Positions 1 to 48,094 of a stretch of 48,094 bases of DNA are shown here, piece after piece. Positions within the stretch are counted from its first letter, which is position 1, and the number at the start of each line of letters is the position of its first letter. The notes below the pieces were generated by a model. The model was not told the origin of the DNA. It saw only the letters and a program-made list of their open reading frames with translations, and did no database searches. The DNA comes from a virus: positions 1 through 48,094 of the IMG/VR virus record IMGVR_UViG_3300037246_000566, one strand, 5' to 3'. Position numbers and translations under genes: made by a program.

Positions 1-66
1 ATCGAGCTGAAGGGCATGTATGTCTACATTCAGGATTATGACGCTGATGGGACTAAGCTCGACTAA
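1..66 (+). CDS. C-terminal end of an unidentified protein (cut by window edge)
   Basis: Frame 1 is open from the first base to a TAA at 64-66 and ends in YDADGTKLD. Only 21 residues are visible, so no family can be assigned. It is followed by a short A-rich gap with the first copy of the 13-base motif, which fits the last gene of an upstream plus-strand unit. Confidence 0.6.
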   Translation: MELKGMYVYIQDYDADGTKLD

Positions 67-76
67 ACAAAGAAAC

Positions 77-89
77 AAAAGGCATAGTT
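77..89 (+). promoter_or_regulatory. Conserved intergenic motif AAAAGGCATAGTT, copy 1
   Basis: Exact 13-base match to four other intergenic sites (6360, 11448, 25044 and minus 45243). It follows an A-rich run (TAAACAAAGAAAC) and lies 16 bases before the ATG at 106, just upstream of the AGAGGAGG ribosome site. Identical sequence, orientation and placement suggest a phage promoter or transcript-start element. No consistent -35 box is visible at 17 bases, so a standard sigma-70 promoter is not shown. Confidence 0.55.
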
Positions 90-105
90 AAAGAGGAGGC
101 TAATC

Positions 106-297
106 ATGGGTGGAAGTATTATGAGAGGCAATGACTTTCGACACAATGAAGAGCTTAAGGTGCGGGAAGCTGTTCTTGCTGATCTGTGGGCGCGGACCTC
201 AGAGCTTGAAACACTGCTTAGGAATTGCGAGAACAAGATGACAGATATTTTACAACGCATCGCGTTCATGGAGAAGCACGAACGTAGGGGAGAGTAG
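106..297 (+). CDS. Small charged hypothetical protein
   Basis: 63 aa, strong ribosome site AGAGGAGG ending about 8 bases before the ATG. A second ATG at 121 is possible but is worse placed. Residues about 15-58 are rich in E, L, R and K with helical spacing, suggesting a short coiled coil. No recognised family. The stop is directly followed by the ATG of the next gene, so the two are probably co-translated from a message beginning near the motif at 77. Confidence 0.7.
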   Translation: MGGSIMRGNDFRHNEELKVREAVLADLWARTSELETLLRNCENKMTDILQRIAFMEKHERRGE

Positions 298-930
298 ATG
301 ATTCAGCGTGTACGCATTGATGACACTCTATGGTGCTCTACCGGCATGGAGGGGCAGGAGCACCGTAAGTTTGTCAAGTACGTCAAATGGTGTTACGATG
401 CTGGCGTTGAGTGCCATCCGAATGTGCTGTGCCAGGAGTTGGAGAAGTTCCCAGAGACGTTGGACTTCCTTAAAAATGAGCTGACCGAGGGGCGCATCTC
501 TTTAGATCTGCACGGCTGGACGCACGGACCCTATCAAGATCTACCTGTGGCTGAGATCGAGGAGCACCTTGATAAAGCTCTGGATTGGTTTGCGATCAAT
601 CTAGCCTGGGTGCCTCTAAGATGGGTCACGCCTCACGGCTCTGATTCTCCCGCAATGCGGGATGCCGCTGCTAAATATGGCCTACCCATCGAGACGTGCG
701 AGGATCCGGTGATCGACCAGAAGGTCGCAAGTAGATTAATCAGGGAGTCGAGGAGCATTGACTTCTTGGACGGAAAGGTTATCATGAGTCATTGGTGGGA
801 GCGTGGGCTTGCGCTGTACCGGGTGACTCAGTGTCTCAAGCACGGAGGCTTGGACGAGGCAATCGAAGAAAACAAACACACTATGGACGTGAAGTCATAT
901 AATAAGTGCTGGAACGGTTGGATGAGCTGA
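298..930 (+). CDS. Polysaccharide deacetylase-like (NodB fold) protein
   Basis: 210 aa. It reads like the NodB homology domain of carbohydrate esterase family 4: an early R-I-D-D-T segment in place of the TFDDG motif, then HGWTHGPY (the H-x3-H metal pair of motif 2), then RWVTPHGS resembling the R-x-P-x-G motif 3. Such enzymes remove N- or O-acetyl groups from sugar polymers such as peptidoglycan or capsule. No signal peptide is visible, so it would act in the cytoplasm or be carried otherwise. It abuts the preceding gene without a gap. The motif 1 and 3 deviations make activity uncertain. Confidence 0.55.
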   Translation: MIQRVRIDDTLWCSTGMEGQEHRKFVKYVKWCYDAGVECHPNVLCQELEKFPETLDFLKNELTEGRISLDLHGWTHGPYQDLPVAEIEEHLDKALDWFAINLAWVPLRWVTPHGSDSPAMRDAAAKYGLPIETCEDPVIDQKVASRLIRESRSIDFLDGKVIMSHWWERGLALYRVTQCLKHGGLDEAIEENKHTMDVKSYNKCWNGWMS

Positions 931-1022
931 AGGACTGCAAGTCTGAGCGCCAGGGTGCGCTTTGGTTTAGTCAACTAGGTCCGGGACTGACTATCTTTAG
1001 GGCTGGTGACTTGCAGTTCCTT
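931..1022 (+). ncRNA. Possible structured RNA or leader upstream of the RNA ligase gene
   Basis: In this 115-base gap, ACTGCAAGTC (934-943) is the exact reverse complement of GACTTGCAGT (1008-1017). The stem can extend through AAGG/CCTT with one bulged T at 1018, about 14 pairs in all. Inside lie AGCGC/GCGCT (946-950 with 957-961, six-base loop) and TAGTCA/TGACTA (968-973 with 988-993). The layout is a three-way junction. It does not show tRNA anticodon or T arms and has no U-run, so neither tRNA nor intrinsic terminator fits. Function unknown; a leader for the ligase mRNA or a separate small RNA are both possible. Confidence 0.4.
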
Positions 1023-1045
1023 GCTTTTGATAGGGGGATAATTGA

Positions 1046-1999
1046 ATGGCTAAGTTCAGGAAGTATGACCATGTGGAGCGCATTGGTCACGATCAGGTGC
1101 AGGGCATCGAGATTGGACTAGTGCATGTGTTCCCTAAGCTTGATGGGACTAATGCCTCAGTGTGGTTGGAAGACGGGGAGGTGTGCGCAGGCTCTCGTTC
1201 TAAGAAGCTTGGTGAGGGTCAAGACAATGCCGGTTTTTGGAATTGGACACAGTATCATCACGATAAATTGTTCAATTTGTTGATGGAGACGGTTGGTCCG
1301 GACGGCAGACTATACGGTGAGTGGCTCGTGCCTCACACACTCAAGACGTATCGTGAGGATACGTGGCGGCGTTTTTGGATCTTCGATGCACATATTGATG
1401 AGTATGGCTATCTTCCTCATGACGACTGGGCTTCGATGGTGTCGAAACATGGGTATGATGTAATCGAGCCGCTGTGTACCATTGAGAACCCCTCGGAGGA
1501 TCAACTGCATCAGAAGGTGGCTTACAATACCTACCTCATCGCAGATAATTCTGGAATTGGTGAGGGCATCGTTCTCAAGAACTATGGCTGGAAGAACGGA
1601 TACGGAGGCCAGCCCTGGGCAAAGATAGTTCGAACTGAGTTCAAAGAGGATAATCAAAAGGCGTTCGGCACTCCGGAGCTTGCGGGGGCGTTTCAGGTGG
1701 AAGCTGCTATCGCCGAGGAGTACGTGACTCCTACGCTGGTTGGGAAGTGCCGGGCTAAGATCTTGGTGGATATCGCGAATGAGAACCAGCTCGTGATCGG
1801 CCCAGAAATGCTCCGGGCTTTGGAGGAGACGCATAGGGGTAAAATTATTCCCCGCCTCCTTCAGACAGTTTTTACGGATGTGGTGCAAGAAGAAATCTAC
1901 GGGGCGATTAAGAAGTACAAGGACCCCACGATTGACTTCAAGAAATTGCGGCAGCACTGCATTCGATTCACTAAAAAGCATGCGGAGGATTTGTTTTAA
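1046..1999 (+). CDS. RNA ligase, T4 Rnl2-like nucleotidyltransferase
   Basis: 317 aa. Nucleotidyltransferase motifs are in order: motif I PKLDGTNASV with the adenylated Lys at residue 31; GSRSKKL just after; motif III LYGEWL; motif IV EGIVLKNYG; motif V W-A-K-I-V-R. The K-x-D-G-T-N form and length are typical of Rnl2-type RNA ligases, which seal nicks in RNA using ATP, often to repair cleaved tRNA or mRNA during host defence. The remaining C-terminal ~110 residues fit the helical tail of Rnl2. The AGGGGGAT ribosome site (1032-1039) supports this start. A structured intergenic region lies directly upstream. Confidence 0.85.
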   Translation: MAKFRKYDHVERIGHDQVQGIEIGLVHVFPKLDGTNASVWLEDGEVCAGSRSKKLGEGQDNAGFWNWTQYHHDKLFNLLMETVGPDGRLYGEWLVPHTLKTYREDTWRRFWIFDAHIDEYGYLPHDDWASMVSKHGYDVIEPLCTIENPSEDQLHQKVAYNTYLIADNSGIGEGIVLKNYGWKNGYGGQPWAKIVRTEFKEDNQKAFGTPELAGAFQVEAAIAEEYVTPTLVGKCRAKILVDIANENQLVIGPEMLRALEETHRGKIIPRLLQTVFTDVVQEEIYGAIKKYKDPTIDFKKLRQHCIRFTKKHAEDLF

Positions 2000-2184
2000 T
2001 GAGGTTCAGAATCAATCTTTGTACCCAGGACCCTCGTGAGTGGCACAGGTGGTTTGCATGGCACCTCGTCTTCTTGGAGAACAGAGATCAACTTGCCTGG
2101 TTCGAAGATGTGTTCCGTATGTCACAATCAACGATGGTTGGGGCTTTCTGGAAGTACATGGCTGTGGAGGACTATAAAGAGTGA
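1999..2184 (+). CDS. Hypothetical protein rich in tryptophan and phenylalanine
   Basis: 61 aa, starting in a TAATG overlap with the ligase stop and ending inside the GTGA start of the helicase gene. It contains many aromatic residues (WHRWFAWHLVF) but no continuous membrane-length hydrophobic run. No family recognised. Tight coupling on both sides supports that it is translated. Confidence 0.6.
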   Translation: MRFRINLCTQDPREWHRWFAWHLVFLENRDQLAWFEDVFRMSQSTMVGAFWKYMAVEDYKE

Positions 2185-3629
2185 AGAAGTTCGATGAGTC
2201 TCAATTCATCATTGCGCTAACTGAGCGTGATGATGACGCGAGATCCTTCTCGCAAGTGTTCAATCCACAATGGCTCCGAGAAAAGACACTCGTACCCATT
2301 CTTGAATCTCTCTACGAGTTTCGTAAAGAGTACAGAATAAATCCGTCTCTATCTGCACTCCACGAGTTCATGGAGTCAAAAGATGAGGACATGTACAAGA
2401 AACGCTGGCAGTCTACGCTGGCCGGACTTGAGCTGTACCCGAATGACAGCGCCAAACAAGTTCTAGCTACGACCAAGGCAAGGGAAGCGGGCAGCGCGCT
2501 TGCGCTCGACGCGCTAGTCCACTCACAAGCTTTTCAAAGTGCTCTCGCAGAAGGTGAGGGAGACGCCCTTATCAAGATGACGAGACATTACATTAGTCAA
2601 TGGAATGACTCTGAGGATGGCGAAGGCGTTTTCAATATCCGAGAGGCGTTCGATAAGTTGATTGATGATAATGCGTGGAGCGGCAGACCCGACCGTATCG
2701 CCAGCGGCATCCTTCCCCTGGATGACTGGACGAACGGCGGGCTGCGTCCACGGCAGTTAGGAATCATAATGGCGCCCACTGGAGGGGGCAAGTCGGCCGT
2801 ACTGGCGAATATAGCACATAACATGGCAAGTATCGAGCAATTGCCGGTGCTGTTCATTACAAATGAACTGTCTGTCAATGAGCAATCGGAACGATTCTTA
2901 GTACGCATGCAAAAGCCCGATGAGCTGTCGGACGGAACCTTGAGGTACCGCACGCTACAAGAGGTTCAAGATGACCCGAGCGTGGCGTACAAGGGGCTAG
3001 GTAGGCGCTGGGCGGTGGGTCTAGAGAAGCGACTGTATATAGCAAGTGTAGATCTCGGCCAGACCGCTAATGATATTGAGGAGTTGATTAAAAGGCTTCG
3101 GGTCGAGGAGGGCTTCAAACCCGCAGCGATTATCATTGACTACATTGAACGCATGGCCCCCTCCAGTAAGGTCAGTCGTGAAAAAGAGTGGATCTGGATC
3201 GGAGAGATTGCAATGGAATTGGTCAGGCTTGCCAAGCGAACAAACGCTTTGGTGTGGTCGGCAACGCAGACTAATCGTATTGGCCTAAGCAAAGGGGTCG
3301 AGCTGGATATGACAATGGGTCAGGGGAGTATTCGACACTTTCAAGAGGCAGCCTTCGTCGGCGCAGCCCAGAAATGTGTAGTACCCTTGACGACAGAGGG
3401 TGAGCAAGACGTGAAGTGCATTATGTTCAGTGAGCTGAAGCAGCGTCATAATGCCTTCGAAGGCCGAAGCAGCCTGATGAAACATGATCTATCGAGGATG
3501 TATATCTCCAAAGAGGAGGTATTCGTCCCTCAAGATTCGGAAGAGGATGTAAAAGATGATAACACTGGACGCACTAGTCCTGCTGATTCTGGGATTATTT
3601 CTCCTTGGGCTTCGAAGACTGGTAGTTGA
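2181..3629 (+). CDS. Replicative DNA helicase, DnaB/RecA-fold family
   Basis: 482 aa from a GTG start overlapping the previous stop. Walker A is APTGGGKS (residues 198-205), a NELS motif follows the P-loop as in DnaB, Walker B ends at Asp320 (AAIIIDYIERM), and SATQTNR matches the DnaB Q-containing motif 3. An N-terminal helical region of about 150 residues precedes the ATPase core. It should unwind DNA at the fork and work with the separate primase at 5417-6349. It resembles the helicase half of a T7 gp4-type or T4 gp41-type enzyme. The last ~45 residues are polar and probably disordered. Confidence 0.88.
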   Translation: MKKFDESQFIIALTERDDDARSFSQVFNPQWLREKTLVPILESLYEFRKEYRINPSLSALHEFMESKDEDMYKKRWQSTLAGLELYPNDSAKQVLATTKAREAGSALALDALVHSQAFQSALAEGEGDALIKMTRHYISQWNDSEDGEGVFNIREAFDKLIDDNAWSGRPDRIASGILPLDDWTNGGLRPRQLGIIMAPTGGGKSAVLANIAHNMASIEQLPVLFITNELSVNEQSERFLVRMQKPDELSDGTLRYRTLQEVQDDPSVAYKGLGRRWAVGLEKRLYIASVDLGQTANDIEELIKRLRVEEGFKPAAIIIDYIERMAPSSKVSREKEWIWIGEIAMELVRLAKRTNALVWSATQTNRIGLSKGVELDMTMGQGSIRHFQEAAFVGAAQKCVVPLTTEGEQDVKCIMFSELKQRHNAFEGRSSLMKHDLSRMYISKEEVFVPQDSEEDVKDDNTGRTSPADSGIISPWASKTGS

Positions 3630-3662
3630 GTTAGGTAGGTTAATATTTCGTGGGAGATGGCA

Positions 3663-4190
3663 ATGAAACCCGTACAATCATACGTGATCAGCGATCTGCA
3701 TTTTGGGCATAGAAAGATCGCCCAATTCCGCAATCAGTTTGATTCGATGGAGCAGCACGAGGAGCACATCTCCGATCTGTGGCAGGATACCGTCAAGAAG
3801 GAGCACGATAAAGTTTGGGTGCTGGGCGACGCTGCTTTTACAAAAGAGGGTCTTTCCAAGATCGCTCTCCTGCGGGGCCGTAAGTTCCTCGTTCGAGGCA
3901 ACCACGATACCCTGTCTACTTATGAGTATTCCCTGGTATTCGAGGAGATCTATGGTCTCTTCATGTACAAGCGGCATAAGCTCATTCGAGCGTGGCTGAG
4001 TCACGCACCGATCCACCCGGCTGAGCTGCGTGGGGGTATCAACATCCACGGTCACGTCCATAACGATACGATTGTCGAGACGGGAGCCCCTGGCCGACAT
4101 GATAGTCGGTACGTCAACGCTAGCCCCGAGAACCTGGGGTATGCGCCGACGCTACTGCACCCACTTATTCCGAGGAGAGAGAAATCATGA
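3663..4190 (+). CDS. Calcineurin-like metallophosphoesterase
   Basis: 175 aa from the ATG at 3663, which has GGGAG six bases upstream; the ATG at 3657 would place the ribosome site directly against the codon. The metal-binding motifs are complete: SDLHFGH, LGDAAF, RGNHD, SHAP and HGHVH. These small phage phosphoesterases hydrolyse phosphomono- or diesters; the true substrate is unknown. It lies between the helicase and a sugar-nucleotide dehydrogenase and ends in an ATGA overlap with the latter. Confidence 0.85.
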   Translation: MKPVQSYVISDLHFGHRKIAQFRNQFDSMEQHEEHISDLWQDTVKKEHDKVWVLGDAAFTKEGLSKIALLRGRKFLVRGNHDTLSTYEYSLVFEEIYGLFMYKRHKLIRAWLSHAPIHPAELRGGINIHGHVHNDTIVETGAPGRHDSRYVNASPENLGYAPTLLHPLIPRREKS

Positions 4191-5047
4191 ACTCACTCCC
4201 CTCTGTTGGCATCATTGGCTGCGGTTTCGTGGGTACCGCGGTGCTTGATGGATTTAAGTACGTGACTGACGTGGTTACCTATGATAAGTTCAAACCGGGT
4301 AATAGTGATGCCGACTTCAACGCTGCGGCCCAGCAGGATGTGATCTTCGTTTGCGTGCCGACGCCGGCAGACAAACTTACAGGTGCTTGCGACACCTCAA
4401 TTGTAGAAGAAGTGTTGAGCCGAATCAATAATCGTGCGGCTGAGCTTGAGCTAATTGGAAGGCGACCGGTGATCATCAAGAGCACGATCCCCCATAACTT
4501 TTGCCGACAGTTTCAGGACTTCTGCCTGAAGTTGGTGATTATCCATTCACCCGAGTTTCTTACTGAGCGCCGAGCATCCCATGACTTCGCCACTCAGACC
4601 CGCGTGATCCTGGGCACTAGCGGGCTTCAGGAGGAGGAGATTACTGCAATTGCCCTGAAGAAGGTGATCGCTCTTTTTAAGGGGACATTCGGTGAGAAGT
4701 TTCCCGTGTTGAAAGTTTCATGGGAAGAGGCTGGTCTGTTGAAGTACGCCCTGAACTGCTTCCTCGCTACGAAGATTTCGTTCATGAACGAGCTAACGGA
4801 GATTTGTGAGGCGAGCGGAGTTGAGGCAAAGACCGTAATTGATCTGATGAAGGGTGATGGCCGCATTTCCGTGCATCACATGGAGGTACCTGGGCCGGAT
4901 GGGCAATTTGGATTTGGGGGAGCCTGCTTCCCGAAGGATTGCGAGGCTCTCATATCCATTGCACTTCAGCTAGGCGTTGAGCCTAAGGTGCTGATCGCTG
5001 CTGTTGAGAAGAATCACCAAGTGAGGGACAAGCCGGTGAAGCCGTGA
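4187..5047 (+). CDS. UDP-glucose/GDP-mannose dehydrogenase-like protein, shortened
   Basis: 286 aa. N-terminal Rossmann motif GCGFVG (residues ~11-16), VPTP, KSTIP, PEFLTE, the central helix EAGLLKYALNCFLATK and the catalytic loop FGGACFPKD with Cys247 and Lys250. These are signatures of four-electron UDP-sugar 6-dehydrogenases that turn UDP-glucose into UDP-glucuronate. Bacterial homologues are usually 390-450 aa; this one stops soon after the catalytic domain, so the C-terminal UDP-binding domain is missing. The stop overlaps the next GTG, so the truncation looks native rather than a frameshift. Substrate may differ from the canonical enzyme. Confidence 0.82.
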   Translation: MNSLPSVGIIGCGFVGTAVLDGFKYVTDVVTYDKFKPGNSDADFNAAAQQDVIFVCVPTPADKLTGACDTSIVEEVLSRINNRAAELELIGRRPVIIKSTIPHNFCRQFQDFCLKLVIIHSPEFLTERRASHDFATQTRVILGTSGLQEEEITAIALKKVIALFKGTFGEKFPVLKVSWEEAGLLKYALNCFLATKISFMNELTEICEASGVEAKTVIDLMKGDGRISVHHMEVPGPDGQFGFGGACFPKDCEALISIALQLGVEPKVLIAAVEKNHQVRDKPVKP

Positions 5048-5445
5048 TCGATCCCGTTATTCTAGTCAACGTATGTTCGGTGTTGGTGTTCGTCACTGGG
5101 TTTGCAAAGAATTGGTTTTTGGCGAAGGGTACCCTGAAACCCGTGTATGTCCTGAACATCATCATGGGAGCGGCCCTTTGTCTGGTAAACGTCGGCGTTG
5201 TAATGGAAGTTCCTAAGATGGCTGGTATCTTGAGCTTTATGATCTTGAATTTCTGGGTGTCCTTGATGGGATTCAAGGGACTTTGGAGACTAAGGCAGGA
5301 GCGGCAGAATTACCTGCAAAGCTGGGGGAACCCCCCTCCCGTTCCCTATCGGTGTCATTGGGACAGTGATCGAGTATATGTGTGCTTCTGCGCAACTGCA
5401 CCTTGTAAGGATTGGTATGAGCGAATTCTCACCGTCCGCCGTTAA
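5044..5445 (+). CDS. Hypothetical membrane protein
   Basis: 133 aa from a GTG start that overlaps the previous stop. Three hydrophobic segments (about residues 3-21, 37-55 and 60-77) are followed by a basic, cysteine-containing tail. No family recognised. Its last 29 bases overlap the likely primase start at 5417, which is longer than usual here, so the tail may be shorter than annotated or the primase may start later. Confidence 0.6.
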   Translation: MIDPVILVNVCSVLVFVTGFAKNWFLAKGTLKPVYVLNIIMGAALCLVNVGVVMEVPKMAGILSFMILNFWVSLMGFKGLWRLRQERQNYLQSWGNPPPVPYRCHWDSDRVYVCFCATAPCKDWYERILTVRR

Positions 5446-6349
5446 GCGCTGGTTCGGCCAGACGCTAGGCATAGACAGCACGCCCTCGTCTGGTGAGCTG
5501 CAAACGTATTGCCCGGAGTGCGGCTCCGATGTGTTCTACTTCAACTACTACAAGCAGGTAGGAGTTTGTCACAAGGCTCATTGCGCATTCACTCCGACGT
5601 TGTACGACTTGATCGAGCTGGTGGGATGGTCGCCCGATCAAACAGGCTTTTGGGAGGCGCCGGTCCTACCGCACGAAGAGGAGTCAATAGTAGAACTACC
5701 GGGCCGCCCAGTGCTGACAGTTTTAATGTCTGAGCTGATGACCTCCTATCCTCCCGCTGTGGAATACCTCCGAAGCCGAGATATCCCCGACGAGATTACT
5801 CTTAATTGGGGTATCACATGTGACGAGGAACGAATATACGTACCAATTAAGTCAGGCGGTGTGGTGCGCAATTACAACTCCCGTCTGCTACCGGGGCATC
5901 TGGGTCGTAAGTATTTGTACAAAAAGGGGGCGAAGACTGGGCTGTATATTTTAGGGTGGGAGGAGTGCGAGCTTTGGGAGAGGTTGAGTTTGATCGAGAA
6001 CACGTTTGTATCTCTAGCGTTCCGACAGGACCTAGCCTCGACCACCGTATTTGGATCCAACCTGTCCGACACCCAAGCTGACATGATCGCTAAATCTAAG
6101 GTCAAAGAGGTTGCTATTCTGTGGGATGAGGGGGCCGAGAAAAAGGCTGAGAAGGCGGTCAAGAAGCTTCATTCCCGCGGGGTAAAGGCTGCTTACTGGA
6201 TTATCCTCAGGCAACCGGATGATTACCCGCGGGAACTGCTTGCAGGGTGGACTGATGGGACGTTTGACGCGGCTCGTGAGGGGACTGATTACGTCGATCT
6301 TAGAGAGGAATGCGGCGATTATCTTAAGTCACGAGACAAGCACTTCTAA
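5417..6349 (+). CDS. DNA primase with zinc ribbon and Toprim domain
   Basis: 310 aa from ATG 5417. The N-terminus has a zinc-binding cluster YCPECG (C32, C35) with C51 and C56. The middle (YVPIKSGGVVRNYNSR) matches the region before Toprim in T7-type primases. The Toprim core is SLIENTFVSLAFRQD (catalytic Glu position) and ILWDEGAEKKAEKA (the D-x-D type motif, here D-E-G), then QPDDYP. It would synthesise RNA primers for lagging-strand replication with the helicase at 2181. A start 51 bases upstream at 5366 exists but has no ribosome site. Confidence 0.82.
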   Translation: MSEFSPSAVKRWFGQTLGIDSTPSSGELQTYCPECGSDVFYFNYYKQVGVCHKAHCAFTPTLYDLIELVGWSPDQTGFWEAPVLPHEEESIVELPGRPVLTVLMSELMTSYPPAVEYLRSRDIPDEITLNWGITCDEERIYVPIKSGGVVRNYNSRLLPGHLGRKYLYKKGAKTGLYILGWEECELWERLSLIENTFVSLAFRQDLASTTVFGSNLSDTQADMIAKSKVKEVAILWDEGAEKKAEKAVKKLHSRGVKAAYWIILRQPDDYPRELLAGWTDGTFDAAREGTDYVDLREECGDYLKSRDKHF

Positions 6350-6359
6350 ACAAAACAAC

Positions 6360-6372
6360 AAAAGGCATAGTT
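6360..6372 (+). promoter_or_regulatory. Conserved intergenic motif AAAAGGCATAGTT, copy 2
   Basis: Exact repeat of the motif at 77, preceded by the A-rich run TAAACAAAACAAC as in copy 1. It lies 13 bases before ATG 6386, with GAGGAGGAG between. Flanks of copies 1 and 2 are similar over about 30 bases, suggesting a shared promoter-plus-ribosome-site unit. Confidence 0.55.
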
Positions 6373-6385
6373 GAGGAGGAGAGAA

Positions 6386-6571
6386 ATGAAAGCCAAGACT
6401 AAAGAGCATAACATCAGGATCATCGAGTACCCGGATGGTGGGTGGGAGCTTGGATTCGTTCTCACATTGAAGGAAGATCGCAATAGTGGTGGGAGATTTT
6501 TCAGTTGGCGTAAGGGCAATCGTAAGAATGTGTTGCGCCTGTTGACTAAAGAGGCGAGGAGGGGGAAATGA
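6386..6571 (+). CDS. Small basic hypothetical protein
   Basis: 61 aa. The ATG at 6386 has AGGAGGAG at ideal distance; an upstream TTG at 6371 lies within that ribosome site and is unlikely. The protein is rich in Lys/Arg and has a W-E-L-G-F-V-L core, possibly a small beta protein. It heads a new translation unit after motif copy 2 and overlaps the MazG-like gene by four bases. Confidence 0.65.
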   Translation: MKAKTKEHNIRIIEYPDGGWELGFVLTLKEDRNSGGRFFSWRKGNRKNVLRLLTKEARRGK

Positions 6572-6906
6572 ATTTTGAAAAGTACGAGAGTATGGTGAGA
6601 GAGACCGCAGTCTACCGAAACAACGGCATTGGAGTTTTCGATATTTTCTATGCTGCGCTTGGTCTTGCGGGCGAGGCCGGTGAGGTCTCTAACAAGGTCA
6701 AGAAGATCTATCGTGACGATGCCGGGAAGCTTACCGAAAAGGCTCGAATGGCTATTGTGGGAGAGCTTGGCGGCGTAGCGTGGTACCTCACCGCGCTGGC
6801 AGAGGAGATTGGAGTCACGCTAGACGAGGTATTCCAATACAACTACGATCAAATTACCGACCGCCAGCGGCGCGGCGTGCTTCAGGGATCGGGAGATAAT
6901 CGATGA
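6568..6906 (+). CDS. MazG-like nucleotide pyrophosphohydrolase, altered metal site
   Basis: 112 aa, all-alpha MazG fold: LGLAGEAGEVSNKVKK supplies the first Glu pair, GELGGVAWYLTALA is the second helix, and the tail RQRRGVLQGSGDNR matches the common phage family ending. These enzymes cleave (d)NTPs to monophosphates plus pyrophosphate. In the second helix the family usually has E-L-G-D; here the metal-binding Asp is Gly. The change may abolish or redirect activity. Overlaps neighbours by ATGA on both sides. Confidence 0.82.
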   Translation: MNFEKYESMVRETAVYRNNGIGVFDIFYAALGLAGEAGEVSNKVKKIYRDDAGKLTEKARMAIVGELGGVAWYLTALAEEIGVTLDEVFQYNYDQITDRQRRGVLQGSGDNR

Positions 6907-7142
6907 TGTCCAAAGAAGACATAGGTATTGCGAGTTTTTTGGTCGGGATAGTTACAAGCTTGCTCGTCGTACTAATCGTATTGGGGACCTTCGACAACAG
7001 CAGCGTTTCACCGGCCGAAATTCAGAAGGCCATAGAACTGTGCGGAGATGCTGGTCTATACACAGTAACTCCGACTATCACGGATATTGGCGTAAGGTGT
7101 AACAACAATCTAAAAGGTTCGATCGCACACGAGGAGAGGTAA
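6903..7142 (+). CDS. Hypothetical single-pass membrane protein
   Basis: 79 aa, ATG at 6903 overlapping the previous stop; a second ATG follows at 6906. One strong hydrophobic segment covers about residues 8-29. The remainder is soluble with two cysteines (C47, C66). No signal-peptidase or lipobox signature is evident. Family unknown. Confidence 0.6.
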   Translation: MMSKEDIGIASFLVGIVTSLLVVLIVLGTFDNSSVSPAEIQKAIELCGDAGLYTVTPTITDIGVRCNNNLKGSIAHEER

Positions 7143-7144
7143 CA

Positions 7145-7336
7145 GTGCCCACATACGAGTACCTATGTAAGACCTGTCTACTTAAGTTCGAAGTGTCCCA
7201 GAAGATTACTGAGGATGCTCTGAAAGTTCACCTCATCGCCGAGACGGGTAATAAATGTGGCCCAGTGGAGAGGCTTCTATTTGCATCGCCCTCCTCTTGG
7301 AAGGGAGGGGCTCCAACCCCTAAAACTTACAACTAA
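7145..7336 (+). CDS. FmdB-like zinc ribbon protein
   Basis: 63 aa from GTG 7145. The opening PTYEYLCKTCLLKFEV closely follows the FmdB family pattern (PxYEYxCxxCGxxFE), and GPVERLLFASPSSWKGGAP matches its usual end. The first C-x2-C is intact, but the second knuckle is reduced to a lone Cys (NKCGP), so zinc binding may be altered. FmdB proteins are small putative regulators of unknown mechanism. Confidence 0.62.
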   Translation: MPTYEYLCKTCLLKFEVSQKITEDALKVHLIAETGNKCGPVERLLFASPSSWKGGAPTPKTYN

Positions 7337-7356
7337 CACGGAGCGATCGTTGCTTA

Positions 7357-10029
7357 ATGTCAAAAGCTGACGTTGCTGCGGCAGCAGCACTGAAGATTAT
7401 TGAGAGTGGGGGGTGCCGCGCATCCCTCACGGGAACTATTTGCCGCCTGGGCGTCCTGGGTTGCGGCAACGTACAGCTATCTGGGAACTCCGCGGCGAAC
7501 ATCAAGGCGTCTCAAGAGGCCGAGCAGAAGGTGTGCGAAGATCTTCCCGCACTCGTCCCCGGACAGTACGATGTGATGGTCATAGGAGATCATCCATCCT
7601 TCTCAGACGATAAACTAGATATCCCCTTCCAAGACAACCCATCAGCACTAATCATCGACTACCTAGAGACAGCGGGTCACGATCTAAGTCGCGTCTACAT
7701 GACGAAATTGATTAAGTGCTCCCCCCCGAGAAAGAGAAAGCCGGCAGTCAGTGAGATCAATAAGTGTCGCGATGCCTATGCTCGCCGCGAGATCGAGCTG
7801 ATTCAACCTAAGGTGGTTATTACCATCGGAACGCCGTCGTTGCGCGCGTTCAACCTCACTGGCGTTGGATCAATTAACGCTATCCGCGGTAGAGTGTTTG
7901 AGGAGAAGTTCGCAGGGTGGGAGGACGGACCCACATTCAAGGTTGTCCCCACCCTGAACCCGGCTACTTTCTTCTTCAAGCCCAATGAAAAGCTAAAGGC
8001 TCGCGTAGGTCACGATTACGTCGTTGCTCATCAAGTAGCCAATGACTTGCCCGTTGAGCCTCACTTTACGCCTGAGTGGGACTTGATCGATACTCCCGAG
8101 AAGCTTGAGTGGCTGGCTACCGAGATTGAAAAGACGAATTTGATCGCATTCGATACCGAGTCCTGTCTGCTAAACTATCGCAAGGTCCCCCTACTCAGCA
8201 TCCAGATTGCTTGGGGTTGGGATAAGACGGCAGTCATTCCGATCCACAAGCACGATCCTAATGCCCCGAAGGAGCAGGAATTCCATGTTCTAGACGCTTT
8301 TGGTAAAACTAACCCTCGCGCGATCAAGACTTTTCTTAAAAGGATCTTTGAGAATCCGGATATCTCCAAGGTAGCACATAACTTCAAATATGATTACAAC
8401 GTACTGCGCTGGCACTATGACATTCTTACAAAGGGATTCTTGTATGACACCTGGGTACAGAAGCACCTTATGCACGAAATTCCTCCAAGCGACTTAGAGT
8501 TCTGTTGCGATTTGGAATTCGCATGGGGTGATTACTCCGAGGAGCGTAGAAAGATTACCGGGTCAGGTAAGCAACTACAGAATTCGTTTGACAAGGTGTC
8601 CGATGAGATTCTGTGGCCCTATGGAGCTACGGATGCTCTGGGGACCTATCGCCTAGCGTGCGTATACACCGAGAGGCTCCAACGTGAGCACCCCAATCTT
8701 TGGCAATTTTACGTTGATGAATCTGAGCCGCTTATCACGACATTGGCGAAGGCCGAGTACAAAGGCGCGCTGATGGACCCGGAAGTGATGGGCAAGTTGG
8801 AAGTGGAGTGGGAGGGAGAGCTGGCGGCTCTCCTCGTAAAGATGCGAGGTATGACACAGCCCGATTTCAATCCGATGTCCAATCCCCAACTGATGCAGGC
8901 GTTTCATAATCTCGGCGTTGACATTGAACTTCAGGATGAATCCGCAGCGTCCGGATACAGTGCAAACAAGAAGAAGCTCCAAGAATTAATCGAGACGCAC
9001 AAGAACAAGAAGGTTTTGAATCTCGCCGAGTGGATTATGGAGTACCGAAACAGGCGAAAGATGCTCTCTACTTACATGAAGAACGCCCGAAAGGACATGG
9101 ACGCAGACGGTAGGCTGCGGTACTCATGGGTGCAGGCGGGGCCGGTTACAGGTAGATTGAGTTGTACCTTCTTTCATCAAATTCCAAAGATTGATGAGGC
9201 TCGCGTTAAGAAGGGTCTACCGATCATGCGGGACATGTTTATAGTGCCGGACGGCTCCAAGTATGTCTACGGCGACTTCTCCCAGATAGAATTGTTTATT
9301 CTCTCTATTATCTCCAAAGATATAGAGATGTTCAATATGTTGAATGGGGGAGGTGATTTGCATGGTGCCACAACTTTCGAATTCCTTGCGCCGGTCTGGC
9401 CGGGGTACACGGAAGCAATGGCTAAGAAGGATAAGTACAATCGTACCGAGGTAGGGAAGCGAGTTAACTTCGGTCTAGCATACGGGTCAGAGGGCCATGC
9501 TCTAGTCAAAACGGGTAAATGGAAGGACAAGAGCGGCAAGGAACGGCCGTTCACATGGGACATGCTGAACGAGGGTATGAAGCGTTGGAAGAGTAGATTC
9601 GTTGGCGTGAAGGATTGGATTGATAGAACACCTGACGAGGTTAGGTTCGCAGGTAGCATAGCTACTAACGTATTTGGCCGTGAGCGCCACTTTGGAGGGC
9701 AGCTTACCCAGCACAATGATTACGAGCGTGGAGCTGCTGAGCGGGAAGCGATCAACTTCTTTATTCAATCTGTCGCTGCTTCCATTACTAATCGCACGCT
9801 TATTGAGATCGATAGGATGTTGGAGGCGTTCGGAATCTCTGAGGATGAGATCTGCTTGATCAATACGGTTCATGATAGTGTTGCGTATGAAGTAGCGGAT
9901 TACTTGGCAGAATGGTTTCTAGAGGCCATCAACATAATCTCTAGTAGGGTCATCACGGAGCTTGGTTCCGCATTCAAGATTGACTTGGGTGTTGGCGACA
10001 CATGGAGTGATGCCGAGATGGCCGCATAG
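7357..10029 (+). CDS. polA: Family A DNA polymerase with N-terminal uracil-DNA-glycosylase-like domain and 3'-5' exonuclease
   Basis: 890 aa in three parts. Residues ~60-220 resemble family 4 uracil-DNA glycosylases: VMVIGDHPSFSDD, PFQDNPSALI, KLIKCSPPRKRKPAVSEI, NKC and QPKVVITIGTPSL; two Cys of the usual Fe-S site (the KC pairs) are kept and N-terminal Cys are available. Residues ~255-460 are a DEDD exonuclease: FDTES (D266, E268), AHNFKYDYNVL, YGATDALGTY. The polymerase has motif A GDFSQIELF (D640), motif B K701 to Y709 (KRVNFGLAYG) and motif C VHDSV (H839, D840). It should be the replicative polymerase. The glycosylase-like domain may detect uracil in template DNA or may be a non-catalytic clamp; activity is not provable here. 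Confidence 0.92.
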   Translation: MSKADVAAAAALKIIESGGCRASLTGTICRLGVLGCGNVQLSGNSAANIKASQEAEQKVCEDLPALVPGQYDVMVIGDHPSFSDDKLDIPFQDNPSALIIDYLETAGHDLSRVYMTKLIKCSPPRKRKPAVSEINKCRDAYARREIELIQPKVVITIGTPSLRAFNLTGVGSINAIRGRVFEEKFAGWEDGPTFKVVPTLNPATFFFKPNEKLKARVGHDYVVAHQVANDLPVEPHFTPEWDLIDTPEKLEWLATEIEKTNLIAFDTESCLLNYRKVPLLSIQIAWGWDKTAVIPIHKHDPNAPKEQEFHVLDAFGKTNPRAIKTFLKRIFENPDISKVAHNFKYDYNVLRWHYDILTKGFLYDTWVQKHLMHEIPPSDLEFCCDLEFAWGDYSEERRKITGSGKQLQNSFDKVSDEILWPYGATDALGTYRLACVYTERLQREHPNLWQFYVDESEPLITTLAKAEYKGALMDPEVMGKLEVEWEGELAALLVKMRGMTQPDFNPMSNPQLMQAFHNLGVDIELQDESAASGYSANKKKLQELIETHKNKKVLNLAEWIMEYRNRRKMLSTYMKNARKDMDADGRLRYSWVQAGPVTGRLSCTFFHQIPKIDEARVKKGLPIMRDMFIVPDGSKYVYGDFSQIELFILSIISKDIEMFNMLNGGGDLHGATTFEFLAPVWPGYTEAMAKKDKYNRTEVGKRVNFGLAYGSEGHALVKTGKWKDKSGKERPFTWDMLNEGMKRWKSRFVGVKDWIDRTPDEVRFAGSIATNVFGRERHFGGQLTQHNDYERGAAEREAINFFIQSVAASITNRTLIEIDRMLEAFGISEDEICLINTVHDSVAYEVADYLAEWFLEAINIISSRVITELGSAFKIDLGVGDTWSDAEMAA

Positions 10030-10040
10030 GGAGATTAGAA

Positions 10041-10565
10041 ATGTCTGATGTGAAGTGGGACACGCGATTCATGAATTTAGCTCGACATGTGGCACAGTGG
10101 TCTAAAGACCCCAGCACCAAGTGCGGAGCGGTTATTGTAAATAGACGACGAGTCGTAAGTCTAGGTTTTAATGGATTCGCTGCTGGCACCTCTGACGAAG
10201 CGGAGCTTTATCTTGATCGTGAATACAAGAATGCGACCGTAATTCACTGTGAGGAGAATGCTATCATCCAAGCGCAGACTTCAGTGAGGGGCTATACCAT
10301 GTACCTCACGGGTATGAGTTGCGGCCGATGTACGGCGCGGGTAATTCAGGCGGGGATTGATCGCGTTGTCGTTCCCTATAAAGCGGAGGACGCATTCTCC
10401 CATCGAGGCGAGTCAAAAGTTGGCTGGATGTGGGATAAACAATTTGAATACGCGAGACGGCAGCTAGAGGAGGCACAGGTTGAACTTTTCGTGCTGGAGC
10501 CTACTGGCTACGACCCGCTTGAGCTAATGGGCCCTGAGCATCCCGGTTACGGTTGGTCATCATGA
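10041..10565 (+). CDS. Deoxycytidylate (dCMP) deaminase
   Basis: 174 aa zinc-dependent deaminase. Zinc ligands and catalytic Glu are in HCEENAI (H69, E71) and SCGRC (C94, C97); the family usually reads PC-x2-C, here the Pro is Ser. It converts dCMP to dUMP, the substrate of the phage thymidylate synthase at 24215. It lies directly after the polymerase. The C-terminal ~35 residues extend beyond the deaminase core. Confidence 0.88.
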   Translation: MSDVKWDTRFMNLARHVAQWSKDPSTKCGAVIVNRRRVVSLGFNGFAAGTSDEAELYLDREYKNATVIHCEENAIIQAQTSVRGYTMYLTGMSCGRCTARVIQAGIDRVVVPYKAEDAFSHRGESKVGWMWDKQFEYARRQLEEAQVELFVLEPTGYDPLELMGPEHPGYGWSS

Positions 10566-10702
10566 AATGTGCCGCGTGTATGAGTGAGGACGTAGTTGGG
10601 TGTCTGATAACCGACAAGGACCCGAATGTTCACTGGTGTTTGTGCGAGGATTGTTTGGGCATGTATGAAGGGCAATCGTATCTTGTAACGGAGGTTGATT
10701 AA
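10562..10702 (+). CDS. Very small zinc-knuckle protein
   Basis: 46 aa beginning MKCAACMSED and containing a second knuckle WCLCEDC. Two C-x2-C pairs about 22 residues apart indicate a four-cysteine zinc ribbon. ATG overlaps the deaminase stop (ATGA), and its TAA overlaps the next ATG by one base, so it is firmly placed in the operon. Function unknown; DNA/RNA or protein binding is plausible. Confidence 0.65.
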   Translation: MKCAACMSEDVVGCLITDKDPNVHWCLCEDCLGMYEGQSYLVTEVD

Positions 10703-10965
10703 TGAGCATCTTTGGTTACTGGCAGGGGCTTTTCGGACTAACCGATGAGCAGGTTGAAGCGCTTGAGGACCCCGAGTATATCCCTGAGGCCCAACAGGAA
10801 CTGAGTAGAACGTCGTTTGATCTTGATAACCAAAGCGAGGACGATTTTGCCGCATTCCTTGCGGGGGTTGAAGAGAGCGAAAACAAGCGAAACGACAGCG
10901 AACTTAAAAGAGAAGCTGAGGCCGAGGAGCGAGTTGCAAAACTAAGGGAGACGATTGATGATTGA
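10702..10965 (+). CDS. Acidic hypothetical protein
   Basis: 87 aa. The first ten residues are aromatic (MSIFGYWQGLFG); residues ~55-87 form a highly charged helix rich in E, K and R, probably a coiled coil. Ribosome site CGGAGG at 10689-10694. Overlaps the next gene by 11 bases. No family recognised. Confidence 0.6.
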   Translation: MSIFGYWQGLFGLTDEQVEALEDPEYIPEAQQELSRTSFDLDNQSEDDFAAFLAGVEESENKRNDSELKREAEAEERVAKLRETIDD

Positions 10966-11425
10966 AAGTGTTTGGGTGGAAAAGATCGTAGAGGTAGACG
11001 GGGTTGCACAATGGCAGCCTCAAGAACTCAAGCTGGACACCGAAGGAGATTTCACTATTGATGAGTTGAATCTAAATAAAGAGGTGTGTAGAATGGGGAT
11101 GCTACTGCTGAAGTACGGAGATCTTGCTGGAGAGTTGCAGGCCGAACTTCAACGGAAGGAAGAATACTTAAAGTATCTTAAGGCGAGGCTACAGGCTGCG
11201 CATAGGTCACAGGCCGAGAGGAATGGAAAGAAAAAGACAGTCGCCGAGCTTGAGAGTGATGTAACCATCGATGAGCAATATCAAGCGGCCCTTGCGCCGT
11301 TGCATGTGCTCCGAGCAACCGCCGTCAAAGCTGATCATTGGTGGCGTAGCATGAATACAAAGGCTAGACTGCTTGAGGCGCTAGCCTTTAGACAAAGTGC
11401 GGAAATTAGACGAGGAAACTATTAG
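10955..11425 (+). CDS. Helical protein, possible UvsY-like recombination mediator
   Basis: 156 aa. A short beta-rich start (WVEKIVEVDGVAQWQPQEL) is followed by a long charged helical region and the ending WWRSMNTKARLLEALAFRQ, a layout shared with UvsY-like or helper proteins found beside phage SSB genes. The gene is immediately upstream of the SSB and close to RecA, which supports a role loading recombinase on SSB-coated DNA. The match is by pattern and context only; it could be an unrelated coiled-coil protein. ATG 10955 or 10958 are both possible. Confidence 0.45.
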   Translation: MMIESVWVEKIVEVDGVAQWQPQELKLDTEGDFTIDELNLNKEVCRMGMLLLKYGDLAGELQAELQRKEEYLKYLKARLQAAHRSQAERNGKKKTVAELESDVTIDEQYQAALAPLHVLRATAVKADHWWRSMNTKARLLEALAFRQSAEIRRGNY

Positions 11426-11429
11426 AGGC

Positions 11430-11460
11430 GCGGCTGATCTTAGTCGCAAAAGGCATAGTT
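11430..11460 (+). promoter_or_regulatory. Hairpin plus conserved motif AAAAGGCATAGTT, copy 3
   Basis: The 13-base motif is at 11448-11460. It directly follows a small hairpin: GCGGCT (11430-11435), loop GATCTT, AGTCGC (11442-11447), six pairs including one G-U. Downstream in the 67-base leader is another hairpin, CGCCA-TAG-TGGCG (11482-11494), before the AAGGAG ribosome site of the SSB gene. This looks like the control region for the SSB-RecA unit. Confidence 0.5.
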
Positions 11461-11527
11461 AACTAAGAAGCAAACCGCACGCGCCATAGTGGCGACAGCA
11501 GATTGCAAACCATAAAGGAGTAAGATA

Positions 11528-12460
11528 ATGGGACTAGCAGGATTCGAACGAAACGTAGAAGCACTTGCCGCAGAGAAGGCGCGGCAGGACAAGACGCAGG
11601 CAGAGCAAGGTGCTAATGCCGACATGCTCTATCTGTTTGAGGGTCAGACGCAGCTTCGCATTCTACCTCCGTATAGCGCAGAGGGTGTGTTCTTCAAGGA
11701 AGTTTGGAAGCATCGTGTCAAGCTAAGTGCTGATGACATATTCACGGGCGTGTGTCCGGAGTCGATGAATCTCGGCGATTGCGCTATTTGTGCAAAGGGC
11801 GAGGAGTTGTACGCCACGAAGGATGAGACGGCGATGGAGATTGCAAAAGAGCTGAAGGCTCGAAGGTACTATCTTTACAACGTGATCGCCTTCAGCGGCC
11901 CTGCCAACAAGAAGGGTGAGACCCCCACGCTAGGTAAGGTCTACTGCCTGGAGAACGGCGTTATGGTTCACCGGCAGATCATGGAGTTGGATCAGGATCC
12001 GGCAGCCGGTTGGGCGGACATCACGGCCATTCCGAACGGAGTTAATTTGGTCATCAAGCGCACCGGTAAGGGTCTGGACACTAAGTATGCGGTGAATCCG
12101 CACGGCGCCGGTCGCACGGACATTTTCGCGTATCTTCGAGATACTGCTAAGGTGAACCCGGAGAGCCTTACTTTGTTCAACCTTGATGAGGTGTACGTCT
12201 TCGATCCGGAGAAGAATATCGAGGTCGCGGCTCGCATCAAGGGTCCGCGCGCTCCGGCTCCCGAGCCGACATTCGCGGCACCTACGCCCGTAGCGGTGGC
12301 TCCCGCACCGGCAGCTCCGGCAGTGGCTCCGTCGATTACGATAGGGGCGCCTCCCCCGGCGACGGTAACTGCCCCCGCAATGGTTCCGGTTCCGACGACG
12401 ATAACTGCCCCCGCAACGGTGGCGGTTCCGACCATCCCGGCTCCTCCGACCAAGGAGTAG
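11528..12460 (+). CDS. Single-stranded DNA-binding protein, T4 gp32-like
   Basis: 310 aa. The N-terminal block TQLRILPPY and a zinc-ligand pattern H62, C76 (GVCPES), C85 and C88 (DCAIC) match gp32-type SSBs, followed by RRYYLYNVIAF of the OB fold. It coats single strands at forks and in recombination. Instead of the usual short acidic C-terminal tail, residues ~237-310 are a repetitive Pro/Ala/Val/Thr sequence (APAPAAPAVAP, TITAPATVAVP). It has its own leader with motif copy 3, suggesting strong or timed expression. Context with RecA, SbcCD and a possible UvsY supports the call. Confidence 0.82.
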   Translation: MGLAGFERNVEALAAEKARQDKTQAEQGANADMLYLFEGQTQLRILPPYSAEGVFFKEVWKHRVKLSADDIFTGVCPESMNLGDCAICAKGEELYATKDETAMEIAKELKARRYYLYNVIAFSGPANKKGETPTLGKVYCLENGVMVHRQIMELDQDPAAGWADITAIPNGVNLVIKRTGKGLDTKYAVNPHGAGRTDIFAYLRDTAKVNPESLTLFNLDEVYVFDPEKNIEVAARIKGPRAPAPEPTFAAPTPVAVAPAPAAPAVAPSITIGAPPPATVTAPAMVPVPTTITAPATVAVPTIPAPPTKE

Positions 12461-12463
12461 CAC

Positions 12464-12769
12464 ATGGGAAGAAAGCCTTTTCTGGACGAGCAGCAGTGGG
12501 AGGAGCTACTAGAGTTCTACCGCGCTGGGCATACCTACTTGGAGTGTGGAGTCAGGTTCGGAGTATCCGCGGCAACGGTGCAACGGTACTTTTCTAAACA
12601 CCCTGAAATTCCTCGTAGGAAGCCAATGCAAAAGGCTCGTCCAGAAAAGGCGGACTCACCGGAACTAGTATTTGGAAAGGTCCGGGTGGAGGACTCGACA
12701 CCTCCTCCCGGGCCAACTCCAAAGCCTCGAACGATAGTAAGTCTCAAGGGAGAATGGAATGGCAATTGA
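12464..12769 (+). CDS. Helix-turn-helix DNA-binding protein
   Basis: 101 aa. Residues 10-45 (WEELLEFYRAGHTYLECGVR then FGVSAATVQRYFSKH) form a helix-turn-helix of the kind found in homeodomain-like or terminase-small-subunit-like proteins. The C-terminal half is Pro/Lys rich and likely disordered. Located between the SSB and RecA genes, overlapping the latter by 11 bases; a regulatory or DNA-targeting role is inferred. Confidence 0.6.
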   Translation: MGRKPFLDEQQWEELLEFYRAGHTYLECGVRFGVSAATVQRYFSKHPEIPRRKPMQKARPEKADSPELVFGKVRVEDSTPPPGPTPKPRTIVSLKGEWNGN

Positions 12770-13853
12770 CGAACAAACCGCAGCACTATTCAAGCTGCTT
12801 AAGAAGAACATCGGCCCTGACGAGGACGGCCATGATAGAGTATTCAAGGGTGATGATCTTTCGATGGGTTCCGTTGTAAAGTACGGAGTACCTTCAGGCA
12901 TCCCTGAGCTAGACGTATTTCTAGGACAGAAGGGCGGCTACCCCGCGGGGAAGATCATTGAGTTCTACGGTAAGCCCATGTGCGGAAAAACAACTGCCGC
13001 GCTTCAAGCTGCTGCTGAGTGGCAGAAGCGAGGCGGCGTTGTCATGTTCATTGACACGGAGCACTCGTTTGACCCTACCCGAGCTAGGCAGCTTGGATGT
13101 AACCCGGAAGCTATCATTAAAGTTGAGGCCCGGACGATCGAGGAGATTTTTACTCACATCAAGGAAACAATCGGTACCTTGGGTGAGGATTACGATAAGC
13201 CCTTCCTAATCATCGTGGACAGCGTGAACGGCGTTCCCACTCTCTCCGATGCTAAGGGAGACCTTGAAAAGCATGAGCGTGTAGGCCATGAAGCCAAGAT
13301 GATTAAACGTGGCTGCAAGCAAGTGAACTCAATTCTAGACAAGATCAAATGCCAGCCGTCGATCATCTTCATTAATCATGCTGTAACTAAGATTGGTGTC
13401 TCATTCGGCAAGCAGACCGATTCTGGCGGAGGACTTGGAATCAAGTTCTACTCTTTCGTGCGACTTGAATTCGCCGGAATTGGCTGGGATACCATGCAGT
13501 CTGGTGCGAAGAAGGGCGCTCGAATCGGCCAGAAGGTTCAGGTGGAGATCGTGAAGCTGAAGGGTGGGATTGTTGAATGGCCTAAGTTCCAGATCGTCTT
13601 GCGTAACAAGGACGGATTCGATAAGAGGAACTCACTACTAACGGCGATGGTTTCTACAGGATTTGCGAAGCGCCCCAAGGGCTCACAGGTCATTACTATT
13701 CTGCCGGATAGCGAGAGCCTAAAGACGCAGGTAAAGACTACTGAGTGGCTGGATTGGCTGAACAACAACGGCGGGTATGATGCTGTCTATATGAAGTGGC
13801 GCCAATGGGCTATCGAGCGAAAGATCATTCAACCGTGGGGTGGGAGAAACTAA
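12759..13853 (+). CDS. recA: RecA/UvsX-type recombinase
   Basis: 364 aa. Walker A GKPMCGKT (residues 71-78), FIDTEHSFDP (the catalytic Glu region of RecA), Walker B PFLIIVDSV, an IIFINHAV strand and the mobile loop SGGGLGIKFYS. It forms filaments on ssDNA for strand exchange, recombination-dependent replication and repair. Start ATG 12759 preceded by AAGGGAGAATGG. It lies in a cluster with SSB, SbcD and SbcC. Length and the compact C-terminus are closer to phage RecA/UvsX variants than to host RecA. Confidence 0.9.
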   Translation: MAIDEQTAALFKLLKKNIGPDEDGHDRVFKGDDLSMGSVVKYGVPSGIPELDVFLGQKGGYPAGKIIEFYGKPMCGKTTAALQAAAEWQKRGGVVMFIDTEHSFDPTRARQLGCNPEAIIKVEARTIEEIFTHIKETIGTLGEDYDKPFLIIVDSVNGVPTLSDAKGDLEKHERVGHEAKMIKRGCKQVNSILDKIKCQPSIIFINHAVTKIGVSFGKQTDSGGGLGIKFYSFVRLEFAGIGWDTMQSGAKKGARIGQKVQVEIVKLKGGIVEWPKFQIVLRNKDGFDKRNSLLTAMVSTGFAKRPKGSQVITILPDSESLKTQVKTTEWLDWLNNNGGYDAVYMKWRQWAIERKIIQPWGGRN

Positions 13854-13854
13854 G

Positions 13855-14097
13855 GTGCTGACGGGACTGGTTATCTACGTTATACTTGGTGGCGCATACG
13901 CTCTCTCTGAACTCCGATTGTTTACTGGAGAGGCCCCGGAAGATTGTCCGGAGGTGATGAAGTTCCTCGGCTTCATTCAAATGGTAAATCATCTCCTGCG
14001 GGTGCTCATTGTCTGGCCCATGTACGCTGTTGAGGATATGGTTCTATACATGAGCCAGTATTATGAAGAGACGGAAGACGACGGAGACTTTGAATAA
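13855..14097 (+). CDS. Hypothetical small membrane protein
   Basis: 80 aa from GTG 13855, directly after the RecA stop with GGGAG eight bases upstream; an in-frame GTG at 13840 lies inside RecA and its ribosome site. Hydrophobic segments at about residues 2-18 and 45-62, acidic tail. Family unknown. Ends in a TAATG overlap with SbcD. Confidence 0.58.
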   Translation: MLTGLVIYVILGGAYALSELRLFTGEAPEDCPEVMKFLGFIQMVNHLLRVLIVWPMYAVEDMVLYMSQYYEETEDDGDFE

Positions 14098-15098
14098 TGT
14101 CAAAAAGGATGATCTTCAGTGACGTGCATCTCCATCCTTGGAAGTATGGAGCGACCACGCTAGAGAATGGCTTCAACAGCCGACTCTGGGCGCAGCGAGA
14201 AGCGCTTATGCGAGTTTACAATGATTGTGTTGTAGAGGGTATTGAATACGCTTATTTCTGTGGTGACATGTTCCACACACCGGGGAACGTGCCCACCCAA
14301 GCTCTCGCGGTTGCTCAAGAGTTCTACGAGAAGATGGACAACGCAGGAATCAAGCTTCGAATGCTCGTAGGAAATCATGACATGGGCAATCGAAACGGAA
14401 ACATTCACGCTCTCGCAGGCCGAAACGCGGTGCCTCCGGGTGGGATCAAAACGTGGCAGGATGGCTCACTGCTGGTACACGGGTTGGGTTATACAAATGA
14501 TGAGGCTGTGCTGAGGAGGTTTTTAGATTATGGAGCTGAGTACGGAGGCATGCTCCTCATGCACCAGGGCGTTGCCGGGGTTCCTTTGTCCTCCGGATAT
14601 ATCTTGGATGAGAAACTTTCACATGATCTAATCCCTGAGAACTGTGTGGCCTTTACCGGTCACTACCACATCCACAGCCCGGTAAGCGAGCGTCTCACGG
14701 TGGTGGGGAACCTCACAGCTCTCAATTGGAACGATATCGACCAGAATAAGGGCTACATCATATACAATGATGAGACGGGCGACTTGTATTGGAAGTCTTC
14801 GTTCGCTCCGGAGTTCGTGACGTATGACGCAGACGTGGCGAGCTACCACAACTTTGTTAGATACGATCAGCCGGTAGCCGCGTGTGAGGTTGAGGCCATC
14901 CGAGCAGACATTTTGAAAGATGAGGCTATCGCTGTCGAGTTTACGAACATCGTGGATGGAGCGGGTAAAACTATTAAAGGATTAAACACACAAATTAGTA
15001 GTTTTAATCCCACCCAGTATATTTCCGAGCTAGAGGGGAGCATGGAACCTCGGAGAGTGGAGGTGGGACAGCAAACGAGGGAGATGAACTACGAATGA
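14097..15098 (+). CDS. sbcD: SbcD/Mre11-like (T4 gp47-like) nuclease subunit
   Basis: 333 aa metallophosphoesterase with FSDVHLH, FCGDMFHT, LVGNHDMGN, LLMHQG and FTGHYHIHSP, the Mre11 order of metal ligands, plus a C-terminal ~90-residue domain. With the SbcC partner encoded directly downstream (ATGA overlap) it should form a complex that processes DNA ends and hairpins for recombination and may degrade host DNA. Confidence 0.86.
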   Translation: MSKRMIFSDVHLHPWKYGATTLENGFNSRLWAQREALMRVYNDCVVEGIEYAYFCGDMFHTPGNVPTQALAVAQEFYEKMDNAGIKLRMLVGNHDMGNRNGNIHALAGRNAVPPGGIKTWQDGSLLVHGLGYTNDEAVLRRFLDYGAEYGGMLLMHQGVAGVPLSSGYILDEKLSHDLIPENCVAFTGHYHIHSPVSERLTVVGNLTALNWNDIDQNKGYIIYNDETGDLYWKSSFAPEFVTYDADVASYHNFVRYDQPVAACEVEAIRADILKDEAIAVEFTNIVDGAGKTIKGLNTQISSFNPTQYISELEGSMEPRRVEVGQQTREMNYE

Positions 15099-16978
15099 AG
15101 ATTCTTTCCGCTAAGTTCAAGAACCTGTTTTCGATTGGCGAGGTACAGCTTAATCTATCTAAGCGGGGTCTGGTACTGATTACTGGCGAGTCCTTGGACG
15201 AGGGCGGGGCAAATGGCTCTGGTAAGTCTTCCATCTCCTCAAAGGGAATCGTGTGGTGCCTTTTCGGCACTACCACGGGCGGAATTCGAGCTGGGAACGT
15301 AGTCAACAGGCACGGCGGGAAGTCTGCTATAGGTGAGGTTGAATTCGCTGATTCTAGTGGAAATAAGTGGCTTGTAAGGCGACAGCGCCCCCAGAAGCTG
15401 GAACTGTTCAAGAACGGGGAGGACGTAAGTTCGAAAAGCACAACCGAGACTCAAGGCGCCATCAATTCTGCAATTGGCATGGATCTTGCGACCTTTGTTC
15501 AGACATGTCACTTCGGGCAGGGCCGACAGCAGTCATACGCAGGACTAACCGCTAAAGATCAAAAGGCGCTGCTGGAGCAGATCCTTCCAATGGAGGAAAT
15601 TGATGCGTGGGCTCAATACGCCGCCGCTCAGGCCAAAGTCCTAAAGGACAAGAAGCAGACCGCACACACGGAAGAGGTACGCTGTCACGGGGTGGTCACA
15701 GAACGCCAAGAGCAGCTCAGAACACTCAAGCTTAGTTACGAGGCTTTCGACATCGAGAAGCAGAAGCGAATAGCCGATCTACGTTACATGAAGGACGTTG
15801 CCGAGCAGAAGCTAAACGAAAAGCAGAAACGGCTAGACTGGATGCGCGAACAGGTAGGCAAGATTGACATGGACACCCTGTCTGCGGAGCAGCTCGTACT
15901 AGACGATAGCAGCGAACGAGCGGAGCAGGTTAAAGCGCTCACGCACCTGAAGCTACAAGAGGCTAGCAATTCAAAGAGTCAATGGGATAAGGAGGAGTAT
16001 GACCTCCAGAGAGAAATTGATAAGTTGAAAGGGAGTCTTATCTGCCCCACCTGTAATCGTGATTACGGACCTCAGCAAAAGACCATTGTTAATGACGCGG
16101 TTACTCTCCTTGAAAGGGCGCGAGCAGGCGCAATTGATAAGCTAGCGGAGGCCAATAGCGCTCTAAACTATCACTTTGATCAACATGAGGAAGCCTCCCG
16201 CTCTAAGGAGAGAATTGAGAATGAGTTCGCAGCGGTCACCCGCAAACTGGAGGAGGTGGTACACAACGGCCAAGTAATTGAAAGACTTGAAAGAGAGATC
16301 AGTGATGAAGTGCTGCCGATCAACATTCGGATTGATGAGGCTGAGAAGGAAGTGAATCCTTACATAAACTACGCGGAGAGTCAAGAAGCTGGGCTGGAGG
16401 AGGCGATTGAGGCGTGGTCCGGAGCCCAGGAAGCACTATCGAGGATCAATGCCGAGATCACTCACGTCCAGTATTGGGAGCGTGTGTATTCCAAGGAGCT
16501 GAAGCTTAAGATGTTCGAAGAGTGCTGCGGTTTCCTCGACAGCGCAACAGCTCGCCATCTTAAGGGGCTCCGCAACGAGCAGTTCTTGGTAAAATTCAGC
16601 ACCATCAAGCGTCTAGCCAACGGTGAGACAAAGGATGAGTTTGCTGTGACAGTCGAATCAGTGACCGGCGGCGGGAATTTTGAGTCACTTTCTGGAGGTG
16701 AGCAGCAGATGGTTTCTCTGGCTATCGGGCTGGCTCTCGCGGACCTAGCTTCGTGCAAGGCAGCGGCTAAGCCGGAGTTCATGATTTTGGACGAGCCCTT
16801 CAGCGAATTGGACGAACGAAACAGTGAGGCAATTGTTGATTACCTCACGGGAGATTTTGGAAGTGATAAGGACACCCTACTACTAATTTCAAATGAAGCA
16901 TCACTTCAGGGGCTGATCCCGGAGCGGATTCACGTAATCAAGCAAGGGGGCATTACTAATTGTGAGCGCATCCACTGA
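15095..16978 (+). CDS. sbcC: SbcC/Rad50-like (T4 gp46-like) ATPase subunit
   Basis: 627 aa. Walker A GANGSGKS (residues 38-45), two long coiled-coil arms, zinc hook CPTC (C317, C320) near the middle, ABC signature LSGGEQQ (532-538) and Walker B FMILDEPFSELDE (D566, E567). Shorter than bacterial SbcC (~1000 aa) because of short arms, as in T4 gp46. Partner of the SbcD-like protein upstream. Confidence 0.88.
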   Translation: MKILSAKFKNLFSIGEVQLNLSKRGLVLITGESLDEGGANGSGKSSISSKGIVWCLFGTTTGGIRAGNVVNRHGGKSAIGEVEFADSSGNKWLVRRQRPQKLELFKNGEDVSSKSTTETQGAINSAIGMDLATFVQTCHFGQGRQQSYAGLTAKDQKALLEQILPMEEIDAWAQYAAAQAKVLKDKKQTAHTEEVRCHGVVTERQEQLRTLKLSYEAFDIEKQKRIADLRYMKDVAEQKLNEKQKRLDWMREQVGKIDMDTLSAEQLVLDDSSERAEQVKALTHLKLQEASNSKSQWDKEEYDLQREIDKLKGSLICPTCNRDYGPQQKTIVNDAVTLLERARAGAIDKLAEANSALNYHFDQHEEASRSKERIENEFAAVTRKLEEVVHNGQVIERLEREISDEVLPINIRIDEAEKEVNPYINYAESQEAGLEEAIEAWSGAQEALSRINAEITHVQYWERVYSKELKLKMFEECCGFLDSATARHLKGLRNEQFLVKFSTIKRLANGETKDEFAVTVESVTGGGNFESLSGGEQQMVSLAIGLALADLASCKAAAKPEFMILDEPFSELDERNSEAIVDYLTGDFGSDKDTLLLISNEASLQGLIPERIHVIKQGGITNCERIH

Positions 16979-17654
16979 ATTTCAGCGAAACCGTATCGAG
17001 GAGATTTTCGACTACGGCCTAGACACAGAGCACTTCACAATCTATCTACAGGGCGTTGATGATCAAACCTTTGATAGCGTAGAAGATGTTGAGGAACCTG
17101 GGGTCGAGTACCGCATGGCTAATCGGTTTATCCGGGGCCTGGACGTTCTAAGCGGAATGGATTCCAGCCAACCCATCACGGTGTCCATGAAAACGTGTGG
17201 AGGTAGTTGGCAGGAGGGGATGGCTATCTATGACGCAATTTTAGCTACTACCAATCCCATCACCGTCGTGAGTTACACCTGGGCTCGATCAATGTCCTCA
17301 ATCATCATGCAGGCCGCTAACAAGCGTGTCCTTATGCCGCATTCGACCTTCATGATTCACATGGGCACAATGGCGACTAGCGGTACTTGGAAGCAGGCAT
17401 ACACAGACATGGCGTTCAGTGAGCGCACCATAGATGAAATGTTAAATGTCTATATCGACCGTATGAAAATGGGAGGAAAGGCTAGGAGCTGGTCGCGTAA
17501 GCGCATCAAGGAATGGTTGATGAATGAGATGGACAAAAGCGAAGAGGTGAACTTTACAGCCACGGAGGCAGTTAAGTGGGGATTCGCCGATGAGATTTTC
17601 ACGGATTGGGGCTCGGTGACGGACTATACAACGGAGCAAAAGGAGTTCAAGTGA
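16962..17654 (+). CDS. ClpP-like serine protease
   Basis: 230 aa from GTG 16962, overlapping SbcC by 17 bases. ClpP/crotonase fold signatures: MKTCGGSWQEGMAIYDAI (oxyanion glycines), WARSMSS with nucleophile Ser110 in the usual x-S-M context, and FMIHMG with His133. In phages such proteins are often prohead proteases, but here it sits in the recombination cluster far from capsid genes, so proteolysis of host or phage proteins is also possible. No ClpX-like partner is seen in the window. Confidence 0.8.
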   Translation: MSASTEFQRNRIEEIFDYGLDTEHFTIYLQGVDDQTFDSVEDVEEPGVEYRMANRFIRGLDVLSGMDSSQPITVSMKTCGGSWQEGMAIYDAILATTNPITVVSYTWARSMSSIIMQAANKRVLMPHSTFMIHMGTMATSGTWKQAYTDMAFSERTIDEMLNVYIDRMKMGGKARSWSRKRIKEWLMNEMDKSEEVNFTATEAVKWGFADEIFTDWGSVTDYTTEQKEFK

Positions 17655-17875
17655 TTGACCTTCTAGGCCACTTCTTCTACGTATGGATCCTGCTGGGGGT
17701 GGTTCTACTAAGCAGTAAGAACAAGTGGGGTTGGGCGTGTCGGCTCGTAGGCGAAGTTGGGTGGGTGGTACTAGGATTCATGATGAACATGTCGTCTATT
17801 TGGGCCTGGGGCTTTGCATTTGTGTTCATTGATATTTGTGCATTTATAGGCTGGAGGAGACATGATAATGAGTGA
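17651..17875 (+). CDS. Hypothetical membrane protein, tryptophan-rich
   Basis: 74 aa from GTG 17651 with AAAAGGAG six bases upstream, overlapping the protease stop. Two to three hydrophobic segments (residues ~3-20, 28-45, 47-67) with many Trp. An upstream in-frame ATG at 17606 lacks a ribosome site. No family recognised. Confidence 0.58.
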   Translation: MIDLLGHFFYVWILLGVVLLSSKNKWGWACRLVGEVGWVVLGFMMNMSSIWAWGFAFVFIDICAFIGWRRHDNE

Positions 17876-18140
17876 ACACCAAATAACTTGGGAGGTACAG
17901 GTTAGAGAGTATAAGATGGACTGGATAACAGTTAAAATTCTCGACACAATACCAAATCAAGTTGAAATCAAAGACCTTCTAGGCAGCTATGTAGTTGAGG
18001 AACTATCCTTCTGGAAGCATGTTCGAAATTTTGATGTGCAGGTACTAAAAGTAGAACGTCAGAAAGCTTATGACATTACTGTGCCCAGCGAAGAAGTGAA
18101 GAAGCTTGCTGACACCTACGTAGACGAGGTAATGAATTGA
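17862..18140 (+). CDS. Hypothetical protein
   Basis: 92 aa. GGAGGAGA precedes two in-frame ATGs (17862 and 17868); the second has the better spacing. Mixed alpha/beta composition, acidic, no motif recognised. Overlaps neighbours by 14 and 4 bases. Confidence 0.6.
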   Translation: MIMSEHQITWEVQVREYKMDWITVKILDTIPNQVEIKDLLGSYVVEELSFWKHVRNFDVQVLKVERQKAYDITVPSEEVKKLADTYVDEVMN

Positions 18141-18556
18141 CACTACAGTACGATAACATCGAGCGGTTCAAGTACCGGCTAACCGCGGACTTCAAATTTA
18201 CTCTTCCGGGTGAGTTCCCGAAGATGACGTACCCCCTACACCAACCCGACGAATGGATTAGATACGATGATGAGTCTGGGACCTTATACTACGAGGAAGG
18301 ATATTGCTGGGATGGGAGCAGCGGACCCACCGTTGACTCCAAGCAGTGCCATCTTGCAGGACTCATCCACGATGCCGGATACCAGCTCCTACGTGAGGGG
18401 GTGTTCGGTGCGCGCACCGAAAAGCAGAAAGCCCGTGAGTTCTTCGATAATCTGTACTATATCCTATGTATTGCTGGCGGTATGGGGAGAAAACGGGCGT
18501 GGCTCCGGTGGAAGGCGCTTAGGCTCCTTGGAAAGAAAGCCGCCAATGCCTATTAA
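18137..18556 (+). CDS. DUF1353-like protein
   Basis: 139 aa from a TTG start in the previous stop (TTGA), with GAGG upstream. The segment GYCWDGSSGPTVDSKQCHLA followed by GLIHDAGYQLL follows the DUF1353 pattern (W/F-x-D-G-x-S-x-P ... HD-x-L/G-Y), a family common in phages with unknown function. A basic C-terminal helix follows. Confidence 0.6.
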   Translation: MTLQYDNIERFKYRLTADFKFTLPGEFPKMTYPLHQPDEWIRYDDESGTLYYEEGYCWDGSSGPTVDSKQCHLAGLIHDAGYQLLREGVFGARTEKQKAREFFDNLYYILCIAGGMGRKRAWLRWKALRLLGKKAANAY

Positions 18557-18956
18557 TACCTCAAGCGCTAAGGCGAAGGGCCGGCGCCTACAGAATTACG
18601 TGAGGGATCGGATACTTGAAGTATTCCCTTGGCTAGGTGAGGGGGATGTGGATTCCTGCTCGATGGGTAGCTCCGGTATCGATGTACCTATGTCGCCTAT
18701 AGCGCGTAGGACATTCCCGGTGTCAATTGAATGCAAGAAGACGAAGAAGACGCCTTCAATTGCGGAGCTAAACCAGAGCCGGGCCAACGCTTACGGAACG
18801 ACTTTGCCGGTTGTGATATGGTGTCCGCACGGGGTAGGTCACAAGAAGAGTATGTTGATGTGTGACTTTGATGACTTCTTGGCATGGTATGAAAACATTG
18901 CGGGTGAGAGATTGGCTAACCTTCGGGAGCAGGAGGCGCAGAATGTACGAAACTAG
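18546..18956 (+). CDS. PD-(D/E)XK nuclease, Holliday-junction-resolvase-like
   Basis: 136 aa from ATG 18546. The pattern AKGRRLQNYVRD (alpha-1 Glu/Arg region), SSGIDVPMSP (catalytic Asp), and VSIECKKTKK (E-x-K) forms the PD-(D/E)XK core, followed by the Q-S-R-A-N helix and a WCPHG strand. Phage relatives are often annotated as resolvase-like nucleases; a role in resolving branched replication intermediates fits the neighbouring recombination genes. The long upstream open frame inside the DUF1353 gene has no ribosome site. Confidence 0.66.
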   Translation: MPINTSSAKAKGRRLQNYVRDRILEVFPWLGEGDVDSCSMGSSGIDVPMSPIARRTFPVSIECKKTKKTPSIAELNQSRANAYGTTLPVVIWCPHGVGHKKSMLMCDFDDFLAWYENIAGERLANLREQEAQNVRN

Positions 18957-19161
18957 ATTGCAAGCGGCTAAGAAAGTGTTAGCTGAAGCGGGATTCATTC
19001 ACTTCAATGAACTTAGAGTGTCTCCGGCTCTGTGGCGGGAAATGATTGGCGATGACATCCTGGGTGTAACAGACCCCTTGGTCTGGGAACTCACGGCGGT
19101 GATCGAAGATAAACGACTACAAAGTAGTGATTTCGTGTTTGTTCCGGGGGCTCAATTCTAA
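18943..19161 (+). CDS. Hypothetical protein
   Basis: 72 aa from ATG 18943, with AGGAGG seven bases upstream; earlier in-frame ATGs lie within the nuclease gene and lack ribosome sites. Composition is mixed with a helix LQAAKKVLAEAGF and a C-terminal beta segment FVFVPG. Ends directly before the next ATG. Family unknown. Confidence 0.58.
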   Translation: MYETRLQAAKKVLAEAGFIHFNELRVSPALWREMIGDDILGVTDPLVWELTAVIEDKRLQSSDFVFVPGAQF

Positions 19162-20673
19162 ATGGATATCGTATGCCAGCACTGCCAATCCGGGGACATT
19201 CAGCGCCGCGGTTTTAGGGGAGACAAGCAGCGGTGTTTATGCAACAATTGCTCTAAATGGTTTGTGATTGAGCTTGACCTACCTCCGATAGAGGATACGC
19301 TCCCGGAAGAATATGGAGAGTTGGTTAATCTGAAAGGGAACGACAGATTCATCATCACCTCAGCTCAAAATAACACGCCGGTCGATACCAATTTTTGGAA
19401 ATCACTGCTCGCCTGGGCGGACTATTTCAGCGCTCAGATTCTGGTCATTCCTATGCTATATAAGGTAAGACCTGAGACTGAAATCTGGTGGGCGCCTGAG
19501 GTGGTTCCGTTTCTTATCAATGAGGAGATCAAGTTAGCTAAAGGCGTGCGGGTCTTCGGAGATCTACCGATTAGCGCTACCGCCGTCAATCCGCTCGCCG
19601 GGCTTGAAAGTCTTAGTCAGGGTGACTCGGCAATTTTCGGGCACACGCAAATTCAAATGAGGACTGTGGCTACCCCGCAGAATCGGCTGCCAAAGATTCT
19701 ACAGACAACGGGTACAACCACGTTAAAGAACTATAAGCGAGGTAAGGCGGGCAAGAAAGGCAGCTTCCACCACAGTCTAGGCGCGGCTATCGTGGAGTTG
19801 AACGACGGTATATTCTTCATCAGGGGCATCACCGGCAACTCCAATAGTGAGTTTTACGATCTTGACTTGCATTGCACTCCTCGTGGGGTCAAGAAGATCA
19901 AGCAGATCGAAGGAATCGTAGTCGGCGATGAGCACGAGCAGTGGAATTGTCCCGAGGTTCGAGCGGCTACTTTTGATGATGAGGATTCCATTGTAAACAC
20001 GCTGAAGCCTAAGCTCATCATTCGACATGATGTGACGGACTCCTACTCCATTTCACATCATCACAAGAACAGCCCATCAATCCAGTACCAAAAGCATCTC
20101 ACCGGTATGAACAATCTAAGAGCTGAGCTGGACGCGACAGCTAGATTTCTTGAAGAAACTACGCCCAAGTTCGCGCGTAGTGTAATCGTCCCGTCAAACC
20201 ATCACGACCATATCAGTCGGTGGCTAGAGGAGATAGACTGGAAAGCTGAGCCGTGGAACGCGGAGATCTATCACGACATGTGGGCCGCGTGGTTGAAGGC
20301 TATCCGCGAGGATGAGTCGCATCATCCGTATACGGCATGGCTTAGGAAGAATTGTAAGGCTGACTTAATCCTTCTCACACAGGACTACCCGTTTATCATT
20401 AAGGACATTCACATTGGATTTCATGGAGATCGTGGGGCTAACGGAGCCCGCGGGTCGCTGACTGGTTGGGCGAAGATTGGCACAAAGGTCATCGTCGGCC
20501 ACACCCATAGTCCGGGAATAGAGAAAGGAGCATACATGGTCGGCACAAGCAGTCTGCTGAGCCTGCAGTACACTCATGGTCCGTCAAGTTGGATGAATAC
20601 TCATTGTTTGATTCTACCCGACGGCAAACGACAACTTATACACATCATCGACGGTGAATGGAGGAAATCATGA
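19162..20673 (+). CDS. Zinc-ribbon metallophosphoesterase-like protein (T5 A1-like?)
   Basis: 503 aa. The N-terminus is a four-Cys ribbon CQHCQSGDIQRRGFRG ... CNNC (C5, C8, C27, C30), like transposase-type zinc ribbons. The body shows scattered calcineurin-like signatures: VVGDEHEQW, PSNHHDHISRWL in place of GNHD, FHGDRGANG and VIVGHTHSPG. This combination recalls the T5 A1 DNA-transfer/host DNA degradation family, but I rely on motif memory only. It lies between a nuclease and a nucleotide enzyme, supporting a nucleic-acid role. Alternative: an uncharacterised phosphodiesterase. Confidence 0.5.
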   Translation: MDIVCQHCQSGDIQRRGFRGDKQRCLCNNCSKWFVIELDLPPIEDTLPEEYGELVNLKGNDRFIITSAQNNTPVDTNFWKSLLAWADYFSAQILVIPMLYKVRPETEIWWAPEVVPFLINEEIKLAKGVRVFGDLPISATAVNPLAGLESLSQGDSAIFGHTQIQMRTVATPQNRLPKILQTTGTTTLKNYKRGKAGKKGSFHHSLGAAIVELNDGIFFIRGITGNSNSEFYDLDLHCTPRGVKKIKQIEGIVVGDEHEQWNCPEVRAATFDDEDSIVNTLKPKLIIRHDVTDSYSISHHHKNSPSIQYQKHLTGMNNLRAELDATARFLEETTPKFARSVIVPSNHHDHISRWLEEIDWKAEPWNAEIYHDMWAAWLKAIREDESHHPYTAWLRKNCKADLILLTQDYPFIIKDIHIGFHGDRGANGARGSLTGWAKIGTKVIVGHTHSPGIEKGAYMVGTSSLLSLQYTHGPSSWMNTHCLILPDGKRQLIHIIDGEWRKS

Positions 20674-21644
20674 GAACTGGATTTTCGTATGACGATGTTT
20701 GTATGGTGCCTAAATACAACAACATCCCAAGTAGGAATGATGAAAGCATGGACTTTTCCACGAAACTCTCTAAGGATTTCAAAATTAGTATTCCCATTCT
20801 TGCTGCGAACATGGATACCGTCATCAACGCCGAGCTGGGAAAAGTGCTTCAGAGCTACGGAAGTGTCCCCATTCTTCATCGCTTTCACAAGGATACATCA
20901 GTGCTCCTTGATGAAATTGAGGTGCTGGGCGGGGATTACTTCATGTCTTGCGGGGTAAATGACCTTGATAGTGTGGAGAGAGTCAGGACCGATGCTTCGC
21001 ACAACCCGATTGGAGTATGCGTGGACATTGCACATGGACACTCCTTGGCGGTAAAAATGGCGATCAAGTGCCTCCGAGCCGATTTCCCTCAAATTGAGAT
21101 CATCGCCGGGAACGTGTGTACCCCACAAGCTTTTCACGATCTAGTGAATTGGGGCGCAGACGCGGTGAAGGTGGGCATTGGACCGGGGGAGGTATGCACG
21201 ACACGAAAGGTCACCCCGTTCGGAGTCCCGCAATTTACCGCAATTCAAGACTGTTCGCGGATCAGTCAAGAACTTCAAACACCGATGATCGCAGATGGAG
21301 GTATCCGAGGAGCGCGGGAGATTGTGCTAGCTCTCGCAGCCGGAGCAAGCAGCGTCATGATTGGAGGGCTCTTCGCTCGCACGAAAGAATCCGCATGTGG
21401 GCAAGTCTACCGAGGACAGGCCAGTAGAGATTTTCAAGAGGACTTCTACGGAGGCATGAAGCCCGGTACAGTGCCTGAGGGAACAACCGTAGAGGTTGAC
21501 CTCAAAGCCTTCCAGCCTCACGCAAAGGAAGTAATTGAAGAACTACTAGGAGGAATGCGGACTGGTTTTACATACGGAGGCTCCAATTCAATCGAGGAGC
21601 TTCAACGCAAGGCTGAGTTCATGCGAAAGACTGAGGGGTATTAA
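20670..21644 (+). CDS. IMP dehydrogenase / GMP reductase family enzyme
   Basis: 324 aa from ATG 20670, which has GGAGGAAA upstream and overlaps the previous stop; ATG 20658 lies before that ribosome site. TIM-barrel motifs: [32 protein letters not shown] with catalytic Cys176, [28 protein letters not shown] domains are absent, as in GMP reductase (~345 aa) and some short IMPDHs. The flap region VPEGTTVEV and YGG ... GG-MRTGFTY resembles both families, so NAD-dependent GMP synthesis versus NADPH-dependent GMP reduction to IMP cannot be decided here. Either would alter the guanine pool for phage DNA synthesis. Confidence 0.85.
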
Positions 21645-21809
21645 ATGGAACACGACAACGACAGGCAGTACAACAGCAGGGAGTATTGTCCGAACGATCC
21701 GAAGGGGCATACATTCACACTGCCGTTTGCGTGGAATGCTGCTAATAGTGGTAACAATCCAACTTGTCATTGTGGTTTTGTGGACCACACGCGCGAGGAG
21801 GGGAAATGA
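21645..21809 (+). CDS. Small hypothetical protein with Cys/His residues
   Basis: 54 aa, MEHDNDRQYNSREYCPNDPK start, with a C-terminal CHCGFVDH segment that may bind a metal. It begins one base after the previous stop and overlaps the ribonucleotide reductase start by ATGA. Its own ribosome site is weak (GAGGGG). Family unknown. Confidence 0.5.
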   Translation: MEHDNDRQYNSREYCPNDPKGHTFTLPFAWNAANSGNNPTCHCGFVDHTREEGK

Positions 21810-23791
21810 AGAGGGACAACATTGAGTTCCGCCTGACAGATAACTTCATGAAGAAGTACAAACGGAAGAAGGTTGATTTCGGACCGCTTGGCTACTTTGT
21901 TCACAAGCGGACCTACGCTCGTGACCTGGGGGGTGGGAAGACCGAGGAGTGGTATCAGACGATCCAGCGCGTAGTGGAGGGCTGCTTCCTTATCCAGAAG
22001 AGACATTGTGCGGATTGGAACTTGCCGTGGTCTGAGCGTCGGGCTCAAAGATCAGCACAGACTATGTATGACTTGATCTTTAACATGAAGTTCCTACCTC
22101 CTGGCCGCGGTCTATGGTCGATGGGCACGGACTTCGTATTCGATAGAGGGTCGGCATGCCTACAGAATTGCGGGTTCACATCTACGGCAGATATCGATCA
22201 AGATCTCTCTGGGCCGTTCGTATGGCTCATGGACATGTCTCTTGTAGGAGTTGGTGTAGGGTTTGACACGGACGGAGCCTCCAAGGGAGTTTATCTAAAG
22301 GAGCCTCGCAAGGACCCGAATACTCACGTAATCGAGGACTCACGGGAAGGCTGGATTCGTGCGTTCCAGCGCGTTCTAGACGCCTTCTCAGGCAGAGACA
22401 CGATGCCGGCTAAGTTCGACTTCAGCGAAATCCGCCCGGCGGGTTCACCCATTCGCGGAGCGGGTGGCATTGCTCCCGGTCCTGCACCTCTAGAGAAGCT
22501 TCTCCACAGAACATACATGAGGTGCAATTTATATCTGGCTGCGGACAAATCGGTAGATTCCACGTTCATCACGGACATTATGAACTTTGCGGGCGCTGCT
22601 ATAGTGGCCGGAGGAATTCGTCGCGTCGCGGAGATCGCCTTCGGGGCTCCGGACGACATTGAGTTCTTGGATCTAAAGAATCCATTGGCTATTAAGAACG
22701 ATGATCTTGCAAGATGGGCCTCAAACAACTCCGTAATTGCAAAAAAGGGCATGGACTATTCTGAGATTGCCGCCCGCGCAGTGGTCAACGGGGAGCCGGG
22801 TCTTTTCTGGCTGGAGAACGCTAAGGCGTTCGGAAGGATGAAAGACGGCAAGAATGGACACGATCACCGAGCCAAGGGTTGCAACCCCTGTGGGGAGCAA
22901 ACGCTTGAAGATCGGGAACTATGCAACCTAGTAGAGACATTTCCGAGCCGTCACAATTCCAAGGAAGACTACCTGCTGACGCTGAAGTACGCCTACATGT
23001 ACGCCAAAACAGTGACGTTGCTCTCAACCCATGACGCTCGCACGAACGCTGTGTTGTTCCGTAATCGACGCATCGGCCTGAGTCAGAGCGGTATCATTGA
23101 GCAAATCAATAAGGTAGGCTTCCGTGAGCACCTCCAATGGTGCGAGGATGGGTACCAGCGAATCAAACACTGGGATTCAGTCTATTCTGACTGGTTCTGC
23201 ATTCCCAGGAGCCGGAAAACTACATCGATTAAACCCTCCGGCACCGTAAGTTTGCTCCCCGGCGTGCCTCCCGGGATTCATTTCCCGCACTCCGAGTATT
23301 ACATCCGGAGAGTTCAGGTGAGCAAGAATAGCCCTCTCGTCAAGATTATGAGGAAGGCGGGTTACAAGCTTGAAGATTGCATCTACGCAGACGATACAAT
23401 TGTAATCGACTTTCCCGTGCATGAACACTTCTTTTCTAGGAGCAAGGACGAGGTTTCCATGTGGGAACAGTTCGAACTTGCCGCCGCCATGCAGAGAAAA
23501 TGGGCAGACAATCAGGTCAGTATCACGATCACGATCCGCCCTAACGAAGAACAGGATCTGGTTCATGCTCTGTCCATGTACGAGAATCGGCTCAAATCCG
23601 TATCCTTTCTACCCCTACGTGGCGATAAGGTGTACGAGCAAGCTCCCTACGAGAAGATTACCGAGGCTGCTTACGAGAGGATGATTGCAAAGCTCAAGCC
23701 GGTGCGCTATGATGTCACCGACGCAGAAGATCGCATCACGACTCAGGGTTGTGACGGCGATAGCTGCGAATTGATCCTCCCGGAGAATTAA
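21806..23791 (+). CDS. nrdJ: Class II (adenosylcobalamin-dependent) ribonucleotide reductase
   Basis: 661 aa from ATG 21806 with GAGGAGGGG upstream. PPGRGLWSMGTD, LQNCGFTS (C122, partner in substrate reduction), LVGVGVGFDTDGA, NPCGEQ with the radical Cys362, SIKPSGTVSLLPG and a C-terminal redox pair C649/C654 (GCDGDSC) match monomeric RTPR-type class II enzymes. It reduces ribonucleotides to deoxyribonucleotides using vitamin B12, independent of oxygen. The host must supply cobalamin. Directly followed by deoxyribosyltransferase-like and thymidylate synthase genes. Confidence 0.9.
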   Translation: MKRDNIEFRLTDNFMKKYKRKKVDFGPLGYFVHKRTYARDLGGGKTEEWYQTIQRVVEGCFLIQKRHCADWNLPWSERRAQRSAQTMYDLIFNMKFLPPGRGLWSMGTDFVFDRGSACLQNCGFTSTADIDQDLSGPFVWLMDMSLVGVGVGFDTDGASKGVYLKEPRKDPNTHVIEDSREGWIRAFQRVLDAFSGRDTMPAKFDFSEIRPAGSPIRGAGGIAPGPAPLEKLLHRTYMRCNLYLAADKSVDSTFITDIMNFAGAAIVAGGIRRVAEIAFGAPDDIEFLDLKNPLAIKNDDLARWASNNSVIAKKGMDYSEIAARAVVNGEPGLFWLENAKAFGRMKDGKNGHDHRAKGCNPCGEQTLEDRELCNLVETFPSRHNSKEDYLLTLKYAYMYAKTVTLLSTHDARTNAVLFRNRRIGLSQSGIIEQINKVGFREHLQWCEDGYQRIKHWDSVYSDWFCIPRSRKTTSIKPSGTVSLLPGVPPGIHFPHSEYYIRRVQVSKNSPLVKIMRKAGYKLEDCIYADDTIVIDFPVHEHFFSRSKDEVSMWEQFELAAAMQRKWADNQVSITITIRPNEEQDLVHALSMYENRLKSVSFLPLRGDKVYEQAPYEKITEAAYERMIAKLKPVRYDVTDAEDRITTQGCDGDSCELILPEN

Positions 23792-23792
23792 A

Positions 23793-24218
23793 ATGAAGTC
23801 CATTTATTTGATCGGATCTCTAAGAAACGAGAAAGTTCCTGAGACGGCGAACATATTAGAAGCTGAAGGGTTTGAAGCATTTGATTCATGGTTCAGTCCA
23901 GGCCCAGAAGCAGATGATTTTTGGCGCAAATATGAAAAAGCACGGGGGCGAACTTATGCGCAGGCGTTAAAGAGCTACGCCGGTCAACACGTTTTCGAAT
24001 TTGATAAATATCATATAGACCGTTGCGATATTGGCGTACTATTAATGCCCGCTGGGAAATCAGGCCACTTAGAATTCGGATACATGCTCGGAACAGGGAA
24101 ACCGGGGTTCATTCTCTTCGAAGAAGAACCTGAGCGCTGGGACGTAATGTACCAATTCGCTACAGGAATCTTCTTCAGTCTTGAGGATCTTCTAAAGGAA
24201 CTGGAGAACTTAAAATGA
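23793..24218 (+). CDS. Nucleoside 2-deoxyribosyltransferase-like protein
   Basis: 141 aa. The opening IYLIGSLRN, the [20 protein letters not shown] segment, the [20 protein letters not shown] core and [18 protein letters not shown] match the NDT/2'-deoxynucleoside hydrolase superfamily. Members move or remove the base of deoxynucleosides or dNMPs. In this phage it could salvage or degrade nucleotides. Start ATG 23793, end overlapping thymidylate synthase by ATGA. Confidence 0.74.
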
Positions 24219-25021
24219 ATCAATATATTGACCTTCTGCGTCGTGTCCTTCACAAGGGTGCCCCCAAGAAAGATCGAACGGGAACAGGAACGGTCAGCAT
24301 CTTTGGTGACCAAATCCGATTTGATTTGCGGCAAGGCTTCCCTCTGCTCACGACGAAGCGGATTCATTGGAAATCAGTCGTTCACGAGCTTCTATGGTTC
24401 ATTTCTGGTAGTACGAATGTCAAATATCTTCAAGAAAATGGGGTTACAATTTGGGACGAGTGGGCTGACGAACAGGGAGAGCTAGGGCCGGTGTACGGTA
24501 GTCAGTGGCGAGAATGGACCGCACATAACTGGGCGGGGGCTTACACCCCAATTGATCAATTAGCTGAGGTGGTGGATCAGATTAAGACGAACCCAGATTC
24601 TCGGCGACTCATTGTCACCGCTTGGAACCCTGAGGATGTTCCCGACACGGCGCTTCCTCCGTGTCATCTAATGTTCCAGTTCCACGTTAACGACGGACGC
24701 TTGAGCTGTGGCATGTACCAGCGGAGCTGTGATCTTTTCCTGGGACTTCCCTTCAACATCGCGTCCTATGCGCTATTGACCCACATGGTTGCTCGGGTAA
24801 CGGGACTCACAGTTGGGGATCTAGTGATTTCGCTCGGAGATGTTCATATCTACTCTAATCATTTAGAGCAAGCGCAACTCCAACTTAAGCGCGGCACCCG
24901 ACCTCTGCCCACCTTGAGGCTCGATCCTAGCGTGACATCTTTATTTGAATTCAACTCACGGCACATCGACCTTTATGGATACAACCCGCACCCAGGGATT
25001 AAAGCTCCAATTTCCGTGTAA
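24215..25021 (+). CDS. thyA: Thymidylate synthase
   Basis: 268 aa, full length. [12 protein letters not shown] binds phosphate, [10 protein letters not shown] carries catalytic Cys150, [19 protein letters not shown] holds the dUMP-selecting Asn, and HIYSNHLEQ and [11 protein letters not shown] complete the family pattern. The retained Asn argues for dUMP methylation rather than dCMP hydroxymethylation. It uses methylene-tetrahydrofolate and receives dUMP from the dCMP deaminase at 10041. Last gene before a structured non-coding gap. Confidence 0.95.
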
Positions 25022-25043
25022 TTTCCCGGACGTTTCCGTAAAC

Positions 25044-25056
25044 AAAAGGCATAGTT
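25044..25056 (+). promoter_or_regulatory. Conserved intergenic motif AAAAGGCATAGTT, copy 4
   Basis: Exact 13-base repeat, again after TAAAC. A short hairpin CGGA-CGTT-TCCG (25027-25038) lies just upstream, right behind the thymidylate synthase stop. Unlike copies 1 and 2 it is 157 bases from the next start codon, leaving room for the folded leader at 25064-25194. Confidence 0.55.
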
Positions 25057-25063
25057 GTGTTAG

Positions 25064-25194
25064 GAGCGACAAACGGAGGACCCCGGCATTGCCGTCTCAC
25101 GGCCCCGGGAGCCTCCTACAAATCGCTCGCCGCGTCCTGCGGAAACCGGTGTTTGAGACTCGCTAGCTCCATCGGGAATCATTTTTACCTCAAA
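25064..25194 (+). promoter_or_regulatory. Highly structured untranslated leader or small RNA
   Basis: Nested stems: GAGCGA/TCGCTC (25064-25069 with 25123-25128), GGAGG/CCTCC (25075-25079 with 25112-25116), CCCGG/CCGGG (25082-25086 with 25105-25109) and GCCGT/ACGGC (25091-25095 with 25099-25103). Next come CCGC/GCGG (25130, 25139) and CCGGTG/CATCGG (25146-25151, 25170-25175). TTTGAG (25152) can instead pair with CTCAAA (25189), and TAGGAG (25061) with CTCCTA (25113), giving competing folds near the ribosome site. No U-run follows, so it is not a simple terminator. A switch-like leader or separate RNA is inferred. Confidence 0.45.
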
Positions 25195-25213
25195 CAGAGG
25201 AAGGGAGAACATT

Positions 25214-25432
25214 ATGCTACGCGAGAACGCTGATCCGCCCAAGACCGTTTGGCGAGTTACATTCAAAGGCTCTGAGAATTTCACAGATTATGATTTCGAC
25301 TATTGCGAAGCCACTGCGTCCGGTTCTCTTGATTTTTGGGACGAAGTAGGTTTCTGGCTGTTTAAGAAGCGCGTCAACGGCGCGACAGTCGCAGCGGGAC
25401 AATGGGTGATGGTTGAAAGCGTAGAAATCTAA
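25214..25432 (+). CDS. Hypothetical protein
   Basis: 72 aa after the ribosome site GGAAGGGAG. Rich in aromatic and acidic residues (FTDYDFDYCEA, SLDFWDEVGFWLF). No family recognised. First gene after the folded leader, so probably its regulated target together with the two genes below. Stop overlaps the next ATG. Confidence 0.62.
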   Translation: MLRENADPPKTVWRVTFKGSENFTDYDFDYCEATASGSLDFWDEVGFWLFKKRVNGATVAAGQWVMVESVEI

Positions 25433-25569
25433 TGGTTCTAATTCCTTACTACTTGGGGCTCATGGCGACCTGGGCGGCTATATTCACCGGAGTTCCCTTG
25501 TGGGGTATTGGCTTGATCATAGTCGTGAGCCTCCTTGCCTGCGCCGTAACGGATGAGGCCACTAATTGA
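25432..25569 (+). CDS. Very small two-pass membrane protein
   Basis: 45 aa, MVLIPYYLGLMATWAAIFTG start with a second hydrophobic run WGIGLIIVVSLLACAV. Starts in a TAATG overlap and ends overlapping the TTG start of the kinase gene. No lipobox or family match. Could affect the host membrane, but nothing shows this directly. Confidence 0.52.
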   Translation: MVLIPYYLGLMATWAAIFTGVPLWGIGLIIVVSLLACAVTDEATN

Positions 25570-26108
25570 AGCTATTCATCATAGGACATGGGAGGCACGG
25601 GAAGGACACCGTTGCTGAGTTCATCCGGGATAAATACGGCCTGACCTTCGAGTCATCCTCTAAATTCTGTGCCGAGCATGTGGTGCGTCCGTGGCTGGCA
25701 AAGATCGGCATTGAGTATGACTCTCTTGAAGAGTGCTACGACGACCGCCACACCTATCGCGTAGAGTGGTATCACGCGATCATGGAGTTCAACGAGGATG
25801 ACCCCTCACGCCTCTCCCGGGAGATTTTCAACACCTATGACATGTACGTTGGAATCCGTAGCCGGGTCGAGTTCCTTGCGGCTAAGCAATACTCGGATCT
25901 GAGTATTTGGGTGGATGCGTTTCAACGTCACCCTGAGCCGGATCCCACCTGTGTGATTCTGAAGAGTGACTGTGATATTGTGATTGACAACAACGGATCA
26001 ATCGAAGAGCAGCAGGAGAAGCTTACACGCCTCTTCGATTTACTCATTTCCACAACAAACAAAAGGGGAGAGCTAGCATGCGGAGCGGATCGCGCCCGAA
26101 GCATCTAG
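25566..26108 (+). CDS. Deoxynucleoside monophosphate kinase-like protein
   Basis: 180 aa from TTG 25566. P-loop GHGRHGKDTVAEFI at residues ~7-20 matches the phage dNMP kinase / AAA-type NMP kinase pattern, with a central FNTYDMYVGIRSR segment (typical substrate-side Arg motif) and DIVIDNNGSIEE near the C-terminus. It would phosphorylate dNMPs made by ThyA and other enzymes. The last ~15 residues overlap the next gene, longer than usual here. Confidence 0.68.
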   Translation: MKLFIIGHGRHGKDTVAEFIRDKYGLTFESSSKFCAEHVVRPWLAKIGIEYDSLEECYDDRHTYRVEWYHAIMEFNEDDPSRLSREIFNTYDMYVGIRSRVEFLAAKQYSDLSIWVDAFQRHPEPDPTCVILKSDCDIVIDNNGSIEEQQEKLTRLFDLLISTTNKRGELACGADRARSI

Positions 26109-26416
26109 AGATACTTGCGGGGTCTTCCGCTAATGCGGCCTACGCATTGGAGCTGGAGGAGCGGATCAAGAAGTTCCTTTCGGAGCAGCATTCAGACCGT
26201 GGCGATGCGTGTTGGTGTGGCATTCCTGACAAGACAAATTGCAAGGCTCGTCACTATTTGGAGGCACCTGAGTCTGTCGAACGCTCTCCGGTGGTTACTG
26301 AGCTGGAGGCGCGGATCGAGGCGTTCGTTGCCTACGTTAGAGATCAGGATACTGCGGATTCGATCTGGTCGATCTTAGACGAAGTGGACATACTGCATGG
26401 GAAGGAGGAAATCTAA
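26078..26416 (+). CDS. Hypothetical protein with Cys/His cluster
   Basis: 112 aa from ATG 26078 with AGGGGAG upstream, overlapping the kinase by 31 bases. Two helical segments (LEERIKKFL and LEARIEAFVAYV) flank CWCGIPDKTNCKARH, a possible metal-binding loop. Family unknown. The A-rich ACAAACAAAAGG just upstream resembles the first half of the repeated motif but lacks GCATAGTT. Confidence 0.55.
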   Translation: MRSGSRPKHLEILAGSSANAAYALELEERIKKFLSEQHSDRGDACWCGIPDKTNCKARHYLEAPESVERSPVVTELEARIEAFVAYVRDQDTADSIWSILDEVDILHGKEEI

Positions 26417-26592
26417 TGTTTGTAACGTATAGTAACGGCGAAGAGGTCATTATTACAACCAAAGACAGCGAAGGGGAAATGCTTCATGTGTGGTTCACAC
26501 ACGGCGGTCGGAACGCAGATGAGTATGATCGAGAAGAATTCGAGGAATCCGATGCTGCTGTGCGTGTCCGCTCGTCACTCGACGTAGACTAA
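26416..26592 (+). CDS. Small acidic hypothetical protein
   Basis: 58 aa beginning MFVTYSNGEE, with GGAGG nine bases before the ATG and a TAATG overlap. Predicted beta start then an acidic helix (DEYDREEFEESDAAV). No family recognised. Confidence 0.58.
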   Translation: MFVTYSNGEEVIITTKDSEGEMLHVWFTHGGRNADEYDREEFEESDAAVRVRSSLDVD

Positions 26593-26607
26593 GGAGGAAA
26601 GTAAATA

Positions 26608-26724
26608 ATGCGTACATTCTTTGATCATTATAGGTGGGGCCTGAACTGGTATAGGATGTACCGGCTCTTTCGATGGCACCTGCTGGCGGTGGCGATTGTG
26701 GTGTTCATCATGGTGATCTTCTAA
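26608..26724 (+). CDS. Very small membrane protein
   Basis: 38 aa, basic aromatic start (MRTFFDHYRWGLNWYRMYRL) then one hydrophobic segment HLLAVAIVVFIMVIF to the end. Strong ribosome site AAGGAGGAAA. TAATG overlap with the large glycosyltransferase. An orientation with the basic part in the cytoplasm is likely; it might anchor a partner to the membrane. Confidence 0.55.
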   Translation: MRTFFDHYRWGLNWYRMYRLFRWHLLAVAIVVFIMVIF

Positions 26725-29700
26725 TGCCTCCCTTCGATAGAGACGGAAACTGGTTTGATCCCGTTGAGCGGGATCTTCAAGCCTTCAAGGGCACACTCGC
26801 TTCGGACGATGAGACTACTGATGTTGTTCAAGCTACACCGGAGCTGATTTCTGCGCTGCAGAATTTGGCGATTGCCGATAAGAAAGAGGATTCAGCCACT
26901 CCGATTGACTTCTTTACCACCATCTCCCGCATCAAGGGTAAGGTGGACATTATTGTACCGGTTTACGGAGGGCTCCATGTCCTTCGCGATTGTGTTGAGT
27001 CCATTCAAGCTAGGACTCATTGGGACTACAACTTCATCTTTGTCGATGATTGCAGCCCGGACCCGGAGATCCTTATCTATCTGTACGAGCTACAGACCGC
27101 CCATCCCGATACAGTCACCGTTCTCGCTAACAAGCAGAATCGAGGATTCGCGGCTACTGTGAACCGAGGGATTGCGCACGGGTCTGCGCCCTACCTCTGT
27201 ATCATGAACACGGACGTAATTGCTACAGAGGGGTGGCTAGTCAGACTGCTGGTGGCGCTGGAAAGTGACGAGCGAAACTGTATCGTGAATCCGGCTACTA
27301 ATAACACGGCTTTGATCAACGTAGACATGTATGACGGTCGAAGTTATCTTGACATGGATCTTGCCCTGTCCCGACAAAACTCCATTCGGTATCCGGAGAT
27401 CATGCCTACTGGTTTCTGTTTCGTGTATCGAAGGGCTTTGATTGACGAGATCGGACCGTTCGATGAGGCTTACGGGAGCTACGGCGAAGAAACGGACTTC
27501 TGGTTCCGCGCTATCAACCATGTGACCAAGGAGGGCGTCCTTCTGGGCTACAAGGCGGTGATGGCGGACAACTGCTACATGTTCCATGAGCGAGGAACTA
27601 GCTTCTCCCAACTCGGAGCGGCCGATCACAATCACCAGCGGAAAACGGGCTCCCTTAGGTTCCACAGCATGCACCCACAGTTTATGGAATGGAATAAGGG
27701 ATACAATGTGGAATCCGCTATCGGAAGTCTTCGCCGAAATATCCCGACTAAGGCATTTACCCGCGAGCCTAAGGGTAACGTAGCTTGGGCGGTTAAAAGT
27801 GCCGGGCCGTGTGGCGGGATGTATTACATTACGGATATCGCGAACGCCATGATCGAGCAGGGCTATAACGTGAAAATTTGTCTCGTCCTCGATGAGCAGC
27901 TTGACGAGAACGGCAAGCGCATCCAACGGAAGGAGCCCCTCGTCGGAAATTTGCGGACTCGCCCCATCTTCTTCAATAGCCGCGAAGAATTCGTCGCACA
28001 GTTCTCTGATCGAGCATTTCGCGGCCCGGGAATTCTGTTCTCGGCGGTCACTGAGTTGACGCCGGCTTGTGTTAAGATCAGTGAATCCTCTAAGCATCTC
28101 ACGGTAATCAATCACGTTCAAAGCTGGGACGTGGGTCTTGCAAAGGAGGTTGGTCGAGAAAATATCATCCCGCTTATCGAGAATTGTTACCGCGCTGTCC
28201 CGAATATTGTTTCATCTAAGTGGGTGGCCGAAGAGATTAAGAAGCTGGGAGGTAAGGTGATTGGGTGCTTCCCGCCCGGAGTCAGTCCGGAGCTATTTCA
28301 CACTAGAGATCGTGAGGCTCACGGCGACGAGCGAACTACCTTCGGCGTTATCATGCTAGGGGACAACCCGTTCAAGGGCTATGATCGAGGCGTTGAGTTC
28401 TGTAATGCGCTGATCAAAGAGGCTCGGGATAAGAAGCTCGACATTCGAGTTCTCGCTATCGGCGCCGAGGTGGTGCGGGGGGCTCGGGGCGTGATTGGCC
28501 TTGGAGGCGTGTCACAGGCTAAAATGGCTGACCTACTTGGTCGTGAAATTGATGTGCTCGTTGATCCCGCAACTCTACACTCCTACGGTCTACCCGGACT
28601 AGAGGCCCTCTTCAGCGGTGCAAACTTCCTCTGTTGGGACAATAGGGGTGTGGAGGACTATCGGGAACACTTTGAAAAGAGCGTGAAGGTACTCAGCAAT
28701 GATTCTAAACCCAAGGAATGGGTGGATGCCGCCTTCTCTCTTGTGGACCGTCTGTCAGCACGAGACTTCGATGGAACGCCTACGGTACATCTTCGAAGAG
28801 ATTCGGTGGAGCAGTTCATTTCCACAGTCTTCACTGAGGAAAAGGTGGCGGAAGGCAAGCGTATCGAGGTAATCTCCCCGCACATGCGGAAGCACGGAGG
28901 CCCGACAACTCTCATCACTTCGGCAAATCTATTGCGCGCCGCCGGCAACGACGTGTCCATGAGCATGTGTCATGATGACTGGAATCCTGAGGTGTTGGGC
29001 ATGTCACTAAGTCCAATACGGACTAAGGGCTGGCGAGAGGTCCCTAACGGAACTGATGTGGTTATCATCAATTCAGATAACCCGTATGCCGCTGAGATCA
29101 TGAAGCTCAATCCGGATCACAAGTACGTCATGTACAAGTTGAGTCACAACGCGCGGTTCAAGTCGGTTGAAAACGACAATCTCAACCTTCCTTGGGACCA
29201 CATTATGACGAGCACGGATTGGTTGCGGGACGCCTGTATTGAGCCGGTTAAGGATTGGACCCATAATGCGTGGGATCCTAGTAAGGTGACGACAATCGGC
29301 TGGTACCACTACGGGCATCCGATCTTCGACCTATCTCCTACCAAGCGGCAATACGGAAGTGCCAAGACGGGCTTCAAACTAGGTACGCTGATTCACGCAC
29401 ACGAGTTGAAGGGCTCGCAGAGCTGTTTGAGCATCATTGCGGCGCTTAAGAAGAAGTACGAGGCGAATTTTCATGCTGCGGGTGTTGGGGAACATCGGGC
29501 TAAGCTCCCCTGGTACATGCAATACTTTTTGAGTCTTGGACGTGAGGATCTGGCCCACTGCTTCCGCCAGTTTGACATTTGGCTCGGAGGGAGTCACACT
29601 GAGGGTCTCGGTCGAATGGCACTTGAGGCAATGAGCGCTGGTGTGGCGGTGGTCACTACGAACACTGGAGCCACGTTCCTCAAGGATAGAGAGAACTGTC

Positions 29701-29879
29701 TCCTCTATGAGCCCGGGAACTCGCAGCACGGCGGCGAATTGGTGGACGAACTTGCAAACGATAATGAACTGTTCTTGAAGCTCGTAACTAACGGCTACAA
29801 CACCGCAGTCGAAGCCGCGGATCCCTCTAAGCTTGCCTACAACTTGAATCATGTGATCGAGGAGGTTACCAATGACTGA
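26724..29879 (+). CDS. Large three-domain glycosyltransferase (GT2 plus two GT-B domains)
   Basis: 1051 aa from ATG 26724. Residues ~72-300 form a GT2 (GT-A) domain: VDIIVPVYGGLHVLRDCVES, FVDDCSPD, NKQNRGFAATVNRG, IMNTDV (D-x-D position), PTGFCFVYRRALIDEIGPFD. From ~350 a GT-B domain begins (AWAVKSAGPCGGMYYITDIA) with a degenerate end motif HSYGLPGLEAL; from ~712 a second GT-B-like part (EVISPHMRKHGGPTTL) ends in HTEGLGRMALEAMSAG with an intact E-x7-E at ~957. Such fusions build oligosaccharides by successive transfers. Acceptor unknown: host surface sugar, phage virion or DNA are all open. Confidence 0.82.
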   Translation: MPPFDRDGNWFDPVERDLQAFKGTLASDDETTDVVQATPELISALQNLAIADKKEDSATPIDFFTTISRIKGKVDIIVPVYGGLHVLRDCVESIQARTHWDYNFIFVDDCSPDPEILIYLYELQTAHPDTVTVLANKQNRGFAATVNRGIAHGSAPYLCIMNTDVIATEGWLVRLLVALESDERNCIVNPATNNTALINVDMYDGRSYLDMDLALSRQNSIRYPEIMPTGFCFVYRRALIDEIGPFDEAYGSYGEETDFWFRAINHVTKEGVLLGYKAVMADNCYMFHERGTSFSQLGAADHNHQRKTGSLRFHSMHPQFMEWNKGYNVESAIGSLRRNIPTKAFTREPKGNVAWAVKSAGPCGGMYYITDIANAMIEQGYNVKICLVLDEQLDENGKRIQRKEPLVGNLRTRPIFFNSREEFVAQFSDRAFRGPGILFSAVTELTPACVKISESSKHLTVINHVQSWDVGLAKEVGRENIIPLIENCYRAVPNIVSSKWVAEEIKKLGGKVIGCFPPGVSPELFHTRDREAHGDERTTFGVIMLGDNPFKGYDRGVEFCNALIKEARDKKLDIRVLAIGAEVVRGARGVIGLGGVSQAKMADLLGREIDVLVDPATLHSYGLPGLEALFSGANFLCWDNRGVEDYREHFEKSVKVLSNDSKPKEWVDAAFSLVDRLSARDFDGTPTVHLRRDSVEQFISTVFTEEKVAEGKRIEVISPHMRKHGGPTTLITSANLLRAAGNDVSMSMCHDDWNPEVLGMSLSPIRTKGWREVPNGTDVVIINSDNPYAAEIMKLNPDHKYVMYKLSHNARFKSVENDNLNLPWDHIMTSTDWLRDACIEPVKDWTHNAWDPSKVTTIGWYHYGHPIFDLSPTKRQYGSAKTGFKLGTLIHAHELKGSQSCLSIIAALKKKYEANFHAAGVGEHRAKLPWYMQYFLSLGREDLAHCFRQFDIWLGGSHTEGLGRMALEAMSAGVAVVTTNTGATFLKDRENCLLYEPGNSQHGGELVDELANDNELFLKLVTNGYNTAVEAADPSKLAYNLNHVIEEVTND

Positions 29880-30078
29880 GGTCAGTGATGTTCTAAACAA
29901 GGAGATGGAAATTACTCCGGAGAGTATCGAGGCGATTCGAAAACATCTAGGTGATCGGTTCGAAACATTCTGCGATTTCGTGTTCGGGATTCCTCAAGAG
30001 GCACTTGAGGAGCTGCCGGAGGAATACGCATGGAAGGTTGACTTAATCGAGAAGTTCAAAAAGGCGGTATCCCATTGA
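29872..30078 (+). CDS. Hypothetical helical protein
   Basis: 68 aa, acidic, all-helical composition (ITPESIEAIRKHLGDRFE). Overlaps the glycosyltransferase end by 8 bases and the next TTG start by 4. No family recognised. Confidence 0.58.
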   Translation: MTEVSDVLNKEMEITPESIEAIRKHLGDRFETFCDFVFGIPQEALEELPEEYAWKVDLIEKFKKAVSH

Positions 30079-30344
30079 AACTCAATACATTTCTATCAGG
30101 TGTGGTTGTAACTATTCTGTGGATTTGGGTCGTAATCTTCTTCGCCGGGCCGAAGATTGACGAGATGTGTGTAATTTCCAAAGCCGGTGAACCGACCGTA
30201 ATTACCGGAAAACGGGGACTCCCCGTGATCGTCCGAAAGGGGGACAGGATTATAGCTCGTGAGTGTAGCGAGTTTTCTAGATCCTTCTTCGCCCGGGACG
30301 TAGAGGTCGGTAAACACCTTAGAAAAACCGTGGGGGTTCAATAA
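30075..30344 (+). CDS. Hypothetical protein with N-terminal membrane anchor
   Basis: 89 aa from TTG 30075 in a TTGA overlap. Residues 7-26 (LSGVVVTILWIWVVIFFAG) are hydrophobic and could be an uncleaved signal anchor; the remainder is basic with two Cys (C32, C57) and may lie outside the membrane. Family unknown. Confidence 0.55.
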   Translation: MKLNTFLSGVVVTILWIWVVIFFAGPKIDEMCVISKAGEPTVITGKRGLPVIVRKGDRIIARECSEFSRSFFARDVEVGKHLRKTVGVQ

Positions 30345-31072
30345 TGGCTGAGTATGGCGTTGGAATCTGCACCTACAACCGCGGAGCGCAGCTCGCTGAG
30401 ATCGTAAGGCGTGTGCGGGAGACTGTGCCTTCCGGGACTAGGGTGGTGGTTTGCGATGACGGCTCTGACGAGGCCCCCAATTTCAAGAATGTCGTTACGG
30501 TACGCGGCCCTAATCTGGGGGTCGCTGCGAACAAGAACCGCGCACTCTTCGCCCTTCAGGACTGTAAGTTTCTGTGTATTCTTGAGGATGATCTAATGCC
30601 AACTGATGGAGGCTGGTTTGAGGCTTATGTGAGAGCTGCGACGATTTCAGGCATTCACCACTTCTGCCGGGTTCAAGATAAACTAGAGGACTCTAAGTCC
30701 CCGGCATTCGATGAGTTTATGCTCTCAAACGATCTACATCCAATCTACGGCCCCAGCCCCCGGGGGGATCTGACCTTTCTAACGGCGGCTGTTCTTCGCG
30801 TTGTGGGAGGCTTCAACCCGCTCTTCCGAGGAGTCGGCCACGCGCACGGGGAGTGGTCGAATCGAGTACAGCGGGCCGGGCTGATCAATCACCCTAATAA
30901 ATGGGTTGACATTGTGGAGGGTGGAGCTAAGTTTGAACAGATCGGAGACACGGAGGGTGGTCGATGGGATGACGATGAGAAAGTCATCAAGCGGCAAATC
31001 CAAAGGAACGTGCAAATCCTAAAGCAATTGCAGAAGACGGACTACACTCACCACCCACTAGTATTGGAGTAA
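30344..31072 (+). CDS. GT2-type glycosyltransferase
   Basis: 242 aa. GT-A fold: VGICTYNRGAQLAEIVRRV, VVVCDDGSDE, NLGVAANKNRAL and the metal-binding LEDDLMP, then FLTAAVLRVVGGFNPLFRG (acceptor-side G-G-F-D/N motif). It transfers a sugar from a nucleotide donor. Preceded by TAATG overlap and followed by another, so part of the sugar/accessory run from 26724 to 35920. Donor and acceptor not identifiable. Confidence 0.75.
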   Translation: MAEYGVGICTYNRGAQLAEIVRRVRETVPSGTRVVVCDDGSDEAPNFKNVVTVRGPNLGVAANKNRALFALQDCKFLCILEDDLMPTDGGWFEAYVRAATISGIHHFCRVQDKLEDSKSPAFDEFMLSNDLHPIYGPSPRGDLTFLTAAVLRVVGGFNPLFRGVGHAHGEWSNRVQRAGLINHPNKWVDIVEGGAKFEQIGDTEGGRWDDDEKVIKRQIQRNVQILKQLQKTDYTHHPLVLE

Positions 31073-31404
31073 TGATTATGGACGTGTACAAGATTTATAC
31101 CGACTACAAGGATTTCGTCGTTCAGGCTGAGGATATCTCGACAGCTCTTAACATTGGTGTGAACCTCGTTCAGAATTACATTGATGAGGACGCAGCGGAA
31201 TCTCTCAAGATCGATACGAAGACGTACAATGAGCTTGTTGAGGCGGGTAAGGAGATTCCTGAGTGGCTCGTGGACATCATGGTTAAAGGGCAAGATAAGA
31301 TTGAGGACTGTAACATCTACAAAATCAAGAGGATCGGCGAGCTTAGCAATCTCGCGCCGAAGGATGCGAATCCTGTTAGCGCCGATATGATCAAGAATGG
31401 CTAA
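31072..31404 (+). CDS. Hypothetical protein
   Basis: 110 aa. Start ATG 31072 overlaps the previous stop; ATG 31078 is an alternative. Alpha-rich with evenly spaced charged residues (LVQNYIDEDAAESLKIDTKT). No motif recognised. Overlaps the HNH gene by 8 bases. Confidence 0.58.
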   Translation: MIMDVYKIYTDYKDFVVQAEDISTALNIGVNLVQNYIDEDAAESLKIDTKTYNELVEAGKEIPEWLVDIMVKGQDKIEDCNIYKIKRIGELSNLAPKDANPVSADMIKNG

Positions 31405-31993
31405 GGCGCCCAAGGAGCAGGGAGATTGCGTCGAGGGGGCGGACTTTGAAACCGTCCCCCTCGGCGATGGGCTTATTTCATGGGTATCTCCCGTGGATGT
31501 GCCTCTTGGTCGTATGGGCTGGCGAGCGAAGAAGTCGGGAAGGGGTAAGTGGGTTCATTACTACGCCACCCATTCCTACAAGATTGGAGACACGCGGGGG
31601 GAGTACAATCTTCACACACTCGTTTGGGAGCGAGCAAACGACACCCTCCTCCCGAAGGGGTTTCTAGTAGATCACATTAATCAGGATAAGCTGGACAACC
31701 GTCGAGAGAACCTACGCCTAGCGTCTAGATCGGACAATGAGGCCAATAAGCGCAAGCGGCGGACACAGGCGGGAGGTAAGACCACAAGCTCCTACAAGGG
31801 AGTGACCCGAATGAACGACCGACCGCGAAATAAGCCTTGGAGATCCACGATCACCTTCGACAAGAAACAGCGGGCCCTCGGCACCTACGCAGATGAGATT
31901 GAAGCTGCTCGGGCGTATGACAGGGCAGCTCTTGAACAATTCGGAGAGTTCGCACACATCAATTTTCCTGAGGAACATGAGGAGGAAGCGTAA
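31397..31993 (+). CDS. HNH endonuclease with AP2 DNA-binding domain
   Basis: 198 aa. HNH core: LHTLVWERAND, FLVDHINQDKLDNRRENLRL and ASRSDNEANKRKRR, followed by an AP2/ERF-type domain SSYKGVTRM ... WRSTITFDKKQRALGTY ... EAARAYDRAALEQFGEFA. This is the classic layout of free-standing phage homing endonucleases, which nick related genomes and spread by repair. It overlaps neighbours normally and does not interrupt a recognisable gene. Confidence 0.82.
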   Translation: MAKAPKEQGDCVEGADFETVPLGDGLISWVSPVDVPLGRMGWRAKKSGRGKWVHYYATHSYKIGDTRGEYNLHTLVWERANDTLLPKGFLVDHINQDKLDNRRENLRLASRSDNEANKRKRRTQAGGKTTSSYKGVTRMNDRPRNKPWRSTITFDKKQRALGTYADEIEAARAYDRAALEQFGEFAHINFPEEHEEEA

Positions 31994-32220
31994 TGTACTA
32001 TGACGATATCAGAATTAGAGTGCTCAAAGAAATTAAGGAATATTCCTTAGACTTCCCTGATCATTTGGGCGTAACGGAAGAATTTGCGACTGAGATGTTA
32101 AAAAGCAGCCTCACCGAGGAAAAAGCAGTAAAAATATTCTACTCGCTCCTAGATCGAGAAGACATTACTACGGAACAGCGCCGAAGGATAATTTTCAAAT
32201 TACTTGAGTATGTGAAGTAA
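31993..32220 (+). CDS. Hypothetical helical protein, AT-rich
   Basis: 75 aa, TAATG overlap with the endonuclease. Charged helices (IRIRVLKEIKEYSL, ITTEQRRRIIFKLLEYVK). Base composition here is visibly more AT-rich than surrounding genes, together with the next ORF, which may mean a separate origin. Family unknown. Confidence 0.55.
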   Translation: MYYDDIRIRVLKEIKEYSLDFPDHLGVTEEFATEMLKSSLTEEKAVKIFYSLLDREDITTEQRRRIIFKLLEYVK

Positions 32221-32240
32221 TAAGAAGGAGGAGTAAACAA

Positions 32241-32402
32241 ATGAAAGATAAAAATCAAGATATTAGGGAAACTCTCATGGATACGGTGTTATCTCTAATC
32301 AAAGAAGCTACTGAAGATGTCCACGTCACGCCGGGGGATAAAATAGCAGCCGCTAAAGTATTGCTATCCATAGCCACAGCCTCCAAAATTAACTTCGTGT
32401 GA
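32241..32402 (+). CDS. Small hypothetical protein
   Basis: 53 aa starting MKDKNQDIRE with AAGGAGGAG nine bases upstream. Helical, ending KVLLSIATASKINFV. AT-rich like the gene before it. The DKIAAAKVLLSIA segment recalls small phage proteins beside structural genes, but no family can be named. Confidence 0.55.
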   Translation: MKDKNQDIRETLMDTVLSLIKEATEDVHVTPGDKIAAAKVLLSIATASKINFV

Positions 32403-32411
32403 GGAGTAAAA

Positions 32412-32687
32412 ATGTTTAAATGGGTGACTGCGCTAGTTTTAATCGCGTTACTTCAAATAGGCTGTGCCTTCCAAGTCTCGGTCGTATTCGGACAGACAAG
32501 TATCGGGTGTGATTGGGTGGAGGGCTACCCGAAGTCTGTGGAGGGCAGCACCTGTATCTCGGGGGGCGCGATCAGCGCACAAGGGGCCGATGCAGTCCGC
32601 TCGGTAGCTGACGCTGCTGGTGACGTATTCAACCATCTAACACCACAGGGAGCCGTATCAGAGGCGGTGGAGGGAGCAGCACAATGA
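32412..32687 (+). CDS. Possible small lipoprotein
   Basis: 91 aa. Signal-like start MFKWVTALVLIALLQIGC with a lipobox-like Cys at residue 18, although Gln at -3 is atypical. The mature part holds two further Cys (CDWVEGYP, STCISGG) and an Ala-rich tail. Exported and perhaps lipid-anchored; function unknown. It could be a superinfection or lysis-related lipoprotein, without direct evidence. Confidence 0.5.
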   Translation: MFKWVTALVLIALLQIGCAFQVSVVFGQTSIGCDWVEGYPKSVEGSTCISGGAISAQGADAVRSVADAAGDVFNHLTPQGAVSEAVEGAAQ

Positions 32688-32854
32688 TGGCACTCGAAAG
32701 AGAACGACAGTTACGAGAGCTAGCAGAGACGTTGCTGGACACGATCAATGAGTACGCCTATGACGGCGACCCTTTCGAAGCGTATCCCGCTAAAAGCGTT
32801 CTTAAGGAGACTAAAGAGCTGCGTGATGCTCTAGGAATAGGAGACCGACTATGA
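32684..32854 (+). CDS. Small hypothetical protein
   Basis: 56 aa, MMALERERQLRELAETLLDT start, helical and acidic. Starts in an ATGA overlap with the lipoprotein-like gene and its stop overlaps the next ATG by ATGA, so it is securely placed between two genes. No family recognised. Confidence 0.58.
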   Translation: MMALERERQLRELAETLLDTINEYAYDGDPFEAYPAKSVLKETKELRDALGIGDRL

Positions 32855-33051
32855 AGTGGAGACCGATTAAGACTGCGCCCAAGGACAAGCCTATTCTTTT
32901 GCTGATGGAGGGGTATGCTATTGAGGGTGCGTGGGATGACGATGAATGGTTTGATAGGTGGGAGCCAGTTTCACTTGATTGTCATGGTTGCGGTTGTTGC
33001 GGCGCTACGCCTGCCGAGCCCACTCATTGGCTCCCGCTGCCAACGCTATGA
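32851..33051 (+). CDS. DUF551-like protein
   Basis: 66 aa. The pattern W-R-P-I-K-T-A-P-K-D at the start, W-x(n)-W in the middle, and THWLPLPTL at the end is typical of DUF551, small phage/prophage proteins of unknown role. A Cys cluster CHGCGCC sits before the end. Overlaps the deformylase start by ATGA. Confidence 0.7.
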   Translation: MKWRPIKTAPKDKPILLLMEGYAIEGAWDDDEWFDRWEPVSLDCHGCGCCGATPAEPTHWLPLPTL

Positions 33052-33737
33052 CTGAACCTCCCGAGATTGACCTGTCGGAGCCGGGTGAGGCCGTGACTCT
33101 CGGCGGGGAGAAGCCGGGAAAGCTTGAGCTTAGAATGGTCATTCATCCGGACCCTCGTCTACGTGAGAAGTCCATTGGCCTCAAAGAAGATGACGTGATG
33201 GGCGAGATGAAAGAAACTACTCGCATGGTAGCCGGGGCGATGATCCGTAGCATGTACAAGTACGCGGGCGTAGGACTGGCCGCTCAGCAGGTTGGCTACC
33301 CCGGAGCCATGTTCGTCATGGACGCTCAATGGCCGATTACAGGAAGGCACAAGCCGAGAATCTTCATCAATCCCAACGTCCGAGAGTTCGGTCAAGGAGC
33401 CATCGCGCTCTCCGGCGGCGAGGGTTGTCTCTCTACACCCTACGGGTTCAGGTCACAGGTGCAGCGATCTGAGACTGTGACAATCGAATACAGGGATTTG
33501 AATTGGAATCTTCACGAGGAGACGTTTGAAGGGACCGACGCTATCGTGATTCAGCACGAGATCGACCACCTTCACGGAAATCTATTCATCGACCACCTTA
33601 GCCGCCTCAAGAAAGATATCTTCAACAGGAAGGTCAAGAAGCTAAGGAAGAGATATTCGGACGGGCAGAAGGCCGCAATGAAGGAGATCAAGCAGGCAGC
33701 TAAGATCAAAAACCGTATGAAGAAGGGGAAAACCTAG
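33048..33737 (+). CDS. def: Peptide deformylase
   Basis: 229 aa from ATG 33048 (an upstream open frame inside the DUF551 gene is not a start). Motif 1 GVGLAAQQVG, motif 2 EGCLSTP with metal-ligand Cys127, motif 3 QHEIDHLHG with His170, Glu171, His174. It removes the formyl group from the initiator Met of new proteins. The C-terminal ~40 residues are Lys-rich and extend past the usual family end. A phage copy may help process abundant phage proteins or replace a host enzyme under inhibition. Confidence 0.88.
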   Translation: MTEPPEIDLSEPGEAVTLGGEKPGKLELRMVIHPDPRLREKSIGLKEDDVMGEMKETTRMVAGAMIRSMYKYAGVGLAAQQVGYPGAMFVMDAQWPITGRHKPRIFINPNVREFGQGAIALSGGEGCLSTPYGFRSQVQRSETVTIEYRDLNWNLHEETFEGTDAIVIQHEIDHLHGNLFIDHLSRLKKDIFNRKVKKLRKRYSDGQKAAMKEIKQAAKIKNRMKKGKT

Positions 33738-33739
33738 AT

Positions 33740-33934
33740 ATGAATGAAAGAATTAAGATTGAATTCGCCGATGAGACCTCTCCACAAGACACCTTTACTA
33801 CTAGTCACGAGGGACATGAGCTAACTAATCTCGCGTGCCTTGTGTACCACTCAGACCACCATGCTTGCCATAAGTGCAGTTGTGGAGAGTGGATTCCGGG
33901 TCACGAGAAACGAGGAAAGGAGACGTGCAAATGA
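33740..33934 (+). CDS. Small Cys/His-rich protein
   Basis: 64 aa. The second half (HSDHHACHKCSCGEW and a final ETCK) has several Cys and His residues and probably binds zinc. ATG 33740 is two bases after the deformylase stop, without an obvious strong ribosome site. Overlaps the next gene by ATGA. Family unknown. Confidence 0.55.
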   Translation: MNERIKIEFADETSPQDTFTTSHEGHELTNLACLVYHSDHHACHKCSCGEWIPGHEKRGKETCK

Positions 33935-34149
33935 GAATTTCAGCGTTCGTAGACTTTGAAGTAGAGATCAACGATGAAGATCTTGAGGACGATTTTGTGC
34001 TGAGTGACGAGGACGCTTTGGCGGCGGCATCTCAGGCCATCTTCGACCATCTTGTCCTCAGTGAGAACGGTGTGAATGTGGTAGATATCGTGGGAGTCCA
34101 TGTTGACGGAATTGGTTGGACGACCGTAGAAATCGCGGAGCCTCTGTAA
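33931..34149 (+). CDS. Hypothetical acidic protein
   Basis: 72 aa from ATG 33931 (AAAGGAGA upstream); an ATG at 33874 lies inside the previous gene. Starts MRISAFVDFEVEIND and continues with acidic alpha/beta sequence. No motif recognised. Confidence 0.58.
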   Translation: MRISAFVDFEVEINDEDLEDDFVLSDEDALAAASQAIFDHLVLSENGVNVVDIVGVHVDGIGWTTVEIAEPL

Positions 34150-34214
34150 TGACTACGCTAATCTGTGTGTTTTGCATGACACTCTTTCTATTGGTTATGT
34201 CGGGCTTTCTATGA
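34149..34214 (+). CDS. Possible 21-residue hydrophobic peptide
   Basis: ATG in TAATG overlap, sequence almost entirely hydrophobic (CVFCMTLFLLVMSGFL ends it). Length is just enough for one membrane span. Supported only by coupled start and the lack of any other gene in this short gap. Confidence 0.35.
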   Translation: MTTLICVFCMTLFLLVMSGFL

Positions 34215-34288
34215 GCATAGTTGCAATAGATCCCGCGCAATATCATGCTTACATCGCTGAGGCTAAGGATGAGCTATGCGAATTCTAG
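34211..34288 (+). CDS. Possible 25-residue peptide
   Basis: Starts in an ATGA overlap with the hydrophobic peptide and ends 13 bases inside the next gene. Begins MSIVAIDPAQYHAYIAEAKD. Weak ribosome site; could be a translational coupler for the downstream glycosyltransferase. Confidence 0.28.
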   Translation: MSIVAIDPAQYHAYIAEAKDELCEF

Positions 34289-35181
34289 TCGCGAGCCGTA
34301 ACGAATTGTACAGCGATAGGCCCGTGGAGAATTACTCTCGGTCTATGGTCCGAGTCCTACGCAACCTTGGACACGACGTGATGGAGATTCCGAAGGGCCG
34401 TCTAAACAATGAAGACGCCTACAAACGAGTCGATCTTTTACTCGATATTGAGTGTGGTCGAGATAAAGAAGGCAGTCTAGGTTGGCATTGTGAGACGGAA
34501 AAAGTGCCTTGTAAGAGCGCTGTTTACATGATCGACAGCCACGGGCACCCCACAAACCACAAGCGAGCCGCTCGCAATTACGACCATGTATTCTTTGCCG
34601 TGTGGTCTAAGCGGGACCTCTTCGCTAAACATCCAAGCGCCCACTGGTCCCCTAATTTCACAGACTTGAGGTGGTTCAATGGTAAGCAGTATCCGATCAC
34701 CGGATTCGAATATGACTTCGGATTCTTTGGATCGAAGGGCGGATTGGATCGAGCGAAGCCTCTAATCCAGATCGCCAATAATCATAGCTGGAGTCACCAT
34801 GTGGGGCAAATCTGCCCCGGGGGGAAGCATCAATGGCCGGGCACGGCTGAGGCGATGGCGGCATGCAAATACCTGTTTAACAAGGGCCAGAAGCACGACG
34901 GCCCCAATCTCCGGGTGATGGAGAGCATGCTCATGAATCGGCCCCTAATCTCGGATTTCGACCCTACTAGTGGCATGAATCAACTGTTTACAGAGGGGAA
35001 GCACTACCTTGGATACGAATATTTCACGTATGAGGGGTTGGAGGAGAAAATGACGTGGTGTATGGAAAATCCACGGGAGGCGAAGGCTATAGCCGAGGCT
35101 GCTTATCGTGAGGTGTGGAATAATCACCTCGTAGGGAACCGTATTGAACAAATCATGGAGGTATGCTCGAATGAAAGCTAG
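34276..35181 (+). CDS. CgeB-like family 1 glycosyltransferase
   Basis: 301 aa. The opening MRILVASRNELYSDRPVENY, the central VFFAVWSKRDLF and HWSPNFTDL, and the C-terminal donor region LRVMESMLMNRPLISDF with GMNQLFTEGKHYLGYEYF match the CgeB / Glyco_trans_1_2 family. It probably transfers a sugar from a nucleotide donor with a GT-B fold. Overlaps the next glycosyltransferase by 11 bases. Acceptor unknown. Confidence 0.68.
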   Translation: MRILVASRNELYSDRPVENYSRSMVRVLRNLGHDVMEIPKGRLNNEDAYKRVDLLLDIECGRDKEGSLGWHCETEKVPCKSAVYMIDSHGHPTNHKRAARNYDHVFFAVWSKRDLFAKHPSAHWSPNFTDLRWFNGKQYPITGFEYDFGFFGSKGGLDRAKPLIQIANNHSWSHHVGQICPGGKHQWPGTAEAMAACKYLFNKGQKHDGPNLRVMESMLMNRPLISDFDPTSGMNQLFTEGKHYLGYEYFTYEGLEEKMTWCMENPREAKAIAEAAYREVWNNHLVGNRIEQIMEVCSNES

Positions 35182-35920
35182 CGCGGTCCTCCTCGTTAAG
35201 AACGAGGAATATTGGCTTCCGTTCGTTCTAGCTCAGCTAGAGGGACACTTTGATTCGTTTGTAATCTACGATGTGGGGTCTACGGACGGCACGGGAAAGA
35301 TCATCGAATGGTTTGTCGAACGCATGAAGGGCAAGGCAAACATGTTCGTTCGCTTCCTACCACATGTTTCGCCAGTGGTGCAAGGTGCGTTCCGGAATTC
35401 AATGATTCTTGAGGGGGGAAAGCCGCTCTACTACATTATCGACGGAGACGAACTCTACTCCAAAGCATCTTTGAATATGCTTGGGCGCGTTACGGATGAT
35501 TTTTACGAGGAGAATCAGCGCAACCCTCGCAAGAGATACGGCGTTGTAAAGCGCGTCGAGCTGAGTGAGGATCTCAACAGGCAATATGTGGAGAGGCGGG
35601 GGCACCACAGGCTGTACACCTCTGATGCGTGGTGGACGGGGACACACCCAGGAGAGAGGGCCGCATACAAGCAGAACGAGAAGTCTGAGCTTAATTACGA
35701 TAACATCGTATGCTGGCATCTTCACAACACGCTCCGCTCATCAAAAAACGCGGAGGCAACGCGACGGGAGTATCGGAAGAACCAGAAATCCTACCATCCC
35801 GGAAACGCGATGCGTGATCTCAACCTGCTAGACGAACTCCCCATCCTGCGGAAACCTATTCTGGACTTCCCAGTCTCCCCGGCACTCGCCGCACTTCAGG
35901 AGAAGTACAATGCTAACTAA
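35171..35920 (+). CDS. GT2-like glycosyltransferase
   Basis: 249 aa from ATG 35171, with GGAGG nine bases upstream; ATG 35144 has none. ASAVLLVKNEEYWLPFVLA, VIYDVGSTDGTGKIIEW (the D-x-S-T-D-G-T motif of GT-A enzymes) and IIDGDELY (metal-binding D-x-D) support the call. C-terminal residues GHHRLYTSDAWWTGTHPG probably form the acceptor side. Fourth glycosyltransferase of the accessory region. Confidence 0.66.
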   Translation: MKASAVLLVKNEEYWLPFVLAQLEGHFDSFVIYDVGSTDGTGKIIEWFVERMKGKANMFVRFLPHVSPVVQGAFRNSMILEGGKPLYYIIDGDELYSKASLNMLGRVTDDFYEENQRNPRKRYGVVKRVELSEDLNRQYVERRGHHRLYTSDAWWTGTHPGERAAYKQNEKSELNYDNIVCWHLHNTLRSSKNAEATRREYRKNQKSYHPGNAMRDLNLLDELPILRKPILDFPVSPALAALQEKYNAN

Positions 35921-36074
35921 ATGCGCTTGTGGGAGCTACACCAACTATGGGCCGATGTGCGTTTCCTGCGTCATGGCTAGAACGGGAGAGCCCGAAACGG
36001 AACTCAACACGGACGATTGCTTTGAAGATGAAGAGGAATCTACTTCTGAATCTTCGTGTTCTGAGCCCGAGTAA
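35910..36074 (+). CDS. Small zinc-knuckle protein at the strand switch
   Basis: 54 aa. KCACGSYTNYGPMCVSC gives two C-x-C/C-x2-C knuckles; the tail is strongly acidic (DCFEDEEESTSESS). AGGAGAAG ribosome site before ATG 35910. Its last 35 bases overlap the end of the convergent 1421-aa gene on the other strand. Family unknown. Confidence 0.58.
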   Translation: MLTKCACGSYTNYGPMCVSCVMARTGEPETELNTDDCFEDEEESTSESSCSEPE

Positions 36075-39000
36075 GTCTCCGCATACCAGCTTCGGTCCAC
36101 AAATCCCGAGCAGACTGCTGCTGATACCTAGTGATATCCTGTTCTAGGTGAGCCCGCGTCACCAGCATCTTCCGCCGAATCTCCGCATCGGAGAGTCCCC
36201 GGAATTGAGGCATACGTGACGTAGCGGTTATTTGAGTATCCACCCAATCCATAAACTTAGACTTCGCCGTAATCGGATCTCCAGCATGCTCATAAGCGAA
36301 GTTCTTCCAAGCGGCTTCAAGAGCCTGCTTTGCGCGACTCGGACGCCCGGTACGGGCGGCGTCTTGGAATCTCTTCTGAGGCATGACACGCGCATCACGG
36401 AAGGCTATCGACCGACGCTTAGCGTGTTTAGCCTCAACCCCCGGATTGACAGCATAGCTCTTGTTCACACCTGTAAAGGTGTTGAAGAATCCATCCATAG
36501 TCCAATCACCACTCTTTCTACCGGTATTGGGATCTGTGGTGATGCCAAGATCCTGCATGAATCGGCGCGTATTGATTTCTGTCGCGGCCGTTGCTGTAAA
36601 TGCGCCCGCACCCACAGCCGGAATTGCAACCTGCCTGAGAAGCGCAGCCTTAGTGGCCGGGGTGGAGATTAGATTACCCGCCGCGTCCAGGGTCTGCTTT
36701 ATGCCCTTAGCCGCACCCTTCGCAGCCTGCAGCTTCTTCCCACCCATGAACGTAAGTCCTGCTGCCGCTAGCCCGAATAGTGCGGGCGTTACCGAAGAGG
36801 GCAGCGTCATCTGACTGCCATTGTTTTCATGAATGTCGGCCATCGGAATAAGCTCACCGCCCGGGGCTTCAAGTTTCATACCCCACTTCTGGATTGCGGG
36901 AGGCATGAGGAATCCAAGTAGGCCCATAGCCATCTTATTGCCGTAGCTGCCCTGGCCCATAAGCCCTTCGGAATGAATCTCCTGTCCGAATGAACCCTCG
37001 CCAGACGCAACCTGAATTAGCGGAGTGATGATAGAGCCGACAGCTAGGGGGGAGACATTAGCCACTGCTTGGGCCACATCTTGACCGGAGAACTCAACGT
37101 CCCGCATCTTGAGTTCCTTCTGTCGCTGCTGGTTCTCAATGGTCATCAGAGGGTCAAGCATCTCCCATTCCGAGGGGTGCCCGGTAGCGAATGACAATGC
37201 AGACTGCGGTAGGAAGTCCCAGGCCCATGCTCTAGCTAGATCTGCGCGCTCACCCTGTGAAACTGAGCGTGTGGTGGGGGCCTGTTTTCCAAGGGCGTAA
37301 CCTCCAAGCGTGCCGGCCAAGCCCATAGCCAATGCGCCCTTGGCCCCACCAATAGCCGCACCCACCGAGCCTAGAATCAAACCGCCTCCGAAAGATCCGA
37401 GAACCGGAGCTGCCGAACTCTCATTAAGGTACGTAGTAGAATACTTAGACGCCCAGCCGGGAGTACCCGCCTCCAGCCCCGCGGTCTCGATCTCGGGACC
37501 ACTGGGGCCCGCGCCTCCAGCGAACAGCATGGACTGTGCAATCTTCGGAGCGTGCAACCACGCTATCATCGACACCGGATAATCCTGTAGGTTGTTCTTG
37601 ATAATCCGAGCGGCCTCACTCTGGAATGTTATCCACGGCAGAACGTGCCGTCGAGCCTGCGCCTGCATGTGCCCAACCGTGAGGTATTGAGGCATCCGTC
37701 GCCCAACTTCCTTCATACCCGCGTCAATAGACCAACCCTTACGGAGATAGTGTGAAAGAAGCATCATCTTGGGAACCATATCTTCACCGAGATATGCGGA
37801 AGACATCATCTGTAGCGTGGGCTTGACACCGGGGGCCTCGCCGATACCGGCAATTGCGCGAGCCACTGCGGCGCCAGTAGCCTGTCCGAAGCCGTCTGCC
37901 TCGTAGCTCTCCATCTTCGCAAGCACCTTTTTGGCGCGAGCAAATCCTTCTATACTTTCAAATGATTGAGCTTCCATCATCTGAGCAACACGAGAGTCTG
38001 AGAACACCTCGGCGAGATCAATCCTAGTACCAAAGTTATCCGTGATGTAGCGATCATCGCCGAAGACCTTGATTAGATTATCCTTTTCAAGAAGATCACT
38101 AAGTTCAAGGTCAGTGCGTTTATTAGCCTTACGAGCCAGCTTGGTAAACGCATGCGCGTATACCTTACCGTCGTTCAACATCGTTCTGCCGAATGGGTTA
38201 ACTCCGGACATTCCGATAAACGCCATATTGCCAACAAGGTTGTTAGCGTGAGTGGCCGGATTCAAAGATGTCTTCGAAGTCTTATGAACCGCAGTCAGCA
38301 GCTCAAACAGGCGCCCGAACGTAGTGGAACCCATCTGAGCTGATTCGTCCGAATTTCCGAAAAAGGATTCAACGATTTCTCGATCAATGGCGGGAAGTCT
38401 GCTGTCGCCCTTGATCGAAACGCCGTCCTTCTCCAACTGCTTCCTAACCATTCTGGACACACGGTCTGCGAGGTTCGGTGAAACTTCGTTAAGCTCTTCA
38501 ATGTTGAGCCACCGTTTCTTAGCGAAAGGGGAGAGCTTGTCATAATCAGAGGCGTTCATGACCCAGTTCCCAACCTTAGCGGCATCATCACCACCCTTCA
38601 TGTGGGCAGTGATGATGTTCCGGAAGGCACGGTGTACCTGAAACATCGTGTCATCGTGAATGAATCCGCCGACTGCGAGAGAATGCGGGTCGGTAATCAG
38701 CTTATCAAGATCCCGCTCAACCGCGTCCCAGGTAGTGTACTCGGAACGAGTCTTCATAGTAGGCCCGCCGAGAGCCTTAGCCGGATCAAAGATCTTAGTC
38801 TCAACAACCTCCCGAATTGGCTCCCCCTTAGCATCAACACGAGCCAGCCCGGGACGACCCTCTACCTTCTTCGCGCGAAGACTTATGCTATGAACAGAGG
38901 TGTCTCCGAAGCCAGCAGTACCCTTCTTCACCGCAGGTAGATGGAACTCTGCCAAATCGCTACCGGGTCCGAACTTATCCGCGGTCATGAATCCTTCGTC

Positions 39001-40305
39001 AACCTGGGCCTCGAACAAACCGATCCACTCACGCTTCAGCGAGTCAGCCCACTGGGCTCCTTCGGGGCCAAGCTCCCTAATCAGGTCGTCCGCATCAGCC
39101 CGGCCAGCGAAGAACTTGTACATGATCTTAGCGGACTTGTCGGTAACAGCGGGGACGGTAGCAAGTAGCTTACCAATAGCCTGCTCGTCCATCCATCGGT
39201 CCATCCCCTCAATCTGTTTCTTGGAGAGATCGGTTTTGTTGTTCCAATACTTATTGCCAAAAGTATCAAACGCCTTCAGCTCCATGCGATGGAACATGCT
39301 CAACTCGTCGTTCTTACCAAGCTCCGCGAGCTTCGCATAACGAGACGTGTGCATGTCTCCCACGAGCATGCGCCGGAGATCCTTCTCAGAGATCATCTTT
39401 GCAACTGCCTCATCCGTCATGCCCGTAAGTTTAGCTGCATTCTCCTTAGTGATGAATGAACCGAACTCGTCTGTGTTGTTAGCAAGGGTTCGGACTAGAC
39501 GCGCGTGGTCATCAAACCGCACGCGCGGGCCCACCATCTTCATAGCCTCCCAGGTGCTGTCCATTGAGCCTTCGGCCAGCGTTCGCCTAACAGCCTCCCC
39601 TCCCTTGGTCCCAAAGAGGCCACGGGCGGTGACCGCACCAACGTCCCCAGCTTCGAAAGCGAGACGGGTTGCGTGCTGGGCTAGGCGGGCGCCCTTCATC
39701 CACGCGGCAGTAATAGGTACAAGATAAGTTGCAAGAGTGAATGTCGTGGAGTACGGATGTTCAATGAGTTGATTGCGAAAGTTGTCGAAGGCCCACTCGG
39801 TGCCCTCTTGATCCCACTTCAAACCAAGCAGCCCCATCTCATCGCCAAATATGGTGTTGGCAATATTGTGCGCGGCGTACCACGGATCACCATTATCCTC
39901 AGAGGTATCTTCATTCGCGTCATACTGAATGAGCTGGGGATCACTGGACTCCGCGGCAGCAATGTCATCAGGACTAGAATCTAGACCAAGAGAGATCTTA
40001 TCGGCGTCTAGCTGAACCCGCTGTGAGTTCTCTTCGATACTTTGATAGAGCTTAGTGCGTCTCAGCGCAAGGTCAACCGTTTCATCCACATCGGGACTAA
40101 TGGGGTCTTGCGGGTCTGTCTGTTGTGGTAGGAGAACGCCGCGTTGCGGGCTCTCACCGGGGGCAAGGAGGCCGCCTATTTTCGGGGGTGCGGGCGGCAT
40201 CAAACCGACCTCTGTAAACGCAGAAAACCCAGGACCGAACCGAGGCTTTTCCTCCTCAGCGGGCTGGGCTTTTTCGTTCAAATCGTCCGGTAGGATTACG
40301 GGCAT
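36040..40305 (-). CDS. Very large internal virion / DNA-ejection-like protein
   Basis: 1421 aa. Proline-rich start, long helical soluble region, then a glycine-rich hydrophobic stretch (~residues 965-1000, SFGGGLILGSVGAAIGGAKG) and an Ala/Gly stretch near 1170-1190 that could insert in membranes. A segment HVLPWITFQSEAARIIKNNL recurs, from memory, in large phage structural proteins. Position after two other ejection-type genes fits a T7 gp16-like role in DNA delivery, but no lytic transglycosylase motif is visible. AGGAGA lies before the start; the gene directly abuts the 715-aa gene. Identification is by size, order and composition. Confidence 0.6.
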   Translation of the reverse strand: MPVILPDDLNEKAQPAEEEKPRFGPGFSAFTEVGLMPPAPPKIGGLLAPGESPQRGVLLPQQTDPQDPISPDVDETVDLALRRTKLYQSIEENSQRVQLDADKISLGLDSSPDDIAAAESSDPQLIQYDANEDTSEDNGDPWYAAHNIANTIFGDEMGLLGLKWDQEGTEWAFDNFRNQLIEHPYSTTFTLATYLVPITAAWMKGARLAQHATRLAFEAGDVGAVTARGLFGTKGGEAVRRTLAEGSMDSTWEAMKMVGPRVRFDDHARLVRTLANNTDEFGSFITKENAAKLTGMTDEAVAKMISEKDLRRMLVGDMHTSRYAKLAELGKNDELSMFHRMELKAFDTFGNKYWNNKTDLSKKQIEGMDRWMDEQAIGKLLATVPAVTDKSAKIMYKFFAGRADADDLIRELGPEGAQWADSLKREWIGLFEAQVDEGFMTADKFGPGSDLAEFHLPAVKKGTAGFGDTSVHSISLRAKKVEGRPGLARVDAKGEPIREVVETKIFDPAKALGGPTMKTRSEYTTWDAVERDLDKLITDPHSLAVGGFIHDDTMFQVHRAFRNIITAHMKGGDDAAKVGNWVMNASDYDKLSPFAKKRWLNIEELNEVSPNLADRVSRMVRKQLEKDGVSIKGDSRLPAIDREIVESFFGNSDESAQMGSTTFGRLFELLTAVHKTSKTSLNPATHANNLVGNMAFIGMSGVNPFGRTMLNDGKVYAHAFTKLARKANKRTDLELSDLLEKDNLIKVFGDDRYITDNFGTRIDLAEVFSDSRVAQMMEAQSFESIEGFARAKKVLAKMESYEADGFGQATGAAVARAIAGIGEAPGVKPTLQMMSSAYLGEDMVPKMMLLSHYLRKGWSIDAGMKEVGRRMPQYLTVGHMQAQARRHVLPWITFQSEAARIIKNNLQDYPVSMIAWLHAPKIAQSMLFAGGAGPSGPEIETAGLEAGTPGWASKYSTTYLNESSAAPVLGSFGGGLILGSVGAAIGGAKGALAMGLAGTLGGYALGKQAPTTRSVSQGERADLARAWAWDFLPQSALSFATGHPSEWEMLDPLMTIENQQRQKELKMRDVEFSGQDVAQAVANVSPLAVGSIITPLIQVASGEGSFGQEIHSEGLMGQGSYGNKMAMGLLGFLMPPAIQKWGMKLEAPGGELIPMADIHENNGSQMTLPSSVTPALFGLAAAGLTFMGGKKLQAAKGAAKGIKQTLDAAGNLISTPATKAALLRQVAIPAVGAGAFTATAATEINTRRFMQDLGITTDPNTGRKSGDWTMDGFFNTFTGVNKSYAVNPGVEAKHAKRRSIAFRDARVMPQKRFQDAARTGRPSRAKQALEAAWKNFAYEHAGDPITAKSKFMDWVDTQITATSRMPQFRGLSDAEIRRKMLVTRAHLEQDITRYQQQSARDLWTEAGMRRLTRAQNTKIQK

Positions 40306-42453
40306 TTACTCTCCTGCGGCAGACTTAGCAGATCCGATAGTGCCCTTCTGGAATCCGATTTTGAAGACATCATTGGATCCGGTAGCTTCAGGAATAGTCA
40401 ATAGTTTACGAGTACGTTCCTTACGTTCGGCCTTATTAGAATCGATAATGTCCCCTACTTCATCCACACCGCGTTCAATGTACTCTCCAACTTCTTTAAG
40501 GCCCTTACTGACACCCATACCGACAAAGGCCGCTGCCTTATCGATCGGACCCGAGTAGAGAGCGCGCACTTCCCTCAAACGTGCCGCCGCCTTCGCCCTA
40601 ATGGCGCCCTCAACCCGTAAATCGCTGATGATCTTCTTGAGCTGGGCGTCGGCTGCTTTTAGCTGATCTAGGTTCATCTTCTCAATATCTACCTCAAAGA
40701 TATTCTGACCCTTTGTATCTAGAGGCTCCTTTGGAATAGCTCGATTACGTTCCACGCGAGGCAAATCCTGTCTGGGGACTTCGGCTCGCTTCGCAGCCTG
40801 TTTGTCGTGGAACTTCTTTAGTTCCTCTGGGGAGGGTACTCGGGCAAGGGGTCCAGTCGGAGTCTCCTCCGGTGAAACTACCGCGGCCGGGCCTCTAGTA
40901 TATTCACGGTACTTAGCCTTAGCGCTCTCCGACCAATAAGTTACGTCAACGCCAGGATTCGTCAAACTCGTATAGAGCGCGTATGGATTCGTGTGGTATG
41001 CGGCCTCTTCCCCGGCCGACCACTCACCGTCCAAAGTCTTCTGGGAGCGCATAACTGCAAGTTCGCTCTTGATCTTCGATTGAAGTTCCGGCTGCCAGAT
41101 TGAGACCTCTTCCATACGCCGGGCCTGCGCGTTCGCATGCGCAGACTGGCCGCCGGGGCCAGCCATAGCGATCTGAGCGAGGAGGCCCATCAATGCGCGA
41201 GAATTCGGAGGCTCGGTTTTCAAGTGTTCAGCGCCTTGGGCTCCGACAATCCCAGCGTAGGCGTCACCGAAAGCCCAGGGATCCGCAGCATGTTCACGAG
41301 ACAGCGCGTTAATGTCGCTAGACAAATTCTCCTTGAGATATTCCTTGTACCTCGGCTCGCCTCTGATCTCCGATGAAAGACCGCGACCACCGGGATTACC
41401 AATCACATCATCGGAGTAACGCCACTGTCCGTCGGAACGCTCACGAGCCTTGCGATCAAGAAACTCTTGACGATGCAACTCATAACCCGCAGCATTATAT
41501 GCCGCAGTTCGGCGGGGGTCACCAATGCCAAGTTCCAAGGCTCGATCGGACTTAACGTCGGTGGTACCAACCTCGGCCTCGCGTGTGCGCCTTGCGGTAG
41601 AAAGCTCCTCACGTTTCTCGGTGCGAACTAGGGAGGCATCTTCCTGCTCCTGCTTGTATCGAACCTGATCTTCCGGGGACTTCTCGCCCGTAACTCCGAA
41701 GCCCGCTTGATTCATTGTCTCCTGGGCAAGATTTCGCATCGCTGACTCTGCAAACGGATTCCCACTAAGCTTGGCTATCTCATCCATAACTTGAAGGTTG
41801 ATCTTAGAGTAACCATCCCAAAATGTCTGATTGGCTCGATTAAGAATCGCCTGTCCTTCTACCGTCTGTACGTCTACTGCCTGACCGGTAAGCGGGTCCA
41901 TGATTGCAAGCTTCTGCTCGATGGACGTAGCTCCCAAGTTCCCACCCTGCGTTATAGGGTTCGGAGGTATATCCGGTTGACCGGGCACCACCTCCGACTT
42001 TGCGTTCTCTCCAGCACCCGAGGTAATAACCTGAGGCTGAGTGGGTGTGGCGGACATCTCCCGCGCAGTATTCGCGGCTTGAATATCTTGTGGATCCAGC
42101 CCGCTAAGAATTGTAGTCACCGGCAAAACCTTGATTGCCGATGCAATCGCGTGCTCCTCTACAAGCCCCTGTAACTGCTCAAACAGAGGGTTGAGTTTAG
42201 CCTCCTTAACAGATTCCATCTCTTTCTTATAGAATCGGTTTCTAATATTCTCTGCGTTCTCTTCGCCAATTCTAGCGTATGTAGCGTGCTTAGCCGCCGC
42301 GCCGGCTGCTGTAGTTTGTGACGCCGCGAAGATAGAACCTAGTCCACCTTGCACCATCCTCTGACCGGCCATTTTAGCTAGCGTGGACTTGTCTACGGGA
42401 CCCCTTGCCTGCTGAGGTGCGGGGTTAAAATTAGAGGTACGCTTTTCTGCCAT
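40306..42453 (-). CDS. Large internal virion-like protein
   Basis: 715 aa, helical, rich in Ala, Glu and Gln, with disordered Pro-rich stretches (TPTQPQVITSGAGENAKSEV region). N-terminus has QGGLGSIFAASQTTAAGAAA. No enzymatic motif found. Size and place between the 390-aa and 1421-aa genes suggest the middle protein of an ejection set (as gp14-gp15-gp16 in T7), an inference from gene order only. AGAGGAATT before the ATG. Confidence 0.58.
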   Translation of the reverse strand: MAEKRTSNFNPAPQQARGPVDKSTLAKMAGQRMVQGGLGSIFAASQTTAAGAAAKHATYARIGEENAENIRNRFYKKEMESVKEAKLNPLFEQLQGLVEEHAIASAIKVLPVTTILSGLDPQDIQAANTAREMSATPTQPQVITSGAGENAKSEVVPGQPDIPPNPITQGGNLGATSIEQKLAIMDPLTGQAVDVQTVEGQAILNRANQTFWDGYSKINLQVMDEIAKLSGNPFAESAMRNLAQETMNQAGFGVTGEKSPEDQVRYKQEQEDASLVRTEKREELSTARRTREAEVGTTDVKSDRALELGIGDPRRTAAYNAAGYELHRQEFLDRKARERSDGQWRYSDDVIGNPGGRGLSSEIRGEPRYKEYLKENLSSDINALSREHAADPWAFGDAYAGIVGAQGAEHLKTEPPNSRALMGLLAQIAMAGPGGQSAHANAQARRMEEVSIWQPELQSKIKSELAVMRSQKTLDGEWSAGEEAAYHTNPYALYTSLTNPGVDVTYWSESAKAKYREYTRGPAAVVSPEETPTGPLARVPSPEELKKFHDKQAAKRAEVPRQDLPRVERNRAIPKEPLDTKGQNIFEVDIEKMNLDQLKAADAQLKKIISDLRVEGAIRAKAAARLREVRALYSGPIDKAAAFVGMGVSKGLKEVGEYIERGVDEVGDIIDSNKAERKERTRKLLTIPEATGSNDVFKIGFQKGTIGSAKSAAGE

Positions 42454-42469
42454 TTAGTAATTCCTCTAA

Positions 42470-43642
42470 TTAGGGGGTAGAAAGAGCGATGGCTCCGCCA
42501 CCGGGAAGACTTTGGGCACCGCCACCGGGGCCTGTCATCATTACGTTGCCGGAGGGACTGCCGCTAATCCCAGCGCTACTACCCCCTCCAGCGGCTCCCA
42601 TGATCAGGGCGCCGCTCAGTGATTCTACGAGTCCAGAGATTACTTGACCCTTCTGCGCTTGCGCCGACATCAAGGCGTCAGTGGCCTGCGCATTCGCAGC
42701 TTGAGATTGTCCCGCTGCGGCGGTGTTCGCACCAAGTAGAGCGGGGGTAATGCTCGACCAGAAAGTTCGTAAGTTGGTGAGCGCTGAGGTATATGTGTCT
42801 CGAATCCCCGCCTGATTGTCCACCCAGCTATTTGCGAAACTCAAGTTGCCCTGGATAATCTGGTTGCGGGTTGTTTCTAGATTCACACGGGCCTTCCACA
42901 GACCCTCAGTCAATTGGGTATTAATCCGCTCTTGGGCGTACATCTTTTGAGCTGCAGCAAAACCTGCTCGGCGAGCGCCCCCTCCGCGAGCAACCCCTCG
43001 CGCAATCTCCTCCATTGCCGCGCGCTGCTGTCGGGCCGCACCCTGCATGACACCGCCAATTGCAGAATTGTTAAGGGCGTCCCACAATTCACCTTCACGG
43101 TTACCAAGTTCAATCGCCTGCCCAACTAGCGAGCTGACTGCTGAGAATTGTGCTTGATTTGTAATGTTGGTTGCTGTTTCAAACGGGTCATCGACGGTGC
43201 CCGATACGGAGAACTCTCCGGTCATCTTCCCCTTCTTCGCCTTGTATTTTCCGCCCGCAGCAACTCCACTAATCTCACGGTCTCCGTACAGACCGCCGGG
43301 TTGGGATCCAAAGGCCGAACGCATGCCCTCTAAGCCGCGAGGGCCTCCAACATCAACAGTAAACTCACCCTGTCCCGCTGAGCTGCCGTAGGTACCGGGG
43401 GCTCCCATCTGAGAAAGAACTAGACCGCGTGCAGTCTCCGAGGATCGAAGCTGGTCTCGCGCGATTTCGGCCTCGGCGCCCACCTTCTCAGAAATTACAT
43501 TTTGCTGGAGTTGGCTTGCGCGTGAAATCTTTCCCGCAGCTTTCCGGCCCTTTTTGGCCGCTGAAGCTTGCTTCTCCGCAGAATAAATCCCGGCGCCAGC
43601 CCCGAGGACGGCGGCCCCGCCTATTGCTGCTGCTACGCCCAT
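42470..43642 (-). CDS. Internal virion / ejection-like protein with N-terminal membrane segment
   Basis: 390 aa. Residues 3-22 (VAAAIGGAAVLGAGAGIYSA) are an Ala/Gly membrane-type helix, then a charged helix KQASAAKKGRKAAGK, helical middle, and a Gly/Ser-rich end. This layout is common in small phage ejection or internal core proteins such as those of the T7 gp14 type. It overlaps the sulfotransferase-like gene by 10 bases. Confidence 0.6.
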   Translation of the reverse strand: MGVAAAIGGAAVLGAGAGIYSAEKQASAAKKGRKAAGKISRASQLQQNVISEKVGAEAEIARDQLRSSETARGLVLSQMGAPGTYGSSAGQGEFTVDVGGPRGLEGMRSAFGSQPGGLYGDREISGVAAGGKYKAKKGKMTGEFSVSGTVDDPFETATNITNQAQFSAVSSLVGQAIELGNREGELWDALNNSAIGGVMQGAARQQRAAMEEIARGVARGGGARRAGFAAAQKMYAQERINTQLTEGLWKARVNLETTRNQIIQGNLSFANSWVDNQAGIRDTYTSALTNLRTFWSSITPALLGANTAAAGQSQAANAQATDALMSAQAQKGQVISGLVESLSGALIMGAAGGGSSAGISGSPSGNVMMTGPGGGAQSLPGGGAIALSTP

Positions 43643-44166
43643 GTATCAACTCCTATCAAATTAGCTAATTTCTCACGCACGCTAGTAGGACTCAACCAAG
43701 TTTCATTGATATCAATGGTCAAATCCGGCCGACCTCGCCAGCAACCCTCCAACCGGTGTTGGATCGAGCAAACAAACCTGAACGTGTCGTCATCAGGGAG
43801 TTGCTGCCTCAGTGAATGGATCGTGTCGTAGTACGGTCGTGCGGTAGTAATAACTTTCACCTCATGGCCTAACCGGTTTGCGGCTGTTCGAAAGGTTCTA
43901 ATGAATGGAAGAACGAACGGCGACTTCACACCGAATATATCACCCTTTCGTTTCTGTATGTACTCTGCGAAGAACTCTCTAGGGTTCTCATTGTTAATGA
44001 TCCCTTGCAAGCAAGTATCTGTGAACTCGATGTCTTCCCAATCGAACTGACCTCTACTGTTGTGTGGGAACCTCATCTGTGTGCCCATCGGCACGCCCAG
44101 CTCGTGCAGGTGTTCAGCTAGTACGCTAGTGCCGGATCTCATCAAGCCCGTCACTACGTAAATCAT
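43633..44166 (-). CDS. Sulfotransferase-like protein
   Basis: 177 aa from ATG at 44166 (in a TGATG overlap with the previous stop). P-loop-like phosphosulfate-binding start YVVTGLMRSGTSVLAEHL, then FGVKSPFVLPF and the VITTARPYYDTIHSL strand, which match the second (R-x-P) region of PAPS-dependent sulfotransferases. It may sulfate a sugar or other small target. A start at 44202 would run into the upstream gene and is unlikely. Found between virion genes, as part of a three-gene cassette. Confidence 0.65.
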   Translation of the reverse strand: MIYVVTGLMRSGTSVLAEHLHELGVPMGTQMRFPHNSRGQFDWEDIEFTDTCLQGIINNENPREFFAEYIQKRKGDIFGVKSPFVLPFIRTFRTAANRLGHEVKVITTARPYYDTIHSLRQQLPDDDTFRFVCSIQHRLEGCWRGRPDLTIDINETWLSPTSVREKLANLIGVDTWA

Positions 44167-44735
44167 CAGCGATTCCGTTGACTCATAAATTGCATACCCC
44201 ACGCAGGCAGTCGTCCAAGAATGACCAACAGCATTTCCAATCCGATTGGAATTCCAACCACATGTGCTGTGACTCCGGTGAAGGCTGCCGCGTTTGGAAA
44301 CAGTGGCGTACCCTTGACATCGCTAACCAACGCTGTAATTGCGTCCACTCGTTCGAGATGCTCTGCATACTTCAAACGAAGCAGCGCATCCACTTCCGCC
44401 CAGGCTGGATCTATACCTTCCTTGAAGAAAGAATTGCCCCAGCCGGGGATTATATTTCCGTCTACCAAAAACTCGTGGATCTCTTCATCGTCCCAGCCGT
44501 AAATCAACTCTCTAGCGTCCTGCGCGGGGCCGTGTACAGGGCCACCAAGCGTTTGCAGAGCCGAGGCCACACATTGCGGGAATGCAGCCTGCACGGAAGC
44601 GTTGAGACAAAGTGCTATACTACTCACATTCTCGTTCTCCAACGCTGCTTTTCTATGTGCGGCCAGAACAGCCCCAATCAGCTCATCAGAGTCATCGTTC
44701 GCGGGCAACCCAATCCACTCAGTCCAGTTATTCAT
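44166..44735 (-). CDS. Citrate-synthase-like protein, C-terminal half only
   Basis: 189 aa. It follows the second half of citrate synthase: LNASVQAAFPQCVASAL, GGPVHGPAQDARELI (the H-G-G-A-N region; active-site His kept), PGWGNSFFKEGIDPAWAEVD (normally G-F-G-H-R-x-Y-K-x-x-D-P-R), and FPNAAAFTGVTAHVVGIPIG (normally P-N-V-D-F-Y-S-G). The catalytic Asp is Ala, and the earlier catalytic His is absent. The N-terminal half of the enzyme is missing, though the start (ATG 44735, overlapping the previous gene by 8) is normal. Citryl-CoA lyase-like relatives are possible. Real enzyme activity is doubtful; a binding or structural role is an option. Confidence 0.7.
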   Translation of the reverse strand: MNNWTEWIGLPANDDSDELIGAVLAAHRKAALENENVSSIALCLNASVQAAFPQCVASALQTLGGPVHGPAQDARELIYGWDDEEIHEFLVDGNIIPGWGNSFFKEGIDPAWAEVDALLRLKYAEHLERVDAITALVSDVKGTPLFPNAAAFTGVTAHVVGIPIGLEMLLVILGRLPAWGMQFMSQRNR

Positions 44736-45198
44736 CAGTGTTCAACTTGGCTACGTAGTGCAGCATGAAGGGCTCAAAGCCATTTGTCTCCGCTACATCA
44801 CTCCACTTACCAACTGTCGGTGTGGAGAACACGATACCGCCATAACCCAAATCCACTGCGCGCGTCTTAGCCGCCTCAAGTAGAATCTCTTCGACGCCCT
44901 CCCCTCTGCCGTCTTTTGAAACAAAGAGTGCCGTAATAGAGGCAACTGTACCTAGCTTAAAAGAAACTACTGACTGTACTTCTGTGATCGCTATCACAGC
45001 CTTATCCGCTACAAATAGAACAAACCCAAAGGGGTTGTCCACAGCCTCCTTAAACAATTGATCAAAGAATTCCACCGTCTCAGGGCTGTTCTTGACTAGA
45101 AGATCAACATTCTCTGGGTCGTCAAGAGACTCCGACATCAACTTTCTAAATAGTCCTAGATCACGAGATCGCGCCTCTCTCACTCTGATCTTTTTCAT
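44728..45198 (-). CDS. GNAT-family acetyltransferase
   Basis: 156 aa. N-terminal IRVREARSRDLGLFRKLM, central strand ASITALFVSKDGRGEGVEEI (the acetyl-CoA binding R-x-x-G-x-G/A loop) and C-terminal NGFEPFMLHYV fit the GNAT fold. Substrate unknown. GGGGAG lies before the ATG and the repeated 13-base motif lies 33 bases upstream. First gene of the cassette that continues with the citrate-synthase-like and sulfotransferase-like genes. Confidence 0.72.
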   Translation of the reverse strand: MKKIRVREARSRDLGLFRKLMSESLDDPENVDLLVKNSPETVEFFDQLFKEAVDNPFGFVLFVADKAVIAITEVQSVVSFKLGTVASITALFVSKDGRGEGVEEILLEAAKTRAVDLGYGGIVFSTPTVGKWSDVAETNGFEPFMLHYVAKLNTDE

Positions 45199-45230
45199 CT
45201 CAACTCCCCTTTGTTAATACGCTCTTACTT

Positions 45231-45243
45231 AACTATGCCTTTT
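45231..45243 (-). promoter_or_regulatory. Conserved intergenic motif AAAAGGCATAGTT, copy 5 (minus strand)
   Basis: Reverse complement AACTATGCCTTTT on the plus strand, identical to the other four copies and preceded by an A-rich run (AAGTAAGAAAT). A weak stem GTTAA/TTAAC (45257-45277) sits between the stop of the 849-aa gene and the motif. It is the only copy in the late strand and stands exactly ahead of the acetyltransferase cassette. Confidence 0.55.
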
Positions 45244-45278
45244 ATTTCTTACTTTAGTTAAACATCAAAAGATTAACC

Positions 45279-47828
45279 TTAATTACGACCGCCGCCGCTA
45301 ACAGGGGCCCCCGTCACAGCGAACTGACCGGGCCTGAGGTGGTACTCAAGGCGACAACCCATAATTGATACATCTACGTCCTTCTGGGCGTTCGTAATAG
45401 TCAATCTAATATATTCAGCCGGGGTCAGATCCTGCGTGGGTAGCCGGAGTAGGCTTACGCCCGCCGGGAACGAGAATGTGAGATCTTGTGAATCACGAGC
45501 AGCAATATTCTCAGCGGCGCTGTCAGAGGTCTCAACAGTCACAGTCCATTCGTGTGCAAGACCGCTCGCCTCCTTAACTCTAAGTTCAATCCAGCGCGGC
45601 GAAATACGCCCAGTGGCTGCCTCGTACTGAGCGTCATAGGGGCCGCCGCCACCTCCTCCAAGACGCATATACGCGGTCTTTAGTTCCATCGTAATTGCTC
45701 GCGCCTGTCCGGACTCATTCACCCAGTTAAGCGCATCCGAAGCCATGAATTCAAAGACCATACCTGCGTCTGTGCCGCAATGTAACTGAAACGAGCCGTC
45801 AGTATCTTCAATCTCCCACATGCTAATAATGTTGAAGTCTGCGGGGGAGGGGACGATCTGTGAGAACCACCCTTTGCGAATTTCATCAATGGCGTACTGG
45901 TAGCAATAGATGTCCGTGTACACGCCGTTGGAATCCTTGATGAACCAGTAGATGGCGTTATGCAATTTAGAGTGTGCCGTGTGAGTATCCTCGATTGAGG
46001 ATTTATCGAAAGCGTCTACTCTATCCCGGATCACTTCGGATACCTTGAGGGCCTCGCGCAGATCGTAGAGTCTAAGACCATCACGATCAACCACCCATCC
46101 CGTCTCTCTGGCGGTACCGACGGCGCGTGGGCCAATGCAGCCAAAGCCCTCAATCACCTTATCCACAGTGTAATCGGGATTGTCACCGATTACGCGCCAA
46201 TAAGCAGTCTCTGTAGCAATCACTAGTCCGAGATAGGTACTGAATATTCCCGTAATTCTATCATCGAACTCAATCGCATTTGAGAAAGGAAATGCTTCCG
46301 GCAAATCAAACCTACTGTAATAGAGTAGGTTTGGATTCAAAGGATCTCCGGCAAGGAATGCGGTTCGCTTCCACACGAGAGTGATACCCGCAGACGGGGG
46401 AGGGCTATTGTCGAGAATAGTTTCCCCGAGCGTGGGAGGTGTGGTAACGCCCAGCGAGGCATCGGGGACGGTATCTGCGAATGTGGTGGTCACATTGTCG
46501 TTTATAGTGCCTAAAAATAGCCACTCCGAACCGGAAGCCAGTGTGCGATACAAATCACGCCTCACAACAGCATCACTACCTATCGAGATATCACTCCAAG
46601 TAATCTGTCCGAAGTCTGTTGAGCCGGAGGTGTTGTCTGCAACTACCGATTGTGGCCCGGCGTTAGATTCGTTACCCGCCTCATCAATAAAGGTAGTCTT
46701 CAAACTCCAAGTCGAAGTGCTAGATTGCTGAAAGACAGAGCCTCCAGAAGAAGCAAAAGCTGCCAGTGCGCCGCCTTGATCGAGCTTGACCAAGTTATCC
46801 CAATATACTACAACTTCATCGCCGGAGTTGTTTGTAATGATCTCAAACTTTAGTGAAGCTAGGTTGTCATCGTCCGGCGTGCCCGAACTCGTCCCAAAAT
46901 CTCCAGACGGAATAGTCGAAAAGTCAAAGATCAGTGTGTTCCAACCCTCGAACAAACGCCCAATCTGGAAGTCGTATCTGAAGACATCGTTAGCGGTATC
47001 AACGCCGGATCCAATGTATATTGAAATCGCTCGGCCGCTGGTCGCTAGCTTGCGGTAATGCTCTCGCGGAATGAATACATTCATACGACAGCGATCAGCA
47101 ATAACAGTGTTAATTGCAAATGGTGTACGGTTGTCTGATTGACAAGAGGCTGCGGTGCCTCCGGTACCCTTAGTCATTTTTGTGGAAGTGCCGTTAAACG
47201 CGATAGATGTGCTATCCTCAACGGCGGCGTTTGTAACACTACCCGCACCATCAGCCGCACTAGCAGAAAAGATGGTGGCGTCATTGAACGTCTCGATCTG
47301 ACCGCCTTGTAGATTGTTAGTAAGGGATCCTGTCTCCTGCCCTCCCGGAGCGGTTAAGCCCCACTGCGTGATACGAGTACCATCATACTTGGACATCTGG
47401 CCTCGATCACCAACATTGAACGGGTTCTGACTCGTGATGAACATGAACCGATCCAACTGCCCGGAGGTGCGAGAGATCTGCGTTGAGGGTTCCCCGGTCA
47501 GCAGCTCAGTGGTTGTGCCGTCTGCCTCCACCTTACGGATTGTGGTACCAGCGGCAATAAGCTCTTGACGATCAATGGCTCCGGACAAATCCTGGGCTTT
47601 GTAGAAATCACCCCAGGCAATGGATTTAGCAGAGCCACTCTCCGTATACTGAGAGTTCAGAACGCGACGAGTGCCGTGAAGCTTACCTAGAGATCCATAC
47701 TCTCTAAAGAAGTCCGCGTTCTTACACTCTCGTAGCTGGGTGGGTTTAAGAACCTCCGGGTTCTGTTTAGTATAGAGCCCCTCCCAGTTTATAATATCGA
47801 TTGAGGGTAGTGTATTACGTTCGGCCAT
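45279..47828 (-). CDS. Large virion/tail protein with beta-sandwich regions
   Basis: 849 aa. Residues ~1-170 (LYTKQNPEVLKPTQLRECKN, repeated G-T-R/T segments) resemble phage tail-stabilisation or head-tail proteins with propeller-like repeats. Residues ~185-360 contain a jelly-roll-like segment (RAISIYIGSGVDTAND, EIITNNSGDEVVVYWDNLVK) that looks like a carbohydrate-binding module insert. A fibronectin-like section (TFIDEAGNESNAGPQSVV, then VVRRDLYRTL) follows, then propeller-like strands to the end. Function inferred as a tail or adsorption component. Start ATG 47828, GTGGGATAAAG upstream. Confidence 0.6.
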   Translation of the reverse strand: MAERNTLPSIDIINWEGLYTKQNPEVLKPTQLRECKNADFFREYGSLGKLHGTRRVLNSQYTESGSAKSIAWGDFYKAQDLSGAIDRQELIAAGTTIRKVEADGTTTELLTGEPSTQISRTSGQLDRFMFITSQNPFNVGDRGQMSKYDGTRITQWGLTAPGGQETGSLTNNLQGGQIETFNDATIFSASAADGAGSVTNAAVEDSTSIAFNGTSTKMTKGTGGTAASCQSDNRTPFAINTVIADRCRMNVFIPREHYRKLATSGRAISIYIGSGVDTANDVFRYDFQIGRLFEGWNTLIFDFSTIPSGDFGTSSGTPDDDNLASLKFEIITNNSGDEVVVYWDNLVKLDQGGALAAFASSGGSVFQQSSTSTWSLKTTFIDEAGNESNAGPQSVVADNTSGSTDFGQITWSDISIGSDAVVRRDLYRTLASGSEWLFLGTINDNVTTTFADTVPDASLGVTTPPTLGETILDNSPPPSAGITLVWKRTAFLAGDPLNPNLLYYSRFDLPEAFPFSNAIEFDDRITGIFSTYLGLVIATETAYWRVIGDNPDYTVDKVIEGFGCIGPRAVGTARETGWVVDRDGLRLYDLREALKVSEVIRDRVDAFDKSSIEDTHTAHSKLHNAIYWFIKDSNGVYTDIYCYQYAIDEIRKGWFSQIVPSPADFNIISMWEIEDTDGSFQLHCGTDAGMVFEFMASDALNWVNESGQARAITMELKTAYMRLGGGGGGPYDAQYEAATGRISPRWIELRVKEASGLAHEWTVTVETSDSAAENIAARDSQDLTFSFPAGVSLLRLPTQDLTPAEYIRLTITNAQKDVDVSIMGCRLEYHLRPGQFAVTGAPVSGGGRN

Positions 47829-47831
47829 TCT

Positions 47832-48094
47832 TTATCCCACTGAACTGCTGCTGAGTGACGCTCCGTGAGCGGTTACAATAGTTACCGTGCCGTCTGATGA
47901 GGCACTTCCGCCGGCTGCGATGGTCGCAGTCTTTATCCCGTTGGCAGAAGCGCCCAGGCTCACCGTCGGAGCCGAGCTAGCCGGTAGAATGACTATAATA
48001 GAAGTAACGCTCAGGTTCACGTCAAATGTGGTAGCAGTCCCATCATATCGAACCGTCCAGATCTTGAAAAACTGGCCCCCGAACTGAACGGCTA
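47832..48094 (-). CDS. C-terminal part of an unidentified virion protein (cut by window edge)
   Basis: The frame is open from the window end (starting AVQFGGQFFKIWTVRYDG) to a TAA at 47832-47834, 86 visible residues. Valine/serine/threonine-rich beta sequence (IIVILPASSAPTVSLGASAN) ends in SLSSSSVG. A GTG at 48020 is an internal codon, not needed as a start. It lies 3 bases before the 849-aa gene and probably belongs to the same tail/virion unit. Confidence 0.55.
   Translation of the reverse strand, partial: AVQFGGQFFKIWTVRYDGTATTFDVNLSVTSIIVILPASSAPTVSLGASANGIKTATIAAGGSASSDGTVTIVTAHGASLSSSSVG

Follow-up and report, generated by a model that had tools for sequence, protein, structure and literature searches.

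Why a phage should carry, next to its virion genes, an ORF resembling half of a citrate synthase (CS), and what the encoded protein could do, is the question raised by the DNA studied here. This is a viral stretch of 48,094 nt (IMG/VR record IMGVR_UViG_3300037246_000566, positions 1 to 48,094), and it is referred to in full as the window. A preliminary description had claimed that the ORF at 44166..44735 (reverse strand, 189 aa) follows the C-terminal half of citrate synthase and that the N-terminal half is missing. It had offered a citryl-CoA lyase-like enzyme, a mimic of the host enzyme and a structural reuse of the fold as possibilities.

The Pfam profile PF00285 (citrate synthase) matched the ORF with E=6.1e-11 (42.4 bits vs. 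a cut-off of 27). Residues 36–187 aligned to profile positions 183–348 of 357, and the large N-terminal domain of CS is absent, in agreement with the preliminary description. CS and 2-methylcitrate synthase sequences from PDB matched the window protein at 7.5e-6, a profile built from 20 sequences of the family detected CS among PDB sequences at E=2.7e-14 (hmmsearch), and a profile-profile comparison of the family with four bacterial CS gave E=1e-11. All 20 family representatives matched PF00285 at E<=0.01. The AlphaFold2 model obtained with the family alignment was confident (pLDDT 93.4, pTM 0.89) and showed a CS fold rather than a different one. In Foldseek comparisons with PDB, the best match of the model was the citryl-CoA lyase 6hxp (TMq 0.76, E=1.4e-7); 2-methylcitrate synthases came next, reaching TMq values of 0.82. 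The profile search and the structure prediction proposed in the preliminary description thus both pointed to citrate synthase, and the CS-like protein is a homologue of its C-terminal part. All scores against full-length NCBIfam models were far below cut-off (31 bits vs. 550), as was the score against the citryl-CoA lyase model PRK06224 (14.2 bits vs. 212), in which the match begins at position 68 of 263. The 20 representatives were 175–195 aa long, which shows that the short form is the norm of the family and not a local truncation. An artefact, a decayed fragment and a split gene were ruled out by the large family of the same length, a dN/dS of about 0.08 and the confident fold.

The gene was found in a virion operon, as had been described. 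All genes of the region are on the reverse strand, in the order structural gene, GNAT-like gene, CS-like gene, P-loop gene, followed by genes in the positions of gp14, gp15 and gp16. The structural gene (45279..47828, 849 aa) matched phrog_511 ‘internal virion protein’ with E=1.5e-12. The GNAT-like acetyltransferase gene (44728..45198), located in the interval between gp12 and gp14, overlaps the CS-like gene directly downstream of it by 8 nt and was assigned from a match to phrog_1249 (E=2e-6), with Pfam GNAT scores below cut-off; having GNAT-type matches, it was rejected as a candidate for the missing half of CS. The P-loop gene (43633..44166, 177 aa from its ATG) encodes a P-loop protein of sulfotransferase type, assigned from its loop motif and from the Sulfotransfer_3 matches of its relatives, and its start codon overlaps the stop codon of the CS-like gene (TGATG). 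The next gene downstream (42470..43642), which showed no profile match in Pfam or PHROG, was assigned as a gp14-position, ejection-type virion protein from its position, size and start motif, MGVAAAIGGAAVLGAGAG..., which is common to the gene following the pair in relatives. The genes at 40306..42453 (715 aa) and 36040..40305 (a giant protein of 1421 aa) were assigned to the gp15 and gp16 positions by position and size, in comparison with the gp14/15/16 operon of T7, where gp15 has 747 aa and gp16 has 1318 aa (PMC8954989). Elsewhere in the window, and in addition to the podovirus-like ejection operon, the region 19162–20673 strongly matched phrog_1745 ‘DNA transfer protein’ (E 2e-142). A 1068-aa protein encoded at 26673–29879 showed several glycosyltransferase matches (phrog_2170 and others) within one ORF. 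In T7, the place equivalent to the interval with the GNAT-like, CS-like and P-loop genes before gp14 is presumably occupied by gp13.

Residue equivalences were read from pairwise, profile and profile-profile alignments with CS sequences, using pig CS as reference, in which we take His274, His320 and Asp375 to be catalytic and His238 to bind oxaloacetate, with roles for the other residues assumed likewise. The equivalents in the window protein were N36 for Asn242, S38 for Ser244, H68 for His274, N101 for His320, K105 for Arg324, A111 for Arg329, N148 for Asn373, A150 for Asp375 and R175 for Arg401. The Asp of the P-N-V-D motif is thus Ala (P-N-A-A in the window protein), as the preliminary description had stated. 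Its claim that one catalytic His is missing also held: the GxGH histidine is replaced by Asn101, whereas that of GPLHG is kept as His68. Moreover, two active-site histidines are gone, since the His238 column, too, contained Ala or Ser, while the first His of the HxxH motif (H27) was kept.

Across 106 aligned rows, the Asp375 column, which lay outside the search motif, contained Ala in 95, Ser in 8, Gly in 2 and Asp in 1, the lone Asp coming from the automatic alignment. Asn101 was present in 106/106 rows, in a column that belonged to the DNA search pattern by which most members were found; when loci were collected without this bias, by a scan based on the sequence around H68, the residue at 101 was Asn or, in two lineages, Ser, and never His. 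H27, S38 and H68 (the last in 104/104) were invariant in the 104 ungapped rows, R175 was invariant in all 105 ungapped rows and N148 in the 106 aligned rows, where N36 had one exception. Ranked by conservation among the 189 positions, H27 was 2, H68 3, N148 7, R175 9, N36 10 and S38 17, all of them outside the GxGN...DPxW search motif, compared to ranks 81 and 140 for the columns of D375 and R329; the motif-conditioned columns from G98 to W112 were excluded as independent evidence of conservation. The CoA-loop motif xPGxGxxFxK was also retained. Replacement of the enolising Asp and of one catalytic His is therefore a property of the whole family, and conservation is highest at the substrate-cleft positions, although this could partly reflect constraints of the fold. 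With Asp375 and His320 replaced and the large domain absent, citrate synthesis, and with it the Claisen chemistry of citrate synthase, appears very unlikely from the sequence. At the equivalents of Asn242, His274, Asn373 and Arg401 there was little or no variation, and a ligand site has therefore probably been kept.

Iterated searches of IMG/VR yielded relatives at 32–45% identity, and a DNA pattern scan found at least 119 stretches, essentially all of the listed ones scoring at E<1e-30 with the family profile. Two further IMG/VR scans were performed, one of them keyed on the H68 region rather than on the GxGN...DPxW motif, and every new locus found by the H68-region scan was a family member. 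In total, this protein of ~185 aa was detected on about 140 distinct IMG/VR contigs, all uncultured; the number is a lower bound, as the main searches relied on short motifs, on which some of the conservation is also conditioned. Clustering of the first 127 loci at 65% identity gave 12 clusters, one of which contained 110 loci. In an IQ-TREE analysis, all 24 phage representatives fell on one side of a branch separating them from four bacterial CS (support 100/100), with stems of 2.7 changes per column each on the phage and the bacterial CS side. Median dN/dS was 0.08 for the CS-like gene (1745 pairs) and 0.10 for the partner gene. The CS-like proteins thus form a single conserved phage clade, on which purifying selection acts. 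The N-terminal halves, when aligned, were too variable throughout to supply a motif for a locus search.

No family member was found among 50,697 INPHARED phage records; tblastn matches there in ‘Acinetobacter phage MD-2021a’ were to ordinary prpC/gltA in a bacterial context (prpB-prpC-acnA), and hence to host sequence. No relative with the family motif was found in 84,980 GTDB genomes and no member in plasmids, where the matches were to ordinary prpC, and capture of a bacterial gene by the contig was rejected on these grounds. PHROG, PADLOC and the viral structure models of BFVD gave no match to the CS-like protein. Its identity with a known defence system was rejected given the PADLOC result, and the statement that no phage protein of this kind has been described agrees with what was found in these three collections and INPHARED. 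In the open-access literature, to which the search extended, no description of the family was found.

The recurrent sulfotransferase-like P-loop partner is the most informative feature of the locus and goes beyond the preliminary description. A P-loop gene was adjacent to the CS-like gene at 140 of the 143 loci with enough flanking sequence (123 downstream, 10 upstream, 7 fused; 3 without), some contigs being counted as more than one locus, and six further loci were cut by contig ends. For the downstream P-loop genes, the modal overlap with the CS-like gene was 11 nt. The order CS-like gene, P-loop gene, ‘MGxxAA’ gp14-position gene recurs in relatives, and the pair is mostly located just before the gp14/15/16-like ejection genes. 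In L006, L007, L008 and L136 the two are fused into a protein of 363–364 aa with the P-loop domain N-terminal and the CS-like domain C-terminal. On the tree, the arrangement switched at least six times, with adjacency kept. At one locus (L076), the P-loop ORF starts 11 nt before the CS-like stop and runs into the gp14-position gene in one frame of 440 aa, in which the last P-loop residues are lost; either a genuine fusion or an indel introduced during assembly could explain this. The unbiased scan also revealed two lineages without a recognizable P-loop partner anywhere on their contigs of 67 kb, 38.8 kb and 20 kb (L149/L153/L148 and L152), with the CS-like gene (L153:407–967; L152 5627–6151, reverse strand) in DNA-metabolism modules with ThyX-, RusA- and nuclease-like neighbors, identities which were read from the sequence. 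Obligatory pairing was therefore rejected; the association is strong, with exceptions.

The partner proteins are divergent (160–235 aa) and share far less identity with one another than the CS-like proteins do. In place of the Walker A motif they have a G-x-P-R-S-[GR]-T loop, with the Arg invariant in 16/16 and the Walker A Lys absent, as in the 5′-phosphosulfate loop (PKSGT/PRSGT-like) of PAPS sulfotransferases; in the window partner the motif is GLMRSGTS. A putative 3′-phosphate motif (R.P.....S-like) was recognized in the window partner (ARPYYDTIHS, ARPxxxxxxS) and in the fusion, and is degenerate in the abundant lineage. Sulfotransfer_3 matched 10/16 partners at E<=0.1, the best with E 2.8e-6, the individual scores being below the curated cut-off, and a partner profile matched PDB sulfotransferases at E=1e-4. 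The model of the window partner was of moderate quality (pLDDT 77) and showed a generic P-loop fold; the Stf0 sulfotransferase was found among kinases in its structure matches, and P-loop kinases resembled it as much as sulfotransferases did. From motif and model, we describe the partner as sulfotransferase-like and do not call it a sulfotransferase. Distant relatives of the partner are present in the cultured Pseudomonas phage PaMx28 (L155:4483–5025) and Clavibacter phage 33 (L156), near DNA-metabolism rather than ejection genes; lying in other modules, they were of no help as clues to function.

It is very likely that the CS-like protein has been repurposed and is not a citrate synthase. A working auxiliary metabolic gene, i.e., a short citrate synthase, methylcitrate synthase or citryl-CoA lyase, would be in line with the profile matches to the CS, PrpC and citryl-CoA lyase families and with reports of viral ‘gltA’ as such a gene (PMC8066274, PMC7472104, PMC12376549), but the replacement of Asp375 and His320 throughout, the loss of Arg329, the missing large domain and scores far below the full-length cut-offs make it exceedingly improbable. 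Of the citryl-CoA lyase proposal, the fold has stood, with 6hxp as the nearest PDB structure, and the chemistry has not, the Asp and His being replaced. A regulatory mimic that binds host citrate synthase as a hetero-oligomer, or ties up the substrates of that enzyme, thereby changing the host TCA cycle, would account for the genuine homology, the fold and the retained cleft residues; yet most of the large domain is absent, the gene sits in a late operon beside ejection genes and the recurrent partner is left unexplained, and we consider this reading very improbable. Structural reuse of the fold, in which the ejection operon would employ it without ligand or catalysis as a virion component, assembly factor or chaperone, agrees with the loss of the strict catalytic pair Asp375/His320 and with the usual site directly before the gp14/15/16-like genes, the interval presumably belonging to gp13 in T7. 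This proposal was weakened, and now appears unlikely, as the best conserved columns are those of the substrate cleft and, in two lineages, the gene lies not in the virion operon but in DNA-metabolism modules; the recurrent partner, moreover, is enzyme-like. It is rather likely instead that the CS-like protein has a functional ligand site, as predicted from the retained cleft.

Action together with the P-loop partner is also likely, if a little less so. The adjacency could merely reflect that both genes occupy one slot for accessory genes before gp14, with no functional link, and the presence of a third such gene, the GNAT-like one, in this interval of the window, the low identity among partners and the two lineages without one fit that view; 140/143 loci keep the pair despite reversals of order, however, and one lineage has fused it, so we regard mere co-residence as improbable. 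In the explanation we favor, to which we give about an even chance, the CS fold has been put to a new use, as a ligand-binding subunit or an enzyme, and the protein would usually act alongside the P-loop partner late in infection; the partner would not be obligatory, given the two lineages in DNA-metabolism modules without it. The CS-like part would bind a small anionic or CoA-type ligand via the retained His/Asn/Arg site and the CoA-loop motif, the P-loop part would provide a group-transfer or nucleotide site, and the two proteins would associate with each other or act one after the other on a shared substrate. We propose that the pair may be a late two-part modifying enzyme using a cofactor with a 3′-phosphoadenosine end, because both parent folds bind such cofactors (CoA, PAPS); a cofactor of the CoA/PAPS type is plausible, though we lean slightly against it. 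The substrate would be a molecule of the cell surface or a protein of the virion or ejection apparatus; this is speculative, and a virion or ejection protein in particular seems unlikely. The fullest version, a two-component enzyme of CS-fold and sulfotransferase-like subunits with a CoA- or PAPS-type cofactor, which modifies a virion, ejection-apparatus or cell-surface target in abundant uncultured phages and is mislabeled in viromes as a TCA-cycle auxiliary gene, is tentative and would have perhaps a modest chance of being right in all its parts.

If true, only the C-terminal part of a central-metabolism fold has been kept, has lost its chemistry and has become fixed in diverse phages, and podovirus-like phages carry a testable two-protein module at the border of their ejection-protein operon. 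The CS-like family is probably a repurposed enzyme, not the metabolic gene as which virome surveys would label it. This calls for caution in ecological virology, where viral ‘gltA’ counted as TCA-cycle reprogramming may mislead if the gene belongs to this family.

Compared to known systems, the module resembles the T7 gp13-gp14-gp15-gp16 ejection operon in its position just before gp14/15/16-like genes, and we know of no CS-like or sulfotransferase-like gene in the gp13–gp16 interval of T7. With GltA/PrpC (PF00285), the phage protein shares the C-terminal part, the fold, His274/Asn242/Asn373/Arg401 and the PGxGxxxxK CoA-loop motif; it differs by its length (175–195 vs. 370–430 aa), the absence of the N-terminal large domain, the replacement of Asp375/His320 and the loss of Arg329/His238. 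The citryl-CoA lyase of Hydrogenobacter (Ccl, PDB 6hxp; PRK06224) also has a shortened CS fold and is the nearest PDB structure by E-value, whereas the phage protein is far below the PRK06224 cut-off and has the catalytic Asp and His replaced. The partner shares the G-x-P-R-S-[GR]-T loop and weak but repeated profile matches with PAPS-dependent sulfotransferases (Sulfotransfer_3, Stf0); it is smaller, below the curated cut-offs and diverged in the second motif in the abundant lineage, and such an activity is only putative. Finally, viral gltA has been named an auxiliary metabolic gene in viromes (PMC8066274, PMC7472104, PMC12376549), and a scaffold carrying it, which had one of its about 40 ORFs in common with known phages, accounted for 25.4% of the reads in one sample from Lake Baikal (PMC8066274). 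Automatic annotation of the CS-like family would likewise read ‘citrate synthase’, and some of the viral ‘gltA’ auxiliary genes may belong to the family described here.
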